Assembly: GCA_029552745.1 (NCBI GenBank)
Contig: JAKPDK010000160.1
Location: 62,001-126,000, forward strand
Direction of reading: 5' to 3'
DNA length: 64,000 bases
DNA from: Candidatus Hydrogenedentota bacterium
GTDB lineage: Bacteria; Hydrogenedentota; Hydrogenedentia; Hydrogenedentales; SLHB01
Shown here piece by piece: positions 1-64,000 of the stretch. Numbering within the stretch: the first letter of the stretch is position 1; each line of letters begins with the position of its first letter. The translations under genes and the position numbers were made by a program. The notes beneath the pieces were generated by a model. It did no database searches. It saw only the letters and a list, made by a program, of their open reading frames with translations, and was not told where the DNA came from.

Positions 1-247
1 GCTTCGATCCAGTAAAAAAATTTCTGAAGTTGTACTGCATGTCAAGCATTCCAACAAAAATTACATGAAAAGCCAATGCAAATTAGCTTAAAGAAAATTA
101 AGCGTTTAGCTTTTATGTTTGACTCCCTTATGGGGTCGTCAAGAACTTGGAAATAAACCACTAGGTTCGCAATGTGAAAAAAGTTTTTGGTATAAAATCA
201 GACCTTATCTATGATTGCCCAGCGGACGAAAATTCAAGGAGGGAAAG
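1..247. other. upstream region of kdsA, no gene
   Basis: I see no gene here. The stretch is A+T-rich. It holds an imperfect hairpin at about 119-142 (TTGAC-T-CCC ... GGGG-TC-GTCAA) with no following T run, so I do not call a terminator. A TATAAAAT box lies near the right end. The nearest possible gene to the left is off the window. Confidence 0.5.
189..198 (+). promoter_or_regulatory. possible extended -10 box for kdsA-kdsD
   Basis: GGTATAAAAT stands 50 bases upstream of the kdsA ATG. The TGG before TATAAA resembles an extended -10. No convincing -35 hexamer sits 16-18 bases upstream, so the call rests on the -10 alone. Confidence 0.35.
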
Positions 248-1054
248 ATGACCATAGATTTCGTCCAAATAAGACCATTTTTTGCAATAGCGGGACCTTG
301 CGTCATTGAAAGCGAGGAACTGTGCCTTGAAATCGCAGAAAAGGTAAAAGCTATATGCGAAAAACTGAGTATGCAATACATTTTTAAAGCGAGTTTTGAC
401 AAAGCTAATAGAAGTTCCGTCAACTCGTTCAGGGGCCCGGGCATAGAAAAAGGGCTGGCGGTCTTAAAAAGAGTTAAAAACGACGTGGGAGTTATGGTAT
501 TAACGGATGTCCATTCCGTGTCAGACGTAGAACTCTGCAAAGATGTCGTCGATGTGTTACAAATACCAGCTTTTCTATGTAGACAAACAGATTTATTGCT
601 CGCGGCAGGCAAATCCAATTGTTGGGTCAACATAAAAAAGGGACAGTTTGTTAGTCCATATGATATGAAGAATGCTTACGATAAGGTTGCGGCGACAGGC
701 AACAAAAAAATCATGCTGACGGAACGAGGAACTTTTTGGGGCTACAACAATCTCGTTAATGATTTTCGTTCGCTGCCGATAATGGCCGAAACAGGGGCGT
801 TAGTCGTATTTGATGCAACACACAGTGTACAACTCCCGGGGGCGGGTGGAACCTGCTCTTCCGGTGAGAGAAGATTTATCCTACCATTAGCCCGGGCTGC
901 TGCCGCAGTTGGAATTGATGGCCTGTTTATCGAAGTACACCCAAACCCGGACGCAGCTTTATGTGATGGACCAAACTCTCTTCCGTTAAATGAGGTCGAA
1001 AAGGTGTTAAGACAAACGAAGGAAATCTGGGAATATGTCAAAGGACTATCTTAA
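248..1054 (+). CDS. kdsA: 3-deoxy-D-manno-octulosonate 8-phosphate synthase (Kdo8P synthase)
   Basis: Condenses phosphoenolpyruvate with arabinose 5-phosphate to Kdo 8-phosphate, the committed step to the Kdo sugar of lipopolysaccharide; cytoplasmic. The reading frame can open at a TTG at 215, but AAGGAGGG at 236-243 lies 4 bases before the ATG at 248, so I start there (268 residues). The family signatures are all visible: GPCVIES, KASFDKANRSS, QIPAFLCRQTDLL, FDATHSVQLPG. Cys18, His192, Glu229 and Asp240 match the four metal ligands of the metal-dependent class (Aquifex type); the metal-free E. coli type has Asn in place of the Cys. The 3' end overlaps kdsD by 20 bases, which suggests co-translation. 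Identification is very secure. Confidence 0.97.
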   Translation: MTIDFVQIRPFFAIAGPCVIESEELCLEIAEKVKAICEKLSMQYIFKASFDKANRSSVNSFRGPGIEKGLAVLKRVKNDVGVMVLTDVHSVSDVELCKDVVDVLQIPAFLCRQTDLLLAAGKSNCWVNIKKGQFVSPYDMKNAYDKVAATGNKKIMLTERGTFWGYNNLVNDFRSLPIMAETGALVVFDATHSVQLPGAGGTCSSGERRFILPLARAAAAVGIDGLFIEVHPNPDAALCDGPNSLPLNEVEKVLRQTKEIWEYVKGLS

Positions 1055-2000
1055 GATAGCGAGAGATGTCTTAGACATCGAAGCGCAAGCAATACTCAAC
1101 CTAAAAGACACCATAGACCAAAACTTTGCTAAAACCATTGACTTGATACACAAATCAAAAGGTCGTGTCGTGGTGACAGGCATTGGAAAGTCAGGGATCA
1201 TAGGCCAAAAGTTTGCTGCAAGTCTCGCCTCTACGGGGACGCCGAGTTTGTGGGTCCATTCGACGGAGGCCTTACATGGGGATCTCGGGAAAATAGTTAA
1301 GAATGATATTGTTATTCCAATATCCTACAGCGGTGAGTCAGAGGAGGTGAATAAGCTTCTGCCGATAGCGCGCAAGATAGGCTCTAAAATTATATCAATT
1401 ACAGGAAATGCTACGTCGCACTTGGCGAGTCTTTCTGACATCGTGCTACTAGTGAAAGTGGATAAAGAAGCTTGTCCGATGAACCTCGCCCCGACGGCGA
1501 GCATCACCGCCATTCTCGCATTATGCGATGCTATTGTCGTTGCACTTATCCATTTACGCGGGTTTAATAAAAAGGATTTTGCCTTATATCATCCTTCCGG
1601 CAGACTGGGCAAGCGTCTTCTTTTAAAGACTTCAGACATTATGCGAAAAGGCAAAAAAAGTGCAATTGTGCAGGAGCAAGAACTCTTGAAGGACGTCTTA
1701 GTTCAGATAACCGAGGCAAAAAGTGGAGCGGCAGTGGTGGTTGATGAAAAAGGAATACTGAAAGGAATATTTACAGATGGCGATCTCCGCAGACATCTTG
1801 AGAGAGGAGCTAATATCCTGAAGACAAGGATCGGCGCACTTATGACATCTCCTTGCATTTCTATCGAGGACAATGCCTCTGCATACGACGCTTACTTTCT
1901 TCTGAAAGACAATAAAATTGATGAGGTCCCCGTCGTGAATAAACAGGGTAAAGTACTGGGAGTTGTGGATATTCAGGACCTAATAGATGTGGGACTCTAA
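1035..2000 (+). CDS. kdsD: arabinose 5-phosphate isomerase (KdsD/KpsF family)
   Basis: Interconverts ribulose 5-phosphate and arabinose 5-phosphate and so supplies the KdsA substrate. The 321 residues are the usual length for the family. A SIS sugar-isomerase domain covers about residues 35-170 (VVTGIGKSGIIGQKFA, then TEALHGDLGK, the family's conserved active-site loop). A linker with ALYHPSGRLGKRLL leads to two CBS domains (about 205-320). It starts inside the end of kdsA (20-base overlap), so the two steps of Kdo synthesis are translated together. No kdsC phosphatase or kdsB follows in the window. Confidence 0.95.
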   Translation: MSKDYLKIARDVLDIEAQAILNLKDTIDQNFAKTIDLIHKSKGRVVVTGIGKSGIIGQKFAASLASTGTPSLWVHSTEALHGDLGKIVKNDIVIPISYSGESEEVNKLLPIARKIGSKIISITGNATSHLASLSDIVLLVKVDKEACPMNLAPTASITAILALCDAIVVALIHLRGFNKKDFALYHPSGRLGKRLLLKTSDIMRKGKKSAIVQEQELLKDVLVQITEAKSGAAVVVDEKGILKGIFTDGDLRRHLERGANILKTRIGALMTSPCISIEDNASAYDAYFLLKDNKIDEVPVVNKQGKVLGVVDIQDLIDVGL

Positions 2001-2256
2001 AAATAACAGGAATTGGTCTGTAAAAGCTTTTTAGCAACGTGCAGTGGATTTTCGGGATACAATGGGCGCAAGAGTTTCGCGCCCTCTACAATAAGGAAAA
2101 AACTTGTACTCAGTGAAATCAACACAATGGTTTGCATTTTCCAGGTCCACAGTGGGATTTGGTGTAACTGATTTCCCGTTGGTGTATCTGCTTTTGGGGC
2201 AGAGGTTTGTAAGCTAAAACAGTCGCTCAAAGAAACTTTTTTGGGAAGCGAGATTC
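2001..2256. other. intergenic region with a REP-like hairpin
   Basis: No gene is supported here. The only structure is the GGGCGC/GCGCCC hairpin listed separately at 2064-2084. A reverse-strand reading frame (1997-2230) has no ribosome binding site or recognisable protein features. Confidence 0.5.
2064..2084. repeat. REP-like palindrome
   Basis: GGGCGC at 2064-2069 and GCGCCC at 2079-2084 form a perfect 6-bp stem with a 9-base loop, followed by TCTACAA. No T run follows on either strand, so it is not a standard terminator. Similar GGGCG...CGCCC hairpins followed by (TC)TACAA occur inside both repeat elements (16154-16173 and 49860-49879), which suggests a small palindromic repeat family. Confidence 0.4.
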
Positions 2257-3024
2257 ATGAATACCCTCGTCGATGTTAATGTCAAACTTGGGCATTGGCC
2301 CTTTCGGCGGGTAAAAGATATGCATGCGCTTTTAAACGACCTTGACAGGTTTCACATAAAGCGGGCTTGTGTCTCTTCGCTAAGCGCCGTTCATTATTTT
2401 AACCCTCAAGAAGGCAACTTGGAGTTGGCTGACAGTTTATCTAACGTTACAGGCCGATTCATCCCGTTGGCTGTACTCGCGCCGAACTTCCGCGGCTGGG
2501 AAAGAGATTTCGACCGTTGCGTGCGTGAAATGGGCATGCAAGGTGTCATTCTTTATCCCAACTACCACCAGTTTTCTTTGTCGAGCCCAGCAGTGAACGA
2601 ATTGGCTACAGGTATCATCGAGTACAAACTTCCTTTATTTATTCAAACAGGTTTGGAAGACCCTCGCCGACAATTCCGAAGGACTATTGTGCCTGAAGTG
2701 CAGCCGGAAGAGATAGGCGCGTTTGCAGCCCAATATCCTGATTTGACTGTCATTGCGTTGGGGTTGAAGTTTGGCCAGCCCGAACGTGTTTCTCCTTCAA
2801 TACCAAAGAATCTGTTTTTTGACATCTCGAATTATGAGAGAACAGGCGAACTAGAGTATGCGGTGGGAAAATTCGGCGTTGAAAAACTCCTCTTCGGAAC
2901 AAACTTTCCCTTGTTCAATATTGCGGCAAATGTCTTAAAACTTGAACGGGCTGACATTTCAACGGAACAAAAACACTTCATCGCAGCGGGGAACGCACAA
3001 CGGCTTTTCAACCTGGAACGATAG
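2257..3024 (+). CDS. amidohydrolase-like TIM-barrel protein
   Basis: A 255-residue protein resembling the Amidohydro-rel (PF04909) fold. It begins with a DVNVKLGHWPFR segment (residues 6-17) where family members have a metal-binding DxHxH-like strand, and it ends with the family's 'LLFGTxFP' strand (residues 211-218). Here that strand reads FGTNFP, with Asn216 where the metal-binding Asp is usual. With no HxH at the start and Asn for Asp, the metal site looks degenerate, so the activity may differ or be lost. The substrate cannot be told. The ribosome binding site is weak (GGGAAGCGAG). The gene stands alone, 256 bases after kdsD. Confidence 0.6.
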   Translation: MNTLVDVNVKLGHWPFRRVKDMHALLNDLDRFHIKRACVSSLSAVHYFNPQEGNLELADSLSNVTGRFIPLAVLAPNFRGWERDFDRCVREMGMQGVILYPNYHQFSLSSPAVNELATGIIEYKLPLFIQTGLEDPRRQFRRTIVPEVQPEEIGAFAAQYPDLTVIALGLKFGQPERVSPSIPKNLFFDISNYERTGELEYAVGKFGVEKLLFGTNFPLFNIAANVLKLERADISTEQKHFIAAGNAQRLFNLER

Positions 3025-3103
3025 TCAAAAGCTCCAAAAAAACAACAAAAAAACGCAGTCGCCTTTCACCATCCGGCGCATAACAACGTGCCAACGCGTA
3101 GTC

Positions 3104-3940
3104 TCAAAACGATGACGTCCTATCCAAGATGTTTTGATTGATCGCATGAACCCGTCGCACTACTTCGTCTGCTTCACGGTTTTTCCCTTGTGCTCGATAA
3201 ATCTGCGCCAACCTGAAACCCGCCAACCGACATTGTTTTAAGACGTCCTCATCCACCGTTGCGAGTGACTGTTCGGCGTCTCTTAACGCGTCGTTATAGG
3301 CAGATTGCGCTGCTGTAGTTTCCCCTATACTTTCCAAAAGAAGTCCGTGATTTACTTGTAACACGATTCGAGAGGGAGACGGGTCAAGATGCGACAACAA
3401 GACCTCACTAATTGTCTTGCATGCATCTGGTATGTCACCTTTCCGTTCGATGACTTGGGCGAGAACAACAGTGGCGCGATATTTGATTTCTGGCGTCTGG
3501 GCTAATTCGTAAGCTTCACGTGCAGCCGTCTCAGCTTGGACCAAGTCTTCGGGCACCTTCTGAAGATACAAAAGAGCTTCCACTCCCAGAACAAGGCTTT
3601 TTTCGTCTGAACTCCGGGGCGACTCAAGATATTCTTCCGCCTGACGGATACCTTCTTCCGGAGTTTGTGCATTTAGCAGATGTTCCACATACTGACTTTT
3701 CTCTGATTCCACAGAAACGGAAGATACACCTTGAGAGTCCTCCTGCTTTTCTGAAGTTAGACTCGACTCCTGCCTCGACGACACGATGGGCTGAACAGCC
3801 TCTCTCATGGTACCCGGGCGCGCACGAAACTTACCCCCTGAAATGTATGTACCCCCACTACTACCCGCTACGATCGCCCAAGCGATCAAGCCAGCCACAA
3901 ATAAAAGTACAACCAAAACAACTGTAAGTTGCCAGTTCAT
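3104..3940 (-). CDS. membrane-anchored TPR-like protein
   Basis: Not a named family. The 278 residues open with one hydrophobic segment (about 5-27) that is probably an uncleaved anchor. A low-complexity Ser/Glu-rich linker follows (about 50-85). The rest is helical with the spacing of TPR-like repeats (for example EGIRQAEEYLES, AETAAREAYELAQ, AQSAYNDALRDAEQSL). It likely works as a protein-binding scaffold on the outer face of the inner membrane. It is last in the minus-strand run mdh, BON protein, this gene, and is separated from the BON gene by only 12 bases. Confidence 0.65.
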   Translation of the reverse strand: MNWQLTVVLVVLLFVAGLIAWAIVAGSSGGTYISGGKFRARPGTMREAVQPIVSSRQESSLTSEKQEDSQGVSSVSVESEKSQYVEHLLNAQTPEEGIRQAEEYLESPRSSDEKSLVLGVEALLYLQKVPEDLVQAETAAREAYELAQTPEIKYRATVVLAQVIERKGDIPDACKTISEVLLSHLDPSPSRIVLQVNHGLLLESIGETTAAQSAYNDALRDAEQSLATVDEDVLKQCRLAGFRLAQIYRAQGKNREADEVVRRVHAINQNILDRTSSF

Positions 3941-3952
3941 GGCGCATGGGCC

Positions 3953-4810
3953 CTACTCATCGCTCGGTGAAATCGGCTCCATAGGCGACTGTGGCGTTGG
4001 AGCCGCCTGACTCTGCGGCAAAACTTCTATAGAGTTCTCTACAGCCACCACGCCGACGACACTCGCGGCGACCGCTTCCGCTGCACTCTTTTCTGCTTCC
4101 GACCCCACATTACCTGAAAGAAAACAAATCCCATTTTGAACAGTTACATTCAGATTTCTCAAAGCGACATAGCGGTTCATACCGAGGGCAGCTTCCACTC
4201 GCTTTTCCACCCATGCATCACTCACCGTGTGAAGCATTTTTTGAGGAAATCGTTCTGAAGTCCCAGGGGAGACCGTCAGCTTGTTATTGACCGAAACCAC
4301 ACCCCTTGTCTCTTCCACCACTCGCTGAATGGCATCACGTTCGCCTTCCGAAGAGACAACGCCGTACAGCGTCACAACACCTTTACGACAAGTGATATCC
4401 AAACGTAGCTCCTGAAATCGTTTATGATACAAGAGACGAGAACGTATCACCGCCGTCAGAGCCCGGTCGGACAACAATTCCTTCAGCGATCTCTTTGCGG
4501 GTTTCCTCTGAGGTTGGTCGACAATGACAAGTTGATTGCGAACCTCTTTTACACCTGAAACACCCCGGGCAATTTCTTCGGCACGTTGTTTTGCCTGATC
4601 GTCCCCTACTGCGCCGCTCAGCGTCACGACGCCATTTTGCGTGGTCGTATTAATATCAAACGGGCTCAAAGATTTATCAAGTAAAAAGCGCCCCTCTATC
4701 TGCGCCGTAATAGTAGAGTCTTCGACCTGATTTCCCCAGGCCAAAAAAGGGCATATGACTGGAAATACTATGAGCCACGCAGAACATCTCCCCCGATAAA
4801 AATACAACAT
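3953..4810 (-). CDS. secreted protein with three BON domains
   Basis: A 285-residue exported protein. The hydrophobic N-terminus (about residues 9-25) is a likely signal peptide. Three BON domains follow at about 31-97, 114-181 and 198-264, each with the typical 'NGVVTLSG.V' strand-turn and a 'V.GV..V.N.L.V' end. BON domains (OsmY/secretin class) bind membranes or lipids in the envelope. The C-terminal tail is Pro/Ser-rich. The gene sits 20 bases downstream of mdh and 12 bases before the TPR-like gene, so all three are probably cotranscribed. The exact role is unknown. Confidence 0.85.
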   Translation of the reverse strand: MLYFYRGRCSAWLIVFPVICPFLAWGNQVEDSTITAQIEGRFLLDKSLSPFDINTTTQNGVVTLSGAVGDDQAKQRAEEIARGVSGVKEVRNQLVIVDQPQRKPAKRSLKELLSDRALTAVIRSRLLYHKRFQELRLDITCRKGVVTLYGVVSSEGERDAIQRVVEETRGVVSVNNKLTVSPGTSERFPQKMLHTVSDAWVEKRVEAALGMNRYVALRNLNVTVQNGICFLSGNVGSEAEKSAAEAVAASVVGVVAVENSIEVLPQSQAAPTPQSPMEPISPSDE

Positions 4811-4830
4811 AAGTAGCCCTCATTGCCTCG

Positions 4831-5781
4831 TTACAATAGTCCTATCTTCCTCAATCCCTCAATACCCTCGCGCACATCATCCGCAGAAGCTTTAAGCGCA
4901 GCATATTCCTCATCCGTTAATTCCAGTTCTAAAATCTCCTCAACACCGCCCTTACCAAGTCGAACAGGAACCCCTATATAGACATCTTTCATATCGTACT
5001 GCCCTGTAAGATAGGCAGAACACGGCACGATCTGCCTCTCGTCGTGTAGAATACACTGCACCATACGGGCAACACTGGCGCCCGGCGCATAAAAAGCGCT
5101 GCCTGTTTTCAACAATGCCACAATTTCCCCACCTCCTTCACGCGTCCGTTTGATCAATGCATCGATACGTTCTTTCGGCATTAGTTGGGTGATGGGAACA
5201 CCCGAAACGGTCGTGTAGCGAGGCAGAGGCACCATCTGATCACCGTGCGAACCCAACAACATGGTATCAACGTTTTTCATACTGACACCCAACTCCGCTG
5301 CCACAAACGAACGCAGTCGTGCACTGTCCAAAATACCCGCCATCCCGACAACGCGTCTCGGGGGAAACCCAAGACGTTTCAAAGCCAAATAACACATCAC
5401 ATCAAGGGGATTAGTAACAATAATCACCACACTTTCCGGAGCATAACGACCAATGTTCTCGCACACCTCAGAAATAATCTTCCCGTTTTTCTCCACCAAG
5501 TCAAGGCGTGTCATGCCCGGCTTACGAGGTAGACCTGCTGTTACGACGACCACGTCACATCCCGCAATGTCAGAATAATCGTTTGTACCGATCGCTACGC
5601 AACTGTAACCACGAACGGGGCCGGCTTCGGTCAAATCAAGCGCCTTGCCTTGTGGAAGTCCCTCGACCACGTCAACCAATACAACGTCACCAAGCTCCAT
5701 GTCCAAACAGTATTGAGCCACCGTGGCGCCTACGTTGCCTGCCCCAATACACGCTACCGAGAACCTTTTTCCAGCCGGCAT
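4831..5781 (-). CDS. mdh: NAD-dependent malate dehydrogenase
   Basis: Oxidises malate to oxaloacetate in the TCA cycle; cytoplasmic. At 316 residues it is a lactate-dehydrogenase-like (LDH-type) malate dehydrogenase. The Rossmann GxGxxG is at 13-18 and Asp37 selects NAD over NADP. Arg86 and Arg92 in GLPRKPGMTR bind the dicarboxylate; lactate dehydrogenases usually have Gln at the first of these. Asp152, Arg155 and catalytic His179 (GSHGD) are all present. A GGGAG ribosome binding site lies 7 bases before the ATG, and a good promoter lies upstream at 5829-5857. It leads an operon with two envelope genes, an unusual association. Confidence 0.96.
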   Translation of the reverse strand: MPAGKRFSVACIGAGNVGATVAQYCLDMELGDVVLVDVVEGLPQGKALDLTEAGPVRGYSCVAIGTNDYSDIAGCDVVVVTAGLPRKPGMTRLDLVEKNGKIISEVCENIGRYAPESVVIIVTNPLDVMCYLALKRLGFPPRRVVGMAGILDSARLRSFVAAELGVSMKNVDTMLLGSHGDQMVPLPRYTTVSGVPITQLMPKERIDALIKRTREGGGEIVALLKTGSAFYAPGASVARMVQCILHDERQIVPCSAYLTGQYDMKDVYIGVPVRLGKGGVEEILELELTDEEYAALKASADDVREGIEGLRKIGLL

Positions 5782-5828
5782 AGGAACACTCCCTTGTTTA
5801 ATTCTCTTAAAAGATTACCTTGCACTTG

Positions 5829-5857
5829 AGTATAAAGTAAAAACAACTTAACACCAA
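5829..5857 (-). promoter_or_regulatory. sigma70-type promoter of the mdh operon
   Basis: Read on the minus strand: TTGGTG (5857-5852), a 17-base spacer, then TATACT (5834-5829), followed by the mdh ribosome binding site and ATG at 5781. Spacing is ideal and both hexamers match the consensus at four or more positions. Confidence 0.5.
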
Positions 5858-5979
5858 CCCTCATTCCTTGCCTGGAGACACCTATGCACGAAAACTTGAT
5901 TGGACATAACCAGTTTATGTGAAGAATAATGAGTAAACGGCTAGGTGTCTGTACGTTATCATTGTCGGGAGGGGAATAC

Positions 5980-6399
5980 GTGCCGCAAGGCATACCACCG
6001 AGCAGAGACCTAAAGATATTGCGACTTAAGACTGCACTGTTGTTTTGTGCTGCAACGGTGTCTTTGATACTATTCGTGTTTCTTTTTCGCGCCGAAAACA
6101 CAAATATAAACCGGGACTTGCTTGAAAACACGCCGCCTGAGTTCACGAACTACCCGGAAGCCTTCGAAGCAGCAGAGCGACTTGTCCGAGAACAGTTGAA
6201 CTTTCTAGGAGTCACCGAAACGGCAGCTTGGAAAACTATCGCAGAGCAAAATAACGGTAATCGTTACTTGTACATAGGCCATGTTGAGGGGAAAACGGAG
6301 TGGAGTACTCGCCAAAAATATTTATATAGAATAGTTGTCACAAAACAAGAAGACGGACATTGGATAGCCGTGGAACTTACCCTCAACCGAACAGAGTAA
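5980..6399 (+). CDS. small single-pass membrane protein of unknown function
   Basis: Not recognised. The frame is open from an ATG at 5929 with no ribosome binding site. GGGAGGGG at 5967-5974 lies 5 bases before an in-frame GTG at 5980, so I start there (140 residues). It has one transmembrane helix (about residues 15-35 of this form) and then a soluble domain of about 100 residues that probably lies in the periplasm and looks alpha/beta (ending in YLYRIVVTKQEDGHWIAVEL). It ends 16 bases before the sugar kinase and may share its transcript. It diverges from mdh across a roughly 200-base spacer. Confidence 0.6.
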   Translation: MPQGIPPSRDLKILRLKTALLFCAATVSLILFVFLFRAENTNINRDLLENTPPEFTNYPEAFEAAERLVREQLNFLGVTETAAWKTIAEQNNGNRYLYIGHVEGKTEWSTRQKYLYRIVVTKQEDGHWIAVELTLNRTE

Positions 6400-6415
6400 A
6401 CAGAAGGATATTTCT

Positions 6416-7900
6416 TTGAATCCTGTGGAGATCTCTTATAAACCCGAACACATGTTTGTAGGTATCGATCTAGGCACCAGCGGGGTGCGAAGTTGCGCCA
6501 TCACTGAAAAAGGTGACGTGGTAGCCACAGTGGCCGTTGACCTCGCTGACGCAAAGCCTTCGAATTCTTCGACGGGACATATCCATGAGCAACGTCCCGA
6601 AACATGGTGGGCAGCTGTCTGCCGTGCGTGTAAACAATTGACCCAAACCATACGAAAAAACGGGTTAGACCTCACGCGTATTCGTACGGTGTGTGTTGAT
6701 GGGACGTCCGGCACCTTAGTAGCTCTAAACCATGATGGAAAACCCGTGCGAAATGCCATCATGTATAACGACCCCCGAGGCGGAGAAAACGCAGCTCATT
6801 TGAATCAAATCGCGTCTGATCATTGTCGGAATCATGGCTATCGGTTTGCCTCCTCATTCGCGATCGCAAAGATTTTATGGCTGCGCGAACACGAGCCTCG
6901 CTCTTTCGAACAGACCGCGTTTTTCGTGCACCAAGCGGACTTTATCGTTCAGCGGTTAAGTGACTGTGCTGGGATTACGGACTACAGCAATGCCCTTAAA
7001 ACCGGGTATGACCTTTTATCCAACCGTTGGCCTGATTGGCTTGAAAGATTCAAGGATGTAAGCAGCCGTTTACCGAAAGTTGTGGCTCCCGGTACGCCAA
7101 TCGGGAATATCTCCCCTCAGGCATCTGAGCTTACGGGATTGCCGACGTCAACCGCGGTTGTAACTGGAGCAACGGACGGCGTGGCAGCTTGTTTGGCATC
7201 GGGGGCATCTCACGAAGGTGATACGAATGTGACGCTGGGCACTACGCTCGTATTCAAACGAGTCAGCCGACAGATTGTGACCCGGGAAGACGGCTTAATC
7301 TATTCCCACAAATTACCCGATGGATACTGGCTACCAGGGGCGGCAAGCAATACCGGGGCAGAATGGACAAGTCAATGGTTTCCCAATACGGATTACAGGG
7401 AAATGGATGCACGAGCGCTGGAACACCTGCCTTGCCCCCTCTTGGCTTATCCGCTCGCAAGAAAAGGGGAACGTTTTCCTTTCCACTTTGAAGCCGCTGA
7501 AGGCTTCCTGGCAACAGAATTGCAAGACAGTGTCCAACGATACGCCGCGTGTCTGCAAGGGACAGCCCTCCTGGAACGTCTTGCCCTTGACCTGCTGGAT
7601 GCTTCTACTCTAAAACGAGGCGAATCTGTCTTTTCCACAGGTACTCCGAGCAAGAGTGATATCTGGATGCAATTGCGGGCAGATATTTGCCAGAAAATGT
7701 ACCTGCGTCCCCTTTATCCCGAATCTTGTTTTGGAAGTGCTCTACTAGGTGCCAAGAGTCTTATGGGGAGCCTAGCCGACACGATCCAACTCCTAGTACA
7801 CATCGATAAAACTTTTGAACCCCAAAAACAAAACTCACCTTTCTATGAAGAATTGTACGAGCGATTTCTCAATGAGCTTAAAACCAGAGGTTATCTATGA
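6416..7900 (+). CDS. FGGY-family sugar kinase (ribulokinase/xylulokinase-like)
   Basis: Phosphorylates a pentulose or related sugar with ATP in the cytoplasm. The start is a TTG at 6416, supported by AGAAGGA about 8 bases upstream; an ATG at 6452 is the alternative. The 494 residues show the FGGY layout: GIDLGTSGVRS (about 16-26), the second-motif strand VDGTSGTLVAL (about 94-104) and the C-terminal-half phosphate loop GATDGVAACLASGA with the likely catalytic base Asp254. The VDGTSGT segment recalls the D-ribulokinase branch more than classical XylB, but the substrate is not certain. The stop overlaps the next gene's start by 4 bases (ATGA), so it is coupled to the phosphohexomutase. Confidence 0.85.
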   Translation: MNPVEISYKPEHMFVGIDLGTSGVRSCAITEKGDVVATVAVDLADAKPSNSSTGHIHEQRPETWWAAVCRACKQLTQTIRKNGLDLTRIRTVCVDGTSGTLVALNHDGKPVRNAIMYNDPRGGENAAHLNQIASDHCRNHGYRFASSFAIAKILWLREHEPRSFEQTAFFVHQADFIVQRLSDCAGITDYSNALKTGYDLLSNRWPDWLERFKDVSSRLPKVVAPGTPIGNISPQASELTGLPTSTAVVTGATDGVAACLASGASHEGDTNVTLGTTLVFKRVSRQIVTREDGLIYSHKLPDGYWLPGAASNTGAEWTSQWFPNTDYREMDARALEHLPCPLLAYPLARKGERFPFHFEAAEGFLATELQDSVQRYAACLQGTALLERLALDLLDASTLKRGESVFSTGTPSKSDIWMQLRADICQKMYLRPLYPESCFGSALLGAKSLMGSLADTIQLLVHIDKTFEPQKQNSPFYEELYERFLNELKTRGYL

Positions 7901-9282
7901 GCGTCTACAAACCCTGTGATATCCGAGGTCCGATTGAGGAGCTTACTCCAGAGCTTTATTATCGTTGGGGATGCGTACTTGGCTCCTTGCTGCCTGAAGG
8001 GGCACGCTGTGTCACAGGTGGTGATGTCCGCCCTTCAACCCGAGAATTTCTGCCTGCCCTGGAAAAAGGATTATGTGATACGGGTGCTCATGTAGTGTCT
8101 ACTGGCATACAGCCCACTCCCATAGTTTATTTCGTGAAAAGAACATTGCCCGCCCATGCTTGCGCCATTGTCACCGCATCGCACAGCCCTGCGGATGTGA
8201 ACGGCTTGAAATGGATGATTGGCGACCTGCCACCAGACGAGGACGATGTCAAACAGCTCCGGCAGTTAGCCGAAACTGCAGGCTGGAGTGTTCGCCGTAA
8301 AGGCACGGTAGAAACCTACGATCCTATCCAACAATATGGCGATTGGCTCAGAAACAACTTTCATTTGGCAAACGATGAACGCCTGCTGTCGGTAATTCTG
8401 GACTTCGGAAACGGTTGCTGGGCAAATTGCGGCGCCAGGTTGTACACCTCTGTTTTTCCAAAATTTGCCGTAAAAAGTATTAATTCCCATCCTGATGGAA
8501 TATTCCCATCCCGTGTCCCCGACTGCTCAAAACCGGAACACATGAAACAACTGGCAGAAAAGGTGCTGGAATATCATGCTGACCTGGGCATTGCTTTTGA
8601 CGGTGACGGTGACCGAGTGGGCTTTGTTGATGAGACGGGCACACCTTTAGTTGCGGAGGAAGCTACCTACATTCTTATTCAATCTTTTGGTGGTGATTTC
8701 TCAGGCGGCAGGTTTGTCTATGATCTGAAATTTTCAGACACAATTCCCGCAGCAGCAAGGGCGGCGGGTGCCAGTCCCATCCCAGAACGTAGTGGCCACA
8801 CATTCATACGAAGTCGGATGATTCAAGAAGATGCTCTGTTCGGAGCCGAAATCAGCGGACATTATTTTTATCGCGAGTTAAACTACGGCGATGATGGGTT
8901 GTTCACCGCCTGTCGCCTCACGGCGTATTTGACACGAACAGGGATCCCGTTTTCGAAATTACGAGAAAACGCCCCAAAACCTTTCATTACTCCGGACATC
9001 CGCCTGGAAGTTCAACCAGATGCTCATGCTTTTGTGGAAAGAGTGAAGCGCTTGTTTGCCGACCTGCCTCTGAGTTTTGTGGACGGGGTCCGCGTAGACT
9101 TCCCCACAGGTTGGGCGCTCGCTAGACCATCAGTCACAGAAAACAAAGTCACTTTCCGTTTTGAAGGCACCAGCCAAGAAAACTTAGGAAAAACGATCGC
9201 TTTTTTTACAGAACGACTCAAAGAACTACGCGAACCGTTACAGCCGCTGCTGGCTAAGCATTCCGCGCCAACTGAACCTTGA
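7897..9282 (+). CDS. phosphoglucomutase/phosphomannomutase family protein
   Basis: Moves a phosphate between C1 and C6 of a hexose (glucose or mannose phosphates), feeding nucleotide-sugar synthesis or glycan breakdown. The 461 residues carry all four family loops: the phosphoserine loop TASHSP with Ser95 (usual TASHNP), the Mg loop DGDGDR at 235-240, the sugar loop GAEISGH at 316-322, and the phosphate-binding RFEGTSQEN at about 421-429, where RxSGTEP is usual. The last loop and the Asn-to-Ser change make it a divergent member. It is coupled to the sugar kinase by ATGA overlap. Its 3' end overlaps the end of the facing mannosidase gene by 29 bases. Confidence 0.88.
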   Translation: MSVYKPCDIRGPIEELTPELYYRWGCVLGSLLPEGARCVTGGDVRPSTREFLPALEKGLCDTGAHVVSTGIQPTPIVYFVKRTLPAHACAIVTASHSPADVNGLKWMIGDLPPDEDDVKQLRQLAETAGWSVRRKGTVETYDPIQQYGDWLRNNFHLANDERLLSVILDFGNGCWANCGARLYTSVFPKFAVKSINSHPDGIFPSRVPDCSKPEHMKQLAEKVLEYHADLGIAFDGDGDRVGFVDETGTPLVAEEATYILIQSFGGDFSGGRFVYDLKFSDTIPAAARAAGASPIPERSGHTFIRSRMIQEDALFGAEISGHYFYRELNYGDDGLFTACRLTAYLTRTGIPFSKLRENAPKPFITPDIRLEVQPDAHAFVERVKRLFADLPLSFVDGVRVDFPTGWALARPSVTENKVTFRFEGTSQENLGKTIAFFTERLKELREPLQPLLAKHSAPTEP

Positions 9283-12200
9283 ATGTCCTTATCTCAAAAG
9301 GTTTGATGTAAAAACGAATAGAATGGCCAGACCACTCTACCGGTACGTCATTTTCTTCCATGAGATCACATTCCACTGCCGATTCCAAACACGTGCCAAA
9401 AGTCAACTCCACGGGACCGCGCTGCCCATACGCTTCGTATACCCGGACGATCAGGTGATCCGAATCCTCACAACGCTTCACCGTATGGATGATCACATTT
9501 TCGGCACTTGTTGATGCGAAGGAATACGCGGAGGGCAAAGGTCCCGACTGCGCTTTTGTCCTCGCCGTTCGCAGCGGGACGTTCAATTCGAAAGCCTCTT
9601 GTACCGTGCGAGTACGCCATGTACCCGCGTGCGGATATATGGAATACACAAAATCGTGCTGCCCTTCGTCCGCGTGCGGGTCAGGGCTAATGGGAGAACG
9701 CAACAACGATAATCGAAGGCAGTTCCCTTTTATGTCATATCCATACTTGCAGTCATTTAACAGACTGACTCCATAATTACCTTCTGAAAGATCCGCCCAC
9801 TTATGTCCTGTGACCTCAAAACGCGCCTTATCCCAATCCGTGTTGTTATGGGTAGGACGTTCAATTGCTGCAAATTGAATCTCGTAAGTCGCTCGAGAAG
9901 CACGTATATCCACAGGAAAAGCAACCTTCAGTAATGTGCGTTTCTCATGCCAGTCCACCCAAGTCACAAAGTCAACCCGTGATGTATGAGCATACATGAC
10001 GATGTCCTGCTCAATGGTGCTACGCTCTGTTCTTCTCTTAAAACGTAGCACAACTCGGATGGGACCATTCTCTACAAGTTCAAGTTTCTCAGCCGGCGAC
10101 GGCTCCCACCAGACGTCTGCAAAATTAAAGTCGATATCCCAAGCATCATTTCGCGCAGGGCGATCATCAAATAATTGCAAAACATTCCCACGCTCACCTT
10201 TTTCCAAAATATCCCTGTCTCTTTTCAAATCCTGTATACGGGTCAAGGTACCCGAACCATCAACACAAATTCGAAGAAATTCGTTTTCAAGCTCGGCAAA
10301 CTGCTTCCCGTGGATGTCTTCACCCACCCGTCCTCTAACCGGCTGGATCCGGGGATATGACCGGGCTGAATTCGGCTCGCGTTTTGTAACAACCTCATAG
10401 ACGCTGTACCCCAAAGGAGGAACCTCTCCCGCAAGGAAGAGCAGTTCGCCCGCCTCCGACTCTTGTGTCAGACATTCCTCTCCTCTGCAATTAACGACTC
10501 GAACGTCTTCGCCCCAAGCGGTACCGGAAAGAAGTGCCACATCCGTCCGAACCCATGGCAAGGTGTTAAAAACCACTACAGGCGCCTCCGCTCCACCCGT
10601 ATCAACCAACGACAAGATATGTTCCGCCGCCCGGTTCAATGCCTGTTCCGTCAGCGCTCGAGCTGCTGCGTAGTCTTCCTCAGCCACTTTATAGACCTCT
10701 GTTATTGAAGAACCGGGGAGGATATCATGAAATTGGTTCAGCAATACCTTCTTCCAAGCGGCGTTTATGGCTTCTTGTTCATAAAGCCCCCCGTACAGCG
10801 TGGAGACACTATTGAAAAACTCGGCATCTCGAAGCAACAATTCGCATTTACGGTTGTTCCGTTTCGTTCGCGCCTGAGTTGTCTGACACCCACGATGTAA
10901 TTCGAGATATAATTCCCCATTCCATACAGGCAGCGTCTCCGTCGGACATCTGCGCTTCATCTCATCGAGACAATCTTGCATTCTTCCAAACTTACAACGT
11001 GGAACGCCCGCGATGTCCCCCAATCTCCTGCCCGTCTCGATCATGTCAACGGTTGGGCCGCCGCCGCCATCTCCGTAGCCGTAGCTGAAGGGAAGCATAT
11101 CGACGCGATCTTTCTGTGCGAATTGCTCCCATTGCATCATTAACTGCGGCAACCGTATTGGTGGATCATAGTTCAACGGTGGAATCAGACACGCTATGCG
11201 GGTACCGTCCGGTCCCTCCCATTGAAAATAATCATAGGGAAACTTGGTAAACTCTGACCAATTGATCTTGTTAGTCACGAACGTGTCGATCTGCGCCTTA
11301 CGGAGGATCTGCGGCAACGCCCAGCTGTCGCCAAACGTGTCGGGCAACCACGCCGTCCGTGTATGTATACCAAACTCTTTCCGGAAAAACCGATTGCCAA
11401 ATAAGAGTTGTCGGACAAAGGATTCCCCGCAAGGAACATTGCAGTCCGATTCCACATACATTCCCCCTATGGGCTCCCAACGCCCTTCTGCCACTCTCTC
11501 TCTGATCTGTTGAAATACTTCAGGATAGTGCTCCTTTATCCACTCCAGTTGCGCCGGCTGGCTCGCCATAAACAAGAAATCTGGATATCGCTCCATCAAA
11601 CGCAGCACAGTTGAAAAAGTTCTTCCGCACTTACGCCGAGTCTCCCTGAGTGGCCAAAGCCAAGCCGTATCAATATGAGATTGCCCCACGAGAACAAGAT
11701 TGCCCATATCGCCGGCATTGCGGAACTGTTCTAAACCATGTTTCAATTCTTCCCGTGCTTCCGTGAGCGACTCGTAATATTGAGTAGAGCCGGGATGACG
11801 AAGGTCAATCCGCTTGATTGTTTTCTCCAATAAGGCCAGAAGTCGACGACGGATTACAGACTCCTTGGGCAGAACGGACACAACCTCGAGCACAACCTGA
11901 AAATCCCAATAGACATCCCAAGAATTCTTATCAAAGACTGCAATATCCGCGTACCCAAATTCGTGGTATGCATCGTGTTGCACACTGGGAACCGACTCCA
12001 GATGAACACAAAACTGTTCCCCTCCCTGTGCGTTCTCCGAAAGAAAAACCGCGTCTCGTTTTGAGTCTATACCTTGAAAAGGCGTCCCATTCAGGTAGAC
12101 GAGTGACTCTCCACCGGGGCGAATCAACGCCACCACGGGCATGCCCCGCATAGATTCGGGAATCGTGACCGTCATTCTGAACCATGTTGTCTGGTCAAAA

Positions 12201-12397
12201 CCGCCCCAACGCGAATGAACAGCAAAAGGCTGCCAACCGTCTTCCGGTGGACGCTCCGGGCCACGTCCTCTCCCGGTAACGCAATAGTCAATTAGTTCGA
12301 TAGGCGTCCGTTGTTGATAAAACAATTCTTCGACTTCGCGTAAACGATTCCTAATCTGCCGAATTACAATTTCACGTTCAGCTTCAAAACACTGCAT
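9254..12397 (-). CDS. alpha-mannosidase, GH38 (copy A)
   Basis: Cleaves alpha-mannose from glycans; probably cytoplasmic since no signal peptide is seen. The frame opens further upstream inside its neighbour, but AGGA lies 5 bases before the ATG at 12397, giving 1047 residues. An N-terminal sandwich domain precedes the catalytic barrel. Zinc ligands His241 and Asp243 lie in SHIDTAWLWP, nucleophile Asp353 in PDTFG, and the fourth ligand His501 in ELHRGCQT. It resembles the cytosolic (MAN2C1-like) type. It follows copy B after 7 bases. The stop codon of copy B (TAG) lies inside this gene's ribosome binding site (TTTAGGAAAC), so translation is probably coupled. Confidence 0.92.
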   Translation of the reverse strand: MQCFEAEREIVIRQIRNRLREVEELFYQQRTPIELIDYCVTGRGRGPERPPEDGWQPFAVHSRWGGFDQTTWFRMTVTIPESMRGMPVVALIRPGGESLVYLNGTPFQGIDSKRDAVFLSENAQGGEQFCVHLESVPSVQHDAYHEFGYADIAVFDKNSWDVYWDFQVVLEVVSVLPKESVIRRRLLALLEKTIKRIDLRHPGSTQYYESLTEAREELKHGLEQFRNAGDMGNLVLVGQSHIDTAWLWPLRETRRKCGRTFSTVLRLMERYPDFLFMASQPAQLEWIKEHYPEVFQQIRERVAEGRWEPIGGMYVESDCNVPCGESFVRQLLFGNRFFRKEFGIHTRTAWLPDTFGDSWALPQILRKAQIDTFVTNKINWSEFTKFPYDYFQWEGPDGTRIACLIPPLNYDPPIRLPQLMMQWEQFAQKDRVDMLPFSYGYGDGGGGPTVDMIETGRRLGDIAGVPRCKFGRMQDCLDEMKRRCPTETLPVWNGELYLELHRGCQTTQARTKRNNRKCELLLRDAEFFNSVSTLYGGLYEQEAINAAWKKVLLNQFHDILPGSSITEVYKVAEEDYAAARALTEQALNRAAEHILSLVDTGGAEAPVVVFNTLPWVRTDVALLSGTAWGEDVRVVNCRGEECLTQESEAGELLFLAGEVPPLGYSVYEVVTKREPNSARSYPRIQPVRGRVGEDIHGKQFAELENEFLRICVDGSGTLTRIQDLKRDRDILEKGERGNVLQLFDDRPARNDAWDIDFNFADVWWEPSPAEKLELVENGPIRVVLRFKRRTERSTIEQDIVMYAHTSRVDFVTWVDWHEKRTLLKVAFPVDIRASRATYEIQFAAIERPTHNNTDWDKARFEVTGHKWADLSEGNYGVSLLNDCKYGYDIKGNCLRLSLLRSPISPDPHADEGQHDFVYSIYPHAGTWRTRTVQEAFELNVPLRTARTKAQSGPLPSAYSFASTSAENVIIHTVKRCEDSDHLIVRVYEAYGQRGPVELTFGTCLESAVECDLMEENDVPVEWSGHSIRFYIKPFEIRTFKVQLARNA

Positions 12398-12404
12398 AAG
12401 TTTC

Positions 12405-15400
12405 CTAAACCTTCTTCGTTCGTAGCTTCGTGGATTTAGACACAAATAATAACTTGAACGTTTTGATCTCGAACGGCAAAACCGAAAATTCGAAACCACT
12501 ATTGTTCGATTTCAAGCGCCTGTCGTTTTCCTCCATCAGGTCGCACTCAGAAACCTCCAGGAGAGGCAAAGAGAATTCCAATCTAACTTTCGCGTGATTC
12601 CCATAAGGCTCGTATAACCGCAAAATAACGTGTTCAGAATCTTCTGCAAGTTTCACGGTATCAATTATGACGTCCTCCGGTTCCATACCGACAAGCAGCC
12701 CTGACATATCGCCAAAAGATATCGTCACGCTACCAGGCAACGCCATCAAGGGCACATTAAGCTCGTAGGCTTCCCGAACTGTTTCACTTCTCCAGTCTCC
12801 TGGATGAGGTAAGAGGGAATATGTGAACTCATGTTCCCCTTCATCTGCTGTGGGATCGGGGTCGACGGGAGAACGTAAGAGGGATATTCTCAAAACGTTG
12901 TCTTTAATGTCATACCCATATTTGCAATCGTTTAAGAGACTAACACCGTAGTCTCCCTCAGATAGGTCTGCCCATTTTTGCGCGGGAACCTCAAACTGTG
13001 CGGCGTCGAATTCGCGACTGCGGTGCGTTGGTCGTTCAATAGCACCGAATTGTACCTCATAGGTTGCAAACGATGATCGCACATCCACGGGGAATGCCGC
13101 TTTCAGCAAGGTCCGTTTTTCGTGCCAATGAACTCGCGTAACAAAGTCAATTCGTGGAGAACCCGCGTCTAACCGAATGTCCTGAATAATCCGGCTTCGG
13201 TTCCATGCAGCTGTGACCCTCACAATAGCCCTGAGTGGTCCGCTCTCCACCACTTCGATCGACTCGATATCTTGTTTATCAAAGGTCCGCCGCTTTTGCT
13301 CAAAATTGAAGTCAATGTCCCACGCTTCCCAAACATGCGGAAAATCTTCAAAGAACTGCAAGACATTCGCCTCACTTCCCTGGGGTAACACGTCTCTTCC
13401 AAATCGTTTGTCATAGACGCGTTGCAGTGTGCCCCTATCTGTAAGTTCTACGCGAATCAACTCGTTTTCTATCGAATGAACATTTGCAGTTACACCACCT
13501 TCATTCCCCGCCTCGCTTTCGCCTGAAACGAGCCGGTACGTTGCCCAACCTAACGGGGGCACATCTTCGGCTTTGAAAACGATGCGGTTCGCGCCCAGGC
13601 GTTGGAGTGACACACGGACACCGTCTTCATTCTCCAATACAAAATCAGCTTTCGGTAATTTACCTTCAAACTCCACAAGTCCTGACCTTGCCCACGAAAG
13701 ACTGTTAAAAACGGCAAGAGAAGTCCACCTGTTTCCGGCACCTTTCTGAGGTACGAACACATTTAAAGCACGTTCCCGCAGATCCGCAGCCTGCTCGAAA
13801 AGTTCCGCGTAGACTTTATCTGACCAACGATACACTTCTGTAATCGATGTTCCAGGCAATATATCGTGAAATTGACAAGTCAACACCTGTTTCCAGCAGT
13901 CCCGGATCTCTTTTTTGCGGTAAGTACCCCCTCGAAGAAAAGCCAACGTGCTCCAGAGCTCGACATCCCTCATGAGAAGTTCCGCGCGGCGGTTATTCCG
14001 TTTGTTACGCGACTGGGAAGTCTGGCAACCTCGATGCAATTCAAAATAAAGCTCCCCGTTCCATACAGGCCTACGTTCTCTCGGACACTCTTGCGCCATT
14101 TGCTCCAACGCCACGGAAACCGTACCGAATTCACATTGCGGCAGTCCCACGATATTTTGGAGACGTTTCCCGTTCTCTATCATTTCCGGAGTTGGGCCAC
14201 CGCCTCCGTCGCCGTATCCAAACGGGAAAATAGTGGTATCCGCTCGGTCCTTTTCTTTAAAACGATTCCACTGTTCTGCGACCTGTTGGGCACATATATT
14301 GCCATTGTAATTGTAAGGACGTATGACCGTAACGCGCGACCCGTCCGTACCCTCCCATTCGAAAAAGGTGTAAGGAAACTCGGTATATTGATTCCAGTCC
14401 AGTTTAGAGGTGACGAGATAGTCTACTTGGGCTTTCTTCAGTATCTGGGGCAGAGCCCAACAATAACCGAAGGTGTCGGGTACCCACGCGACGCGGGAGT
14501 GGACGCCGAATTCCTCTCGGAAAAACCGATTTCCATACACGGCCTGACGAATTAAAGCCTCTCCTGAAGGAATGTTTAAGTCGGGTTCAACCCAAAAACA
14601 CCCGTTCGGCTCCCATCGTCCTTCTTTGACACGCCGTTTGATTTGTCGATACAAGTCTGGGTAATACGTCTTGACAAATTCATACTGAGCAGGTTGACTG
14701 CAAGAAAAATGGTACTCGGGGTACCGTTTCATCAAAGCCAAAACCGTGGAAAAAGTCCTTCCACATTTCCGCTGCGTCTCTCGAATGGGCCAAAGCCATG
14801 CCGTGTCAATATGGGAATGCCCCGTGAAAATCATTTTGCCGTTTAAGGGGGAGGAAGGAAATTCTTTCAGACCACCTCTCAATAATTCCGAAGCTTCTTT
14901 CAACGACCTGATGTATTTCTCTTCATCCGGGTGGGTACTTCCCCTCCAGGTTCTTGAAATGTGCTCTGTTCCATCGTCCCCAAAATTCAGCTCCACTTTC
15001 TTGATGGAGGCGTCAATAACATCCAACAGCCGCACGGCTGGTGCATAGTCCGCGGGTAGCACACGCCATGTCTCCAAGGCGACGCGGAAGTCCCAATAAG
15101 TCTCCCAGATTTCGCGATGAAAAATAGCAACATCTGCGTATTCAAAGACCCGGTGTTCATCAAATCGCGTCGAGGGTACAGACTCAAGAAGGATTTCGAA
15201 CAATTCCCCCTCTCGGGCATTTTCTGTCAGTAAAAGCCAATCCCTGCCATTGTCAATGCCTTGTGCCGGTTTCCCGTTAACATATGCCAACGACTCCCCT
15301 TGCGGACGCAAAAAAGCTACAACGGACCTTCCTTTCCAATCCCTAGGGACTTTCCACCGAAGGCGGAACCACGTGGTTTGATCGTACCCACCCCAAAAAC

Positions 15401-15584
15401 CCGGTACAGAAAAGGGCTTCCAACCTGTACGGGGAGGTCTTTCTGGTCCGCGTCCTTGTCCTGTAATCCGGTATTGGACCGTTGAAATAGCGGAACGTCT
15501 TGTGAAGATGGTCTTTTGAATCCTGCTCAACCGTGCGCGAATTTGGTCTGAGATTATTCTTCGTTCAACGGGGAAATTCGGCAT
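12405..15584 (-). CDS. alpha-mannosidase, GH38 (copy B)
   Basis: A 1059-residue paralogue of the next gene and first in the pair. Zinc ligands His258 and Asp260 (SHIDTAWLWP), nucleophile Asp370 (VPDTFG) and His517 (ELHRGCQT) are all present, so it should be active. It has no signal peptide. The two copies share the whole domain order and many blocks (GGYDQTTWFR/GGFDQTTWFR, RKCGRTFSTVL, YGDGGGGPT, SEGDYGVSLLND), which marks an old tandem duplication. TAGGA lies about 7 bases before the ATG. The upstream region carries a TTGACG hexamer at 15669-15674 (minus strand) and then the left end of the repeat element. Confidence 0.93.
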   Translation of the reverse strand: MPNFPVERRIISDQIRARLSRIQKTIFTRRSAISTVQYRITGQGRGPERPPRTGWKPFSVPGFWGGYDQTTWFRLRWKVPRDWKGRSVVAFLRPQGESLAYVNGKPAQGIDNGRDWLLLTENAREGELFEILLESVPSTRFDEHRVFEYADVAIFHREIWETYWDFRVALETWRVLPADYAPAVRLLDVIDASIKKVELNFGDDGTEHISRTWRGSTHPDEEKYIRSLKEASELLRGGLKEFPSSPLNGKMIFTGHSHIDTAWLWPIRETQRKCGRTFSTVLALMKRYPEYHFSCSQPAQYEFVKTYYPDLYRQIKRRVKEGRWEPNGCFWVEPDLNIPSGEALIRQAVYGNRFFREEFGVHSRVAWVPDTFGYCWALPQILKKAQVDYLVTSKLDWNQYTEFPYTFFEWEGTDGSRVTVIRPYNYNGNICAQQVAEQWNRFKEKDRADTTIFPFGYGDGGGGPTPEMIENGKRLQNIVGLPQCEFGTVSVALEQMAQECPRERRPVWNGELYFELHRGCQTSQSRNKRNNRRAELLMRDVELWSTLAFLRGGTYRKKEIRDCWKQVLTCQFHDILPGTSITEVYRWSDKVYAELFEQAADLRERALNVFVPQKGAGNRWTSLAVFNSLSWARSGLVEFEGKLPKADFVLENEDGVRVSLQRLGANRIVFKAEDVPPLGWATYRLVSGESEAGNEGGVTANVHSIENELIRVELTDRGTLQRVYDKRFGRDVLPQGSEANVLQFFEDFPHVWEAWDIDFNFEQKRRTFDKQDIESIEVVESGPLRAIVRVTAAWNRSRIIQDIRLDAGSPRIDFVTRVHWHEKRTLLKAAFPVDVRSSFATYEVQFGAIERPTHRSREFDAAQFEVPAQKWADLSEGDYGVSLLNDCKYGYDIKDNVLRISLLRSPVDPDPTADEGEHEFTYSLLPHPGDWRSETVREAYELNVPLMALPGSVTISFGDMSGLLVGMEPEDVIIDTVKLAEDSEHVILRLYEPYGNHAKVRLEFSLPLLEVSECDLMEENDRRLKSNNSGFEFSVLPFEIKTFKLLFVSKSTKLRTKKV

Positions 15585-15718
15585 AAAAAGATCCTACCTC
15601 TTAACAACAAAAAATTTGTCTTTCCATAGCCCAAGCGTACGTAGAAGAAGTAAAAAGGAAACTACTTCGTCAAGTCCTTGGTGGGCATTAAAAACTACGC
15701 CTTCGGATGGGATGAAAT
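15585..15718. other. upstream region of the mannosidase pair
   Basis: This stretch between the copy B start and the repeat element holds the ribosome binding site and a minus-strand TTGACG at 15674-15669 as a possible -35. The -10 that would go with it (TACTTC after 16 bases) is weak. Nothing else is seen. Confidence 0.35.
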
Positions 15719-15983
15719 CAAATTGTTGTATAAGTCCAGTACCCTTGGCACCTTTTGTTATGTTGGATGAGGAATTGAAGAGAGGACTTTCCATGAAAGT
15801 TATGAAGACAAAGGCACTGACGCCTGGCCTCATAGGTAGGTTTGATCTATCTATGCCCCCTTAGTCCCCGCACGCGGCGAAATGGCATCAATACGACACA
15901 ACCACAGTCAAGTCTATTCAAGTCTCCCGCACGCGGAGGGATAGCTCCCCACCGGGCCGTTCTTCTGTCATCCCTTCTTACTC

Positions 15984-16000
15984 CCCCGCATGCCGGGGGA
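15984..16000. repeat. GC-rich hairpin inside repeat copy 1
   Basis: CCCCCG and CGGGGG arms around a CATGC loop. It is the third of three CCCGCAyGCsGG units spaced 59 and 60 bases apart (15867, 15926, 15986). Confidence 0.45.
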
Positions 16001-16153
16001 CACAGGGGGGTGAACCCTGCACAGGGGATAGAAAGCTGTCCCCCGTTGTCATTGCGAGGAGCCCTGAAGGGGCGACGTGGGAATCCCCTTAGGTACCCGC
16101 AGATTACCCCGACCCATGCCCCGTGTCATCTTGCGCTACGCGGTTGAGGGGAA

Positions 16154-16173
16154 GGGCGAGGCATGCCTCGCCC
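16154..16173. repeat. perfect 20-bp palindrome
   Basis: GGGCGAGGCATGCCTCGCCC is its own reverse complement. It sits in the loop of the inner hairpin of repeat copy 1 and is followed by CTACAAG. The other copy has GGGCGC...GCGCCC followed by TACAAG at the matching place. Confidence 0.6.
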
Positions 16174-16384
16174 CTACAAGGGGGATAGACTCGCTCCTCG
16201 CAATGACAACCGGGCGTACAAGCCTGGTCTAAGTCCTCGATGCAGTGCCAAAGCTTTGTGAACTTATGCACTTGTTCTAACGAGAGAAAGAAAATAGGCT
16301 AATGTCATTGAAAACAAAACACAGCGTGCCGCGACAAAGAATATGTTTCGAAGAAGTTCGAGACGCCCCTGAAATCGCGTCAAT

Positions 16385-17137
16385 TCACTGGGCTATGATG
16401 GCAAGGGAAGCCACACACCGGGGAAAAACGTCAAGGTCCATCATGTAAACTCGCCCCCGGATTCCAAGCGACAGAGGGTCGTCCGGTAGAGACGCCGGCG
16501 ACATAGGGACAAGATGCCAGTCTATGTTTCTCGTTGGGTACCGAGCGCCTTTGCCATACGCTTTTAGCGTAGCTTCCCTCCGGCACCAAATCTTATAGAA
16601 ACGCTCCAATCGCTTCGATTCATCTCCGGAATCCACCCACTCATAATCCAACGGAGAAAAAAGTGATTGCAAAACGTGATCGATATTCTGCCGCTGAGCC
16701 ACTACCTCGATATCTACACCAATTTCTCTATTCCGCGACACGCCAATGAGAATTTTGTCCCCAGCATGGCTGATACTAAATCCCCACCTAGCTTGTGCAA
16801 CAGGATTTTTGACGAAAGGTTTTCCATTGGGTGAGTAATCAAACTCGATCGCAGATACTGGAACGGCATATAGATCGGCAAGAATAAGCCGCAAGGCAGA
16901 TCGGGCAGCTGTAAAATGCCGTCTTGCACGTTCGTCCTTCATGGCCGTCGCTCGGTCCCTTTCTTCGGAGGACAGAAATGCCATGGCCGTACGGATGTCG
17001 AAGTTTTTGTCGAGGAAAAACATGTAGACGTGCGTTTGGAGCTCGTAAAAATATTGAGTATTGTTGGACAAACGTAAGGTTGGAATTAACTCTGGCAGGC
17101 TCGGTTCATTTATCTTTGTCGTTTTTTTCATCATCAA
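16385..17137 (-). CDS. Sfp-type 4'-phosphopantetheinyl transferase
   Basis: Transfers phosphopantetheine from CoA to a serine on a carrier protein (ACP or PCP). At 250 residues it fits the Sfp/Gsp class. The magnesium-binding GVDIE (Asp142, Glu144) and the WxxxE...K motif (Trp184, Glu188, Lys192, in WCRREATLKAYGKG) are present; the usual Lys before Glu188 is Arg here. Its start lies 32 bases inside the end of corA. No polyketide synthase, NRPS or carrier gene lies in the window, so its target is elsewhere. It may serve as the cell's only transferase if no AcpS exists. Confidence 0.88.
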   Translation of the reverse strand: MMMKKTTKINEPSLPELIPTLRLSNNTQYFYELQTHVYMFFLDKNFDIRTAMAFLSSEERDRATAMKDERARRHFTAARSALRLILADLYAVPVSAIEFDYSPNGKPFVKNPVAQARWGFSISHAGDKILIGVSRNREIGVDIEVVAQRQNIDHVLQSLFSPLDYEWVDSGDESKRLERFYKIWCRREATLKAYGKGARYPTRNIDWHLVPMSPASLPDDPLSLGIRGRVYMMDLDVFPRCVASLAIIAQ

Positions 17138-18269
17138 TTTCTATAGATTGTTTGAACCATCCCTTGCGCCAAAATACAACTAACTCAATCAGAGCTACGC
17201 AAAACGCAATCAACAAGAATGCGGGATATCCGAACCGCCAACGAAGTTCGGGCATGTTATACGGAGACGCATCCACGTCAAAATTCATTCCATAAATGCC
17301 CGTTAAAAAACTCAAAGGTATAAACACAGTGGCTATAATCGTTAGGAGTTTCGTGATGTCATTTGTACGGTTGCTTACACTGGTCAAATAAACCTCCAGC
17401 AGACTCGACGTGATCTCCCGATGGGTCTCAATCAACTCCAAAATCTGGATCACGTGGTCATATCCATCCCTCAAATACACCCTGGTGATATCTGAAAATA
17501 CCGAGTCATCGTCGCGCAAAAGTTGGTTAAACACCTCACGCAATGGCGCTACCGCCCGACGCAGGGTCAACAAATCGCGTTTTGCACGATGTAACTCAAC
17601 CATTAACCGTTGAGTCGGACGACGGAGCACTTCCGCTTCGAGTGATTCCAAGCGCTCTGTAAACTCATCCAGAAAAGGAAAGTAAAAATCGATCACTGCG
17701 TCGACAAGACAATAAGCGAGATAATCCGCCCCCATTCGTCGTACTCGACCACCATTCTCCCGTATCCTTTTTCGAATGCAGTCGAGGCAATCGCCTGGGT
17801 GTTCCTGAAAAGTCAAAACGAAGTGCTTGTCAAAGAAAAGGCTTAATTGCTCGGTTCGCACCGGCTCACCTTTTTCCAACATACGCACGACCCAGAACAG
17901 ATGATTTTCAAAACTTTCGACCTTGGGACGCTGGTGTAAGGTAAGAACATCTTCCAAGGCCAGGGTGTGCAGCCCAAACAGCTCGCCAATCTTCTTAATT
18001 ATCGTCGAATCCCCAAGACCATCGACATTCACCCACACCACAGGCCATTCGCCCAGAAAACGGCGAATCTCCTCCGGATCCTTTATGTCAGCCTCGGTCA
18101 AATGCGTATCGCTATACGCGATAAGATGAATACGCGGTGCGAGCAAGTCGGAACGGTCTGGGATTTCTCCAGGTGGTCTGCCTGGCATAACGACATCGAG
18201 CATATCCCGACGCGTGCCCTTTTTCAAGAGAGCTCGGGCTTCACGAAGGAATACAGTCGCTAATCCCAT
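17106..18269 (-). CDS. corA: CorA-type magnesium/cobalt transporter
   Basis: Inner-membrane pentameric channel for Mg2+ (and Co2+). The frame can open at a TTG at 18308, but GGAGG at 18281-18285 precedes an ATG at 18269, which I prefer (387 residues). It has a long cytoplasmic alpha/beta and helical domain, then two C-terminal transmembrane helices. The signature YGMNF follows the first (FIPLSFLTGIYGMNF). The C-terminus is short and charged (Lys/Asp-rich), as is normal. The last 32 bases overlap the phosphopantetheinyl transferase gene, although the two functions are unrelated. Confidence 0.93.
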   Translation of the reverse strand: MGLATVFLREARALLKKGTRRDMLDVVMPGRPPGEIPDRSDLLAPRIHLIAYSDTHLTEADIKDPEEIRRFLGEWPVVWVNVDGLGDSTIIKKIGELFGLHTLALEDVLTLHQRPKVESFENHLFWVVRMLEKGEPVRTEQLSLFFDKHFVLTFQEHPGDCLDCIRKRIRENGGRVRRMGADYLAYCLVDAVIDFYFPFLDEFTERLESLEAEVLRRPTQRLMVELHRAKRDLLTLRRAVAPLREVFNQLLRDDDSVFSDITRVYLRDGYDHVIQILELIETHREITSSLLEVYLTSVSNRTNDITKLLTIIATVFIPLSFLTGIYGMNFDVDASPYNMPELRWRFGYPAFLLIAFCVALIELVVFWRKGWFKQSIEIDDEKNDKDK

Positions 18270-18328
18270 TTCCTTTGCGTCCTCCGCCCATCGACACCGT
18301 GTACCCAAAATTCTACCAAAGCCTCAGC

Positions 18329-19660
18329 TCAATCCAAAACCACAGGCCCAAAAACGGGAGCGGCAAATTGAGCATCTCGCAAGTTGGTCCGGGGGTTAAA
18401 CCCGCGTCCATACCAAAGTTTGGCACCGCGGTCTACAGCTTTTTCCAGAACTAGAGTTACGCGTTGATCCTCGGCGCGGGCATCAAGAATAGCAATCCGC
18501 TCTCCCGTCGAGTTTTCAACATAGAGACCCAAAACCCCCTTCGGGGGCATGAGTTTACCGCGAACGTTCTTGAAAACTATCCGCACAACTCGACGGTCTT
18601 TTGGGTCAACCTCTACAGTAGCCGGCATCAGACCATTACGCGGCGTTTTTTTTCCATAAACCATTGCAAGGGCCAGTTCTGCTAAACGCGTGCCCACCCT
18701 CTTCAAAGACTCCGTGTCGATATGGATGATATCATCCAGTGTCGAATCGATAGCGGAAACAATACCCACATTTTTCATTTCTTGAGCGAGCTCAAGTTGT
18801 ACTTGCTGGATAAGATTCCACGTATCCGGCGTAAAAAATTCTAGACCACCAAAAAACCTGGAAATCTGCACCTGTAAGAAAGGCAGCGAAGGTGCGCCAA
18901 AGTCCTGACGCACTGTTTCAATAAACGCGCGCATTTTAGCTTTGTAAGTTCCAGCTGTCGCAGGCACCGCATTCGATTCCCCCTGATACCATAACACCCC
19001 AGCCACACGCCCACCACATGCCCGGACCCTTCGTAACATAGAACCATAGAGAGAACGTCCCCCTTCCTTTTTTAGTGACGGATCCCACTGTTCGATACTC
19101 GTTCCTCCGTGAGAACAAACAATTAATCCTATGGGCACGCCTGTTGCCTTCACAATCTCTTTCCCAAACCGTACGCCGAGGCTTGCACCGATTTCTCTGA
19201 ACTTATAATCATAGGCTCTAGCAGCCTGAATGTCTTGCACGTCGGCAGGCCAGTGAACAGGGTCGATGGAATCCAAAAGACGACATATAGGATCTTTGGC
19301 AATACCCCATTTTTCTGTGTAATAAAAACAGTGCACTTGCTGAGACGGTGGTTCTAGATTCATTAATTTGCCACAGCCGTCCATATTTGACTGCCCAGCC
19401 AAAACCCACAGATCACCAATCATAAGCCCTGGTATTTCTTCTGCGAAGCCATCGCCCACGTCTACCAATAACGTATAAGGACCTCCGACGGGAATATTGG
19501 ACAAGCCTGTCGAGGTTTTTTTCCAGGGAACCACCACCTCAGAACCTTTTAACAAGCTCACACGCAATGGCTCTTTACACTTAAAATATATCTGACCCGA
19601 GTTTGGCCGATTCCTCTGAAAAACTTGATAGGGTTGAGGCAATCCTTCGTAGGATTTCAT
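18329..19660 (-). CDS. sialate O-acetylesterase-like (SASA) carbohydrate esterase
   Basis: Probably removes acetyl groups from a sugar. The frame runs upstream into the neighbouring gene, but AAAGG lies about 9 bases before the ATG at 19660, giving 443 residues. An N-terminal beta domain precedes an SGNH/SASA hydrolase domain: nucleophile Ser in AGQSNM, oxyanion-hole CSHGGTSIEQW, WYQGESNA, and a catalytic His near DDIIHIDT. I see no clear signal peptide with this start, which is odd for an enzyme of this class and may mean a cytoplasmic role. It follows the squalene/phytoene synthase gene after a 50-base gap. Acetylated glycans would fit the mannosidases nearby. Confidence 0.83.
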   Translation of the reverse strand: MKSYEGLPQPYQVFQRNRPNSGQIYFKCKEPLRVSLLKGSEVVVPWKKTSTGLSNIPVGGPYTLLVDVGDGFAEEIPGLMIGDLWVLAGQSNMDGCGKLMNLEPPSQQVHCFYYTEKWGIAKDPICRLLDSIDPVHWPADVQDIQAARAYDYKFREIGASLGVRFGKEIVKATGVPIGLIVCSHGGTSIEQWDPSLKKEGGRSLYGSMLRRVRACGGRVAGVLWYQGESNAVPATAGTYKAKMRAFIETVRQDFGAPSLPFLQVQISRFFGGLEFFTPDTWNLIQQVQLELAQEMKNVGIVSAIDSTLDDIIHIDTESLKRVGTRLAELALAMVYGKKTPRNGLMPATVEVDPKDRRVVRIVFKNVRGKLMPPKGVLGLYVENSTGERIAILDARAEDQRVTLVLEKAVDRGAKLWYGRGFNPRTNLRDAQFAAPVFGPVVLD

Positions 19661-19710
19661 CGTTCGCTGTCCTTTACTACCTTTTAAGCCTTTGTTTCTT
19701 TGATATCGTT

Positions 19711-20805
19711 TTAAGACGTTACAGGTTCCCCTTGAGGCTTCGGAAGCCCCCTGGCAGCCAATCGAAACGCCGTTTCTAAAAGCGTATTGTTCCAACCTAG
19801 TAAAGTGGTAACGAAAATTGTTAAATAGACAGTTCGCCGAGATACTTTGACCTCACGCCCCGAAGAAAACCGCCTATTCGCGTTAATCTTTCGTAACGTA
19901 AGCACAGCCAACCCAATAGCCCAAAGACAAAACCGGCGGATTCCCTGTTCCGACTTCGGAATCGTCAACGCATACCTCAACGCATTCTCCAAGTGTCCCC
20001 TCGTCACCCCAATGAGATGAACTAGTCCCTTTTCAAACCCTGGTGTTAATCGATGTGCAGACAACTCCCTCAGATCGTAGTCATAGGTGGCAAAAATCGA
20101 ACGGGGCAGCCAACACACGTTCCGTCCCTTATCATCCCATAAGTCTTTCAAGATGTTTGTCATTTGCAAACCTTGCCCGAAGGACTTTGCCAGAGACTCG
20201 AGCACCTCTCTATTTTTTGCCACAGCCGGAGAATGAGCACAGAACAGCTCCGTCAGCATTTCCCCGACAACCCCCGCAACGTAGTAACAGTACTTGTCCA
20301 GTTGAGACTGATCTTCCAGACCAGAATCAAAACAACCTTCCTGAAAGTGCGACATCCCTTCCGTCATGATGCGCACACAGCGTTCCAGACTCGCCCTATC
20401 GGTTGCGGAAAAAGACTGCGTTATCCGCAATACACGGGCGGCGTTCTGGACGAGCGCCACTTCCGCCTCAAGGGCTCCCCCTTCCAAACGCGGCGCTACG
20501 GTTGCCGCAAAAGTCTCCGGCGCCTCCTCGCCACGAATTACCCTTCGGAATAACTCCGAAAACTGTACTTTTTCCTCGACAGACAAAGAAGTGGCATCTT
20601 CGATAGTATCGGCAATCCGACAAAGAAGATAGGCGTTCCCCACTACATCACGTAAGGGTGTGGGCAACTGCGGAATAGTCAGGGCAAACGTTCGCGATAC
20701 CCGCTGCAGACTTTGGGCTTGAAAAACCCAGTCTTCCTCCGAAGGTTCTGAGCGTAGGCGAGATGCAACGTTGACCTCTGATGACAGATTTTTCACAGAG
20801 TCCAC
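19711..20805 (-). CDS. squalene/phytoene synthase family protein
   Basis: Head-to-head condensation of two prenyl diphosphates (farnesyl or geranylgeranyl). Its 364 residues carry the first Asp-rich motif ADTIED (65-70), SRTFALTIP near the start, and the second Asp-rich motif NILKDLWDD (217-225). A hydrophobic C-terminal segment (about 325-350) could be a membrane anchor, as in eukaryote-type squalene synthases. The start is GTG. It stands alone: no desaturase, squalene-hopene cyclase or hpnC/hpnE partner is in the window, so squalene versus phytoene cannot be settled. It is divergent from the URO-D-like gene. Confidence 0.85.
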   Translation of the reverse strand: MDSVKNLSSEVNVASRLRSEPSEEDWVFQAQSLQRVSRTFALTIPQLPTPLRDVVGNAYLLCRIADTIEDATSLSVEEKVQFSELFRRVIRGEEAPETFAATVAPRLEGGALEAEVALVQNAARVLRITQSFSATDRASLERCVRIMTEGMSHFQEGCFDSGLEDQSQLDKYCYYVAGVVGEMLTELFCAHSPAVAKNREVLESLAKSFGQGLQMTNILKDLWDDKGRNVCWLPRSIFATYDYDLRELSAHRLTPGFEKGLVHLIGVTRGHLENALRYALTIPKSEQGIRRFCLWAIGLAVLTLRKINANRRFSSGREVKVSRRTVYLTIFVTTLLGWNNTLLETAFRLAARGLPKPQGEPVTS

Positions 20806-21050
20806 ACCTATCGGTAGCTAGCTTGCACACAGAGACATGTGAATCAAATTCATAAAACCTAAGAATACTAAAGAGAACACAAAAACTCCAATAAGTAAAT
20901 CGTCCCAGAATGCCAATAGTTGCAGAACCGGGATGACTTTCCGTACGATGCTCTTTGATAGTACCGGCACAGAAGTGTTAGGCGCTCTACTCCTTAAAAA
21001 GTAGGAATCGGTCCAAACTGACGTCTGAATAGACGATAGGAGAGTCCAAC
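20806..21050. other. divergent intergenic region
   Basis: 245 bases between two divergent genes. It ends with AGGAGA 8 bases before the ATG of the URO-D-like gene. I could not find a strong promoter pair on either strand, and no small gene is supported. Confidence 0.4.
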
Positions 21051-22286
21051 ATGCCGTCGAAAAAAGATGTCCAGATACTCCGCGACCTCGCCTCACGCGT
21101 ACGGGAAATCGCCGCGCTTCCTCTCCAGGAAGAAAAAAGAAGACTTTGGCGAAAACTGAACGGTCTCACACCCGAGAGACCCATGGTCATGATCGATCAA
21201 GTATGTTGGAACGAGTTGCAAGATCGTGAGGAACTTCAGCTTCGATGTTCCGACCCGGAGTGTCGCTTCTACGAGCAGCGACTTCGTCAAACGCTTTACC
21301 AGTGGCATCATTTTCCTGCTGACATGGTTATCGAACCTTTTCTCGGAGTCCCTAAAGCAGTCTCCAACTCTGGCTTTGGAGTTCATGTCCATGAGGAGAT
21401 TCGCGAAACCTACTCATCGGGCGGCATCTTGGCTCACAAGTTTTTCAATCAATTCCAGACCGAAGAAGACCTCGAGAAAATCCAGACACCCCGTATCACC
21501 CATGACGAAACAGAAACACAACGACGTCAGGTAGTTGCGAAAGAGATTTTTGGTGACACTATCGAGGTCCGCCTGACCGGAGTCGACCCATACTTATCCC
21601 TATGGGACCCCATCAGCACGTGGATGGGGGTTGAAAACGCCCTGCTTGCGATTATTGAACGTCCGAATTACATGCATCGTCTTGTCAATCGTATGACCGA
21701 AGGGTATCTTTCCATGCTTGATCAGCTGGAAGAACTGGGAGTGCTTTGCGAACCCCAGTGCGTGATTCACTGCACAGGAGCTTATACAGACGAACTGCCT
21801 GCTCCGGGGTACAATCCCGAGCGACCACGTACCAAGGATATCTGGATGTTTGGTTTGGCGCAGATGTTTTCAACGGTCTCTCCGCAAACCTTCAAAGAGT
21901 TTGAGGTAGATTATTGCAGCCGAATTTGCGAACGTTTTGGGCTTGTGTATTACGGCTGCTGTGATCCGCTTGACGGAAAGATGAATGAAGTGCGAATGAT
22001 ACCACATGTCCGCAAGGTCTCCATGAGCCCCTGGGTAAATCAAGAGCGCGGCGCGGAGGAAATAAGCAATGATTTTGTCTTTTCTCGAAAACCCAATCCC
22101 GCTTTTCTTGCAGAAGCATCCTTTGACGCAGAACTTGTACGCCGAGACCTCGAAAAAACCGTTGAAATTTGTAAAAGACACGGCTGCCCGCTCGAGATAA
22201 TACTGAAAGACATCAGTACTGTCCGTTACGAACCTGAAAGGCTGGATGAGTGGAACCGCGTTGCGATGGAAGTGGTCAATAGGTGA
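21051..22286 (+). CDS. uroporphyrinogen decarboxylase-like (URO-D superfamily) protein
   Basis: A 411-residue protein of the URO-D fold, but not a HemE: the heme context and typical HemE N-terminal motifs are absent. The superfamily also includes zinc-dependent methyltransferases (MtaA/MtbA type) that act on corrinoid proteins. Candidate metal ligands here are His240-Cys241 (VIHCTGAY) and Cys303-Cys304 (YYGCCDPL). It opens a run of carbohydrate genes (GH2 19 bases downstream, then a beta-helix enzyme), so a role in glycan or demethylation chemistry is likely, but this is inference. A clear AGGAGA ribosome binding site supports the ATG start. Confidence 0.75.
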   Translation: MPSKKDVQILRDLASRVREIAALPLQEEKRRLWRKLNGLTPERPMVMIDQVCWNELQDREELQLRCSDPECRFYEQRLRQTLYQWHHFPADMVIEPFLGVPKAVSNSGFGVHVHEEIRETYSSGGILAHKFFNQFQTEEDLEKIQTPRITHDETETQRRQVVAKEIFGDTIEVRLTGVDPYLSLWDPISTWMGVENALLAIIERPNYMHRLVNRMTEGYLSMLDQLEELGVLCEPQCVIHCTGAYTDELPAPGYNPERPRTKDIWMFGLAQMFSTVSPQTFKEFEVDYCSRICERFGLVYYGCCDPLDGKMNEVRMIPHVRKVSMSPWVNQERGAEEISNDFVFSRKPNPAFLAEASFDAELVRRDLEKTVEICKRHGCPLEIILKDISTVRYEPERLDEWNRVAMEVVNR

Positions 22287-22304
22287 TTATAAGGGAAAAC
22301 GCCC

Positions 22305-24653
22305 ATGAATCAATCTAGAACTACTTTTGTCCCCCGTCACTCTACCGAAATCAGAGGTCCTTGGAACTTTTCATACTCACTGAGCGCACCGTCGGGTGAC
22401 TTCGCAAGTCTTGCGGAACTTATTTCAGCCGGTTACCCCATATACGAGGCTCATATACCCGGAAACTTGGAACTCGACTTGCAACGGCTAGGTATTCTGC
22501 CGGACCCTTTTTTCGGGCTAAATATCTTGAAGCTGCGAGAATTGGAAAACGCACACGTTTGGTACCACTGTCAGTTCAAGGCACCTACGCCACAAGATCA
22601 GATGGTCAAACTTGTTTTTGAAGGCATCGACTGCTTTGCAACTATATATCTGAACGGCCTACTACTCGGACAAACCGACAACATGCTTGTCGAACATGAT
22701 TTTGATGTTTCGGACAGGTTGCAACCCGAAAACGAACTCTTCATTCACATCACTCCCGCAAATCATAGGGCGGCTTCCCACAACTATCCTCCGGGACTAG
22801 GTGCACCCGCCATTCATTATGAATCCCTTTTTGTGAGAAAGGCGCCACACCAGTACGGGTGGGACATCATGCCCCGAGCGCTTTCTGCGGGAATCTGGCG
22901 CCCGGTGAAACTTCACTATCTCCCGAAAGAACATATAGAATCTCTCTTCCTTTACACCCATGACCTCGCCCCCGATAACTCGTGTGCCCACGTGACACTT
23001 GCCTATGAAATTGCAATCCAACAAAACGCGCTTTCACCTTATCGCATGGAAATCGAGGGCACATGCGACGACCACACATTTCGAGAGTCTATTCCTATAT
23101 TTTTCCGAGCCGGTAAACACCGCTTTTCTATCTCCGCACCACGACTCTGGTGGCCCAACGGGTATGGTGCACCTCACATTTATCGGGTACGCGCGTCTTT
23201 GTGGAAAGAAGACATGCTCATAGATACCAAAGAATTCAACTTCGGTATCCGCACTGTACGCCTGCACAAAACAAATGTAACAGACAAAGAGGGTAGCGGC
23301 GACTTCTCCATCTATATCAACGGCCAACGCATTTTTGCAAAAGGTACAAACTGGGTGCCTCTTGACGTCTTTCACGCGCGGGATGAGTCACGGACAGAAC
23401 AAGCGATTCGTCTGGCAAAGGGCTGCCACTGCAACATCATCCGGTGCTGGGGCGGCAACGTCTACGAGTCAGAGCGTTTCTTCGACCTATGCGACTCAAA
23501 CGGCTTAATGGTCTGGCAGGATTTTGCCATGGCTTGTATGGTGTATCCTCAAGACACCTCGTTCCAAGAAATGCTCTCACGCGAGGCAAAAAAAGTAGTG
23601 CGACGATTAAGACAACACCCCAGTGTGGTGCTATGGGCGGGAGATAACGAATGTGACCTCGCCTATGCGTGGAATAAACTCGGCAATCCCAATGACAATG
23701 TTCTAACGCGAAAAACATTGCCGGACATTTTGCGACAAGAAGACCCGACGCGCCCCTTCTTGCCTAGCTCGCCCTACGTAAGCGACGAAGCGTATCTTGT
23801 GGGAGAGGAGTATCTGCCAGAAAATCATCTGTGGGGACCGCGGGACTATTACAAAAGCACGTACTACAAGACGTCCCTCTGCCATTTTGCCAGTGAGATC
23901 GGCTATCACGGGTGCCCTGCGCCGGAATCTATCCGACAGTTCATCGGCCCGGAAAATATTTGGCCTTACAAGGACAATCCGGAGTGGAACCTTCACTCTA
24001 CCAACCCCGCGCCCGATCTCACGGTGTTCTTTTCGCCTCCGAGTTACAGAGTGGAACTCATGGCAAATCAGGTCCAAGCCGTTTTTGGAAAAATCCCGGA
24101 CGACTTAGAATCCTTCGCCTTTGCGAGCCAAGTTGTTCAAGCCGAAGCCATGAAAACCTTTATCGAAATGTTTCGCTCGAATAAATGGCGCCGAACGGGT
24201 ATCATCTGGTGGAATCTACTTGACGGTTGGCCTCAGTTTTCTGATGCAGTAATCGACTACTACTTTCGGGAAAAGCTCGCCTACTCCTATATTCAACGTT
24301 CCCAGCGACACCTTTGCTTGATGATTAGGGAGCCGGTGATATCCAACCTTCAACTTGTAGCCGCCAACGACACGCTCGAAGACATCCCTTTGGCATTCAC
24401 GGTGAAAGACGTAGAAACCGGAAAACAGATTCTGGCAGGAGAAGCGATCGCCTTAGCCAATGCCACCACGCCCCTGGGCGAGTTTCCCCATCATCCGACT
24501 ATACAAAGGTTTTACCTCATCGAGTGGCAAAGCCCGGCTGAAAAGGGCGTAAATCACTACCTGGCGGGAGAACCGCCTTTCGCGGTCGACGACTACAAAA
24601 GATGGCTGCAAGAATCGGGACTTACCGTGGCACATGTAAATGCTGGGACATAG
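22305..24653 (+). CDS. beta-mannosidase-like glycoside hydrolase, GH2
   Basis: Probably hydrolyses beta-mannosides. The 782 residues have the GH2 order: sugar-binding jelly roll (about 15-200), immunoglobulin-like domain (about 205-315), then the TIM barrel. The acid/base Glu449 lies in WAGDNEC (asparagine-glutamate pair), and the probable nucleophile Glu531 in FASEIGYHG. GTNWVPLDVFHAR and NIIRCWGGNVYES are classic beta-mannosidase segments. No signal peptide is seen, so it is probably cytoplasmic. AAGGG precedes the ATG. It lies between the URO-D-like gene and the beta-helix gene with gaps of only 18 bases each, so this is an operon. Confidence 0.88.
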   Translation: MNQSRTTFVPRHSTEIRGPWNFSYSLSAPSGDFASLAELISAGYPIYEAHIPGNLELDLQRLGILPDPFFGLNILKLRELENAHVWYHCQFKAPTPQDQMVKLVFEGIDCFATIYLNGLLLGQTDNMLVEHDFDVSDRLQPENELFIHITPANHRAASHNYPPGLGAPAIHYESLFVRKAPHQYGWDIMPRALSAGIWRPVKLHYLPKEHIESLFLYTHDLAPDNSCAHVTLAYEIAIQQNALSPYRMEIEGTCDDHTFRESIPIFFRAGKHRFSISAPRLWWPNGYGAPHIYRVRASLWKEDMLIDTKEFNFGIRTVRLHKTNVTDKEGSGDFSIYINGQRIFAKGTNWVPLDVFHARDESRTEQAIRLAKGCHCNIIRCWGGNVYESERFFDLCDSNGLMVWQDFAMACMVYPQDTSFQEMLSREAKKVVRRLRQHPSVVLWAGDNECDLAYAWNKLGNPNDNVLTRKTLPDILRQEDPTRPFLPSSPYVSDEAYLVGEEYLPENHLWGPRDYYKSTYYKTSLCHFASEIGYHGCPAPESIRQFIGPENIWPYKDNPEWNLHSTNPAPDLTVFFSPPSYRVELMANQVQAVFGKIPDDLESFAFASQVVQAEAMKTFIEMFRSNKWRRTGIIWWNLLDGWPQFSDAVIDYYFREKLAYSYIQRSQRHLCLMIREPVISNLQLVAANDTLEDIPLAFTVKDVETGKQILAGEAIALANATTPLGEFPHHPTIQRFYLIEWQSPAEKGVNHYLAGEPPFAVDDYKRWLQESGLTVAHVNAGT

Positions 24654-24671
24654 CAGGATAGGGATAAGGTT

Positions 24672-26831
24672 ATGTGTAAAAAGATGGTACGTTCGTTTTT
24701 GACCCTTTTGATTGTTTTTTTCTTCTCTGGTCCCTTGTTTGCCGAAAACATCCCCCCGACGATGAAACAAGACAATTGGGTAGAACAGCAAAGGAATTTT
24801 GACGTGAGTCACTATACACACCGTTTCCCCTCACCCTCGATAACATTGTACGTTGCGCCAGATGGCAATGATGAGCAGCCGGGAACCAAGAAACGTCCTT
24901 TTGCGACGCTGGAAGCCGCCCGAGACACTTTGAGACAACTGAAGAAAACCGGAAAGTTATCTAAGGGCGGCGCAAAAGTGATTATTCGAGGCGGACGATA
25001 CTCGGTAAGACAGACGTTCTCATTGACCCATGATGATTCGGGAGAGCCCGATAAACCGATACGGTATTGTGCAGCGCGAGGTGAAACTCCTATATTTTCA
25101 GGCAGTCTAAAAGTGGACAATTTCTTGCCTGTAACCGACGCCCATATCTTGCAACGCCTTCCAGACGAGGCTCGAGGGAAGGTTCAAGTTGCTGACCTCA
25201 GCCTCTGCGGTATTGACTCCGTTCCCCCACTGATTCTCGGGGGCTTCGGGAAAAAAGCAAAGGACGCGTCCGCAGCGGTTGTTGAGTTATATTTCGAAGG
25301 CAACCCGATGCCTCTCGCCCGCTGGCCTAATGAAGGCTTTGTTCAAGTTGCCGGCATCCCAGAAGAAGACGCCTTCACTATGTTCGGACGGAAGGGCAGC
25401 AAAGCAGGTATTATTTATTATGAGGGCGATCGTCCTTCGCGTTGGCTCGAAGAATCGGATGGGTACTTATATGGATATTGGTTTTTTGGATGGGCTGACT
25501 CGTATGAACGTATCGCAAGCATCGATGCGCAAAAACGTTCCATCCGCTTTCAAGAACCTTTCGCACACTACGGTTACCGTGCAGAAGCCCCCTACTACGC
25601 TGTCAATATGCTTTGTGAAATTGACATGCCAGGCGAGTGGTACCTAGACCGCACAAACAAACTGCTCTATTTCTATCCACCGGCAGACCTGGCTGGGAAT
25701 CGAGTAGAACTGTCATGGTTTTCAAGCCCATTCGTTTCGTTAGAAGACGTTGCCTTCGTGACTTTCGAAGGTCTCGCTTGGGAAATGGGAGCAGTAAACG
25801 GCATCGAGGTGAAAGGCGGCACCCACTGTACCTTCGCCGGTTGCACGATTCGCAACTTTGCGGGAAACGGCATACGAATCCTTGAAGGAACGAATCACGC
25901 TGTAGTTTGCTCCGATATCCATACTATGGGGCAAGGGGGTCTTATCGTGAAGGGAGGCGACCGCAAAACGCTAACGCCAGGTAATCATCTGGTCGAAAAC
26001 TGTCACATCTACAATCTTTCGCGTATTTATCACACCTATAGACCTGCTGTCCTTCTTGAAGGTGTAGGCAATCGCGTCGCGCACAACCTGGTCCACGACA
26101 TACCCAGTAGCGCTTTCCGTATTGAAGGAAATGACCATATCGTCGAGTTCAATCACGTGCACCATGTGGTTCTAGAATCTGATGACCAAGGGGCAATAGA
26201 CATTTGGGGCAACGTGACCTACCGCGGCAACGTCTTTCGTTACAATTGGTGGCACGATATTGGAAACCAAATCAATCCGCATGATCATCCCGAATGTGGG
26301 CATGCAGGCATTCGACTGGACGATGCAATATCTGGACAGCTCATTTACGGAAACTTGTTTGAAAGAGCTTCCGCCGGCAAAGCAGGCTTTGGCGCCATAC
26401 AGATCCATGGAGGAAAAGACAATCTAATTGTAAATAATGTGTTTAATGAGTGTATGGCTGCCGTAAGCCTCAGTTCATGGGGCGATAAGCGATGGAAAGA
26501 ATTCGTGGAAAACCACTGGAAATCTCAAGACATCGACCAGGAACTTTATTTGCAACGATATCCCGAGCTAAGTCGACTTTTGCAAGATGTTGACGCAAAC
26601 ACGTTCAAAAACAACCTCGTGATGAATTGTGAGAATTTTTTCTTACGCTATAACGAACGGTCTATTGTGGAAAACAATATAGAACTTAAGGGCAAACATC
26701 CTTTGCCTGATGAAACAAAAAAGAAATGGAAAGAGTGGAACAAGCTCCTTAAGCAAAACCACTGCCAACCGATTCCTTTCAAAAAAATCGGTCTGTATAC
26801 ATGTCCGCTTCGCAAAAATATGCCCAAGTAG
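24672..26831 (+). CDS. secreted right-handed beta-helix glycosidase-like protein (GH141-like)
   Basis: An exported 719-residue protein. The signal peptide is clear (SFLTLLIVFFFSGPLFA, cut near residue 24). Next comes the 'YVAPDGNDEQPGT..RPFATLEAARDTLR' type start shared by many secreted parallel beta-helix enzymes, including GH141. The middle (about 370-600) holds repeated short strands typical of a beta-helix (CTFAGCTIRNFAGNGIRI, HLVENCHIYNLSRIYHTY, HIVEFNHVHHV). The enzyme family is a judgement from the overall look; a lyase cannot be excluded. It would act on the polymer outside the cytoplasm, with the GH2 enzyme acting on the imported products. Confidence 0.75.
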   Translation: MCKKMVRSFLTLLIVFFFSGPLFAENIPPTMKQDNWVEQQRNFDVSHYTHRFPSPSITLYVAPDGNDEQPGTKKRPFATLEAARDTLRQLKKTGKLSKGGAKVIIRGGRYSVRQTFSLTHDDSGEPDKPIRYCAARGETPIFSGSLKVDNFLPVTDAHILQRLPDEARGKVQVADLSLCGIDSVPPLILGGFGKKAKDASAAVVELYFEGNPMPLARWPNEGFVQVAGIPEEDAFTMFGRKGSKAGIIYYEGDRPSRWLEESDGYLYGYWFFGWADSYERIASIDAQKRSIRFQEPFAHYGYRAEAPYYAVNMLCEIDMPGEWYLDRTNKLLYFYPPADLAGNRVELSWFSSPFVSLEDVAFVTFEGLAWEMGAVNGIEVKGGTHCTFAGCTIRNFAGNGIRILEGTNHAVVCSDIHTMGQGGLIVKGGDRKTLTPGNHLVENCHIYNLSRIYHTYRPAVLLEGVGNRVAHNLVHDIPSSAFRIEGNDHIVEFNHVHHVVLESDDQGAIDIWGNVTYRGNVFRYNWWHDIGNQINPHDHPECGHAGIRLDDAISGQLIYGNLFERASAGKAGFGAIQIHGGKDNLIVNNVFNECMAAVSLSSWGDKRWKEFVENHWKSQDIDQELYLQRYPELSRLLQDVDANTFKNNLVMNCENFFLRYNERSIVENNIELKGKHPLPDETKKKWKEWNKLLKQNHCQPIPFKKIGLYTCPLRKNMPK

Positions 26832-26966
26832 TCTTCACAGAATCACCATGGCGTCAAGGCAATGCCCAAGATTTCAGTTTGTCTCTTAGGACTCAGTCCT
26901 GTATATTTTAAGACAGGCTCAAAGGGGTGAGGCTACCGAAACGAGGTTAATAGGTTGTGGAGAAAA
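26832..26966. other. spacer with a small palindrome
   Basis: AGGACT-C-AGTCCT at 26888-26900 is a perfect 6-bp inverted repeat, directly followed by a CCTGT...ACAGG pair. No T run follows, so a terminator is not shown; an operator or attenuator before the dehydrogenase gene is possible. Confidence 0.3.
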
Positions 26967-28025
26967 ATGGCAATGGAAAAAGTCGGATATGGCATAATCG
27001 GGTGTGGCGCAATCGCTCCCGTTCATGCGCGTAGCCTCGCAGAGATTCCCGAAGGAAAATTAGTTGCTGTCAGCGACGTCGTCAAAGACAACGCGGAGCG
27101 TTTGGCACAAGAGTTTGGCGCTATTCCCTATACCGATTACCGGGAAATGCTCAAACGCGACGACATTCAGGCGGTCAGCCTGTGTGTGCCGAGTGGGCTT
27201 CGTGTTGAAATTGCCGAAGCGTGCGCAGCTGCTGGAAAACACATCCTCGCCGAAAAACCCCTGGAAGTCACGGTGGAGCGCATTGACCGAATGATTCGCG
27301 CAGCCGACGAAGCCGGTGTGTATTTGGGATGCGTGTTTCAGTCCCGTTTTGCGGACGGTGCAGCAAAACTACGAGAGGCGATCGATACGGGACGGTTTGG
27401 GAAACTCGTTCTCGGTGACGCCTATATTAAGTGGTATCGCACGCAAGAGTATTATCAAAGCGGCGCATGGCGGGGCACACGAAAACTTGATGGCGGTGGC
27501 GCCCTTATGAATCAGGGTATTCACCAAGTGGACCTGCTCTTGTGGTACATGGGGCAGCCTCGAACGGTACACGCGCAGACCGCTCTGGTGGGTCATGAAG
27601 GCCTTGAAGTCGAAGACTTGGCTTGCGTCACGCTTACATTCGAAAATGGCGCAATGGGCGTCATAGAGGCAAGTACGGCCATCTGGCCCGGACACGATGC
27701 ACGCATTGAAGTTCATGGCACAGAAGGAAGCGTCATATTGGAAGCCGGTGAAATAAAATTCTGGAAGTTCAAAAACGAATTTCCCGAAGATGAAACGATT
27801 CGGCAGAGTATCGGTAAGGAGGCTGCATTAGGATCAGGCGCAGGTGACCCTTTGAGCAACCTAAAACACGAGGGACATCGCCGGCAGATTCAAGATTTCA
27901 TCCGCGCCATTTTGGAAAAACGGCCACCCCGGGTACAAGGCAAAGAGGCGCGATTAGCCGTAGAAGTCATCGAAGCGGCTTACCGATCCGCGGCTACCGG
28001 CAAAACGGTTGAACTTACGAAGTGA
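26967..28025 (+). CDS. Gfo/Idh/MocA-family oxidoreductase
   Basis: NAD(P)-dependent sugar or inositol dehydrogenase. The start is chosen at the ATG at 26967 with GGAG 4 bases upstream; an ATG at 26973 is equally possible and the TTG at 26955 is less likely. The Rossmann motif GIIGCGAIAP is at the N-terminus, the catalytic-lysine motif AEKPLEV at about residue 95, and GGGALMNQGIHQVDLL, with the family's substrate-binding His, further on. About 352 residues is normal. It probably oxidises or epimerises a sugar released by the preceding glycosidases, 135 bases downstream of them. The exact substrate is unknown. Confidence 0.88.
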   Translation: MAMEKVGYGIIGCGAIAPVHARSLAEIPEGKLVAVSDVVKDNAERLAQEFGAIPYTDYREMLKRDDIQAVSLCVPSGLRVEIAEACAAAGKHILAEKPLEVTVERIDRMIRAADEAGVYLGCVFQSRFADGAAKLREAIDTGRFGKLVLGDAYIKWYRTQEYYQSGAWRGTRKLDGGGALMNQGIHQVDLLLWYMGQPRTVHAQTALVGHEGLEVEDLACVTLTFENGAMGVIEASTAIWPGHDARIEVHGTEGSVILEAGEIKFWKFKNEFPEDETIRQSIGKEAALGSGAGDPLSNLKHEGHRRQIQDFIRAILEKRPPRVQGKEARLAVEVIEAAYRSAATGKTVELTK

Positions 28026-28059
28026 CGTAAAGCGTTTTGGCATTTCTCTACATGTTCTC

Positions 28060-29715
28060 TTATCGAGGCGTCTGTATACCCACGTCGACGGGGGCATAGT
28101 CGTCGGTTAAGAGCTTACCTTTTTGCGGTTGAGATTGAAGACGCGACATTTGTGTCAATCGCATGGGTAAAATTTGACGTCGCAGTATGCCTTGTCGAAG
28201 TAATAGCTGCGCCATATTTACGAGTTCTTTAGGGTCGGTGGGACACTGCAACCAGGGGCCAGCAGGCCAGGACTGGTTAAAAAAAGAACGGGCGGTACCT
28301 GTGAGTACGGGTTCCGCTTTCTGGGCAACAAAAACAGTGTTCAAGCTGCTACCTGCTTGATACACGAAGAGTTGTTCAAACACGTCTTTCAGGGTGGTAT
28401 GCATATCACTCAACAATCTATCGTTTAAGCCACCGGCGACTCCTATCACGTTGTAGACAAGACTCCCCCCGTTCAACAAGCGATCTCGCACGATAAGGAA
28501 AAACTCCCGTGTGGCAAGATGGAATGGGATATGTGCCCCATAAGGTCCGCTCGCATAGGCATCCACAATAATTGCCCCATATTGTTTCGAAACACGCCGC
28601 AAAAACTGACGTCCATCGGCTGTTGTGATCGTGAGTCTGGGGGAACTCGGAACATAGAAGAAATCCCGGGCAACCCGGACCACGACGGGATCAATTTCAA
28701 CCACATCCACGCGCACGTTGGGGTAATCTTTTAGAAACGCTTTGGGGCCTGTGCCGCCGCCCAAACCGACAAAAAGCACATCTGTCATCGTGGGGTAAAG
28801 CACTACAGGGACATGAAAAAAGTCTGTATATTCAAAACCTCCTTCCGCAGGATCTTTTTTGGACATCGTGCTTTGAGGTGCCCGATCAAACCACAAGATA
28901 CGTTTCCCCGCGTTGTCCTCCACCAGAACATGATGGTACATCGTATATTGTTCGAAAATAATTGCGGCATCGGCGTGTAACGTCATAGCCATATAGAAAG
29001 CAAAAAACAAGATGATCGCCTTTTTCGCACACCCCAGTCTGCCGCCGATTGCCGTGAAAACGCCCAAGACAAAAAGCGCGCCAGACGTCCACCATGTTAT
29101 TTCTCGGACTCCATAGCGAGGCAACAAAACGAGGGCAACTGTCAAGACCCCGACAATGCTTCCGCACGTTGAAACCGCAGCCATCCATCCGACAGCGGAA
29201 CCTGCCCTGTCCAGGTGTTTCACGTGAATTTGCACGGCCTGGGGCAAAACAGTACCCAAAGCCACTAAGGGGATGAACGAACAGGCGAAAGCCGCCACCA
29301 ATGGGTGCCACCACGACGGAGAACAATGAATCAACCATTCGCCTATTCCATCCCCAACAGGTTCGATGAGAAAGCCCGATGCGCCACCGGCGGCCAAAGC
29401 TTTCCCCAAAAAACGCCAAGGGTTGGCGTCACCATAGGTGAAAATTCGTGCCGAAATGGCACCACCCAATGCATATCCAACGGCAAGCCCCCCCATACAA
29501 ACCGCAATCTCCGCCGCCCAAACATCTAAGGAACTCCCAAAATTACGCTGCAAAAACCTAACCGCAATGAATTCGTAGATCATCACAGCGGCACCTGACA
29601 GAAACACAAGGACACCAAGCACGATGTTCGCGGCAAGCTGCTTTAGACCGGAACGTGAAGGCGGAATAGGATCCAACTGCGAAGGCCAAGACGCATCAGA
29701 ATCATAAGAGGTCAT
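28060..29715 (-). CDS. membrane protein with spermidine-synthase-like domain
   Basis: A fusion of a polytopic membrane part (about seven helices, residues 30-250) with a C-terminal spermidine-synthase-like Rossmann domain. The start at 29715 is chosen from GAGGTG about 7 bases upstream; a longer frame from 29766 lacks support. The nucleotide-binding loop is GLGGGTGP (about 317-324), the acidic strand VEIDP follows (about 339-343), and VDAYASGPYGAHIP (from about 384) is the gate-loop region. Similar fused proteins are common in bacteria, but whether they make polyamines is unsettled. It faces away from the HDOD-kinase pair. Confidence 0.75.
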   Translation of the reverse strand: MTSYDSDASWPSQLDPIPPSRSGLKQLAANIVLGVLVFLSGAAVMIYEFIAVRFLQRNFGSSLDVWAAEIAVCMGGLAVGYALGGAISARIFTYGDANPWRFLGKALAAGGASGFLIEPVGDGIGEWLIHCSPSWWHPLVAAFACSFIPLVALGTVLPQAVQIHVKHLDRAGSAVGWMAAVSTCGSIVGVLTVALVLLPRYGVREITWWTSGALFVLGVFTAIGGRLGCAKKAIILFFAFYMAMTLHADAAIIFEQYTMYHHVLVEDNAGKRILWFDRAPQSTMSKKDPAEGGFEYTDFFHVPVVLYPTMTDVLFVGLGGGTGPKAFLKDYPNVRVDVVEIDPVVVRVARDFFYVPSSPRLTITTADGRQFLRRVSKQYGAIIVDAYASGPYGAHIPFHLATREFFLIVRDRLLNGGSLVYNVIGVAGGLNDRLLSDMHTTLKDVFEQLFVYQAGSSLNTVFVAQKAEPVLTGTARSFFNQSWPAGPWLQCPTDPKELVNMAQLLLRQGILRRQILPMRLTQMSRLQSQPQKGKLLTDDYAPVDVGIQTPR

Positions 29716-29825
29716 ATTAACACACCTCAATATATATACTGCATGATCTACTTCCGCCCTTTCCAATAAACTGTTTTCTTCATGGAGATCGGCGGGGCCT
29801 GGGTTTCACCCAACCTTACAAGGGC

Positions 29826-29862
29826 TTGTTCCTCTTGCAGATTCTAAAAATATGGTAGAATC
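29826..29862 (+). promoter_or_regulatory. inverted repeat overlapping a likely -10 box
   Basis: GATTCTA (29840-29846) and TAGAATC (29856-29862) form a perfect 7-bp inverted repeat with a 9-base loop. TAGAAT at 29856-29861, preceded by TGG, looks like a -10. TTGCAG (29835) with a 15-base spacer is a poor -35. It lies about 105 bases before the HDOD gene. A shorter version (TTCTA-N7-TAGAA) precedes xth. Confidence 0.35.
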
Positions 29863-29967
29863 TCAATTAGGAACAGATTGTAAGCCATCAGACATACGGC
29901 CACCCTATGTGCACGCGTGAGCGCCTCAAATGAACACGTTTGAGTTTGAAGGAACCAGGAACTGCAA

Positions 29968-30831
29968 ATGATCGACCGTGAAACACGAATGAAGTTACTA
30001 AATCTCGACCAATTGCCTACCTTGCCGGAAATCATTATCCGAGTTTTGCAGACAATTGACGATGAGGACTCTTCAGCCACCGACCTCGGCGCCATACTGG
30101 AGCAAGATCATGTGATAACCGCAAGAATATTGAGACTTGCGAACTCCGCTTTTTACGGTTTCCCCACACAGGTCGATAGCGTACAACGCGCGATTGTGCT
30201 AATCGGTTATAACGAAGTCCGCATGTTAGCGCTTGCTACGTCGGTATTTGATACATTTCGCCAGCTCCGCCAATATGCTCTGGACCCTCACGATTTTTGG
30301 TTACATGCTTTGGGAGCCGCAAAAGCAGCGGCCCTCATCTCGGCTGACATGCGAGGTATATGCAGTCCCCAAAGTTGTTTTACGGCGGGTTTGCTTCACG
30401 ATATGGGGAAATACGCCTTGGCAACGGTATTACAAAAAACTTACAAAAACATCGTGGCGGACGCCCAAAAACGTAACGTGCCTCTCAAAGACTCTGAACA
30501 GGTGACCCTGAACACCACCCATGCGGAAGTCGGGGCGTGGTTAGCGGAACAATGGTGTTTCCCGGAAACCCTACGCAAGCCGATTGCTGATCTCTATGCC
30601 TATCAAAATAGTAACAGCCATCACCCTGATACCCTGGTAGTTGCCCTAGCCGACTCTATATCGCGTCTTGCAAAGTTTGGTACCGCTGGAGACCCGGCAG
30701 ATCCGTCCATCGATGAGAGCCTCCTCGCTTCCTTACGAATGTCCCAGGAGAAAGTCGAACAATATCTGAATACTGTTAAAGCCCATCTTGAAAACGCCGA
30801 AGCCCTGCTTGATATTCTGAACGGGGAATGA
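29968..30831 (+). CDS. HDOD-domain protein
   Basis: A 287-residue HDOD (HD-related output) protein, a class used in signalling, often with c-di-GMP or cell-cycle functions, whose biochemical activity is mostly unknown. The motif run LPTLPEIIIRVLQ, ILRLANSAFYG and GLLHDMGKYAL is typical. AGGA lies 8 bases before the ATG. It ends 6 bases before the hybrid histidine kinase, so the two are cotranscribed and probably share a signalling pathway. A second HDOD protein lies at 47212-48090. Confidence 0.88.
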   Translation: MIDRETRMKLLNLDQLPTLPEIIIRVLQTIDDEDSSATDLGAILEQDHVITARILRLANSAFYGFPTQVDSVQRAIVLIGYNEVRMLALATSVFDTFRQLRQYALDPHDFWLHALGAAKAAALISADMRGICSPQSCFTAGLLHDMGKYALATVLQKTYKNIVADAQKRNVPLKDSEQVTLNTTHAEVGAWLAEQWCFPETLRKPIADLYAYQNSNSHHPDTLVVALADSISRLAKFGTAGDPADPSIDESLLASLRMSQEKVEQYLNTVKAHLENAEALLDILNGE

Positions 30832-30837
30832 CAATTC

Positions 30838-33015
30838 ATGCGTGACTCAAACCATGAAGATCGTCCCATCGAAAGCGTCCATTATGCGGCCGCATTGCGG
30901 GACATGACCGTCCGCTATGAACGCCTCATTCGAGGACTGTCCATCCTCAAGCAAATCGATCAAATCGACCACCCTGACCTTACTTTTGAACAGATTTGTC
31001 TCTGTCTGATTCGATTACTGGCAAAAGGTTTCGCGGCGGAGAATTGCTCTCTGCTTCTTTTCGACCCAGAACGTTCCGAGCTTGTTTTATGTGCAGCAGC
31101 GAGTGCGCTCGACGAAAAGAGCAGTTATGTTGGCCCCGACCTTTGGACAGGTAAACGATTCCGAATTGGGGAGGGAATCGCCGGTCAAGCCGCTGCATCC
31201 GGAAAAATCATTCGCTGCGACGACGTAAACAACGAGGCGGATTTTGTCCGACTTCCGGATAGCCCCGTTGAGATTCACGCGTTGATGTGCGTTCCCCTCC
31301 GTATCGACGATTCCCTGGTCGGGGTTGTTAACTTCAGCCACTCAAAACCCGGCATGTTTCTCCCAGAGAGCGAACGGCTCATGTCGATCGTCGGAGACCG
31401 TTGTGCGAGGCTGATTGCGTCTCAGCTCTCCCAATACGAACGCCGACGGGCAGAAGACTACTATCGTCTTGTTGCCGAAAAAGTGGGAGACGCTGTACTC
31501 GTTTTTGATCATGAAAACAGACTCCTGAACGCCAATGCGGTCATCGAACAGATTTCCGGCATCGCTTCACACGAATTTATAACAGGCAAGAGACGCTGGG
31601 AAGATAGAATACACGACGAAGATAAGGAGTCATTTCGAAAGTTTCGCGAGTGCGTCGCCCAATCGTTAACTAATGAAACCCTGGAGTATCGGTATATCGA
31701 TCTAGCGGGAAAAGTTCACCACATCGAAGAACGCTGCTCACCCCTTGCCGGCACGGATGGGTCTTTCCGAGGATACGTTTGTATTATTCGCGATAGAACA
31801 GAGCATAGAAAGATCGAACAGGAAAAGCGCCAGATCGAAGAGCAACTCCGCCACGCTCAGAAAATGGAAGCGCTGGGAAGACTCGCGGGCGGAATGGCTC
31901 ACGACTTTAACAACTTGTTGACCGGGATTCTGGGAAACATCACACTCGCCGCAACTATCAATGACGTCTCCACCATCCGCCGTTTACTGTCCGAGGCTGA
32001 AAAAGCCGCAGAGCGCGCCGCGGAAGTTACAAAACAACTCCTCATGATGAGTAGACGGACCCCGGTTGAAAAAAAACAAGTCGCGCTCGATAACCTCCTT
32101 AAAGAAATCCAAAATATTCTCGTCAATACTTTTGACCCGTCCATTGAGATTTCCGCGTTCATCCCTCCGGGCGTCTGGTCCATTTACGCATCGTCCGACC
32201 AAGTCCACCAAGTTCTCCTTAACCTTTGCGTCAACGCGAGGGACGCCCTTATGGAGAAAAAGAAATCTTCGCCCCATCAACATCTACGGCTTGACATCAC
32301 GGCAGAAAACGTTTCAGTAGAAGAAACTTTTTGCAATACCCACCCAGAAGCAAAGCCGGGAAACTACGTCAAAATATCCGTCTCTGATACAGGGACGGGT
32401 ATCAGTTCATCTGTCAAGCCGCATATCTTTGAGCCGTTCTTTACGACCAAAGATGAAGAAACGGGAACAGGACTTGGTTTGTCGATTGTCTATGCGATTA
32501 TGAAAGACCATGGAGGTTGGGTATATTTCTGGAGCGCAGAAGGACAAGGAAGTACTTTTGAGGTCTTTTTCCCTGCTATCGCCGGAGAGACTTCCCATGT
32601 AACAGCCCGCAAGTATGAATCCGGCGGGCATTTCCACGGCTCTGAAACCATTCTGATGGTGGACGACGAAGAGGTAATACTCCAACTCGGGCGAAATACG
32701 CTCGAACCCTATGGGTACACTTTGCTCACGGCTCGCGACGGTATGGAAGGGCTAAACCTCTTCGAACATAACCTCGACAAACTCGACGCCGTCATTCTCG
32801 ATTTGCTAATGCCCAAGCTCTCCGGTGTGGAAACCTTACAAAGAATGCGCGACATAAAACCCGACGCCAAAATCCTCGTTTCAACCGGAAACAGGGCGGA
32901 GCCTTTTCCGCAGCTGGTCGGCAAATATGCTCCGTCAGCTTATCTAAAAAAGCCCTATTCTCACGGTGAGCTGTTGAAAACACTCCGCATGGTCTTGGAC
33001 ACCGTCACCCGTTAA
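30838..33015 (+). CDS. hybrid histidine kinase (GAF-PAS-HisKA-HATPase-REC)
   Basis: A soluble two-component sensor of 725 residues. It has a GAF domain (about 30-195), a PAS domain (about 205-320), then the dimerisation helix with His355 in GGMAHDFNNLL. The ATPase domain includes Asn465 in LLNLCVNARDAL, SDTGTGI and TGTGLGLSIV. A C-terminal receiver domain (about 603-720) has acidic residues at MVDDEE, phospho-acceptor Asp654 and the conserved Lys in LKKPYS. It has no transmembrane segment, so it senses cytoplasmic signals. Its output is not DNA binding; a phosphorelay or the HDOD partner are candidates. It overlaps the facing gene by 4 bases. Confidence 0.92.
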   Translation: MRDSNHEDRPIESVHYAAALRDMTVRYERLIRGLSILKQIDQIDHPDLTFEQICLCLIRLLAKGFAAENCSLLLFDPERSELVLCAAASALDEKSSYVGPDLWTGKRFRIGEGIAGQAAASGKIIRCDDVNNEADFVRLPDSPVEIHALMCVPLRIDDSLVGVVNFSHSKPGMFLPESERLMSIVGDRCARLIASQLSQYERRRAEDYYRLVAEKVGDAVLVFDHENRLLNANAVIEQISGIASHEFITGKRRWEDRIHDEDKESFRKFRECVAQSLTNETLEYRYIDLAGKVHHIEERCSPLAGTDGSFRGYVCIIRDRTEHRKIEQEKRQIEEQLRHAQKMEALGRLAGGMAHDFNNLLTGILGNITLAATINDVSTIRRLLSEAEKAAERAAEVTKQLLMMSRRTPVEKKQVALDNLLKEIQNILVNTFDPSIEISAFIPPGVWSIYASSDQVHQVLLNLCVNARDALMEKKKSSPHQHLRLDITAENVSVEETFCNTHPEAKPGNYVKISVSDTGTGISSSVKPHIFEPFFTTKDEETGTGLGLSIVYAIMKDHGGWVYFWSAEGQGSTFEVFFPAIAGETSHVTARKYESGGHFHGSETILMVDDEEVILQLGRNTLEPYGYTLLTARDGMEGLNLFEHNLDKLDAVILDLLMPKLSGVETLQRMRDIKPDAKILVSTGNRAEPFPQLVGKYAPSAYLKKPYSHGELLKTLRMVLDTVTR

Positions 33016-35657
33016 GGCACGCGTCCTACAGAATCCTCCTTTTTCATAAGCCAAACTTCCGAACATAACGTCCCCCAACCGCCCGTATTTCGCCACTGTT
33101 CTGTGGTCACCCTGTCCCATTCCCCTACGCCGGCAGCCTTCTCGAATCGTATCGTCAGTTCGCCGTCTTCCGTACAAGAACGTGGTATATCAAACGTAAA
33201 AAAGTCTGACATCCGATACGGCAGTTCTAAATCCTTTGCCAACAAGACGGCGTCCGCGTAGATGCTCTCGGTTTTTTGCACCATCCGCGCTGCATAGCGT
33301 TCTTGAAACCACGGACGGACAAGCGTGAACCTAACTCGATAAGAAACACGAGGATCTAATCCCGAATAATGCAGCGTAATTCCCTGAGCCTCATCTTGAG
33401 TGCAATGCATTTCTTTCTGGCTATAGCGGTTTCCGGAGTCCAGCATCTCCTCCAAATAAGGTTGACCGTGATCGTAAGGATAACCCCAGACCACGTGGGG
33501 ACAGTGATTATACGTACCCAAGTTGTCGTAAAATCCCCCTTCTCCCGGATCCTCATAAAAGGGAATCATATGCAACAAGTCTCGTTTTTCTTGCTCGTCC
33601 TGTGCAGATGCGGCGCGCTCTAATTGACGTCTCAACCATCCCAACCCAATATAGTCGCGCTCGAGACTGAACAATCCATCATTGCGAAATGCAAATAAAC
33701 TATTGCTCTCTTCACCCAACTGGGCAGCCTCCGCATAAAGGTTTTGCATTTCTTCGGTCTTCCACGGAACTTCCATTCGAGCACGTGCACGCGCAATCGC
33801 CTGGTCCAGATCCGTCCCCCCTTCAAGGGCTTCGCGGATTATCGTTTCTACGTCGCTCTGCATGCGCTCCTGCTCTATTACAGCAAGTTGAACCCACTTA
33901 TCTACAAGACCCTTTTGCAAAAAGACCCTCCAAAGCCAACTCTTTTCTTTTCTCCTTGCGGACATCTTTCGACCCGCTTCGCGGCAACACGCCACGTATC
34001 GGTCCAGTTCGGTCTTCTGGGGAAGAGGTCTCTTGGGCTCATCCTGGAGATACTTTTCCATCAAGAAAATGGCTTCGGCCATGTCTTGAGCTGCCTCTCG
34101 TCCAAAAAAAGTGACACAGTAGTCGTTCACCACCTCTTCCACTGATTGACGTGGATTCCACAAAAGACGCATCCACATCCACTGGTTGAAATGGTCATGT
34201 AAACCGCTGGAGTGCGTCACATCACCTACCGCGTAATGCATCAGATCCCCAAAAACACGATAATAGTAGGTAGGCCACGCGTAAAATGTCCGCCTATCAT
34301 AAATCTGCGTCAGGTACCTGTCGGGACGACGTTCATAAATCTCGTGGGACCAGTGCGGAGGTTGGTCACCATTCTTGTCCGGACGGGGATATTTCTGAAC
34401 ATAGGCATGCTGCGCATAGCGCCAGTGCGTGATCTCGCTGCCGCACATCAATTCCACGTCTCCTGGCAACGCGTGGAGCAACGTGCGGGGATACAATGCA
34501 TAGGGTCCGTAGCCTGGGTATCGGAACAAATCCATCCGGTGCGTCTGTCGGTGGCCCGGTTGCCAACTTGTGGCATCGCCGCCGGGACTCATACACCAGG
34601 CATATAACCAATCATGAGGCTGGCTCTGCAAATACGCCAGAATAGCCGCGTCGTCGGCGTTATCAAACTTTTGATTCGTGAAAACTATCTTCGTTCGAGG
34701 ATGATATTTCAAGACACGTCTCGCCATTTCGGCAACCGTCTCGATAAAAACCCGTCCATAAGGATCGCACGCGTCACACTCGCATCCCCCCCCGTCGCCC
34801 CCGGAAAAATGCACAGTATCTACAAACGGAAAATCTCTGAAAAAGCGGTCACATTCTTGAATAACGGCCTGACGTGCCTCTGGTATAGAAAGACAAACAA
34901 AACCGCTTCGGCCTATTGATTCCTTTGCCGCCCACTCCGGATGGTCGGGAAACTGCCCACCATTACCGCTTCGACAGATGCGTTTCTTCATCCCCCAAGA
35001 ATCCAGAAGTTCCACCTCTTCCACTGTGGTTACATCAAAAGTATTTGCGCCTGCCAACACATAGTCAAGCATGGTCCTTTCTAATTCCTCAGGAGTTCTG
35101 ATACGCGTATGCGCCTTCTCGAGTTGAGTTGCACTCTGCCCGACCTGCGTGCCCCGCCACTCATATGCAGGCGCTGTGCGGATATCAAGATCGTCAGGTA
35201 TCGAGAAACCATCCGGCTCACGCTCCTCCACGTGACGCAATAGTTCCCCCACTGCATAAAGACATCCGCGCTCGTCAACACCCGCTGCAAGAACCGTGCG
35301 GCGCGAGGAGTCCTTAAGAGTCTTCAGCAAAAAACCCTCGAGACCTGGCTCCAACCAAGTAAGATTCGGTATCTGATACTTTTGGAACAGGGCTGCAAGC
35401 TGCGCATGATGCGCGGGCACCCCGAGCAACACAACGCACGAATCATGTAACGTGTCCTGAAGATTGTCTTCAGACGACACCCTAACAGTCGCGCCACTTA
35501 GCTCTGTCACGCGGTCACACAACAATTTTGCCGCCCGCTGCTCCACCGGTCCCGCGTCTTTGCCTGTCACAACATTCATCTGCTTGAAAACACCATCGGC
35601 ATATGAACCGAATAAGGAGCAACTGATCATAACGATCACTAAAATCGCTCTTTTCAT
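33012..35657 (-). CDS. secreted glycoside hydrolase-like protein (GH67/GH20-like fold)
   Basis: An exported protein of about 881 residues. I start at the ATG at 35657; the upstream TTG at 35675 has no benefit. The signal peptide is AILVIVMISCSLFGSYA. An N-terminal domain with RAAKLLCDRVTELSG and the 'GVDERGCLYAVGELLRH' strand-loop matches the small domain found before the barrel in GH67, GH20 and GH84 enzymes. The barrel region has HFSGGDGGGCECDAC, which recalls Cys/Asp-rich loops of this clan. A C-terminal beta region follows. It may act on glucuronoyl or N-acetylhexosaminyl residues; the family is not certain. Confidence 0.65.
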   Translation of the reverse strand: MKRAILVIVMISCSLFGSYADGVFKQMNVVTGKDAGPVEQRAAKLLCDRVTELSGATVRVSSEDNLQDTLHDSCVVLLGVPAHHAQLAALFQKYQIPNLTWLEPGLEGFLLKTLKDSSRRTVLAAGVDERGCLYAVGELLRHVEEREPDGFSIPDDLDIRTAPAYEWRGTQVGQSATQLEKAHTRIRTPEELERTMLDYVLAGANTFDVTTVEEVELLDSWGMKKRICRSGNGGQFPDHPEWAAKESIGRSGFVCLSIPEARQAVIQECDRFFRDFPFVDTVHFSGGDGGGCECDACDPYGRVFIETVAEMARRVLKYHPRTKIVFTNQKFDNADDAAILAYLQSQPHDWLYAWCMSPGGDATSWQPGHRQTHRMDLFRYPGYGPYALYPRTLLHALPGDVELMCGSEITHWRYAQHAYVQKYPRPDKNGDQPPHWSHEIYERRPDRYLTQIYDRRTFYAWPTYYYRVFGDLMHYAVGDVTHSSGLHDHFNQWMWMRLLWNPRQSVEEVVNDYCVTFFGREAAQDMAEAIFLMEKYLQDEPKRPLPQKTELDRYVACCREAGRKMSARRKEKSWLWRVFLQKGLVDKWVQLAVIEQERMQSDVETIIREALEGGTDLDQAIARARARMEVPWKTEEMQNLYAEAAQLGEESNSLFAFRNDGLFSLERDYIGLGWLRRQLERAASAQDEQEKRDLLHMIPFYEDPGEGGFYDNLGTYNHCPHVVWGYPYDHGQPYLEEMLDSGNRYSQKEMHCTQDEAQGITLHYSGLDPRVSYRVRFTLVRPWFQERYAARMVQKTESIYADAVLLAKDLELPYRMSDFFTFDIPRSCTEDGELTIRFEKAAGVGEWDRVTTEQWRNTGGWGTLCSEVWLMKKEDSVGRVP

Positions 35658-35822
35658 TGGTAATGGCACTCCCAAAAACTACATTTCATTTGCTTTCACG
35701 TGACACTCGTTAACCTCATCGTAATGAGCATAACACGGTCGGTCAACCTCTGGAAATCACTAAGACGCGAACAAAAAGAATGGATATGGGATAATAAACC
35801 AAAACCCAAGAGGAGACTTCAG

Positions 35823-36473
35823 ATGATTCGTGTTCCCGAGCCGGAACGGATGGACCTGCCCAGTGAAGCAGAAGCCTACGCAGCCGCAGACTTTTCAGAC
35901 GTTAACCAAGCCTTTGTCGAACGACTCCTCGTATTGACACAACCACGGAAAACTGCCGTCGCCCTGGACTTGGGTACAGGGCCTGCCGACATACCCAACC
36001 GACTGACCCCTCTCTGTCCAGGCTGGCGAATTGTCGCCGTAGACGCATCGTATGCAATGCTTCGAATCGCTGGTACGCGCTGTTCCAAAGCAGTCGCACT
36101 CGTCCTCGCAGATGCAAAAACACTGCCTTTTCCTGACAATAGCTTTAACATCGTGTTCTCAAACAGCATCTTACATCACATTAACGAAGTCTCTCTTTTT
36201 TGGAAAGAACTTCACCGAATCGCCGCCCAAAAGTGTCTTATTTTTTTGCGAGACTTGTTTCGACCAAGTAGCAAAGAGGAGGCTTGGACGATCGTCCAAA
36301 AATATTCTGGAAATGAATCACAAACCTTAAAAGAAGAGTTTTTCCGCTCGCTGCTCGCTGCCTACACTCCTCAAGAAGTCCGACAACAACTGCAAACCGC
36401 TGGCCTGTCCGACCTCGTGGTCGACCTCGCCTCTGACCGCCATATGGATATTTGGGGGATCATCAAGAAATGA
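35823..36473 (+). CDS. class I SAM-dependent methyltransferase
   Basis: A 216-residue methyltransferase. The frame is open from a GTG at 35700, but AAGAGGAG at 35808-35815 lies 7 bases before the ATG at 35823, which I take as the start. Motif I is ALDLGTGPADIP, followed by an acidic strand end VAVDAS (motif II), a LADAKTLPF segment (motif III) and FSNSILHHI (motif IV). This is the UbiE/Methyltransf_11 type. The substrate is unknown. It stands alone, divergent from the secreted hydrolase gene and convergent with the Mrp gene after 49 bases. Confidence 0.85.
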   Translation: MIRVPEPERMDLPSEAEAYAAADFSDVNQAFVERLLVLTQPRKTAVALDLGTGPADIPNRLTPLCPGWRIVAVDASYAMLRIAGTRCSKAVALVLADAKTLPFPDNSFNIVFSNSILHHINEVSLFWKELHRIAAQKCLIFLRDLFRPSSKEEAWTIVQKYSGNESQTLKEEFFRSLLAAYTPQEVRQQLQTAGLSDLVVDLASDRHMDIWGIIKK

Positions 36474-36522
36474 ACCGTCGAGTACATTTGCGCAAGCCTT
36501 GAGCCGCAGAAGCCTGGTTTTG

Positions 36523-37830
36523 TTAGGGCTGTTGTTCGGCAAGTTCGCGCAAATAGTCCCACGAATAAATTCCAGTCGTGTGCCCATCACTCCAATGAAA
36601 GGCAACGGCGTAATTTCCGAGGAACTGCATGTCTTCAACCCAGACATCGGGGGGTACATCAGACGGGTCAAGAGTTCTTTCGTGTGTCATTTCATCCACA
36701 CATCTCGCGCACGGACATGCACAGCGAAGGGCATAATTGCTAAATGACTTCTCGTAACCATCAGGCCATCGTATTATCACGCTGTCGGGTACCGGCGTCA
36801 CCTCCGGCCTCGCCGCAGGTTTTACTCGACTTTTTCCTACCGCACGGTGCACTTGTTCCGCCAATAAAGCGAACGCTTCCACCGAACTACCCGCTTCCCG
36901 AGATGACGCGTCCGAAAGATTCGGGAGGATAGGCAATTCTGCCAAGGTCGGCAAACCAAAACGACTCTCAATAGCTTGACGACTTCGCCCAAATGGGTAA
37001 TGAACCTTATGGCATGAATCGCATTGGAACGAACTCATGTTTTCCACCACCCCTAGAACAGGTACATTGACTTTTTCAAACATCACGATCCCACGTGCAA
37101 CATCTACCAAGGAAAGGGCTTGAGGAGTAGTCACGATGATCGCACCGTCTAGAGACAATTGTTGAACCAAAGTGAGCTGCACGTCTCCCGTACCGGGCGG
37201 CATATCGATGATCAAATAATCCAATGCACCCCATTGGGTTTGGTGAATCAACTGAGTTAAGTAATTGGAAACGATTGGACCACGCAAAACCGCTGGGGAA
37301 TCACCTAACACAAACCCCAAAGACATCACCGCCAACCCGTCGAGGTCCGCGGGAATAATGAAGTTCCCTTCGATTCGAATCGGTGCGTGTTGCACTTTGA
37401 ATAAAGTGGGCGCTGAGGGACCATAAATGTCAGCATCCAGCAAACCCACGGCAAGGCCCTCGCGTTGCATCGCCCGAGCAAGATAGGCTGCCACAGTGGA
37501 TTTCCCCACCCCACCTTTACACGCTGAAACTGCAACAACACATTTCACGCCGTCTAACGTTTTGAGGTTTTGGCTCGCCGGCTTACGAGCAGCGGCACTG
37601 AGCGACACATTGACCGATGTCACACCGGGCAACTGCCCGATGATATCCTTGCATTGTGCCCGAAATTTTTCGCGAACGGGACAAGCAGGTGTTGTAAGCT
37701 CCAAACGTAAACTAACGTCGCCGCCGGAGATGGATATATCTTTGACGAACCCCAACGAGACTATGTCTTGACCCAAGTCCGGGTCGATGACCACTCGTAA
37801 TGCCTCAAGAATCATTTCCTCTGTCAACAT
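36523..37830 (-). CDS. mrp: Mrp/ApbC-family Fe-S carrier ATPase with C-terminal DUF971 domain
   Basis: Carries or assembles iron-sulfur clusters. The 435 residues have three parts: an N-terminal MIP18/DUF59 domain (about 1-80, with TTPACPVREKF), the P-loop ATPase with deviant Walker A KGGVGKST (105-112) and the CxxC (Cys270, Cys273) that binds a bridging cluster, then a DUF971 domain (about 348-430) with a Cys cluster CACPCARC (370-377). This order is the same as in the plant chloroplast Fe-S scaffold HCF101. AAAGGA lies 8 bases before the ATG. It is followed on the minus strand by nothing closely linked; a small zinc-ribbon gene lies upstream on the same strand. Confidence 0.93.
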   Translation of the reverse strand: MLTEEMILEALRVVIDPDLGQDIVSLGFVKDISISGGDVSLRLELTTPACPVREKFRAQCKDIIGQLPGVTSVNVSLSAAARKPASQNLKTLDGVKCVVAVSACKGGVGKSTVAAYLARAMQREGLAVGLLDADIYGPSAPTLFKVQHAPIRIEGNFIIPADLDGLAVMSLGFVLGDSPAVLRGPIVSNYLTQLIHQTQWGALDYLIIDMPPGTGDVQLTLVQQLSLDGAIIVTTPQALSLVDVARGIVMFEKVNVPVLGVVENMSSFQCDSCHKVHYPFGRSRQAIESRFGLPTLAELPILPNLSDASSREAGSSVEAFALLAEQVHRAVGKSRVKPAARPEVTPVPDSVIIRWPDGYEKSFSNYALRCACPCARCVDEMTHERTLDPSDVPPDVWVEDMQFLGNYAVAFHWSDGHTTGIYSWDYLRELAEQQP

Positions 37831-37895
37831 AGACTATTTCCTTTCATGAATGGATGAAGAGACTAGCGTCATCGGTTGAGAGCGCATTTAATAGA

Positions 37896-38240
37896 TCAAC
37901 CCATTACAGGCTTCTCAAATTCCAACCCACAGTAGAGACACTTCCAGTGCTTTGACGAAGAAATACGACCGCAACGAGGACAACGTAACGGTACGCGGCT
38001 AATTTTTTCGTCCGGAATGCCGTCACGCAGATCTATTTCCTGAGCCTTTTTTTCAAGGTCCGCATCTTGAACGCCAAGCTTTTCCCGTAACAACTCCCAC
38101 ATTGCCTGCGACAATAAACGCAGTCGTTCCACCTCGTGCTCCAAATCTTTTATTTGGGAAGGAAGATTTGCCACGTTAGGAGACACGTCCGAGGTTTGCC
38201 TGGAAGGAACAGGGTTAGGAACTTGAAAAAGAAAACTCAT
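37896..38240 (-). CDS. small coiled-coil zinc-ribbon protein
   Basis: A 114-residue protein of unknown function. The ATG at 38240 is chosen because GGAGG lies 9 bases upstream; the frame opens earlier, at 38267, without support. It has a Pro/Ser-rich start, then a coiled coil (about 35-60, IKDLEHEVERLRLLSQAMWELL), then a C-terminal zinc ribbon with CPRC and CLYC pairs. It is probably an adaptor or scaffold. It precedes the Mrp gene on the same strand with a 65-base gap and may share its transcript. Confidence 0.65.
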   Translation of the reverse strand: MSFLFQVPNPVPSRQTSDVSPNVANLPSQIKDLEHEVERLRLLSQAMWELLREKLGVQDADLEKKAQEIDLRDGIPDEKISRVPLRCPRCGRISSSKHWKCLYCGLEFEKPVMG

Positions 38241-38634
38241 TGTACATTCCTCCGTCCCGCATTTCACCCTTTGAATCCAAATTCATTAGGGCTTGCGGGA
38301 ATATTTCGTTAGTATACACGGCCATGTAACTCCTAATCGAATTCAAGTACTGTGCCATAAAAAAGACTCTTGAAACCATTTATGCAGTTACAACATCTTT
38401 TTGCATAACTCCAAAGTTTTCGTCGGGTATTTCAATGGCAGACGAGTACGGGTGTTGAATCGTAAGACGCCATCTTGACATTTACAAAGAGGCGGAGTAG
38501 CATTCTTTTCAATAAAAGGGCAAGGGATTGTTATAAATCCTTGTGGTACATAGAGAAAATCGCCAAAAGAGGTACAAGTTGTTCGTCCTTTCGGTCTACG
38601 TTCCGTAGGTCTTTTTCCCCAAAAAGGTGACAAT
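38241..38634. other. divergent intergenic region before the ABC transporter
   Basis: No gene is seen. The opposite-strand reading frame from 38388 to 38738 overlaps the transporter start and has no ribosome binding site. Possible -35/-10 pairs (for example TTGCGG at 38293 with TATACA at 38313) have a 14-base spacer and are weak. AAGGTGA directly precedes the transporter ATG. Confidence 0.45.
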
Positions 38635-41559
38635 ATGTTAGATGCGGACTCATTACAAATAAAGCGCCCGCTTCCTCCTCTTATTGTTAAAGCCTTAGAA
38701 CACCGGAATATGAAGGTAGATGACCTTCTCGTCTCCACGGATACGGATCTTCAAATCTCCGGTGAATATGCAGAATCATGGATTATAGTCGACAAAGAGT
38801 ATGTGCTGGTCTACTTTGTCGATGAAGAGACCAACGAGGCGCTTCTTCTAAAAGAAATCCCCATAAAAACCGTAGAGACGGCACGTGCCGACACCCGAGT
38901 CGGCTCCGGGTTCATCGAAGTCAAGCGCAACGGCGTTTTCGAAGAGCTTCTGCGCTTTTCAAACAAAAATGCAGATAAATTCGCCAAGGTGACTTCCATC
39001 ATCAAGTCCCTCGCGGAAGGAAGACAGATTCACACTCTCCCCGAAAAAGAGGAACGAATCGGGCGTTGCGAGAAATGTGGGGTACGTCTTCCCGACAGAA
39101 ACATGAAAATATGCCCGAAATGTTTGAAACGCGGCGCCGTATTTCTCCGGTTTTTAAAACGCACAAAAGGGTACTGGCCCCAGATGGTCATCGCCATGCT
39201 TCTGGTCATTGCCAGTATTGTGATCTCCCTTGTGCCAGCACAACTGATGGCTGTCTTGCTAGACAATGTATTCGGAGAAGCGCCCATTAAACCTTGGTTT
39301 GCTATCCTTGTGAATGCACTGGGTATGCAAGACGCCGAACAATATCGGGACGATTGGCTCTACATCGTAGTAGGTTTTCTTGCAGCAGCCACGCTGCTGG
39401 GCTCTATCATAGGCTCTCTTCGTGAAACGTTGGCGATGTGGATTAACAACCAACTCGGTTACGAACTTCGCCGCGATGTCTTTCAGAAACTTCAAGAATT
39501 AGCCATACGCTATCACGATACTCACCCTGTCGGAAGTTTAATGACGCGATGCACTCAAGACATTGAGGCGTTGCAGGGGTTCATTAACCAAATTACTTCA
39601 GGTTTCGGTTACCAAATCATTCAATTGGCGATTGTGGCAACGGCGATGTTAACCGTAGACGCAAAATTGACCTTTTATGCCGTATTACCAGCGCCCATCG
39701 TGATGTTTTGCACGGTGAAGTTTTATCATTTTATCGTGCCCCGCTGGCGCAAATACTGGACGACGCGTTCCAATCTCTCCAACATGCTGCATGGCACATT
39801 AAACGGCATCCGCGTTGTAAAGGCTTTCGCTCAAGAACATAGAGAAGCGGAACGTTTTAGCCAATTCAGCGGGCGTTTCCGCGATGCCGGCCTCGAGATA
39901 GGCTACCCGAGTGCATGGTTCTATCCGGCAATGGGCTGGGTATTCCAACTCGGCAGTTACGTGGTATGGATTGTCGGCGGTTGGGCAGTTCTCCATAGTT
40001 CGGGTACAGCGTCGGCGCATACGGCAGGCACCCTGATCATGTTCTTGGGGTACCTTGGAATGTTTTACGCCCCGTTGAACTCCCTCACTCAAATGTCCAC
40101 TTGGTTCACCCAATTTACCACTCAGGCGCATCGGGTATTTGAAGTGCTTGATGAAGAGCCTGAAGTCACCGAAAATGATCAAGCCGTGGATATCGAAATC
40201 CAAGGCGCTATTCAGTTTAAGAACGTGACCTTCGGATATGATCCCCACATCCCTGTACTGCAAGACGTCTCGTTCAAAGTAGACCCCGGCGAAATGGTAG
40301 GAATCGTGGGACACAGCGGCAGTGGTAAATCTACAACTGTCAATTTAATCATGCGGTTTTACGAACCAACAGAAGGCGAAGTCACTATTGATAACGTAGA
40401 TATTCGCACCATCAAAAAGTTGTGCTTGCGACGCCAAATCGGTTTCGTGGCGCAAGATCCTTTCCTCTTCCGTGGGACAATCGCCGAAAACATCGCTTAC
40501 GGCAATCCCCGTGTTGCACCGCAGCAAATTCTCAATGCCGCCTTAGCCGCCAACGCCCATATGTTTATTACCCGTATCCACGACGGGTACGACAAACTTC
40601 TCGGAGAACACGGCGCGGGACTATCTGGAGGAGAGCGCCAGCGCGTGGCTATCGCCCGGGCGCTGGTACACAATCCCCGCATTCTCATTCTCGATGAAGC
40701 GACCTCAAGTGTAGATACCATTGCCGAGCGAGAAATTCAGCGCGCCTTAGAAGCACTAAGCCTCGGAAGAACCACAATTGCCGTCGCACACAGACTTTCC
40801 ACGCTTCGGAACTGCGATAGAATTATCGTCTTTGAAGAAGGACGCATTCGCGAGCAAGGCACCCACGAGGAACTCATGGCACTAAACGGAATCTATAAGA
40901 AGCTCGTCGATATCCAAACGCAGTTGACCAGCGATACGGCCACCACGGTTGACAATCTGGTGGCTACAGACCAACTGGCTAAAGCTGAAGGAACGGAGGT
41001 CCTTACTCAAGTAAGCCGTGAAGAAAAACTAGAACGCCGACGCCGTCTTGAAATACCCAAGATAAGATATCTGGATCCTAAAGATCTGCGGGTTTATTCA
41101 AAAGACGTCGGTGGCATGCGGGTCGAGTACAAAGACGAAGTCTACGATAACGTCCATGCATATCGGTGCTTTCCCATTTCTCGTCCCAGTGAGTTTATCG
41201 CCCTCTGGACGGGCCAATCGGCACTGGAACACAAGGAAATCGGCATGATAAGACGTCTTAAGGAATTACTGCCGAGTTCCCGGTTGGCAGTGGAACACGA
41301 ACTGGCAAAGCGTTACTTTATCCATTATGTCAAATCAATCAAAAATATCTCGGAAGAAATGGGCTTCCTTGTCTGGCAAGTGGAAACCGATAAGGGAGAA
41401 ATGGAATTCCTCACGCGCCGTTACGATCGCAGTTCCATCATTGAAATTGGAACGAAGGGTTATATTCTTGTCGATGTAGACAACAACCGATACGAAATCG
41501 AAGAACTTGATCTACTTGACGCGGCAAGCAAAGCTAAATTCATGGCGTTTTATTGGTAA
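38635..41559 (+). CDS. ABC exporter with PH-like, zinc-ribbon and DUF1854 domains
   Basis: A 974-residue half-transporter with unusual added parts. Residues about 30-130 look like a PH-like beta domain (YAESWIIVDKEYVLVYFV, EVKRNGVFEELLRF). A four-Cys zinc ribbon follows (Cys145, 148, 160, 163). The exporter-type membrane domain is about 180-480. The ATPase has Walker A GHSGSGKST (559-567), signature LSGGE (664-668) and Walker B ILILDEA. A C-terminal DUF1854 domain covers about 808-974. DUF1854 is known from ABC exporters in other bacteria, including ones linked to cyanophycin genes. As a half-transporter it probably works as a homodimer. Substrate unknown. No peptidase or cyanophycin gene is nearby. 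Confidence 0.88.
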   Translation: MLDADSLQIKRPLPPLIVKALEHRNMKVDDLLVSTDTDLQISGEYAESWIIVDKEYVLVYFVDEETNEALLLKEIPIKTVETARADTRVGSGFIEVKRNGVFEELLRFSNKNADKFAKVTSIIKSLAEGRQIHTLPEKEERIGRCEKCGVRLPDRNMKICPKCLKRGAVFLRFLKRTKGYWPQMVIAMLLVIASIVISLVPAQLMAVLLDNVFGEAPIKPWFAILVNALGMQDAEQYRDDWLYIVVGFLAAATLLGSIIGSLRETLAMWINNQLGYELRRDVFQKLQELAIRYHDTHPVGSLMTRCTQDIEALQGFINQITSGFGYQIIQLAIVATAMLTVDAKLTFYAVLPAPIVMFCTVKFYHFIVPRWRKYWTTRSNLSNMLHGTLNGIRVVKAFAQEHREAERFSQFSGRFRDAGLEIGYPSAWFYPAMGWVFQLGSYVVWIVGGWAVLHSSGTASAHTAGTLIMFLGYLGMFYAPLNSLTQMSTWFTQFTTQAHRVFEVLDEEPEVTENDQAVDIEIQGAIQFKNVTFGYDPHIPVLQDVSFKVDPGEMVGIVGHSGSGKSTTVNLIMRFYEPTEGEVTIDNVDIRTIKKLCLRRQIGFVAQDPFLFRGTIAENIAYGNPRVAPQQILNAALAANAHMFITRIHDGYDKLLGEHGAGLSGGERQRVAIARALVHNPRILILDEATSSVDTIAEREIQRALEALSLGRTTIAVAHRLSTLRNCDRIIVFEEGRIREQGTHEELMALNGIYKKLVDIQTQLTSDTATTVDNLVATDQLAKAEGTEVLTQVSREEKLERRRRLEIPKIRYLDPKDLRVYSKDVGGMRVEYKDEVYDNVHAYRCFPISRPSEFIALWTGQSALEHKEIGMIRRLKELLPSSRLAVEHELAKRYFIHYVKSIKNISEEMGFLVWQVETDKGEMEFLTRRYDRSSIIEIGTKGYILVDVDNNRYEIEELDLLDAASKAKFMAFYW

Positions 41560-41580
41560 TCAGTCTGGTTTCCTTACCAT
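41555..41580. terminator. weak hairpin between convergent genes
   Basis: TGGTAA and TTACCA form a 6-bp stem around a 14-base loop, spanning the transporter stop codon and the convergent lipoprotein gene's end. No T run is seen, so the terminator call is tentative. Confidence 0.25.
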
Positions 41581-41714
41581 GTAAAGTAGTCTCGCACATT
41601 TTGGATCCCTTTCTTCACGTCCGTGCGAAATCCCCGTGCCGTGTTGCATCCCGAAAGGGCGGTAAGCAACAACAACACAAGTATAAACATATTTCTCAAC
41701 CTCACCTTATTCAT
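41574..41714 (-). CDS. entericidin-like small lipoprotein
   Basis: A 46-residue protein inside a longer reading frame. The ATG at 41714 has AGGGAG about 10 bases upstream. A short basic start is followed by a hydrophobic stretch and a lipobox LSGC, so it should be processed and lipid-anchored at Cys22. The mature part (NTARGFRTDVKKGIQNV) matches the entericidin A/B family pattern (small bacteriolytic or antidote lipoproteins, often single copies of unclear role). It lies 25 bases after the glycosyltransferase gene on the same strand. Confidence 0.7.
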   Translation of the reverse strand: MNKVRLRNMFILVLLLLTALSGCNTARGFRTDVKKGIQNVRDYFTW

Positions 41715-41739
41715 CGAAATTAAACTCCCTGAAACAGAG

Positions 41740-42834
41740 TCATCCTTCTTTCTGTTTTCGTAATAACTCATTATAGATCTCGAGATATTCGGACACCATA
41801 TGGTCCACGTGAAAATGTTTCTCTGCAAATTCTCTGGCACGTTCCGCCATCGCCCGTGCCAAATCAACGTCATGCAGAAGTCGTAATAAAGCTTTCGCTA
41901 GTCCGCTCGCGTCTCCCACCGGCACTAATAACCCCGTTTCTTCGTGTTGCACCACTTCCGGGATGCCGCCCGCGGCACACGCCACAATGGGTGTTCCACA
42001 AAACATTGCTTCAATTAAGGCACTACCCAGGCCCTCCATCTTGCTCGACAAAACAAAAATATCTGCCCGACGAATCAGTTGCGGAACATCGTTACGATAA
42101 CCCAAAAGATGAACATGTGCTTGCAGACCTAATTGACCAATCTGTGTCTCAATTTGAGATCGCAGATCTCCCTCACCAGCCAACAACAGATGAACCTGGG
42201 GATTTTCCTTGACGACGAGTTTCATGGCAGAAAGAAGCGTGGCATGGTCCTTGTGACCCACAAGAGCAGCCGGACAAATCAACACGCGACTGTCTTTTGG
42301 AAGCTCCAGGTCTTCCAGTTTGCTCGGCGTAACATCAAGACGCCGTGGATCTTGAGCACTATAAATGACGCGTATTTTATTGGGTGCCACCCCATACTGC
42401 TCCAATACCTGACGAATACATCCGGATATAGCCACGATACAGTCTGCACGGCTGTACTTCCACCGCGTAAACCAATTTCGCGACGGCGCAAAATCAACTC
42501 GACGCGTGACCACCACTTTTCCGCGACGGGCTATCCAGCATGCCAAACAGGCGATGGCGTGGGTGTGGCTAGTATGGGCATGAACAATATCTACCCTTCG
42601 TTTTCGAATAAGACGGGCAAGTGAACTCGCCGTGAAAAGGTCCCACTCCCCCAGAAAAGGCATGGGTACCAACTCACAGTTCGGCAAACCACGCAGACGC
42701 TCTAAAAATATCCCTCCCTTTTTGCCGGAAACAAGGACTTTCTGCCCTCTCTCTACGATGCCCCGAATCAAATAGGCGGCTTGCTGTTCACCGCCTCGCC
42801 AACCTCGTTGCTCATCCAAATGCAATGTAATCAC
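41740..42834 (-). CDS. glycosyltransferase family 4 (GT4), second gene of the pair
   Basis: Adds a sugar from a nucleotide-sugar donor; cytoplasmic or membrane-associated. The 364 residues show the GT-B fold with a Glyco_transf_4-type N-terminus and the GT4 E-x7-E motif (SKMEGLGSALIEAMFCGTP), followed by ACAAGGIPEVV. The start is GTG, overlapping the previous gene's stop (GTGA). With the preceding GT4 it is probably part of assembly of a surface polysaccharide or lipopolysaccharide core. Donor and acceptor cannot be told. Confidence 0.88.
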   Translation of the reverse strand: MITLHLDEQRGWRGGEQQAAYLIRGIVERGQKVLVSGKKGGIFLERLRGLPNCELVPMPFLGEWDLFTASSLARLIRKRRVDIVHAHTSHTHAIACLACWIARRGKVVVTRRVDFAPSRNWFTRWKYSRADCIVAISGCIRQVLEQYGVAPNKIRVIYSAQDPRRLDVTPSKLEDLELPKDSRVLICPAALVGHKDHATLLSAMKLVVKENPQVHLLLAGEGDLRSQIETQIGQLGLQAHVHLLGYRNDVPQLIRRADIFVLSSKMEGLGSALIEAMFCGTPIVACAAGGIPEVVQHEETGLLVPVGDASGLAKALLRLLHDVDLARAMAERAREFAEKHFHVDHMVSEYLEIYNELLRKQKEG

Positions 42835-44006
42835 GCCAAATCGTCCGATAAAACGCCCGGATGTTGGTCCCGATGAATCTGTAGCGCCTTTTCATAAGCC
42901 TCTAGCGTTCTTTCGGCAAAGCATTCCACCGTGAACTCTTGAAGCACTCGGTTTCGGCCCGCTTCCCCCATTCTCCGTCTCAAGTCTGGATCTTGCACAA
43001 GCCGTTGGATCGCTTCTCGCAGAGGCTCGACCTGTCCCGCTGCAACAATAAACCCTTCTTCACCATCGGTGAGGATCTCGGGCAACCCACCATAATTTGA
43101 GGCGATGACGGGCACCCCACATGCCATTAATTCTTTCAAACTGAACGATGAAGTGTCACAGTCTATCGAAGGCTGAACGCCGATGTCGACAGCCTGTATC
43201 ACGCGCTCCATGTCCGTTCGATAACCAGCAAAGTGAACTGTATCACCTACATCCAGTTCTTTGACCAACGACTCCAGCTCCATGCGCAAGATTCCTTCAC
43301 CCAAAACCAAAATACGGAGAAACGGAAATTCTTTGATCAAAGGTTGAACCGCACGAAATAGGATCGCGTGCCCCTTTGCAGGTACCAAGCGAGCCACAAT
43401 ACCTACCACCAGATGATGTGGCTCATACCCAAACTCTCGACGCGCCTCTTCCCGAACGGTGATTCTAGGAGCAAAAATCCCAGCGTCGACTCCATTATGA
43501 ATTGTGATCAAACGATTCCCATCAAAACAGTCATGAACAGCAAGTTTTTTTCTGACAATGTCACAAACTACGATTTGTAGCGTCGTCCAATTCTTGTTGA
43601 GAATCCGATTTGGAAATGAAACGGCAACGGGATAGGTATTATGGCGAGTGCGAATTACGGGAAAAGGAGAACCCATCAAGCGGTTGGTCATCGCAGAGAT
43701 CCAATGGTCTTGAGAACCGTTAGCGTGGATAACGTCAGGACGAAACTTTCTCAAAGCCCCCGACATGGTGAGGACATCGCTGACCCACGAACCTAAACGA
43801 AGGCCCCCGCGAAATACAAAACTGTCTATGACTTCAGCGCCCGTATGCTTTGCCGTATCTACCAAAATGCTTCCTGGCTTACACCCGATGATAACTTCAT
43901 GCCCCAATCGAACGAGTTGCTCCGTTAGATTCCTCACATAACGGACCTGTCCCCCACCCTTCATGTGGGGATCCGTAATAAGAACACGCAACTTCACTGA
44001 AGACAC
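42831..44006 (-). CDS. glycosyltransferase family 4 (GT4), first gene of the pair
   Basis: A 391-residue GT-B transferase. N-terminal LRVLITDPHMKGGGQVRYVRNL is the Glyco_transf_4-type donor-cleft start; the E-x7-E region is CDTSSFSLKELMACGVP, where the first Glu is replaced by Ser, followed by SNYGGLPEIL. The start is uncertain: GTG at 44006, or GTG at 43997, whose GTGA would overlap the upstream stop just as at the next junction. Both glycosyltransferases lie directly downstream of the large unrecognised gene, so all three form one operon. Confidence 0.85.
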   Translation of the reverse strand: MSSVKLRVLITDPHMKGGGQVRYVRNLTEQLVRLGHEVIIGCKPGSILVDTAKHTGAEVIDSFVFRGGLRLGSWVSDVLTMSGALRKFRPDVIHANGSQDHWISAMTNRLMGSPFPVIRTRHNTYPVAVSFPNRILNKNWTTLQIVVCDIVRKKLAVHDCFDGNRLITIHNGVDAGIFAPRITVREEARREFGYEPHHLVVGIVARLVPAKGHAILFRAVQPLIKEFPFLRILVLGEGILRMELESLVKELDVGDTVHFAGYRTDMERVIQAVDIGVQPSIDCDTSSFSLKELMACGVPVIASNYGGLPEILTDGEEGFIVAAGQVEPLREAIQRLVQDPDLRRRMGEAGRNRVLQEFTVECFAERTLEAYEKALQIHRDQHPGVLSDDLA

Positions 44007-46795
44007 GTCAAATCCACTACTTCCGTCGCGGGAGTCTCCGGAACATGCTCCAAGTAAATCCCGCGGAATGACGTCATGTCGAAGTTTCTACAGAACAATA
44101 CCACGTTATTCCATTCCCCAAAACGCAATTTGCTCCCTGCTTCAAAGAAATACGCCGTCACAGGACATGGATTCGGCCTTAGACGGTTCCAACAGGAGGG
44201 TGCTGGGTATACGGCACACTGACGTCCATTTACCCAAGCCTTTATGTCCAGTCCGAAAATCGATAGATCGATACCCGTCTTCATCTTTTGCTCCGCTGCA
44301 AATGTTTCCGGGATTTCTTCAACTTCGGAACCTGTTCGGATGGTATCGAAAATAGGAGAAGGTTCAAAACGAATTACCATGAAAAGCCGATCTAGATAAC
44401 TCCAACACGGTCGGGACAAACGAAACGGCGAGCTATCAATCAATTCAGCAAAATGGCCGGGGAAATGGACACGACTCGAAAGCCAAACATTTCGCACCAT
44501 TCCCAAACTCTTGTCCAACGGTTTCCCCTCAAAATCGCCCGTAGCCAGTCGATCTCGGTGTTGTTCATACGAACCGGACCGCCAAGCCCAATTTTTGATC
44601 TGTATTGTCGGCGTTTCCCCTGGAAACACGACCTCCACCGTTTTGTATCGATTTCCCTGACAAACACCCACCGTCACCGTCGTTCCCGCCTTACCTAACA
44701 AAGTTATCTGACTACCGCGTAATTCTCCTTCCGCCCCGAAAATCATGCACGAATTAGACCCCTTGTCCACATGGTTTTCATGAATAACTTCAAGTATTTT
44801 TGCCTCTCGGGGCTCCAACACGACTCGAACATCTCCAATGTGAGCGTAATAGCCTTTTTTAGGCCCCATGTAATTAAAGGTCTTCGGGTAAATCTCCCGA
44901 ACCAAGTACAATCCCTTTTCGGGAAGATTTAAGCTTAGAATCGCTTCCTGGACGTCATAAGAGTTGTTAAAGAGGAAGATAATCGCACCGTCCGGCCGAG
45001 CACTGGAATAACCGTCCACAGCATTCAACCCCGGTTCCTCAAAGATAGGTTCTGTCTCCCTTAAATAAGCCGAATTCTCCTTCTCCCAACTGAGCCATTT
45101 TCTTGCAAAAGCCTTGTCTTCTTCCGAAAAATCCATCGGGACCGGATAAAACCGGTGACGCAACCCAGTAGCCAGAGCCGAGATCAAGGCATATCTCCAT
45201 CCCACTCTGTCGTGGTAGAGATACCATGGGTACTTTTCAGCCCCAGGGTAAGGTACCTTTTCTTGATTTTCATGTGGGAAACCAATCGAGTTCCACAAAA
45301 AGATTTTCGGAAGCAGAAAATCATAATGATAACGAAAAGAAAAACGCTCTCCGTCGGCATACAACCGACCAATATGCAAATCAGGCAAAGCCAACGGACG
45401 GGATTCCGAACACACGCCTGTCGCGTCGAACAGACGGACCAAACCGGCTCCATAGCAACTGTAGTTTCCCGTTGCACTGACATGTCCGAATGTCTCTTTC
45501 AGAGCCGCAGCAACGTCAGCAAAGCTCTGAAACGCCTCGTGAAGCATCTCCCTGCGGTCAATTCGGTCTAACGAAAATCTCCCTGCCGTGTAATGCGGCA
45601 CTATGGGGACCCCGCTCACTTCCACCTCACGGAATCCATGCTTTTCCATTGTCGCAAGATGCTGTTCCACAAGGTAGTCACGAAATGCGTCCACAGCAAA
45701 ATATGCCCGAGACTCCGGCAGTTCGGAGCCCCCACCGAGGTCCATAGACAACCACCGCAAATTCTCCACATCGCCCCGTGACCAGAGAAACTTTGGGATC
45801 AATCCCCTATCTTTCATTCTTTTCTGGAGATAAGCCCACGACGGATATCCTTCCACAGAAGCCGCTGCACGTGGCAACAGGACGTGACGCGCCCCAAACC
45901 ATGAACACTGTTCCAGAACCTCCAAATCACTAGGACCCGCCGCGTTTTTCTCCGGACCTTTCATCTCCAGATACGGCAAACCCTCTCCCATCACTTGCTT
46001 CTGCAAATAAGCTCTGAACCAAACGCGTTCGCCAAGGTCCAGGAGTGCCCCTTTTTCGTGGTAAGGATTCGCATAAACCCTACCCACTAACGGATAAACC
46101 CCCACAATCGCAGAAAGCGACTGAAAACTCCGACCGGGTTCCAACATCGCGCTGGGGTAGTAGTCAAAGCGAAAGTTTTCGTCCTCGAGTTCAGCAAAGT
46201 AACATGGAAAATCCGCACAAAAGAAAAGCCCACCCCGCTTTGCCCGGTAAAAAAGTACCGGGTAAAACATACCGGCTTCGTGCAGAAGCACTTGATACCG
46301 CTTTGAAAGGGTGTGGGTAAATAAGGAGAGACGGCGAAGACGACACGCGCGCTTGATATTGCGAAATACAATATGTTTCTGAAGGACATGGTCACCGCGG
46401 CGAACTACATAATTTACATCCGCGTCAAAACATTCCCCTTCGTAATGGGCGACTATGGACGCCGCATCTGATGAGCTGCGTGCCTCCGCCCCGGTAAAAG
46501 CCAAACCGGATTTAGCAAATTCGCCATCGTCAAAAAGTCCTTGGAATGGTTTGAAACGCAATTCAAAGGCTTCTGAGGACACCAGATTATTATGGCGAGC
46601 TTGAAACTTGTGATGTGACTCAAGAAAAAGCTCCACATCGAAAAAACCCGTACCAATACGACAGCATTTTTTACCCACTTCCGCATAGGCGGGTTGGTCA
46701 CCGAGACCAATACTACCGGGTTCCACCACAGGACATATGTCCGCAAATCGGTGCTTCTTGATTGGGTTCCGCGAACGACGTCTATCTGAAACCAT
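43994..46795 (-). CDS. large putative carbohydrate-active protein, family unrecognised
   Basis: A 933-residue soluble protein without signal peptide. I cannot name the family. The sequence looks like a multi-domain glycoside hydrolase: a beta-rich N-terminal part (about 40-280), a central barrel-like region with many Trp/Tyr/His (WFGARHVLLPRAAASVEGYP, VPIVPHYTAGRF, KIFLWNSIGFPHEN), and beta-sandwich C-terminal parts that end with a carbohydrate-binding-like domain. GH13/GH31/GH36-type barrels share such features, but no diagnostic motif is visible. It has a near-consensus promoter upstream and is the first gene of an operon with two GT4 enzymes, so a link to glycan assembly or recycling is likely. 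AGAGG precedes the ATG by 5 bases. Confidence 0.6.
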   Translation of the reverse strand: MVSDRRRSRNPIKKHRFADICPVVEPGSIGLGDQPAYAEVGKKCCRIGTGFFDVELFLESHHKFQARHNNLVSSEAFELRFKPFQGLFDDGEFAKSGLAFTGAEARSSSDAASIVAHYEGECFDADVNYVVRRGDHVLQKHIVFRNIKRACRLRRLSLFTHTLSKRYQVLLHEAGMFYPVLFYRAKRGGLFFCADFPCYFAELEDENFRFDYYPSAMLEPGRSFQSLSAIVGVYPLVGRVYANPYHEKGALLDLGERVWFRAYLQKQVMGEGLPYLEMKGPEKNAAGPSDLEVLEQCSWFGARHVLLPRAAASVEGYPSWAYLQKRMKDRGLIPKFLWSRGDVENLRWLSMDLGGGSELPESRAYFAVDAFRDYLVEQHLATMEKHGFREVEVSGVPIVPHYTAGRFSLDRIDRREMLHEAFQSFADVAAALKETFGHVSATGNYSCYGAGLVRLFDATGVCSESRPLALPDLHIGRLYADGERFSFRYHYDFLLPKIFLWNSIGFPHENQEKVPYPGAEKYPWYLYHDRVGWRYALISALATGLRHRFYPVPMDFSEEDKAFARKWLSWEKENSAYLRETEPIFEEPGLNAVDGYSSARPDGAIIFLFNNSYDVQEAILSLNLPEKGLYLVREIYPKTFNYMGPKKGYYAHIGDVRVVLEPREAKILEVIHENHVDKGSNSCMIFGAEGELRGSQITLLGKAGTTVTVGVCQGNRYKTVEVVFPGETPTIQIKNWAWRSGSYEQHRDRLATGDFEGKPLDKSLGMVRNVWLSSRVHFPGHFAELIDSSPFRLSRPCWSYLDRLFMVIRFEPSPIFDTIRTGSEVEEIPETFAAEQKMKTGIDLSIFGLDIKAWVNGRQCAVYPAPSCWNRLRPNPCPVTAYFFEAGSKLRFGEWNNVVLFCRNFDMTSFRGIYLEHVPETPATEVVDLTCLQ

Positions 46796-46851
46796 TTGAA
46801 CCTCTCAAGATACAAAACCAGCTTCAATGGTCCACTTGCCGACTAGTTATA

Positions 46852-46880
46852 ATTATAGACCTTGCAAGAAGATATGACAA
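46852..46880 (-). promoter_or_regulatory. near-consensus sigma70 promoter
   Basis: On the minus strand TTGTCA (46880-46875), a 17-base spacer, then TATAAT (46857-46852), about 60 bases before the ATG at 46795. The -10 is a perfect match and the -35 has one mismatch (TTGTCA against TTGACA). It is the best promoter in the window and drives the large gene and the GT4 pair. Confidence 0.7.
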
Positions 46881-46924
46881 TCGAAAAAAGTGCGGTAGCT
46901 ACTCAAAAAAGAAAATTACACAAA

Positions 46925-47191
46925 CTATTCCGATAACGGGGTGGGAGATTCTGGTAGACTGACGGAACCCACATCATTTTGCCCGGAAGATGACATGCTG
47001 TCACCCTCGCTTACTTGCCCTTCACCAGCGCCCAAAGAGTTTTTCGGTGACTCCACGCTTTGTAGCACTTCTTGAATGCGTGAATTAGCCGTCTCTAATT
47101 TCAGCAGCGCCTCATCCAAAGCCTCATCTATCTCAGCCATCTCTTCATCTTGCTGTTTGTGAATTAACGGGCGTTTTTTAGCCGTTGCCAT
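46925..47191 (-). CDS. small acidic coiled-coil protein of unknown function
   Basis: An 88-residue protein; not recognised. GGAGGG lies 6 bases before the ATG at 47191, so the upstream TTG is not the start. Residues 13-45 form an acidic helix (EEMAEIDEALDEALLKLE) suited to a coiled coil, and the tail is Ser/Gly/Pro-rich and probably disordered. The helix loosely recalls the exonuclease VII small subunit, but the xseB signature is missing. It follows the HDOD gene by 20 bases in the hisB run. Confidence 0.5.
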   Translation of the reverse strand: MATAKKRPLIHKQQDEEMAEIDEALDEALLKLETANSRIQEVLQSVESPKNSLGAGEGQVSEGDSMSSSGQNDVGSVSLPESPTPLSE

Positions 47192-47211
47192 GACGATCCC
47201 TCCACTCACCC

Positions 47212-48090
47212 TCAAAATATAGGCAACGGAGAGCCGTTGAGGTCTTTGACGAGTTCTTCCACCAGAGTCTGTTTATCCTCATAAGACAAACAGCGTACTT
47301 CAGGCTCAAATTGTTGCCACGCCTCTGGTTCTTCAATCCCGCGCGTCTTTTCTTCAACTGCGCTTTTCTTATCCACCCGCGCCAACCGATTAGCTAAACG
47401 CACAACTGCGGCCAACTGGGGATCCTTTGCATCCGCCAGATACATATCGCGTGCAGGATGATGAAAATATATGGCATCTGTCAGCGTTTGAGGAAAATTC
47501 CACCGAAAACCCAGCGCTGCGCCTAACTCGGCATGAGTAAAACCAAAGGTTTCCTTTTCAAGACGGCACAATGGCTCCGATGCCCCACCGGAGCAACGAA
47601 AAACCGAACCATATTGCTGTCGTGCGTACCGGACAAATGCAATTTTGCCGATATCATGTAGTAGCCCCGAGACAAAAGCCTCACCTTGCATCACAAGCTT
47701 AAACCGACCGCTGAGTTTTCGTGCAAAAGATGCTGCGTGCATCGAGTGCTTCCAAAAAGCATCGCCAAGCAAAGCCTCCGCACGGTCATCACGAAGAGTT
47801 TCGACCACGGATATACCCAGAATAAGATTCCGTACTTCTCTCACACCCAGAATTACCAGAGCCAGTTTCAGAGTGCCCACATACTGGCGCATACCATAGT
47901 AAGGTGAATTACTCACCCGAAGAATCTTGGCAGCCAACGCCGGGTCTTTCTGAATAACCTTGCACAGGTCGTTCACATCCACCCCAGGGTCTTCGGTAAG
48001 ATGCATCACCTCGGTCACCACGGAAGGCAAAGCTGGCAGGTCTCCTACCTTATCCAGAATTTTGTCGAGTTTTTCGTGAGTTTCCATCAT
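47212..48090 (-). CDS. HDOD-domain protein
   Basis: A 292-residue HDOD signalling protein with the typical LPALPSVVTEVM start, ILRVSNSPYYGM, and GLLHDIGKIAFVRY. Its ATG overlaps the hisB stop (ATGATGG). Coupling of an HDOD protein to histidine synthesis is unusual and may only reflect compact gene packing. The product resembles the HDOD gene at 29968 in length and motifs, so the cell has at least two such regulators. Confidence 0.87.
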   Translation of the reverse strand: MMETHEKLDKILDKVGDLPALPSVVTEVMHLTEDPGVDVNDLCKVIQKDPALAAKILRVSNSPYYGMRQYVGTLKLALVILGVREVRNLILGISVVETLRDDRAEALLGDAFWKHSMHAASFARKLSGRFKLVMQGEAFVSGLLHDIGKIAFVRYARQQYGSVFRCSGGASEPLCRLEKETFGFTHAELGAALGFRWNFPQTLTDAIYFHHPARDMYLADAKDPQLAAVVRLANRLARVDKKSAVEEKTRGIEEPEAWQQFEPEVRCLSYEDKQTLVEELVKDLNGSPLPIF

Positions 48091-48680
48091 CTGTTCTCAA
48101 TTACGCCTTTGGTTGAAGGCACGCCAGTCAGACGGTTGTCTCGTGAAACGGCTTCATCCAACGAACGGGCAAGGGCTTTGAAAATCGCTTCGATGCAATG
48201 ATGTAAATTCTGTCCCCTACGTAAAACAACATGCATCGTTATACGGGCATTTACGGCAAGTGCCCGCAGAAACTCCTCCACCAGATCGGAGTCAAATTGA
48301 CCAACCTGCCCACGCGGCAATTCGCCTTCGAAGTGCAGGAAAGGCCTGCCGCCAATATCCACCGCCACTTCGGCAAGAGCCTCATCCATGGGGACAGCGG
48401 CGTGACCGTAACGAAATAGACCGGAACGGTCACCAAGGGCATCCCGAATCGCCTGCCCTATACAAATGCCTGTATCCTCAACTGTATGATGAGCGTCGAT
48501 GTTCAAATCGCCCTGAGCAGTAACTACAAGGTTCATTCGGCTATGCCGAGCCAATTGATCTAGCATGTGATCAAAAAAACCTACACCGGTTGAGCTTTCA
48601 CACTGGCCAGACCCTTCCAGTACCAGGGAGACTTTGATTTCCGTCTCTTTTGTTCTACGTGTTATTTCTGCGGTGCGCAT
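48087..48680 (-). CDS. hisB: imidazoleglycerol-phosphate dehydratase
   Basis: Dehydrates imidazole-glycerol phosphate in histidine synthesis. The ATG at 48680 follows GAGG by 5 bases, giving 197 residues, normal for the monofunctional enzyme without a phosphatase domain. Metal-binding motifs are GFFDHMLDQLARHS, IDAHHTVEDTGICIGQA and NLHHCIEAIFKALA. No other his genes are in the window. Its stop overlaps the HDOD start by 4 bases. Confidence 0.95.
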   Translation of the reverse strand: MRTAEITRRTKETEIKVSLVLEGSGQCESSTGVGFFDHMLDQLARHSRMNLVVTAQGDLNIDAHHTVEDTGICIGQAIRDALGDRSGLFRYGHAAVPMDEALAEVAVDIGGRPFLHFEGELPRGQVGQFDSDLVEEFLRALAVNARITMHVVLRRGQNLHHCIEAIFKALARSLDEAVSRDNRLTGVPSTKGVIENR

Positions 48681-48761
48681 GACCACCTCACCCCGTCTGG
48701 GATTAAAAGAAATGTTGCCCCATGCCCACGGTTTTTAGACCAGAACACTCTCTCATTTCTA

Positions 48762-49487
48762 CTATCGACCTAAATGCAGCCGCTGAGCAAGAAAGTGCGG
48801 CAGCTTACTGGCAATAATCCGCTCGGCTGCCTGTTCCACGGGATACTCCACTCGGACCAGTTCATACAAGTGCCGGTCGGTATCTAAAATCCCAAAGGCT
48901 GCCCGGGGATCTCCGTCACGGGGCTGACCAACAGAACCCGGATTGATAAAAAACATCTTTTCGTCCGTAATTTTGAAAGTAGAGTCATCTTCCAGCCCAT
49001 AGCTTCCGTCCAGCGAAAAAATTGCCGGACAGTGCGTATGGCCAAAAAAACACACTCTATGGCCTAACTGTGACACATAATCAAAATAAGGCAAAGCATC
49101 TTCCCAGGCAAAAAGATAAAAATCCCGATCCATCGGGGTACCATGGGACGCTAGAAAATGCTCGAATGACCTGTTGACGGGAAGCTCTCTTAACCACTGT
49201 TGATTTTCAGGCGTCAGGTGGTCCCGCGTCCATAAAGCGGCAGACAACGCCACCGGGTTGAACCCCCAGGGTTCTTCCAAGCCACACGCTACAGCATCGT
49301 GATTACCGCAAACAGTGGGAATATTGCGTTCTTTCACGATATCCACACATTCGTTGGGACTGGCATTGTATCCCACCACATCGCCCAGACATACCACCTG
49401 GTCTATTCCCAACGTATCAATTTTGTTCAACACCGCTTGCAGCGCCTCTAAATTGGCGTGCAAATCGGAAATAATCGCATATCGCAA
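48762..49487 (-). CDS. calcineurin-like metallophosphoesterase
   Basis: A 241-residue phosphoesterase of the YfcE/MPP type. The start is TTG with GAGGGG about 10 bases upstream. Metal ligands are all present: Asp8 and His10 (SDLHAN), Asp36 (GDVVGYN), Asn62-His63 (GNHD), a His in ASHGTP, and GHTHCP. A likely substrate is a phosphodiester or nucleotide, but this cannot be told from the sequence. It stands upstream of hisB with an 81-base gap and faces repeat element copy 2. Confidence 0.88.
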   Translation of the reverse strand: MRYAIISDLHANLEALQAVLNKIDTLGIDQVVCLGDVVGYNASPNECVDIVKERNIPTVCGNHDAVACGLEEPWGFNPVALSAALWTRDHLTPENQQWLRELPVNRSFEHFLASHGTPMDRDFYLFAWEDALPYFDYVSQLGHRVCFFGHTHCPAIFSLDGSYGLEDDSTFKITDEKMFFINPGSVGQPRDGDPRAAFGILDTDRHLYELVRVEYPVEQAAERIIASKLPHFLAQRLHLGR

Positions 49488-49576
49488 GGGAAACTTACCC
49501 CTCTTTTATGCTCACGCTACAAGATAAACACTTAGTCTGATGCGCTTATTAGATTACTCTCCGCGGAACAATAAAG
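49488..49576. other. upstream region of the phosphoesterase gene
   Basis: Contains the gene's ribosome binding site. No clear promoter pair; no small gene. Confidence 0.3.
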
Positions 49577-49998
49577 CAAATTATTGTATAAGTCCAGTAC
49601 CTTTGGCACTTTTTGTTGTGTTGAATAAGGAATTGAACATAGGACGTTGCATAAAGGTCATTAAAAGTAAGACACCGACGCATGGCATTTCCGAAGTACG
49701 TTTGAACTATTTACGAACCCCTTTGACCAATCGGGACTACTTGTTTTTCCGTATTACGTCCTATTCCGCTTTGGCCCGCCCCCTGTCATTGCGCGGAGCC
49801 CCGAAAGGACGACGTGGCAATCCCCTCAGGTATCAGGTGAGAAACCCGGAAGCGGGATGGGGCGCCACGCGTTGCGCCCTACAAGAGACGAGGGGATTGC
49901 TTCGTCGCTTCGGGGACTCGCTCCTCGCAATGACAACCGAGCGCGTAAGCCTGGTCTGTCTCCTCGATGCAGTGCCAAAGGTTTGTGAACTTATGCAA
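49577..49998. repeat. MITE-like repeat element, copy 2
   Basis: About 422 bases, same orientation as copy 1 at 15719-16270. The ends are an imperfect inverted repeat: TTGTATAAGTCCAGTA-CCTTTGGCAC (left, 49584-49609) against TTGCATAAGTTCACAAACCTTTGGCAC read from the right end (49998-49972). Inside, GTCATTGCGCGGAGC... (49785-49826) pairs with ...GCTCCTCGCAATGAC (49891-49934) over roughly 40 bases, ending in AATCCCCT/AGGGGATT. The loop carries a GGGCGC/GCGCCC stem. A reading frame crosses the element, but differences between the two copies fall on all three codon positions, so it is not a protein under selection. It lies in a divergent promoter region. Confidence 0.72.
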
Positions 49999-50128
49999 TT
50001 ATGAAAAATCGTACAACGTAAACCACAATATAGACAAGACGGATACGTCAATTTACCAAAACAAAATACGGCATTTCTATGCTATCATGTTGGGGAAAAT
50101 GGAAAATTAGACGGCAAGGGTCTCCTGC
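49999..50128. other. upstream region of the membrane-protein operon
   Basis: Lies between the right end of the repeat and the next gene. Contains AAGGG 8 bases before the ATG. A TTTACC/TATGCT pair has a 20-base spacer and is not convincing. Confidence 0.3.
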
Positions 50129-52555
50129 ATGGAGCATCAAGACAAAGAGACGAGAGAACCCCTACGTGAAGAACCCCATTCAAGTGTCACGGTAGACCAC
50201 ATACCCGATTCCTCTCACCAGCCGAAGCAAACCTGGTTTTTCCATATTACCACACGCCCACAACTTCTAGCGTCAATCGCAGGCGCTCTTCTTTCCACGG
50301 TTTGGCTTGTTAGTAGAATGAGTCCTGGTTTGGCATTCTCGGCTTGGCAAGCCTCTCTGTTGAGCCCGTACTGTTCCACAGAGGCACAGGTCGCCACGTT
50401 GATTACACCCGCACCAATGATCAATAGTTTGATCGCCATTTTCTGTCAAAATGTCTTCCCTACCCTCAACGCCGTATTTTTGCAGAATTTAATAACAGTT
50501 GCCGCAGGCATTTGCTGTTGCACATGTGCTGCATTTTTGGGTGCGTCATTCGCCAAGAAAATTGGGCTTCCTGATTCAGGTTTACAACTCCTAGCCGGAT
50601 TTGAAGCCGCCCTACTCTTAACCTTAAGCCCGCTGATGTCAGAAGAAGCTACGGCAGCATCGCCGGGCCCTTTTACGGCATCACTCGCTTTGATTGCGGT
50701 CGTACTTGCAACCGTTGCGGTAGAGAAAACATCCCATAAAAACATCTTATTACTAGTGCTCTCAGGTTTTCTGTGTGGTATTGCTACGGCGAATCACCCC
50801 TCGTTTTCATTATTTGTCTTTCTTATGTTTCTGAGCATCCTCTTGACAACCCGTCCTGAAAATCCCGGCATCAGACACGCGTTGTGGTTTGGAGTAGCCT
50901 CACTACCAGGAGTTTTTCTGCCCGTGGTTCTTGCCGTAATTCGGAAAGAATCTCTGCGTCAATTCCTCAATCATGCGCTGCGGACGCCCTACGTTACCCT
51001 TGGTGACGCCCCGCCTCAATCAGGTTTTGCAGACATTATTGCTGAGCAAATTCCCTACGGCCTTTTGGGTTTCGCTTTAGTCGGCACAGCTCTGTTATTC
51101 CTTGCATCCACACGCGGTATCGCGTGGTTCTGGTTTATCACTTTTGCCGTTCTTGGTCCCTTCCTGCCTTTTCTGACGAACCATTATGGTTCCAGCGATG
51201 TCACACATGATACGACAGCACCGTTATTACTCGTTCTCACCAGCGTCTCTCTTTTCTCAGCAATGGGTGCAGTGCTTGTCATTGAGCTGGTATGTCTGAA
51301 ATCCCCAAAATGGCATGTCCGCTCCATATGCCACTTCCTATTGTGCCTTTCTATATTGCTCATCATGGGCCCCCGGGCGCCCAGTCGAAATCATCCCCTC
51401 GCAGAATCGATCGCACGGGCATGTTTGAACTCTTGTCCCAACGACACCATTCTTATATCCGACGATGACGTGTTGACCTCGATGCTCCTAACGACACAAG
51501 CCGTTCACCAATATCGTTGTGACGTGGACATCGTGCCGGCACGGGCGCTCGCCCTTTCCTTTGTGCGTCCCAAGTTAATAGACTTAGCCGCAGAGCGCTA
51601 TGTTGTTTCTTCGGAGTTGTCCGTCGCGCAAAAGCTGGATGTCTGGCGTTTTCAACAACCCTGGCTTGTAGAAGAATTCGTTGGACAGACCACCCAAACC
51701 CAAGAAAACGGACGTGTGCCTTCTATCAAAGAATTGGCTTTGTGGGAGTTCCTTCGCGACAATGCACCCAGTCGTCCAATAGGATTCTTAGCTTGCTCGA
51801 GAGATTGGGTCTCCGCTCGCGCACACCCTTCAGGATTGATACTTGTTTTCCCCGCCACCGAACCATATTTTCGGGAACATTTTCAGTTGTTGGATACCTT
51901 CATCAGACAAACCCATGAGGTGCTGCGACAACACCGCGATTTTGCGGCAGCAAGGAGTGTTGCGGCGATCATCGTTCCACTTTCAGCAAACGCCCGCAAA
52001 AATGACGACCTGGAAAACGCAAGAAAATATGCCTCTGCTGCAGCCGATATGTTTCCACAGTCAACCGAAGCCCAACTCGCATCTCTTAAAGCTATAGCAC
52101 GTGCAGGAAAACGAGACGAGGCTCTGGCTCAGGCAACTTCCTACTTATCTTTAACCCGCGGCAAAGAAAATCCTGAAAAAATGGCAAGAATCATTCAGCA
52201 GGAACTAGAAGTCGCTGCTTATGAGGAACATATGTATAGGCTTCTTTTGGGTTACGAAGATAGCACCGCGTGGTACAAGCATTTTACTGACCTCACCTCA
52301 ACCCTTTGGCGCAATTACGAGTTCAAGAAACTCACTGACTTTTATCTTGCGTTGCTCGAAGAAAAACCTGAGGATGCATTTGTCTTATATCAGCTGGCGG
52401 CAACGTATGCCCAATTAGGCGACAGCAACCAAAGTAATTCGTATTTGTTAAAAGCAATGGAAATAGCCCCAAACCTTGTTGCAGCAAATCTGAGACAGGA
52501 CGGACGTTTTGCCCTGTTTCAGCCAAAGGGAAAAGATCTCTATGTTGGAGACTGA
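50129..52555 (+). CDS. large polytopic membrane protein with C-terminal TPR-like repeats
   Basis: An 808-residue protein. An N-terminal cytoplasmic tail (about 1-45) leads into about ten transmembrane helices (50-430). The remaining part is soluble: about 435-600 looks alpha/beta, and about 600-800 is helical with TPR-like repeats (AKKY-type helix pairs and ending with YQLAATYAQLGDSNQSNSYLLKAMEIAP). The membrane part recalls DUF2723/PMT-type transferases, in which loops carry acidic residues for lipid-linked sugar donors, but I see no diagnostic motif. It is followed by a secreted GH-like gene (36 bases) and a TPR-kinase, so it may be part of an envelope glycan system. Confidence 0.6.
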   Translation: MEHQDKETREPLREEPHSSVTVDHIPDSSHQPKQTWFFHITTRPQLLASIAGALLSTVWLVSRMSPGLAFSAWQASLLSPYCSTEAQVATLITPAPMINSLIAIFCQNVFPTLNAVFLQNLITVAAGICCCTCAAFLGASFAKKIGLPDSGLQLLAGFEAALLLTLSPLMSEEATAASPGPFTASLALIAVVLATVAVEKTSHKNILLLVLSGFLCGIATANHPSFSLFVFLMFLSILLTTRPENPGIRHALWFGVASLPGVFLPVVLAVIRKESLRQFLNHALRTPYVTLGDAPPQSGFADIIAEQIPYGLLGFALVGTALLFLASTRGIAWFWFITFAVLGPFLPFLTNHYGSSDVTHDTTAPLLLVLTSVSLFSAMGAVLVIELVCLKSPKWHVRSICHFLLCLSILLIMGPRAPSRNHPLAESIARACLNSCPNDTILISDDDVLTSMLLTTQAVHQYRCDVDIVPARALALSFVRPKLIDLAAERYVVSSELSVAQKLDVWRFQQPWLVEEFVGQTTQTQENGRVPSIKELALWEFLRDNAPSRPIGFLACSRDWVSARAHPSGLILVFPATEPYFREHFQLLDTFIRQTHEVLRQHRDFAAARSVAAIIVPLSANARKNDDLENARKYASAAADMFPQSTEAQLASLKAIARAGKRDEALAQATSYLSLTRGKENPEKMARIIQQELEVAAYEEHMYRLLLGYEDSTAWYKHFTDLTSTLWRNYEFKKLTDFYLALLEEKPEDAFVLYQLAATYAQLGDSNQSNSYLLKAMEIAPNLVAANLRQDGRFALFQPKGKDLYVGD

Positions 52556-52591
52556 GGAAAAATCTACAATTACATAGAAAGGAGTGCAAGA

Positions 52592-54007
52592 ATGAAATCG
52601 GTGTTTTGGAAGAACTATATTTTTTGCGCGTTTGTCAGCAGTGCGTTGCCTGTCGTCGCAACCACGGTGGACATTGCCCCTGACGGGATGTTGGTCATCA
52701 ACGGCAAACGTACCTTCCTCCTGGGATTATACGAAAATCTGCAAGACGATGACTCCTTGCATGCTGTCAAAACCGCAGGTTTCATGCTCACCCATGTCCA
52801 AGGCAAACGCGAGGAACTAGACCGATTGGAAAAACATGGCATGTACGGCTGGGTAAACACCGGGAGTGCAATAGACCTCAGCAAAGACCGCGCTGCCCGA
52901 GAAATCCAACTGAAAAACATGGTCGCTGAACTCGGTGACCATCCGGCGTTACTTGTATGGGAAGTCCCCGACGAAGCACTTTGGAATGTTTGGTACGCTT
53001 GCATGACGTTCGCCGAGAAAGAAAAAAAGGCCGTTCTGCAACGTATCCGTGAAACACAAGACGAATCGGAAAAAGCCAACCTGCGAGGACTTTTAGACAA
53101 AGCAGACTCTTACCGACAAGAAGGGGATTACCAAAACTGGGAAAAAACACGTGCCACCCTGCGGGAACAATGTGGGCTCCCCCCTCTGTCGGAGGAAGTC
53201 TTGCTGAGCACAGCGCAGGACAGATCAGAGACGCTAGCGGCGGGCATGCTGGAAGGTTACCACTATCTCAAAAAACTTGACCCTAATCACCCCGTTTGGA
53301 TGAATCACGCTCCCAGAAACTCCATCGAACAACTTGCACTTTTCGGAAAGGCGGCGGATATTGTCGGCTGTGACATTTACCCCGTGCCATCCCAGCGCAC
53401 AGGACATTCAGATTTGGCGGATACGTCCCTTTCTGCCGTAGGGGCGTACACCTTGCGCATGAGACTATCCGCCCCCAACAAACCCGTTTGGATGGTACTA
53501 CAAGGGTTTGGATGGGCTGATCTAGACCCAACTGCAGATGTCAAAAAACGCGAAGAACAACGCCGCCCAACGAAAAACGAGTCTCGGTTTATGGCATATG
53601 ATGCAATCGTACGAGGCGCTCGCGGCATTCTGTACTGGGGGACAAGCCAAATTGAAAAAAATTCAGCCCTTTGGAACGACTTGCTTGACCTGGCAAAAGA
53701 ATTGGCGCAACTTCAACCCGTGTTGTCTGCACCCAATAGCACGTTGCCGTTGAACATATCCATTGACCCCACATGGGGTTCGGTGGACCGCTCTGTTGTC
53801 ATCTTACCTAAGGAAGTAGACGGCAGGGTGTGGTTGCTGGTCGTCAACGAATGGAGAGAGCCGTTGTGGTTCACGGTTTCCGGTTTCCAAACCCATGATA
53901 AGAAAGCTTTCGTGGACGTTCAGACCGGAAAAGAGTATCAAATAGAAGACGGCAAAATTCGTTTGTCGTTACGTGGCAATGGCGTCAAAATACTTCAATC
54001 TAAATGA
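52592..54007 (+). CDS. secreted glycoside hydrolase-like protein (clan GH-A-like)
   Basis: A 471-residue exported protein. GAAAGGAG lies 7 bases before the ATG. The signal peptide covers about residues 1-24 (ending near LPVVAT). The rest looks like a TIM barrel of the cellulase/mannanase clan: ERGPALLVWEVPDEALW-type strand-loop with a Glu (in LLVWEVPDEALW), DIVGCDIYPVP, PVWMVLQGFGWADLD, and AIVRGARGILYWGTSQ, followed by a small C-terminal beta domain. The family cannot be assigned. Its stop overlaps the kinase start by 4 bases (ATGA). Confidence 0.65.
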   Translation: MKSVFWKNYIFCAFVSSALPVVATTVDIAPDGMLVINGKRTFLLGLYENLQDDDSLHAVKTAGFMLTHVQGKREELDRLEKHGMYGWVNTGSAIDLSKDRAAREIQLKNMVAELGDHPALLVWEVPDEALWNVWYACMTFAEKEKKAVLQRIRETQDESEKANLRGLLDKADSYRQEGDYQNWEKTRATLREQCGLPPLSEEVLLSTAQDRSETLAAGMLEGYHYLKKLDPNHPVWMNHAPRNSIEQLALFGKAADIVGCDIYPVPSQRTGHSDLADTSLSAVGAYTLRMRLSAPNKPVWMVLQGFGWADLDPTADVKKREEQRRPTKNESRFMAYDAIVRGARGILYWGTSQIEKNSALWNDLLDLAKELAQLQPVLSAPNSTLPLNISIDPTWGSVDRSVVILPKEVDGRVWLLVVNEWREPLWFTVSGFQTHDKKAFVDVQTGKEYQIEDGKIRLSLRGNGVKILQSK

Positions 54008-56322
54008 ATGAGAGCATTTCTACGGGTCAGGGTCACGCTATGAGATTCTTGTTTTATCTATGGGATTTGCTCGGTGTACCCGTTGACACTGCGCTTCGCC
54101 TGTTGAACCTACAGGTTGGCGAAGCCTGGTACGTACTCGGGAAAATATTTGTCTTTGTTTCCGTTTTATACCTTTTTTCAAGACTAGTACGACTTATTTC
54201 CGCTCTTTTCCGTCGATTCTTCAAACGCGATTTTTTGCTCACACCAGAAGAAAAAGAAGCCCTCGAACGAATTACCCTCCGTACGGCAGAAGAACCGACG
54301 TTAGAAACCCATGATGGAAAAAGCGCAGAAGAGTGGATAATTAACGGAAATTGGGAGGCAGCGGCAGCGGTAAACGAAACCCATGGACATTTCATCCAAG
54401 CCGCAAAACTATATCTTAAGAGCGGAAACTTACGAAAAGCTGCCCTCTGCTATTACAAAGCAGACAAACCCAGAAAAGCGGTAAAGTTTTATATTAAAGC
54501 CGGTGACTATCTTGCCGCTGCCGACTTGCTGGCCATGAGAAAACAATACAAGAGAGCGGCGCAACTCTACGACAAAGCCGGCGCCTACGCTTCAGCGGCC
54601 GATTCCTACGTGAAAGCCAAACGACATAAACAGGCTGCAGAAGCATATATCAAATTTTTTGAGTCCGCATCCGGCGACTCAGAAACTCGCTTCCGAACCG
54701 CGCAAACTTGTCTCCAATTCATGTCAACTGCCGCTTATTCACGAAAAGTTCCTGACTCCATCAGACAAGAGCTTAACCGCATCCTCGCTTCAGAATTTCA
54801 AAAATTGGACGACAACGCCACCGCAGCAAAACTTTATAAAGCAGCGGGCGATCTCGCCAAAGCCGGCGAGGCGTTCAGTTTAGCCGGTGATCTACAATCT
54901 TCAGAAGAATGCTTACGTCAAGCAGGAAAACAACGCGAAGCCAGCCTAGCCTCAGCAAAGTATCTGGAAAGCCAAAAACGTTATGCCGATGCAGGCAGAG
55001 AGTACCAAAAAGCCGAAGCATTCCTGCAAGCAGGTCTCTGTTTCGCCAAAGCGAATCAACCGTTGGAAGCTGCCTCGTGCTTTGAACGCGCTGGCGCATT
55101 CTATCGCGCGGGCTGGGCTTACGCCCGTGCCAGGAAGTTCGAAGATGCGATCCGCTGCCTCCAAAAAATCAAAGAATCAGAACCGGAGTTCGACCTATCT
55201 CGCGCACTCTTGGGACAGATCTTCTTTGAACTTCACGACTACGACCATTGCGCGGCAACCTTAAGCAACCACTTAACCGGGAAACGCGTTGAAAGTACAA
55301 ACATTGAATATTTTTACATGTTAGCCCTCGCCTACGAACAAATGGGAAAACTTGAAGAATCTCGTGAAATTTTGCTGCGCATTCGTTCGATTAATACGTC
55401 ATATCGTGACGTCACAACTCGACTTTCCAACATTTCTTCCCGCATCTCTTTGGCAAAACAGGAATCTGGGCCACTCTTTCCACCTACAAACGAAATGGGC
55501 ACAGACCGTCCTCCCATGCGGGAAGACATTCAAGCCCAAATCGGAACTCGCTATCGTTTGGAAAAGGAATTAGGACGCGGCGGTATGGGTCTGGTTTACC
55601 TTGCCCATGACACGCAGTTGGACCGCCCAGTGGCACTGAAATTCCTGGGAAACTTAATCGACCAATCCGAGGAGTTTTACGAACGTTTTCTGCGAGAAGC
55701 CCGTGCGGCAGCACGAATCTCCCATCCCAATGTGGTCAGCATTTACGACATCGGGGGCTCCCGTGGAAAAGTTTATATCGCCATGGAGTTCGTCGAAGGA
55801 GGAAGTCTGCTGCGATACATCCGAGCCAAAGGGCGCCTGTCCGTCCGCGAAACTCTTAGCGTATTTGTTCAAGTATGTTCCGCCTTGAACGCCATACATG
55901 AAGCAGGCATTGTCCATAGGGACATCAAACCGGAGAACATCCTCATCGCAAAAGGGGGCTTGGTAAAACTAACAGACTTCGGTCTGGCAAAAATCACGGG
56001 GTCACGAGTCACTCGCACGGGGACGGTCATGGGCACTCCCAGCTACATGGCACCCGAACAAGTTCTAGGGAAAGACACTGATCCGCGTACCGACATTTAC
56101 GCTACGGGACTAGTCATGTATGAATGTTTGACGGGTAAAGTCGCGTTTGACGGCGAAAACGTGCTCGAGCGTCAACTAAACGAAACGCCCCCTCCGCCCA
56201 GTTCCCTTGTTGGAGATATACCTCCCGAAATGGACTATATCGTAATGAAATGTATAGCGAAAGAGCCCGAAAAACGCTATTCGTTGGCACGGGAACTTAT
56301 GGCGGACCTCAGACGCCTATAA
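54004..56322 (+). CDS. membrane TPR-repeat protein with C-terminal Ser/Thr kinase
   Basis: A 772-residue signalling protein with the domains in unusual order. One or two hydrophobic segments lie at about 43-70. Residues about 110-470 are helical repeats resembling TPR/Sel1 modules rich in Ala and Lys (AAKLYLKSGNLRKAALCYYKA, AAQLYDKAGAYASAADSY). The kinase domain (about 517-772) has the Gly loop GRGGMG, Lys547 (VALKFL), the catalytic loop HRDIKPEN with Asp640, and DFG with Asp658. All key residues are present, so it should be active. In many Ser/Thr kinases the kinase domain comes first and sensor repeats follow; here the repeats come first. Overlaps the tsaE gene by 6 bases at its end. Confidence 0.85.
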   Translation: MNESISTGQGHAMRFLFYLWDLLGVPVDTALRLLNLQVGEAWYVLGKIFVFVSVLYLFSRLVRLISALFRRFFKRDFLLTPEEKEALERITLRTAEEPTLETHDGKSAEEWIINGNWEAAAAVNETHGHFIQAAKLYLKSGNLRKAALCYYKADKPRKAVKFYIKAGDYLAAADLLAMRKQYKRAAQLYDKAGAYASAADSYVKAKRHKQAAEAYIKFFESASGDSETRFRTAQTCLQFMSTAAYSRKVPDSIRQELNRILASEFQKLDDNATAAKLYKAAGDLAKAGEAFSLAGDLQSSEECLRQAGKQREASLASAKYLESQKRYADAGREYQKAEAFLQAGLCFAKANQPLEAASCFERAGAFYRAGWAYARARKFEDAIRCLQKIKESEPEFDLSRALLGQIFFELHDYDHCAATLSNHLTGKRVESTNIEYFYMLALAYEQMGKLEESREILLRIRSINTSYRDVTTRLSNISSRISLAKQESGPLFPPTNEMGTDRPPMREDIQAQIGTRYRLEKELGRGGMGLVYLAHDTQLDRPVALKFLGNLIDQSEEFYERFLREARAAARISHPNVVSIYDIGGSRGKVYIAMEFVEGGSLLRYIRAKGRLSVRETLSVFVQVCSALNAIHEAGIVHRDIKPENILIAKGGLVKLTDFGLAKITGSRVTRTGTVMGTPSYMAPEQVLGKDTDPRTDIYATGLVMYECLTGKVAFDGENVLERQLNETPPPPSSLVGDIPPEMDYIVMKCIAKEPEKRYSLARELMADLRRL

Positions 56323-56841
56323 AAAGTTCGCAGCACGTTGGAGATGTTCTGACAGAGTCTGTTGCCAACCTTTCTGCAGACATGCCCGGTTCACCATACG
56401 GACACGTCTCTGTTCCCCGATGATATGTTCAAAAAAAACATCCAAGCGACCCGACGGCAAGATTGCTTCCGCTCGCTCCGCCCATTCAACGGCGCAGACA
56501 ACCGTACCGTCGAAAATCTCTTCCAGAGGTAAGTCATAAAGCTCTTCAACTTGCACAAGCCGGTACAAATCCACATGTATCAACCGAGGAACCTTTCCAG
56601 AAGGGTCTTTGCCGTACTCGTTCACGAGCGTGAAAGTGGGACTGCAAACTGAGTAATCTGCGGCGAGTTTTCGCGCCATGCCTCGCACGAAGCAGGTTTT
56701 TCCTGAAGCAAGGTCACCACGCAATGCAATGACCCCCCCCTCAGAAAACAATGACGCCACCGCATAACCCAGCGCCTCTGTATCACGCTCCGACTCAGAT
56801 AGAAAACAAAACTCTTCCGGTAATGTGTCTATTAGTTTCAT
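56317..56841 (-). CDS. tsaE: tRNA threonylcarbamoyladenosine (t6A) synthesis ATPase TsaE
   Basis: ATPase needed with TsaB/TsaD for the t6A modification of tRNA. The 174 residues are slightly longer than usual. The Walker A loop is GDLASGKT (42-49), where GxLGAGKT is usual; the TFTLVNEYG strand and a downstream HVDLYRL are typical. The ATG overlaps the glgA stop (ATGA). It lies last in a minus-strand run with glgA, NIF3, MEMO and Lon-N. Confidence 0.93.
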   Translation of the reverse strand: MKLIDTLPEEFCFLSESERDTEALGYAVASLFSEGGVIALRGDLASGKTCFVRGMARKLAADYSVCSPTFTLVNEYGKDPSGKVPRLIHVDLYRLVQVEELYDLPLEEIFDGTVVCAVEWAERAEAILPSGRLDVFFEHIIGEQRRVRMVNRACLQKGWQQTLSEHLQRAANFL

Positions 56842-58304
56842 GAATCAGCCATCGCCTTGCGGTACAAATCAACATAGGCACGGGAAGCGCGTTCCCAAGA
56901 AAAATCGGCGCTCATCCCTGCATGTCGTACTTTCTTCAGAACTTCGGGTTCCGCGTAAAGACGTAGCGCACGGAACACCCCGCGCACCAATGCCTCAGCA
57001 CTTGGCGGACGAAATACAATACCCGTTGCCGTACCTTTCATGATGTTCGCGGGACTCGCATCCACCACGGTGTCCGCAAGACCGCCCGTTTTCCGGACAA
57101 TCGGAACCGCGCCATAGCGTAACGCATACATCTGGCTTAATCCGCAAGGCTCTGTCAGAGAAGGCATCAAGAAGAAATCCGCCGCTGCATACAGGCGATG
57201 CGCCAAAGCTTCATCGTGGGCGAGAATGACACGAATCTTGTCGGGAGCGCGAGCTGTCCAACATTCCAACGTCCTTTCGTAGTGGGGATCACCCGTCCCG
57301 AGAATGACTAGTTGCAAATCCTCCAAAAGTAGTCTGTCCAATGCATTCGTCACAAGGTCCAAACCTTTATCCCATACCAGGCGACTGACCATCACAAAAA
57401 GAGGCGCTTCACAGCCCGGAAGCCCCTGTTCCCGCTGTAATAGTTCCTTGCACTGCCGTTTTCCAGACAAATCGTCCAAGAAAAACTTCACAGGGACATG
57501 AGGATCGCTTGCAGGGTCCCATGCTTCATAATCCACACCATTTACAATGCCCACCAGGTCCGCCCTGCGAGTACGTAAAAAACCGTCCAACCCGTGTCCA
57601 TACGCTGGCGTCTGAATCTCACGAGCGTATGTCCGACTCACCGTATTGATCTTGCTCGCGAATTTGATACCCGCTTTCAATAGGTTAATATCTCCATAAA
57701 ACTCCAAACATTCCGGAGTAAACAAACTCGGGTCGAGCCCTGTTTTCGGAAGAAGTCCCGCGCTGTACCTGCCCTGATAACGGATATTATGGATCGTTAA
57801 CAAACTTGCCACGCCTTTCCAGAACGGATGTTCTGCCAGACGAGTCTTGAGATAAGCCGGGACAACGGCCGTGTGCCAGTCATTACAGTGCACGATATCT
57901 GGACGCCAACCAGTCTGCGCAACGCTGTCAAGCACCCCCATACAAAAGAAACAGAACCGTTCCAGATTATCTCCATATTCATTACCGTTCTGAAAGTACG
58001 GGTGAGGACGATTGAAGTATCCTTCGTGTTCTACGAGGTACGCTTTTACATTCGTACCCGGCAGATGCGATTCTCGCCACGCCCCGAACTGTGTTCTTGA
58101 ATCAACGTTTACAAAACATGTGCCACGCAAATCCCCACGATACGCTTCTGGAATGCTGCCGTAACAAGGAATCGCAACCCGTACATCATGACCTTGGGCG
58201 TTCAACGCTCGCGGAAGTGCAAAAGCAACATCGGCCAACCCGCCTGTTTTCACCAAGGGAGCGGCTTCCGATGCAACAAACAAAACTTTCAACTTTTGTG
58301 ACAT
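56838..58304 (-). CDS. glgA: glycogen synthase (ADP-glucose type)
   Basis: Extends alpha-1,4-glucan chains with ADP- or UDP-glucose; GT5. The ATG at 58304 is chosen over the TTG at 58334, giving 488 residues (family about 480). The donor-binding KTGGLADV is at 19-26, and HCNDWHTAVVPAYLK and EPCGLSQMYALRYGAVP (C-terminal active region) are in place. The 5' end is 7 bases after the NIF3 stop and the 3' end overlaps tsaE by 4 bases. No glgB, glgC or glgP is in the window. Confidence 0.94.
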   Translation of the reverse strand: MSQKLKVLFVASEAAPLVKTGGLADVAFALPRALNAQGHDVRVAIPCYGSIPEAYRGDLRGTCFVNVDSRTQFGAWRESHLPGTNVKAYLVEHEGYFNRPHPYFQNGNEYGDNLERFCFFCMGVLDSVAQTGWRPDIVHCNDWHTAVVPAYLKTRLAEHPFWKGVASLLTIHNIRYQGRYSAGLLPKTGLDPSLFTPECLEFYGDINLLKAGIKFASKINTVSRTYAREIQTPAYGHGLDGFLRTRRADLVGIVNGVDYEAWDPASDPHVPVKFFLDDLSGKRQCKELLQREQGLPGCEAPLFVMVSRLVWDKGLDLVTNALDRLLLEDLQLVILGTGDPHYERTLECWTARAPDKIRVILAHDEALAHRLYAAADFFLMPSLTEPCGLSQMYALRYGAVPIVRKTGGLADTVVDASPANIMKGTATGIVFRPPSAEALVRGVFRALRLYAEPEVLKKVRHAGMSADFSWERASRAYVDLYRKAMADS

Positions 58305-58311
58305 GTGATTA

Positions 58312-59433
58312 TCACTTTCGGTTCCAAAAGACAAAAGGCTCTTCGTCTTTATACTCTAGTACACTAATAGGTAGTTTCTTTCGCAGATATGCGGCCAAGA
58401 CCGGTACGATACACCGTTCCCCGCCGGCATGACCGATATCTATAAGTGTTAAGTCTCTAGCCTGGGCATCCAAGGCATCATGATAACGCACGTCCCCCGT
58501 AATCAACACGTCAACATCTTCGGGAATCTCCCGCACATAGCTCCCACCGCTGCCACCCAACACAGCAGCCCTTCGAACACGGCGGCGGAGATTCCCGACA
58601 ATACGTACTCCCGGTAACTGCAAGAGCGTAACCAATTCTCGCGCTAACTCACTCACTGCCATAGGGCGGGGCAAAACACCCCTCCTACCCAAGCCAATAC
58701 CCGTATCTGAGTTCTTCAAAGGCACAACATCATAAGCAGGTTCTTCGTAAGGATGAGCAGCGCGCATCGCCCTCAAAACTCGAGGCAAGTCCGCTTCCAT
58801 GAGTAGGACTTCAAACCGACGTTCCGGCTCCTCGTTGATCTGCAGATTCTTTCCGCAGAAAGGTCGTGCCTTGTCGCTAGGCATGAAAGTCCCGACGCCG
58901 GCGGAACTGAAAGAACAATACCGATACTCTCCAATGATTCCAGCGCCGGCTTCGCAGACAGCGGTGCGCACTTGGGCGAGATGAGACTCAGGTACAAATG
59001 TGACAAGTTTTACTTGTCTTACGTGAGCTACCGGCAACAAAGGCTGTATTTCTTGCAATCCTATTTTCTTGGCCAAAACCTCATTTACACCCTCTTTCGC
59101 CAAATCCAAACAGGTATGCGCAGAAAAACAAGAAATCCCAGCTTTTAACAACGAGAAACACACCCGAACAGTAGGCGCGTCCGTCCGAAGATGGGACAAG
59201 GGTTCCCAAATCACAGGATGATGGGTGACGATCATATCAACACGCCGTTTTATCGCCGTGCGCACCACGTCTTCCGTAATAGAAAGTGCAGTCAAAACAC
59301 ATCTTACAGAAGTTTCAGGATCACCTACGAGAAGGCCGCCCTTATCTTCAGGATAGGACAACGCAAGCGGCGCGTACTCCTCCATGGTGTCACAAACCGC
59401 TTTAACAGTCACCGTCACATGTTTTTGCTTCAT
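58312..59433 (-). CDS. NIF3-family dinuclear metal-center protein
   Basis: A 373-residue DUF34/NIF3 protein, the long YqfO-like form with an inserted domain. Motifs are VTHHPVIWEPLSHL, FSAHTCLDLAKEGVNEVL (AHTNLD is usual, here AHTCLD), and at the C-terminus DVLITGDVRYHDALDA and IDIGHAGGERCIVPVLA. These supply the His/Asp/Glu ligands of the metal center. The biochemical role is still debated (possible GTP cyclohydrolase-related or metal-chaperone functions). It starts inside the end of the MEMO gene (ATGA). Confidence 0.92.
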   Translation of the reverse strand: MKQKHVTVTVKAVCDTMEEYAPLALSYPEDKGGLLVGDPETSVRCVLTALSITEDVVRTAIKRRVDMIVTHHPVIWEPLSHLRTDAPTVRVCFSLLKAGISCFSAHTCLDLAKEGVNEVLAKKIGLQEIQPLLPVAHVRQVKLVTFVPESHLAQVRTAVCEAGAGIIGEYRYCSFSSAGVGTFMPSDKARPFCGKNLQINEEPERRFEVLLMEADLPRVLRAMRAAHPYEEPAYDVVPLKNSDTGIGLGRRGVLPRPMAVSELARELVTLLQLPGVRIVGNLRRRVRRAAVLGGSGGSYVREIPEDVDVLITGDVRYHDALDAQARDLTLIDIGHAGGERCIVPVLAAYLRKKLPISVLEYKDEEPFVFWNRK

Positions 59434-60254
59434 CGCTTATGCTCCATAGAAATTGAGGCATATCCGACAACAGAATTAAAATCCCCTGACGCGGGTGCAC
59501 TGGTGCGATAATCCAGCAAAACCCAAGCATCCGCCCCACGATTCAAAGCATAATTCATCGCCACCACAACCGCTGCTGCCCCACACATCGCATAAACCCC
59601 TTTCATAACCCCCTGGGCGACCTTCTCCCAATTTTGGCTCATAATGGCTTCTATGGTACGACCGTCTATCAGTTCCGCCTGGGCTTGTGGCAGCCGGTGC
59701 GACAAATCTGTGGAGGCAATCACTAGGTCATTATCCGCCGCTTTGTCCGCAATTATTGCGGCGGCATCTACATGCCACTTAGTTGGATATGCCCCAAATA
59801 AAATCGGGACTATTGGGACAAACCCTAGGGATTCGGCTAGAAAGGGAAGCTGCACTTCCAGGCAGTGCTCATGGTTGTGACAGGCTGCAGAGACTGAGCC
59901 TAAGGTTGTAGCAAGCTCATACGCAAACGACTCATCCACAGTGAAGTCGCCGAGTGGAGTTCGGAAAACACCTTTGCAATAAATAGAACATGTATCAAAT
60001 GACTCGAAATGAGATACACCCAAAAGGATCACCCGCTTGACCTTTTTGCCCAACACACGGGCATAAGCGTACCCCGCAGTCTGTCCAGAAAACATATACC
60101 CTGCGTGGGGAACAATCAGCGACTCGACGCGTTCCGGCGCCGGTTTGATTTCGGCAGCGGCAATGTATTGCCGAACAGTCGACCGAAGCATTTCACCATT
60201 CTTGGGGTAGAATTGACCTGCTACAGCAGGATAACGAACTTTTGAGTAATCCAC
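59430..60254 (-). CDS. MEMO1-family protein (AmmeMemoRadiSam system protein B)
   Basis: A 274-residue MEMO-family protein. The start is GTG at 60254 with GGAG only 2 bases upstream, so the start is not certain. Conserved metal-type residues are in VPHAGYMFSG, GVSHFESFDTC and HNHEHCLEVQLPF, and the C-terminus ends with VVGYASI as in the family. In many bacteria and archaea this protein travels with an AMMECR1 domain and a radical SAM enzyme; neither is here. It lies between Lon-N and NIF3. Confidence 0.9.
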   Translation of the reverse strand: MDYSKVRYPAVAGQFYPKNGEMLRSTVRQYIAAAEIKPAPERVESLIVPHAGYMFSGQTAGYAYARVLGKKVKRVILLGVSHFESFDTCSIYCKGVFRTPLGDFTVDESFAYELATTLGSVSAACHNHEHCLEVQLPFLAESLGFVPIVPILFGAYPTKWHVDAAAIIADKAADNDLVIASTDLSHRLPQAQAELIDGRTIEAIMSQNWEKVAQGVMKGVYAMCGAAAVVVAMNYALNRGADAWVLLDYRTSAPASGDFNSVVGYASISMEHKR

Positions 60255-60288
60255 CGCTCCTACGCCCCCACTATTGCCTTTCCCTCAG

Positions 60289-60939
60289 TTACAAATCAAA
60301 CGTCTCTAGTCGCAAAAACTTACCGTTCTTTCGAGTCCGATACTTCGCCTCCTGCGCCGCTTCCAACACTGGAATAGCACGTCTCAAATGCTGTAACACC
60401 ATGCGCAGTCTTTCGCTTTCCTTCGTGACTGCGAGCAACTCCACCTTTTGTTCGAGAGTGAACCCCACCTCTTGCGCTAATTGAAAAGACAAGTGTCTCA
60501 CATTGAAATTCTTACGACGATATCCCGTTTGTAATAACGCGTGAAAATCGTCAAAGGCTTTTTTGAGTTCTTCAGTGCTTACCTCGGGCACATCCATCTC
60601 ATCTTCGAGAAAAACAACCTCCCCGCCGGGATATAACTTGTCCGGTACGGGGTTGACCACATGAAGAAGACGAAAAACGCGCCTCCCTTCCGTGAGAATA
60701 TCCATTTCACCGTTTTCGTCCACAGCAAAAATGGTCAATAGCGCAACCTCTGTGCCATAGTCCGAGATCTTCCCCTTCATAAAAGCCGGTACCCCAAAAC
60801 TTTGACCTGTCGCGCTACAGTCTTGAATGAGCTGTTTATAACGGGGCTCGAAAATATGCAACTTCAACTTTTCGCCCGGAAACACCACCGTTTGCAAAGG
60901 AAATAAGGGTAGAAACGTACTCTCGGTTTTATCTGACAT
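60289..60939 (-). CDS. Lon protease N-terminal (substrate-binding) domain protein
   Basis: A 216-residue stand-alone Lon N-domain (PF02190) without ATPase or protease. AAAGG lies 6 bases before the ATG at 60939. It starts with LPLFPLQTVVFPGEKLKLHIFEPRY, the family's signature strand, followed by coiled helices. Such proteins are common in bacteria; a role in protein quality control or as an adaptor is assumed. It is the first gene of the run Lon-N, MEMO, NIF3, glgA, tsaE. Confidence 0.9.
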   Translation of the reverse strand: MSDKTESTFLPLFPLQTVVFPGEKLKLHIFEPRYKQLIQDCSATGQSFGVPAFMKGKISDYGTEVALLTIFAVDENGEMDILTEGRRVFRLLHVVNPVPDKLYPGGEVVFLEDEMDVPEVSTEELKKAFDDFHALLQTGYRRKNFNVRHLSFQLAQEVGFTLEQKVELLAVTKESERLRMVLQHLRRAIPVLEAAQEAKYRTRKNGKFLRLETFDL

Positions 60940-61152
60940 AAGCAACCTTTCGCTCAGAACCCCATTCGGGGCTATTCGCTATTTTATATCCTAAGGTTCT
61001 CCCGACTCTAGTCATGTAGATCTTGGCATACTATCCGCCGCCTCCTTACGTTCTCGCAAAAACTACTTTCTAAAAGCGGTAGAATATCATCTAAACTCGG
61101 TGATAACTCTTAAAGTTTACAGCACTTCACATTTTCCCGTATCCTGATATAG
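60940..61152. other. divergent intergenic region before xth
   Basis: Contains CCCC-ATTC-GGGG (about 60961-60972), a small hairpin, and TTCTA-N7-TAGAA at 61068-61084. The latter overlaps TAGAAT (61080-61085), preceded by CGG, which looks like a -10. No -35 is visible and no small gene is seen. Confidence 0.35.
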
Positions 61153-61923
61153 ATGACAACGACAATATTCTCGTGGAACGTAAACGGCTTTCGTGCCATA
61201 TTGCGAAACGGCTTTATGGAATGGCTACATTCGGTTAAACCAGATGTCCTCTGCCTTCAAGAGATAAAATGCCACCCCACCGACCTACCATCTGATACAA
61301 GACAGCCAGACGAATACCTCAGTATATGGAATCCGGCTGCGCGCAAAGGATACAGCGGGACAGCAATGTTTTTCCGAAAAGACAAGGAACCCATTCAAGT
61401 TTCTACCCTTGGCGTAGACGAATTTGACTGTGAAGGCAGGGTACAGATCGTAGAATATAAAAATTACTACCTTATAAATGCCTATTACCCTAACAGCCAG
61501 CCCGAACGCAAGAGGTTACATTTCAAGCTGGCATTTAACGAAGCACTGAAGCAAAAAGCACTCGACTGCTTAATTACTAACAAACATGTCATAATCTGTG
61601 GGGACTTCAATGTTGCCCACACGGAAATTGATTTAGCTCGTCCGGAGGAAAACAGAAACAATCCAGGTTTCTATCCGGAAGAGTGCGAGAGTTTCGACGC
61701 CTTTCTTCGATCAGGTTTCACGGATGTGTTCCGCCGTTTTCACCCGGGAGAACCTGGCCACTACACCTGGTGGAGTTACCGAACCCGAGCACGAGAACGC
61801 AACGTGGGCTGGAGACTCGACTATCATTGCGTCGACAATGCGTTTTTCCGACAAGTCAAAGAGGTGAAGATTTGGACTGACGTGTATGGATCCGACCACT
61901 GCCCTATCTCCATCGTTATTTAA
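61153..61923 (+). CDS. xth: exodeoxyribonuclease III / AP endonuclease
   Basis: Repairs abasic sites in DNA; cytoplasmic. At 256 residues it has the normal length of the ExoIII (XthA) family. Catalytic residues are all present: Asn9 and Asn11 in SWNVNGFRA, Glu37 (LQEIK), Asp151 and Asn153 (GDFNVAH), and Asp248-His249 (SDHCPI). The ribosome binding site is poor. It is 17 bases upstream of the cobalamin adenosyltransferase-like gene, so they are cotranscribed. Confidence 0.94.
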   Translation: MTTTIFSWNVNGFRAILRNGFMEWLHSVKPDVLCLQEIKCHPTDLPSDTRQPDEYLSIWNPAARKGYSGTAMFFRKDKEPIQVSTLGVDEFDCEGRVQIVEYKNYYLINAYYPNSQPERKRLHFKLAFNEALKQKALDCLITNKHVIICGDFNVAHTEIDLARPEENRNNPGFYPEECESFDAFLRSGFTDVFRRFHPGEPGHYTWWSYRTRARERNVGWRLDYHCVDNAFFRQVKEVKIWTDVYGSDHCPISIVI

Positions 61924-61940
61924 TAAGGAGGCTCTTATTT

Positions 61941-62516
61941 ATGCGTTCACAAGTAACCACCGGACGCGGCGACGAAGGCATGACCGTGGCGCTAGACGGC
62001 CGGGAATACTCAAAGGCTCACCCGATCATGGAATGCGTGGGGACACTCGACGAACTTCGCACCCAACTCGCGCTCGCCCGTTTGCTTTTATTGAGGGAAA
62101 CCCTTCCTGAAGCGCAAGCGCTTGCCGATACAATTACTTGGCTACTCCATGTCTTCTTCGCCATTGGCGCTGAATGCAGCGATCCTTTAAACCGCAAACC
62201 CGAATTCCACCGAGCCCGGATCGGAGAACAGCATCTCGCGCATCTGGAAGCGGAACAGCAACGCCTTGAAAGCCAGGTGCAATTGCCTCGCAAGTTTATC
62301 GTTGGAGCAGCCAATCTCCCGGCTGCTCAAATGGACGTCGCGTGCGCCGTCGCCCGCCGCTTTGAACGAAATCTGGTTCGTCTTAAAAACGAGGTGCCGG
62401 AGTTTTCCGCAGGAGAATTACTGGCCTTTATCAATCGTTTAAGCGATTTTCTGTATGTGGCGGCACGCTGGTTGGATAACGGTGATTACCAAACCGTAGA
62501 TTATAGTCGACTTTAG
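61941..62516 (+). CDS. cob(I)alamin adenosyltransferase-like protein (PduO type, divergent)
   Basis: Probably attaches the adenosyl group to cobalamin (vitamin B12). AAGGAGG lies 10 bases before the ATG. The 191 residues follow the PduO layout: TGRGDEGMT near the start, MECVGTLDELRTQLALAR (the 'VExyGTVDELNS' helix) and the FxxGAECSDP loop. The C-terminal VARRFERNLVRL takes the place of CRRAER. Several conserved positions differ, including VQLPRKFIVGAANLPAAQ in place of the FILPGGS segment. A divergent or altered function is possible. B12 use would fit corrinoid-linked URO-D-like enzymes, but this is inference. Confidence 0.75.
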   Translation: MRSQVTTGRGDEGMTVALDGREYSKAHPIMECVGTLDELRTQLALARLLLLRETLPEAQALADTITWLLHVFFAIGAECSDPLNRKPEFHRARIGEQHLAHLEAEQQRLESQVQLPRKFIVGAANLPAAQMDVACAVARRFERNLVRLKNEVPEFSAGELLAFINRLSDFLYVAARWLDNGDYQTVDYSRL

Positions 62517-62535
62517 AACGAAACACGGCCAAACG

Positions 62536-64000
62536 TCATATTGTGTAAATTTCATGGAGCCTGCCAGGCGGCATCGGGATTTCGCGGCTGAGCCACGTCT
62601 CTGCAACCGGTGCAAACCGCCCCGCAAGTCGTTTCTCTCCAACCCGGAATGAAACCACTCGGGGGCCTCCAAATGCTTGAGGCGGAGCACCCATCCACCA
62701 TTCGTCCAAAAGCTCTGACTCCTGCATATCCTGCACCAGTTTGTCAAAGGATGACACGTCTGGAGTACGGCGCAATTCAGCGCCAATGGCACCGCCGTAT
62801 CGACGATACTCCGCCTCTGCCAATTCCCGCTCTTCACTGAACTGTAATAACTGAAGACCAACCAACAGATGATTCTTATGGGTGATTACCCGGAGAACAG
62901 GTGAAGTCAACGAGGAATCCGTCGGACAGAAACGCAGCCCTAATGCGACGCAGCCACTTTTTATGACGACGGAACCTTCGGGATGCCCCTCATAGTCAAA
63001 ATCGTGGAGATGCTTACCGTCAACCCATACCCCATCAATGGTATCTAGTCTCGGCAAAACCATCATCATTTCCAGCGACTCCACGTAGTACCTCTCTTGC
63101 CCTTTGGGAATATAAAGAATCAACGCGGTGGAGCCCGACTGGATTGCAAAGGGTCGCCCGTCGTCCGCCCAATAACAACCGTTCATGTGCATCGTGTAAC
63201 CGTTAAGATGATTTCGATATTTGTAGGCAGATTCTCCCGGGCGCCGTCGGTTCTGAATAAAACGTGGGAATGCAACGCCTAACTCATTAAGTGTCGTCAC
63301 CGGCTTGCCTGTCCTCGTCCAAGAAGCGTAATACGTGGCATTCTGCATCCCGTGCAAATGGGAACGAGACGCAGTACCCACACATAAAACATCATCCATC
63401 CACGTGGTCACTTCCGCAATGCCACCAGGCACCCAGGTCGACCCCACTCGGTAGTCAACTTGCTCCGACCGCGAAATCACCGTGAGCGGGAGTTCCTTAT
63501 GAAGCGCAAGTGACCGATCAGCAGGACACTCGTCTGCAAAACTCGCAAACAACCCCCCGCAATTCATATCAAACCCGTGGTCGTACCACGTGGCTACCTC
63601 CGGGTCATAGAAAGCGCCCCAAACCATGTCCAGCAACATATTCAGTAACGAAGTGCCGCCTACCAAACCATCGTGATACGTCCGGCTCCAAGGACCACCC
63701 AGTATACGCGATCCAGGGTGAAACCGAAGAGCAACTTCATGCCACAGATGCTTTTCCAATTGCTGCGCTAAGGCGTTGACCCTAGGTTCTTCCAGCGACC
63801 CCAAAATACGTAACATAGTCAATGTGACGGCATGGTAGACGGGGCTGTTGAACTCCGGAATTGTGCCATGATCTTTTACAAGCTGCATCAATCGACACAA
63901 AGCCTGATAGCCACGCTCCACAATGTCCGGCCGATTAAACCACAAACCTGCCGTAATACGTACCGTCCATGTCTGAAGAGGAAGATTAATATTACGTCCC
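62536..64000 (-). CDS. alpha/alpha-toroid-like protein, 5' end missing
   Basis: Not recognised, and partial: the reading frame stays open to the right edge, where TTG at 63945 is not the true start (upstream codons read NINLPLQTWTVRITAGLW). At least 488 residues. Regions such as GTIPEFNSPVYHAVTLTML, RTYHDGLVGGTSLL and LHGMQNATYYASW suggest a helical (alpha/alpha)6 toroid followed by a beta-rich part, like heparinase or other polysaccharide-lyase folds. It would fit the glycan theme of the window. Convergent with the cobalamin gene, with 19 bases between the stops. Confidence 0.55.
   Translation of the reverse strand, partial: GRNINLPLQTWTVRITAGLWFNRPDIVERGYQALCRLMQLVKDHGTIPEFNSPVYHAVTLTMLRILGSLEEPRVNALAQQLEKHLWHEVALRFHPGSRILGGPWSRTYHDGLVGGTSLLNMLLDMVWGAFYDPEVATWYDHGFDMNCGGLFASFADECPADRSLALHKELPLTVISRSEQVDYRVGSTWVPGGIAEVTTWMDDVLCVGTASRSHLHGMQNATYYASWTRTGKPVTTLNELGVAFPRFIQNRRRPGESAYKYRNHLNGYTMHMNGCYWADDGRPFAIQSGSTALILYIPKGQERYYVESLEMMMVLPRLDTIDGVWVDGKHLHDFDYEGHPEGSVVIKSGCVALGLRFCPTDSSLTSPVLRVITHKNHLLVGLQLLQFSEERELAEAEYRRYGGAIGAELRRTPDVSSFDKLVQDMQESELLDEWWMGAPPQAFGGPRVVSFRVGEKRLAGRFAPVAETWLSREIPMPPGRLHEIYTI

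Follow-up and report, generated by a model that had tools for sequence, protein, structure and literature searches.

Two MITEs in the 64,000-nt stretch of DNA analysed here (the window) were, at a probability that we put at roughly 0.86, mobilised in trans by an ISKpn28-like insertion sequence (IS) of the IS481 family and inserted in a fixed orientation beside predicted promoters. The two copies, both on the forward strand and both intergenic, occupy positions 15727-16270 (copy 1, 544 bp) and 49585-49997 (copy 2, 413 bp), and the two ends of each match those of a genome-wide family. A 5-bp target duplication flanks each copy on either side: ATTGT (15722-15726) and, with one mismatch, CTTGT (16271-16275) around copy 1, and two identical ATTAT pentamers (49580-49584 and 49998-50002) around copy 2. 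In copy 1, the left terminal inverted repeat is TGTATAAGTCCAGTACCCTTGGCAC (15727-15751, forward strand) and the right one is GTGCCAAAGCTTTGTGAACTTATGCA (16245-16270, forward strand). The initial annotation had already proposed a same-orientation pair of MITE-like elements with imperfect terminal inverted repeats, a reading that the copies, their ends, their duplications and an IS relative now support; both copies are indeed present, and a 23-bp end motif found at two places in the window is absent from all 100 shuffled versions. Their exact limits lie slightly inside the proposed ones (15719-16270 and 49577-49998), and the target duplications, which had escaped inspection by eye, are 5 bp long at both copies. 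Likewise, the common left and right blocks hold, spanning 114 nt at 82% identity and 86 nt at 90% identity, respectively, whereas the inner block that had been counted with them turned out to be a separate palindromic repeat rather than a hallmark of the MITE. A search of the 64-kb window against Rfam returned no matches.

The search for further copies that the initial annotation had recommended, together with a definition of their exact ends and a check for target duplications of 2-10 bp, revealed about 90 MITEs in the 4.36-Mb genome (188 contigs), with ends TGTATAAGTCCAGTACCTTTGGCAC...GTGCCAAAGGTTTGTGAACTTATGCA, imperfect terminal inverted repeats of 25/26 bp, lengths of mostly 300-740 bp, target duplications of 5 bp and no transposase gene. 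A left-end query of the whole genome gave 40 scored matches among 105 candidates, a 15-mer pattern was found at 89 places (8 for the reversed control), and a right-end pattern at 50 (0 in the control). Profile searches of the stretches around the matches placed both ends in 56 copies, the left end only in 36 and the right end only in 17; about 15 of the half-copies are termini of the autonomous IS, cut off where a contig breaks. The 5-bp duplication was perfect in 9 of the 56 paired copies and carried one mismatch in another 14, where permutation expects 0.16 and 1.08, respectively; 23 copies thus have a duplication with no or one mismatch compared with 1.2 expected. Could the two window copies nevertheless represent an old duplicated non-coding block or a regulatory element, and not mobile DNA at all? 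Both being intergenic and their inner block belonging to another repeat family would fit such a view, but the dozens of precisely delimited copies scattered over unrelated sites, their target duplications and the IS with matching ends speak so strongly against it that the copy survey already refutes it, and we assign it practically no weight. Searches of 24 further genomes from this taxonomic family found neither IS ends nor MITE ends. The left-only copies most probably represent MITEs that have decayed or been interrupted; that they form a separate unit ending at a palindromic repeat was considered and rejected, given that further tandem repeats follow and that in at least one of them (L204) a decayed right end is present with a perfect duplication. 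At another locus (L009, contig C3), two MITE left ends lie only 41 bp apart, which suggests a second insertion directly beside the first.

What could have moved elements that carry no transposase gene? Some mobilising factor had been postulated for them, and a transposase-encoding relative with the same ends does exist in the same genome: an autonomous IS481-family IS of 1,086 bp with ends TGTATAAG...CTTATGCA, TG...CA termini and one 346-codon ORF, whose transposase, we infer, mobilised the MITEs in trans. The MITEs match the IS in two terminal stretches only, from position 1 to about 60-73 and from about 1039 to 1086, mostly at 80-97% identity; they keep the outer ~60 bp (left) and ~45 bp (right) of the IS, including the TG...CA inverted repeats, around a middle part that is unrelated to it. 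The IS sequence is a composite of two contig ends with a 141-bp identical overlap, as a full-length copy is not assembled in this genome, and its copies, at least eight, all sit at contig breaks. Eight contigs end inside an element with the MITE-type left end, the ~140-bp ends are identical or nearly so between most copies, and the rve transposase is present on contigs bearing IS ends; breaks of this sort typically point to a recent multi-copy repeat, which the assembler was unable to cross. IS halves on different contigs can be paired by their identical duplications (GGTTA, CTGAA, GCGGC, ATAGT, TATTG and TCCGA), and one more duplication, TTCGC, pairs an IS half with an older copy on contig C25. 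Contig C24, which carries the window, itself begins inside an autonomous copy (C24:1-141), the other half of which probably ends contig C23, TATTG being the common duplication.

The IS transposase scores above the cut-offs of PF00665 and PF13683 and just above that of the N-terminal HTH_28, and displays a DDE triad (D185, D243 and E278), the latter two separated by 34 residues; against the PDB, it has only distant matches to chains named integrase. Its best model is the NCBIfam IS481 equivalog, yet with 174.9 bits it stays below the cut-off of 224 (ISKpn28 reaches 235), and it is therefore filed as IS481-like, on the ISKpn28 branch. Some 32 residues at the N-terminus of the transposase and some 15 at its C-terminus extend beyond the general IS481 model. 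ISKpn28, found on plasmids, prophages and chromosomes of Klebsiella and E. coli, is its nearest named relative, with a transposase 43% identical over the whole length. Both elements have 346 codons running to the element end without an internal stop codon, TG...CA ends, a 5-bp duplication and, on the transposase 3' side only, a TTG adjoining that duplication. The right inner spacer is 1 nt longer in both as well as in a Nitrosophilus relative, and the two differ in their inner repeat motif, which reads ATATTGCAA in ISKpn28 and TTTGGCAC here. Older, decayed relatives of the transposase occur at C25:391342-391551 (one stop, 93% identity) and C106:462657-462899 (three stops, 46%), implying either a long residence of the IS in this lineage or more than one arrival. 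Like other bacterial MITEs, the elements described here are short, non-coding and share terminal inverted repeats and target duplications with a resident IS, but they differ from them in their IS481-family parent and their promoter-oriented insertion; the titles and abstracts of ten papers mentioning both IS481 and MITE describe no IS481-derived MITE.

The target duplication borders directly on the −35 box of a predicted promoter of the sigma70 type, which points away from the element and is invariably found at the same end of it. Outward from the left end, the 90 distinct sites follow the scheme N5-TTGACA-N17/18-TATAAT: five unconstrained bases precede T (96%), T (83%), G (78%), A (60%), C (39%) and A (40%), after which there is little signal for ~15 positions until a T-A-rich, TATAAT-type hexamer appears at positions 29-35. 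By matrix scoring, a strong −10 element starts at position 29 in 35 flanks and at position 30 in 34, compared with 0-9 flanks at any other position; expressed by windows, 80% of the flanks have one in 27-31, as opposed to 0-9% in nearly all other windows and 17% in 32-36. The spacer is accordingly 17 or 18 bp, about equally frequently, as in sigma70 promoters. Of the 90 sites, 72 have a strong −10 at the expected distance, a feature that only 6 of 102 TTGs located elsewhere in these flanks possess (Fisher p = 8e-28), while the intergenic control TTGs within the window, a small set, have one in 15 of 127 cases; in the remaining 18 of the 90 flanks, a strong −10 is missing from its expected place. 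In 47 of 53 copies, an outward-directed ORF starts no more than 340 bp from the left end, at a median distance of 85 bp. By contrast, no TTG peak accompanies the right ends, which face a gene start in 36 of 52 copies, as expected for intergenic DNA. In the window, both predicted promoters lie on the reverse strand. The duplication of copy 1 adjoins the −35-like hexamer TTGATT (15716-15721), followed at a spacing of 18 by a weak −10-like hexamer, TAGTTT (15692-15697), that faces the putative gene for a glycoside hydrolase family 38 alpha-mannosidase (12405-15584, reverse strand); that of copy 2 adjoins TTGCTT (49574-49579), followed at a spacing of 17 by TAATCT (49551-49556), which faces the putative gene for a calcineurin-like (YfcE-type) phosphodiesterase (48762-49487, reverse strand).

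The same rule recurs in other hosts. Thermomonas hydrothermalis harbours an IS with an about 65% identical transposase, whose left ends have CAA at −8 to −6, i.e. at the same offset, in 21 of 22 cases and a −10-like hexamer at the same spacing in 64% (0-14% in controls); the target there is mostly TTGC, a poor −35 box. Six loci of this species (L259, L261, L270, L273, L274 and L276) are solo left ends of about 30-85 bp, without a transposase, which sit at the correct promoter-adjacent site and might be deletion remnants retained as part of the promoter upstream region. Among relatives from many phyla, TTG occurs at offset 6-8 in 22 of the 36 with a usable end, and in 0-1 at other offsets; several Patescibacterial sites resemble full promoters (e.g. 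TTGACA, 17 bp, TATACT at L162). For ISKpn28 on Klebsiella plasmids, the duplications CTTTC, GAGCA and TCTCC are each followed by TTG, and E. coli relatives inserted beside hokD and elsewhere likewise show a 5-bp duplication followed by TTG, with exceptions (L413, which has neither a duplication nor TTG, and L415, with TTTTAG). The published locations of ISKpn28 upstream of hokG and of a holin gene (PMC6339943, PMC6908951) agree with the promoter-adjacent rule. Viral contigs yielded mostly chance matches: a transposase lies upstream at only 10 distinct sites, 8 of which have TTG, several of these eight being the same two host sites.

Does the transposase read the promoter as such, or only the few bases next to its cut? 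In the simplest scheme, it would recognise just the short motif TTG[A/C] at the cut, genic insertions would be purged, and the surviving intergenic sites would happen to be promoters. Such a scheme draws on TTG being the most conserved feature and on the prevalence of TTGC, with its poor −35 character, in Thermomonas; it is nonetheless improbable, because only 6% of the other TTGs in these flanks are accompanied by a −10, because the sites without TTG keep it (84%, versus 78% of those with TTG), which argues that the promoter is chosen rather than the −35 motif alone, and because most of the eight nearly identical, presumably recent IS left ends already have a −10-like hexamer at the expected spacing. 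Since it is the whole promoter that is selected (−35, 17/18-bp spacer and −10), the transposition complex probably recognises promoters as such; what is observed is that the left end of the element, where the transposase ORF has its 3' terminus, and the adjoining duplication lie against the −35 hexamer. The complex would most likely dock on the RNA polymerase holoenzyme or on sigma region 4, within about −40 to −36, with another face of RNA polymerase near −40 as an alternative contact; class II activators bind near −40, roughly the proposed docking place. Orientation may be determined by the slight asymmetry of the inverted repeats, of which the right one has a spacer longer by 1 nt. Insertion of this kind would spare genes and core promoters, which is its likely advantage, and replace only the upstream regulatory region. 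Alternatively, the transposase itself could read the −35 and −10 elements, or the shape of promoter DNA, without RNA polymerase. The fixed 5-bp distance to the −35 would suit direct reading, as would the fact that this analysis identified no protein partner; on the other hand, spacers of 17 and 18 bp are tolerated about equally and a weak −35 is accepted when the −10 is good, both as RNA polymerase does, and the cut and the −10 are some 25-30 bp apart, all of which makes direct reading rather unlikely, though clearly less so than recognition of the short motif alone.

It is conceivable, as a tentative generalisation to which we would give slightly less than even odds, that the ISKpn28-like branch of IS481, across several phyla, lands on the RNA polymerase-sigma70 promoter complex at about −40 in a fixed orientation, uses the −35 box as a stop for its transposase, and so represents a counterpart of the yeast Ty elements, which home to RNA polymerase III genes, that arose independently of TnGBS. 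The TnGBS ICEs, together with ISLre2 and ISKra4, belong to the Mutator superfamily and insert upstream of sigmaA promoters. For TnGBS and ISLre2, this insertion is oriented and keeps a constant spacing; TnGBS and related ISs come to lie 15-17 bp ahead of the −35 box, and the asymmetry of the inverted repeats of Mutator-type elements is reported to be responsible for their orientation (PMC3942029). The transposase described here, in contrast, matches IS481/rve models and not Mutator-like ones, the superfamilies being unrelated, and insertion takes place 5 bp, instead of 15-17 bp, upstream of the −35 box. A search of the open-access literature retrieved no account of promoter-upstream targeting for the IS481 family; insertion upstream of promoters is thus known for Mutator-superfamily elements and, as far as that literature goes, new for this family.

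A further consequence of the target concerns the transposase itself, whose ORF extends through the final base of the IS, with no stop inside the element. In the frame that leaves the IS, TTGA at positions 6-9 provides TGA as the third codon, and a stop at this third codon is the first one in 40 of 90 flanks; the commonest first in-frame stop is the TGA within the TTGA(CA) of the −35. Annotated ISKpn28 proteins vary in length between copies, and a stop codon taken from the target explains these variable C-termini. The idea that the target is chosen in order to give a stop codon was rejected, as the non-coding MITEs use the same target and the TTGC of Thermomonas gives no stop. In IS481 members with NCTAGN targets (such as ISLxc2 and ISLxx4), the target site also supplies the stop codon (PMC2516522), while most IS481 members generate 6-bp duplications (PMC10045372). 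The IS studied here shares with the NCTAGN members an IS481-type transposase and a target-supplied stop, but in those members the duplicated NCTAGN is at the same time the target motif, whereas here the motif lies outside the 5-bp duplication, on one side only, and is part of a predicted promoter; the target-supplied stop is therefore a habit of the IS481 family in a new form.

Short DNA motifs or guide RNAs are the usual explanation for how bacterial ISs choose their targets. What does it mean, then, that a common IS family with tractable hosts such as E. coli inserts beside predicted promoters with single-base precision? Two questions become testable, namely whether RNA polymerase guides these insertions and how they rewire regulation without breaking genes. 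The elements may also serve as a natural promoter-tagging tool, and they offer a rule for annotation, by which a left end marks a predicted promoter about 5 bp away.

Two minor observations concern the repeats in and around copy 1. A 98-nt direct repeat with 73% identity (10851-10948 and 13990-14087) lies inside the neighbouring large genes 9254-12499 and 12405-15584, suggesting that the two are paralogous. The inner block of the window copies is a palindromic repeat with the arm CTCCTCGCAATGACAA, nested in the ancestral MITE; in copy 1, it spans 16041-16214, with arms at 16041-16062 and 16193-16214. This separate repeat family, for the string of which no description was found in the literature, has 369 matches in the genome with one mismatch allowed, compared with none for the control, and many of its members are nested in MITEs or stand in tandem with other repeats. 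A second palindrome, GGGCGAGGCATGCCTCGCCCCTACA or close variants of it, occurs in the window at about 16150-16180 and at L020, L028, L057, L205 and L219; it recurs inside or beside the same arrays, so that three repeat families are stacked there.
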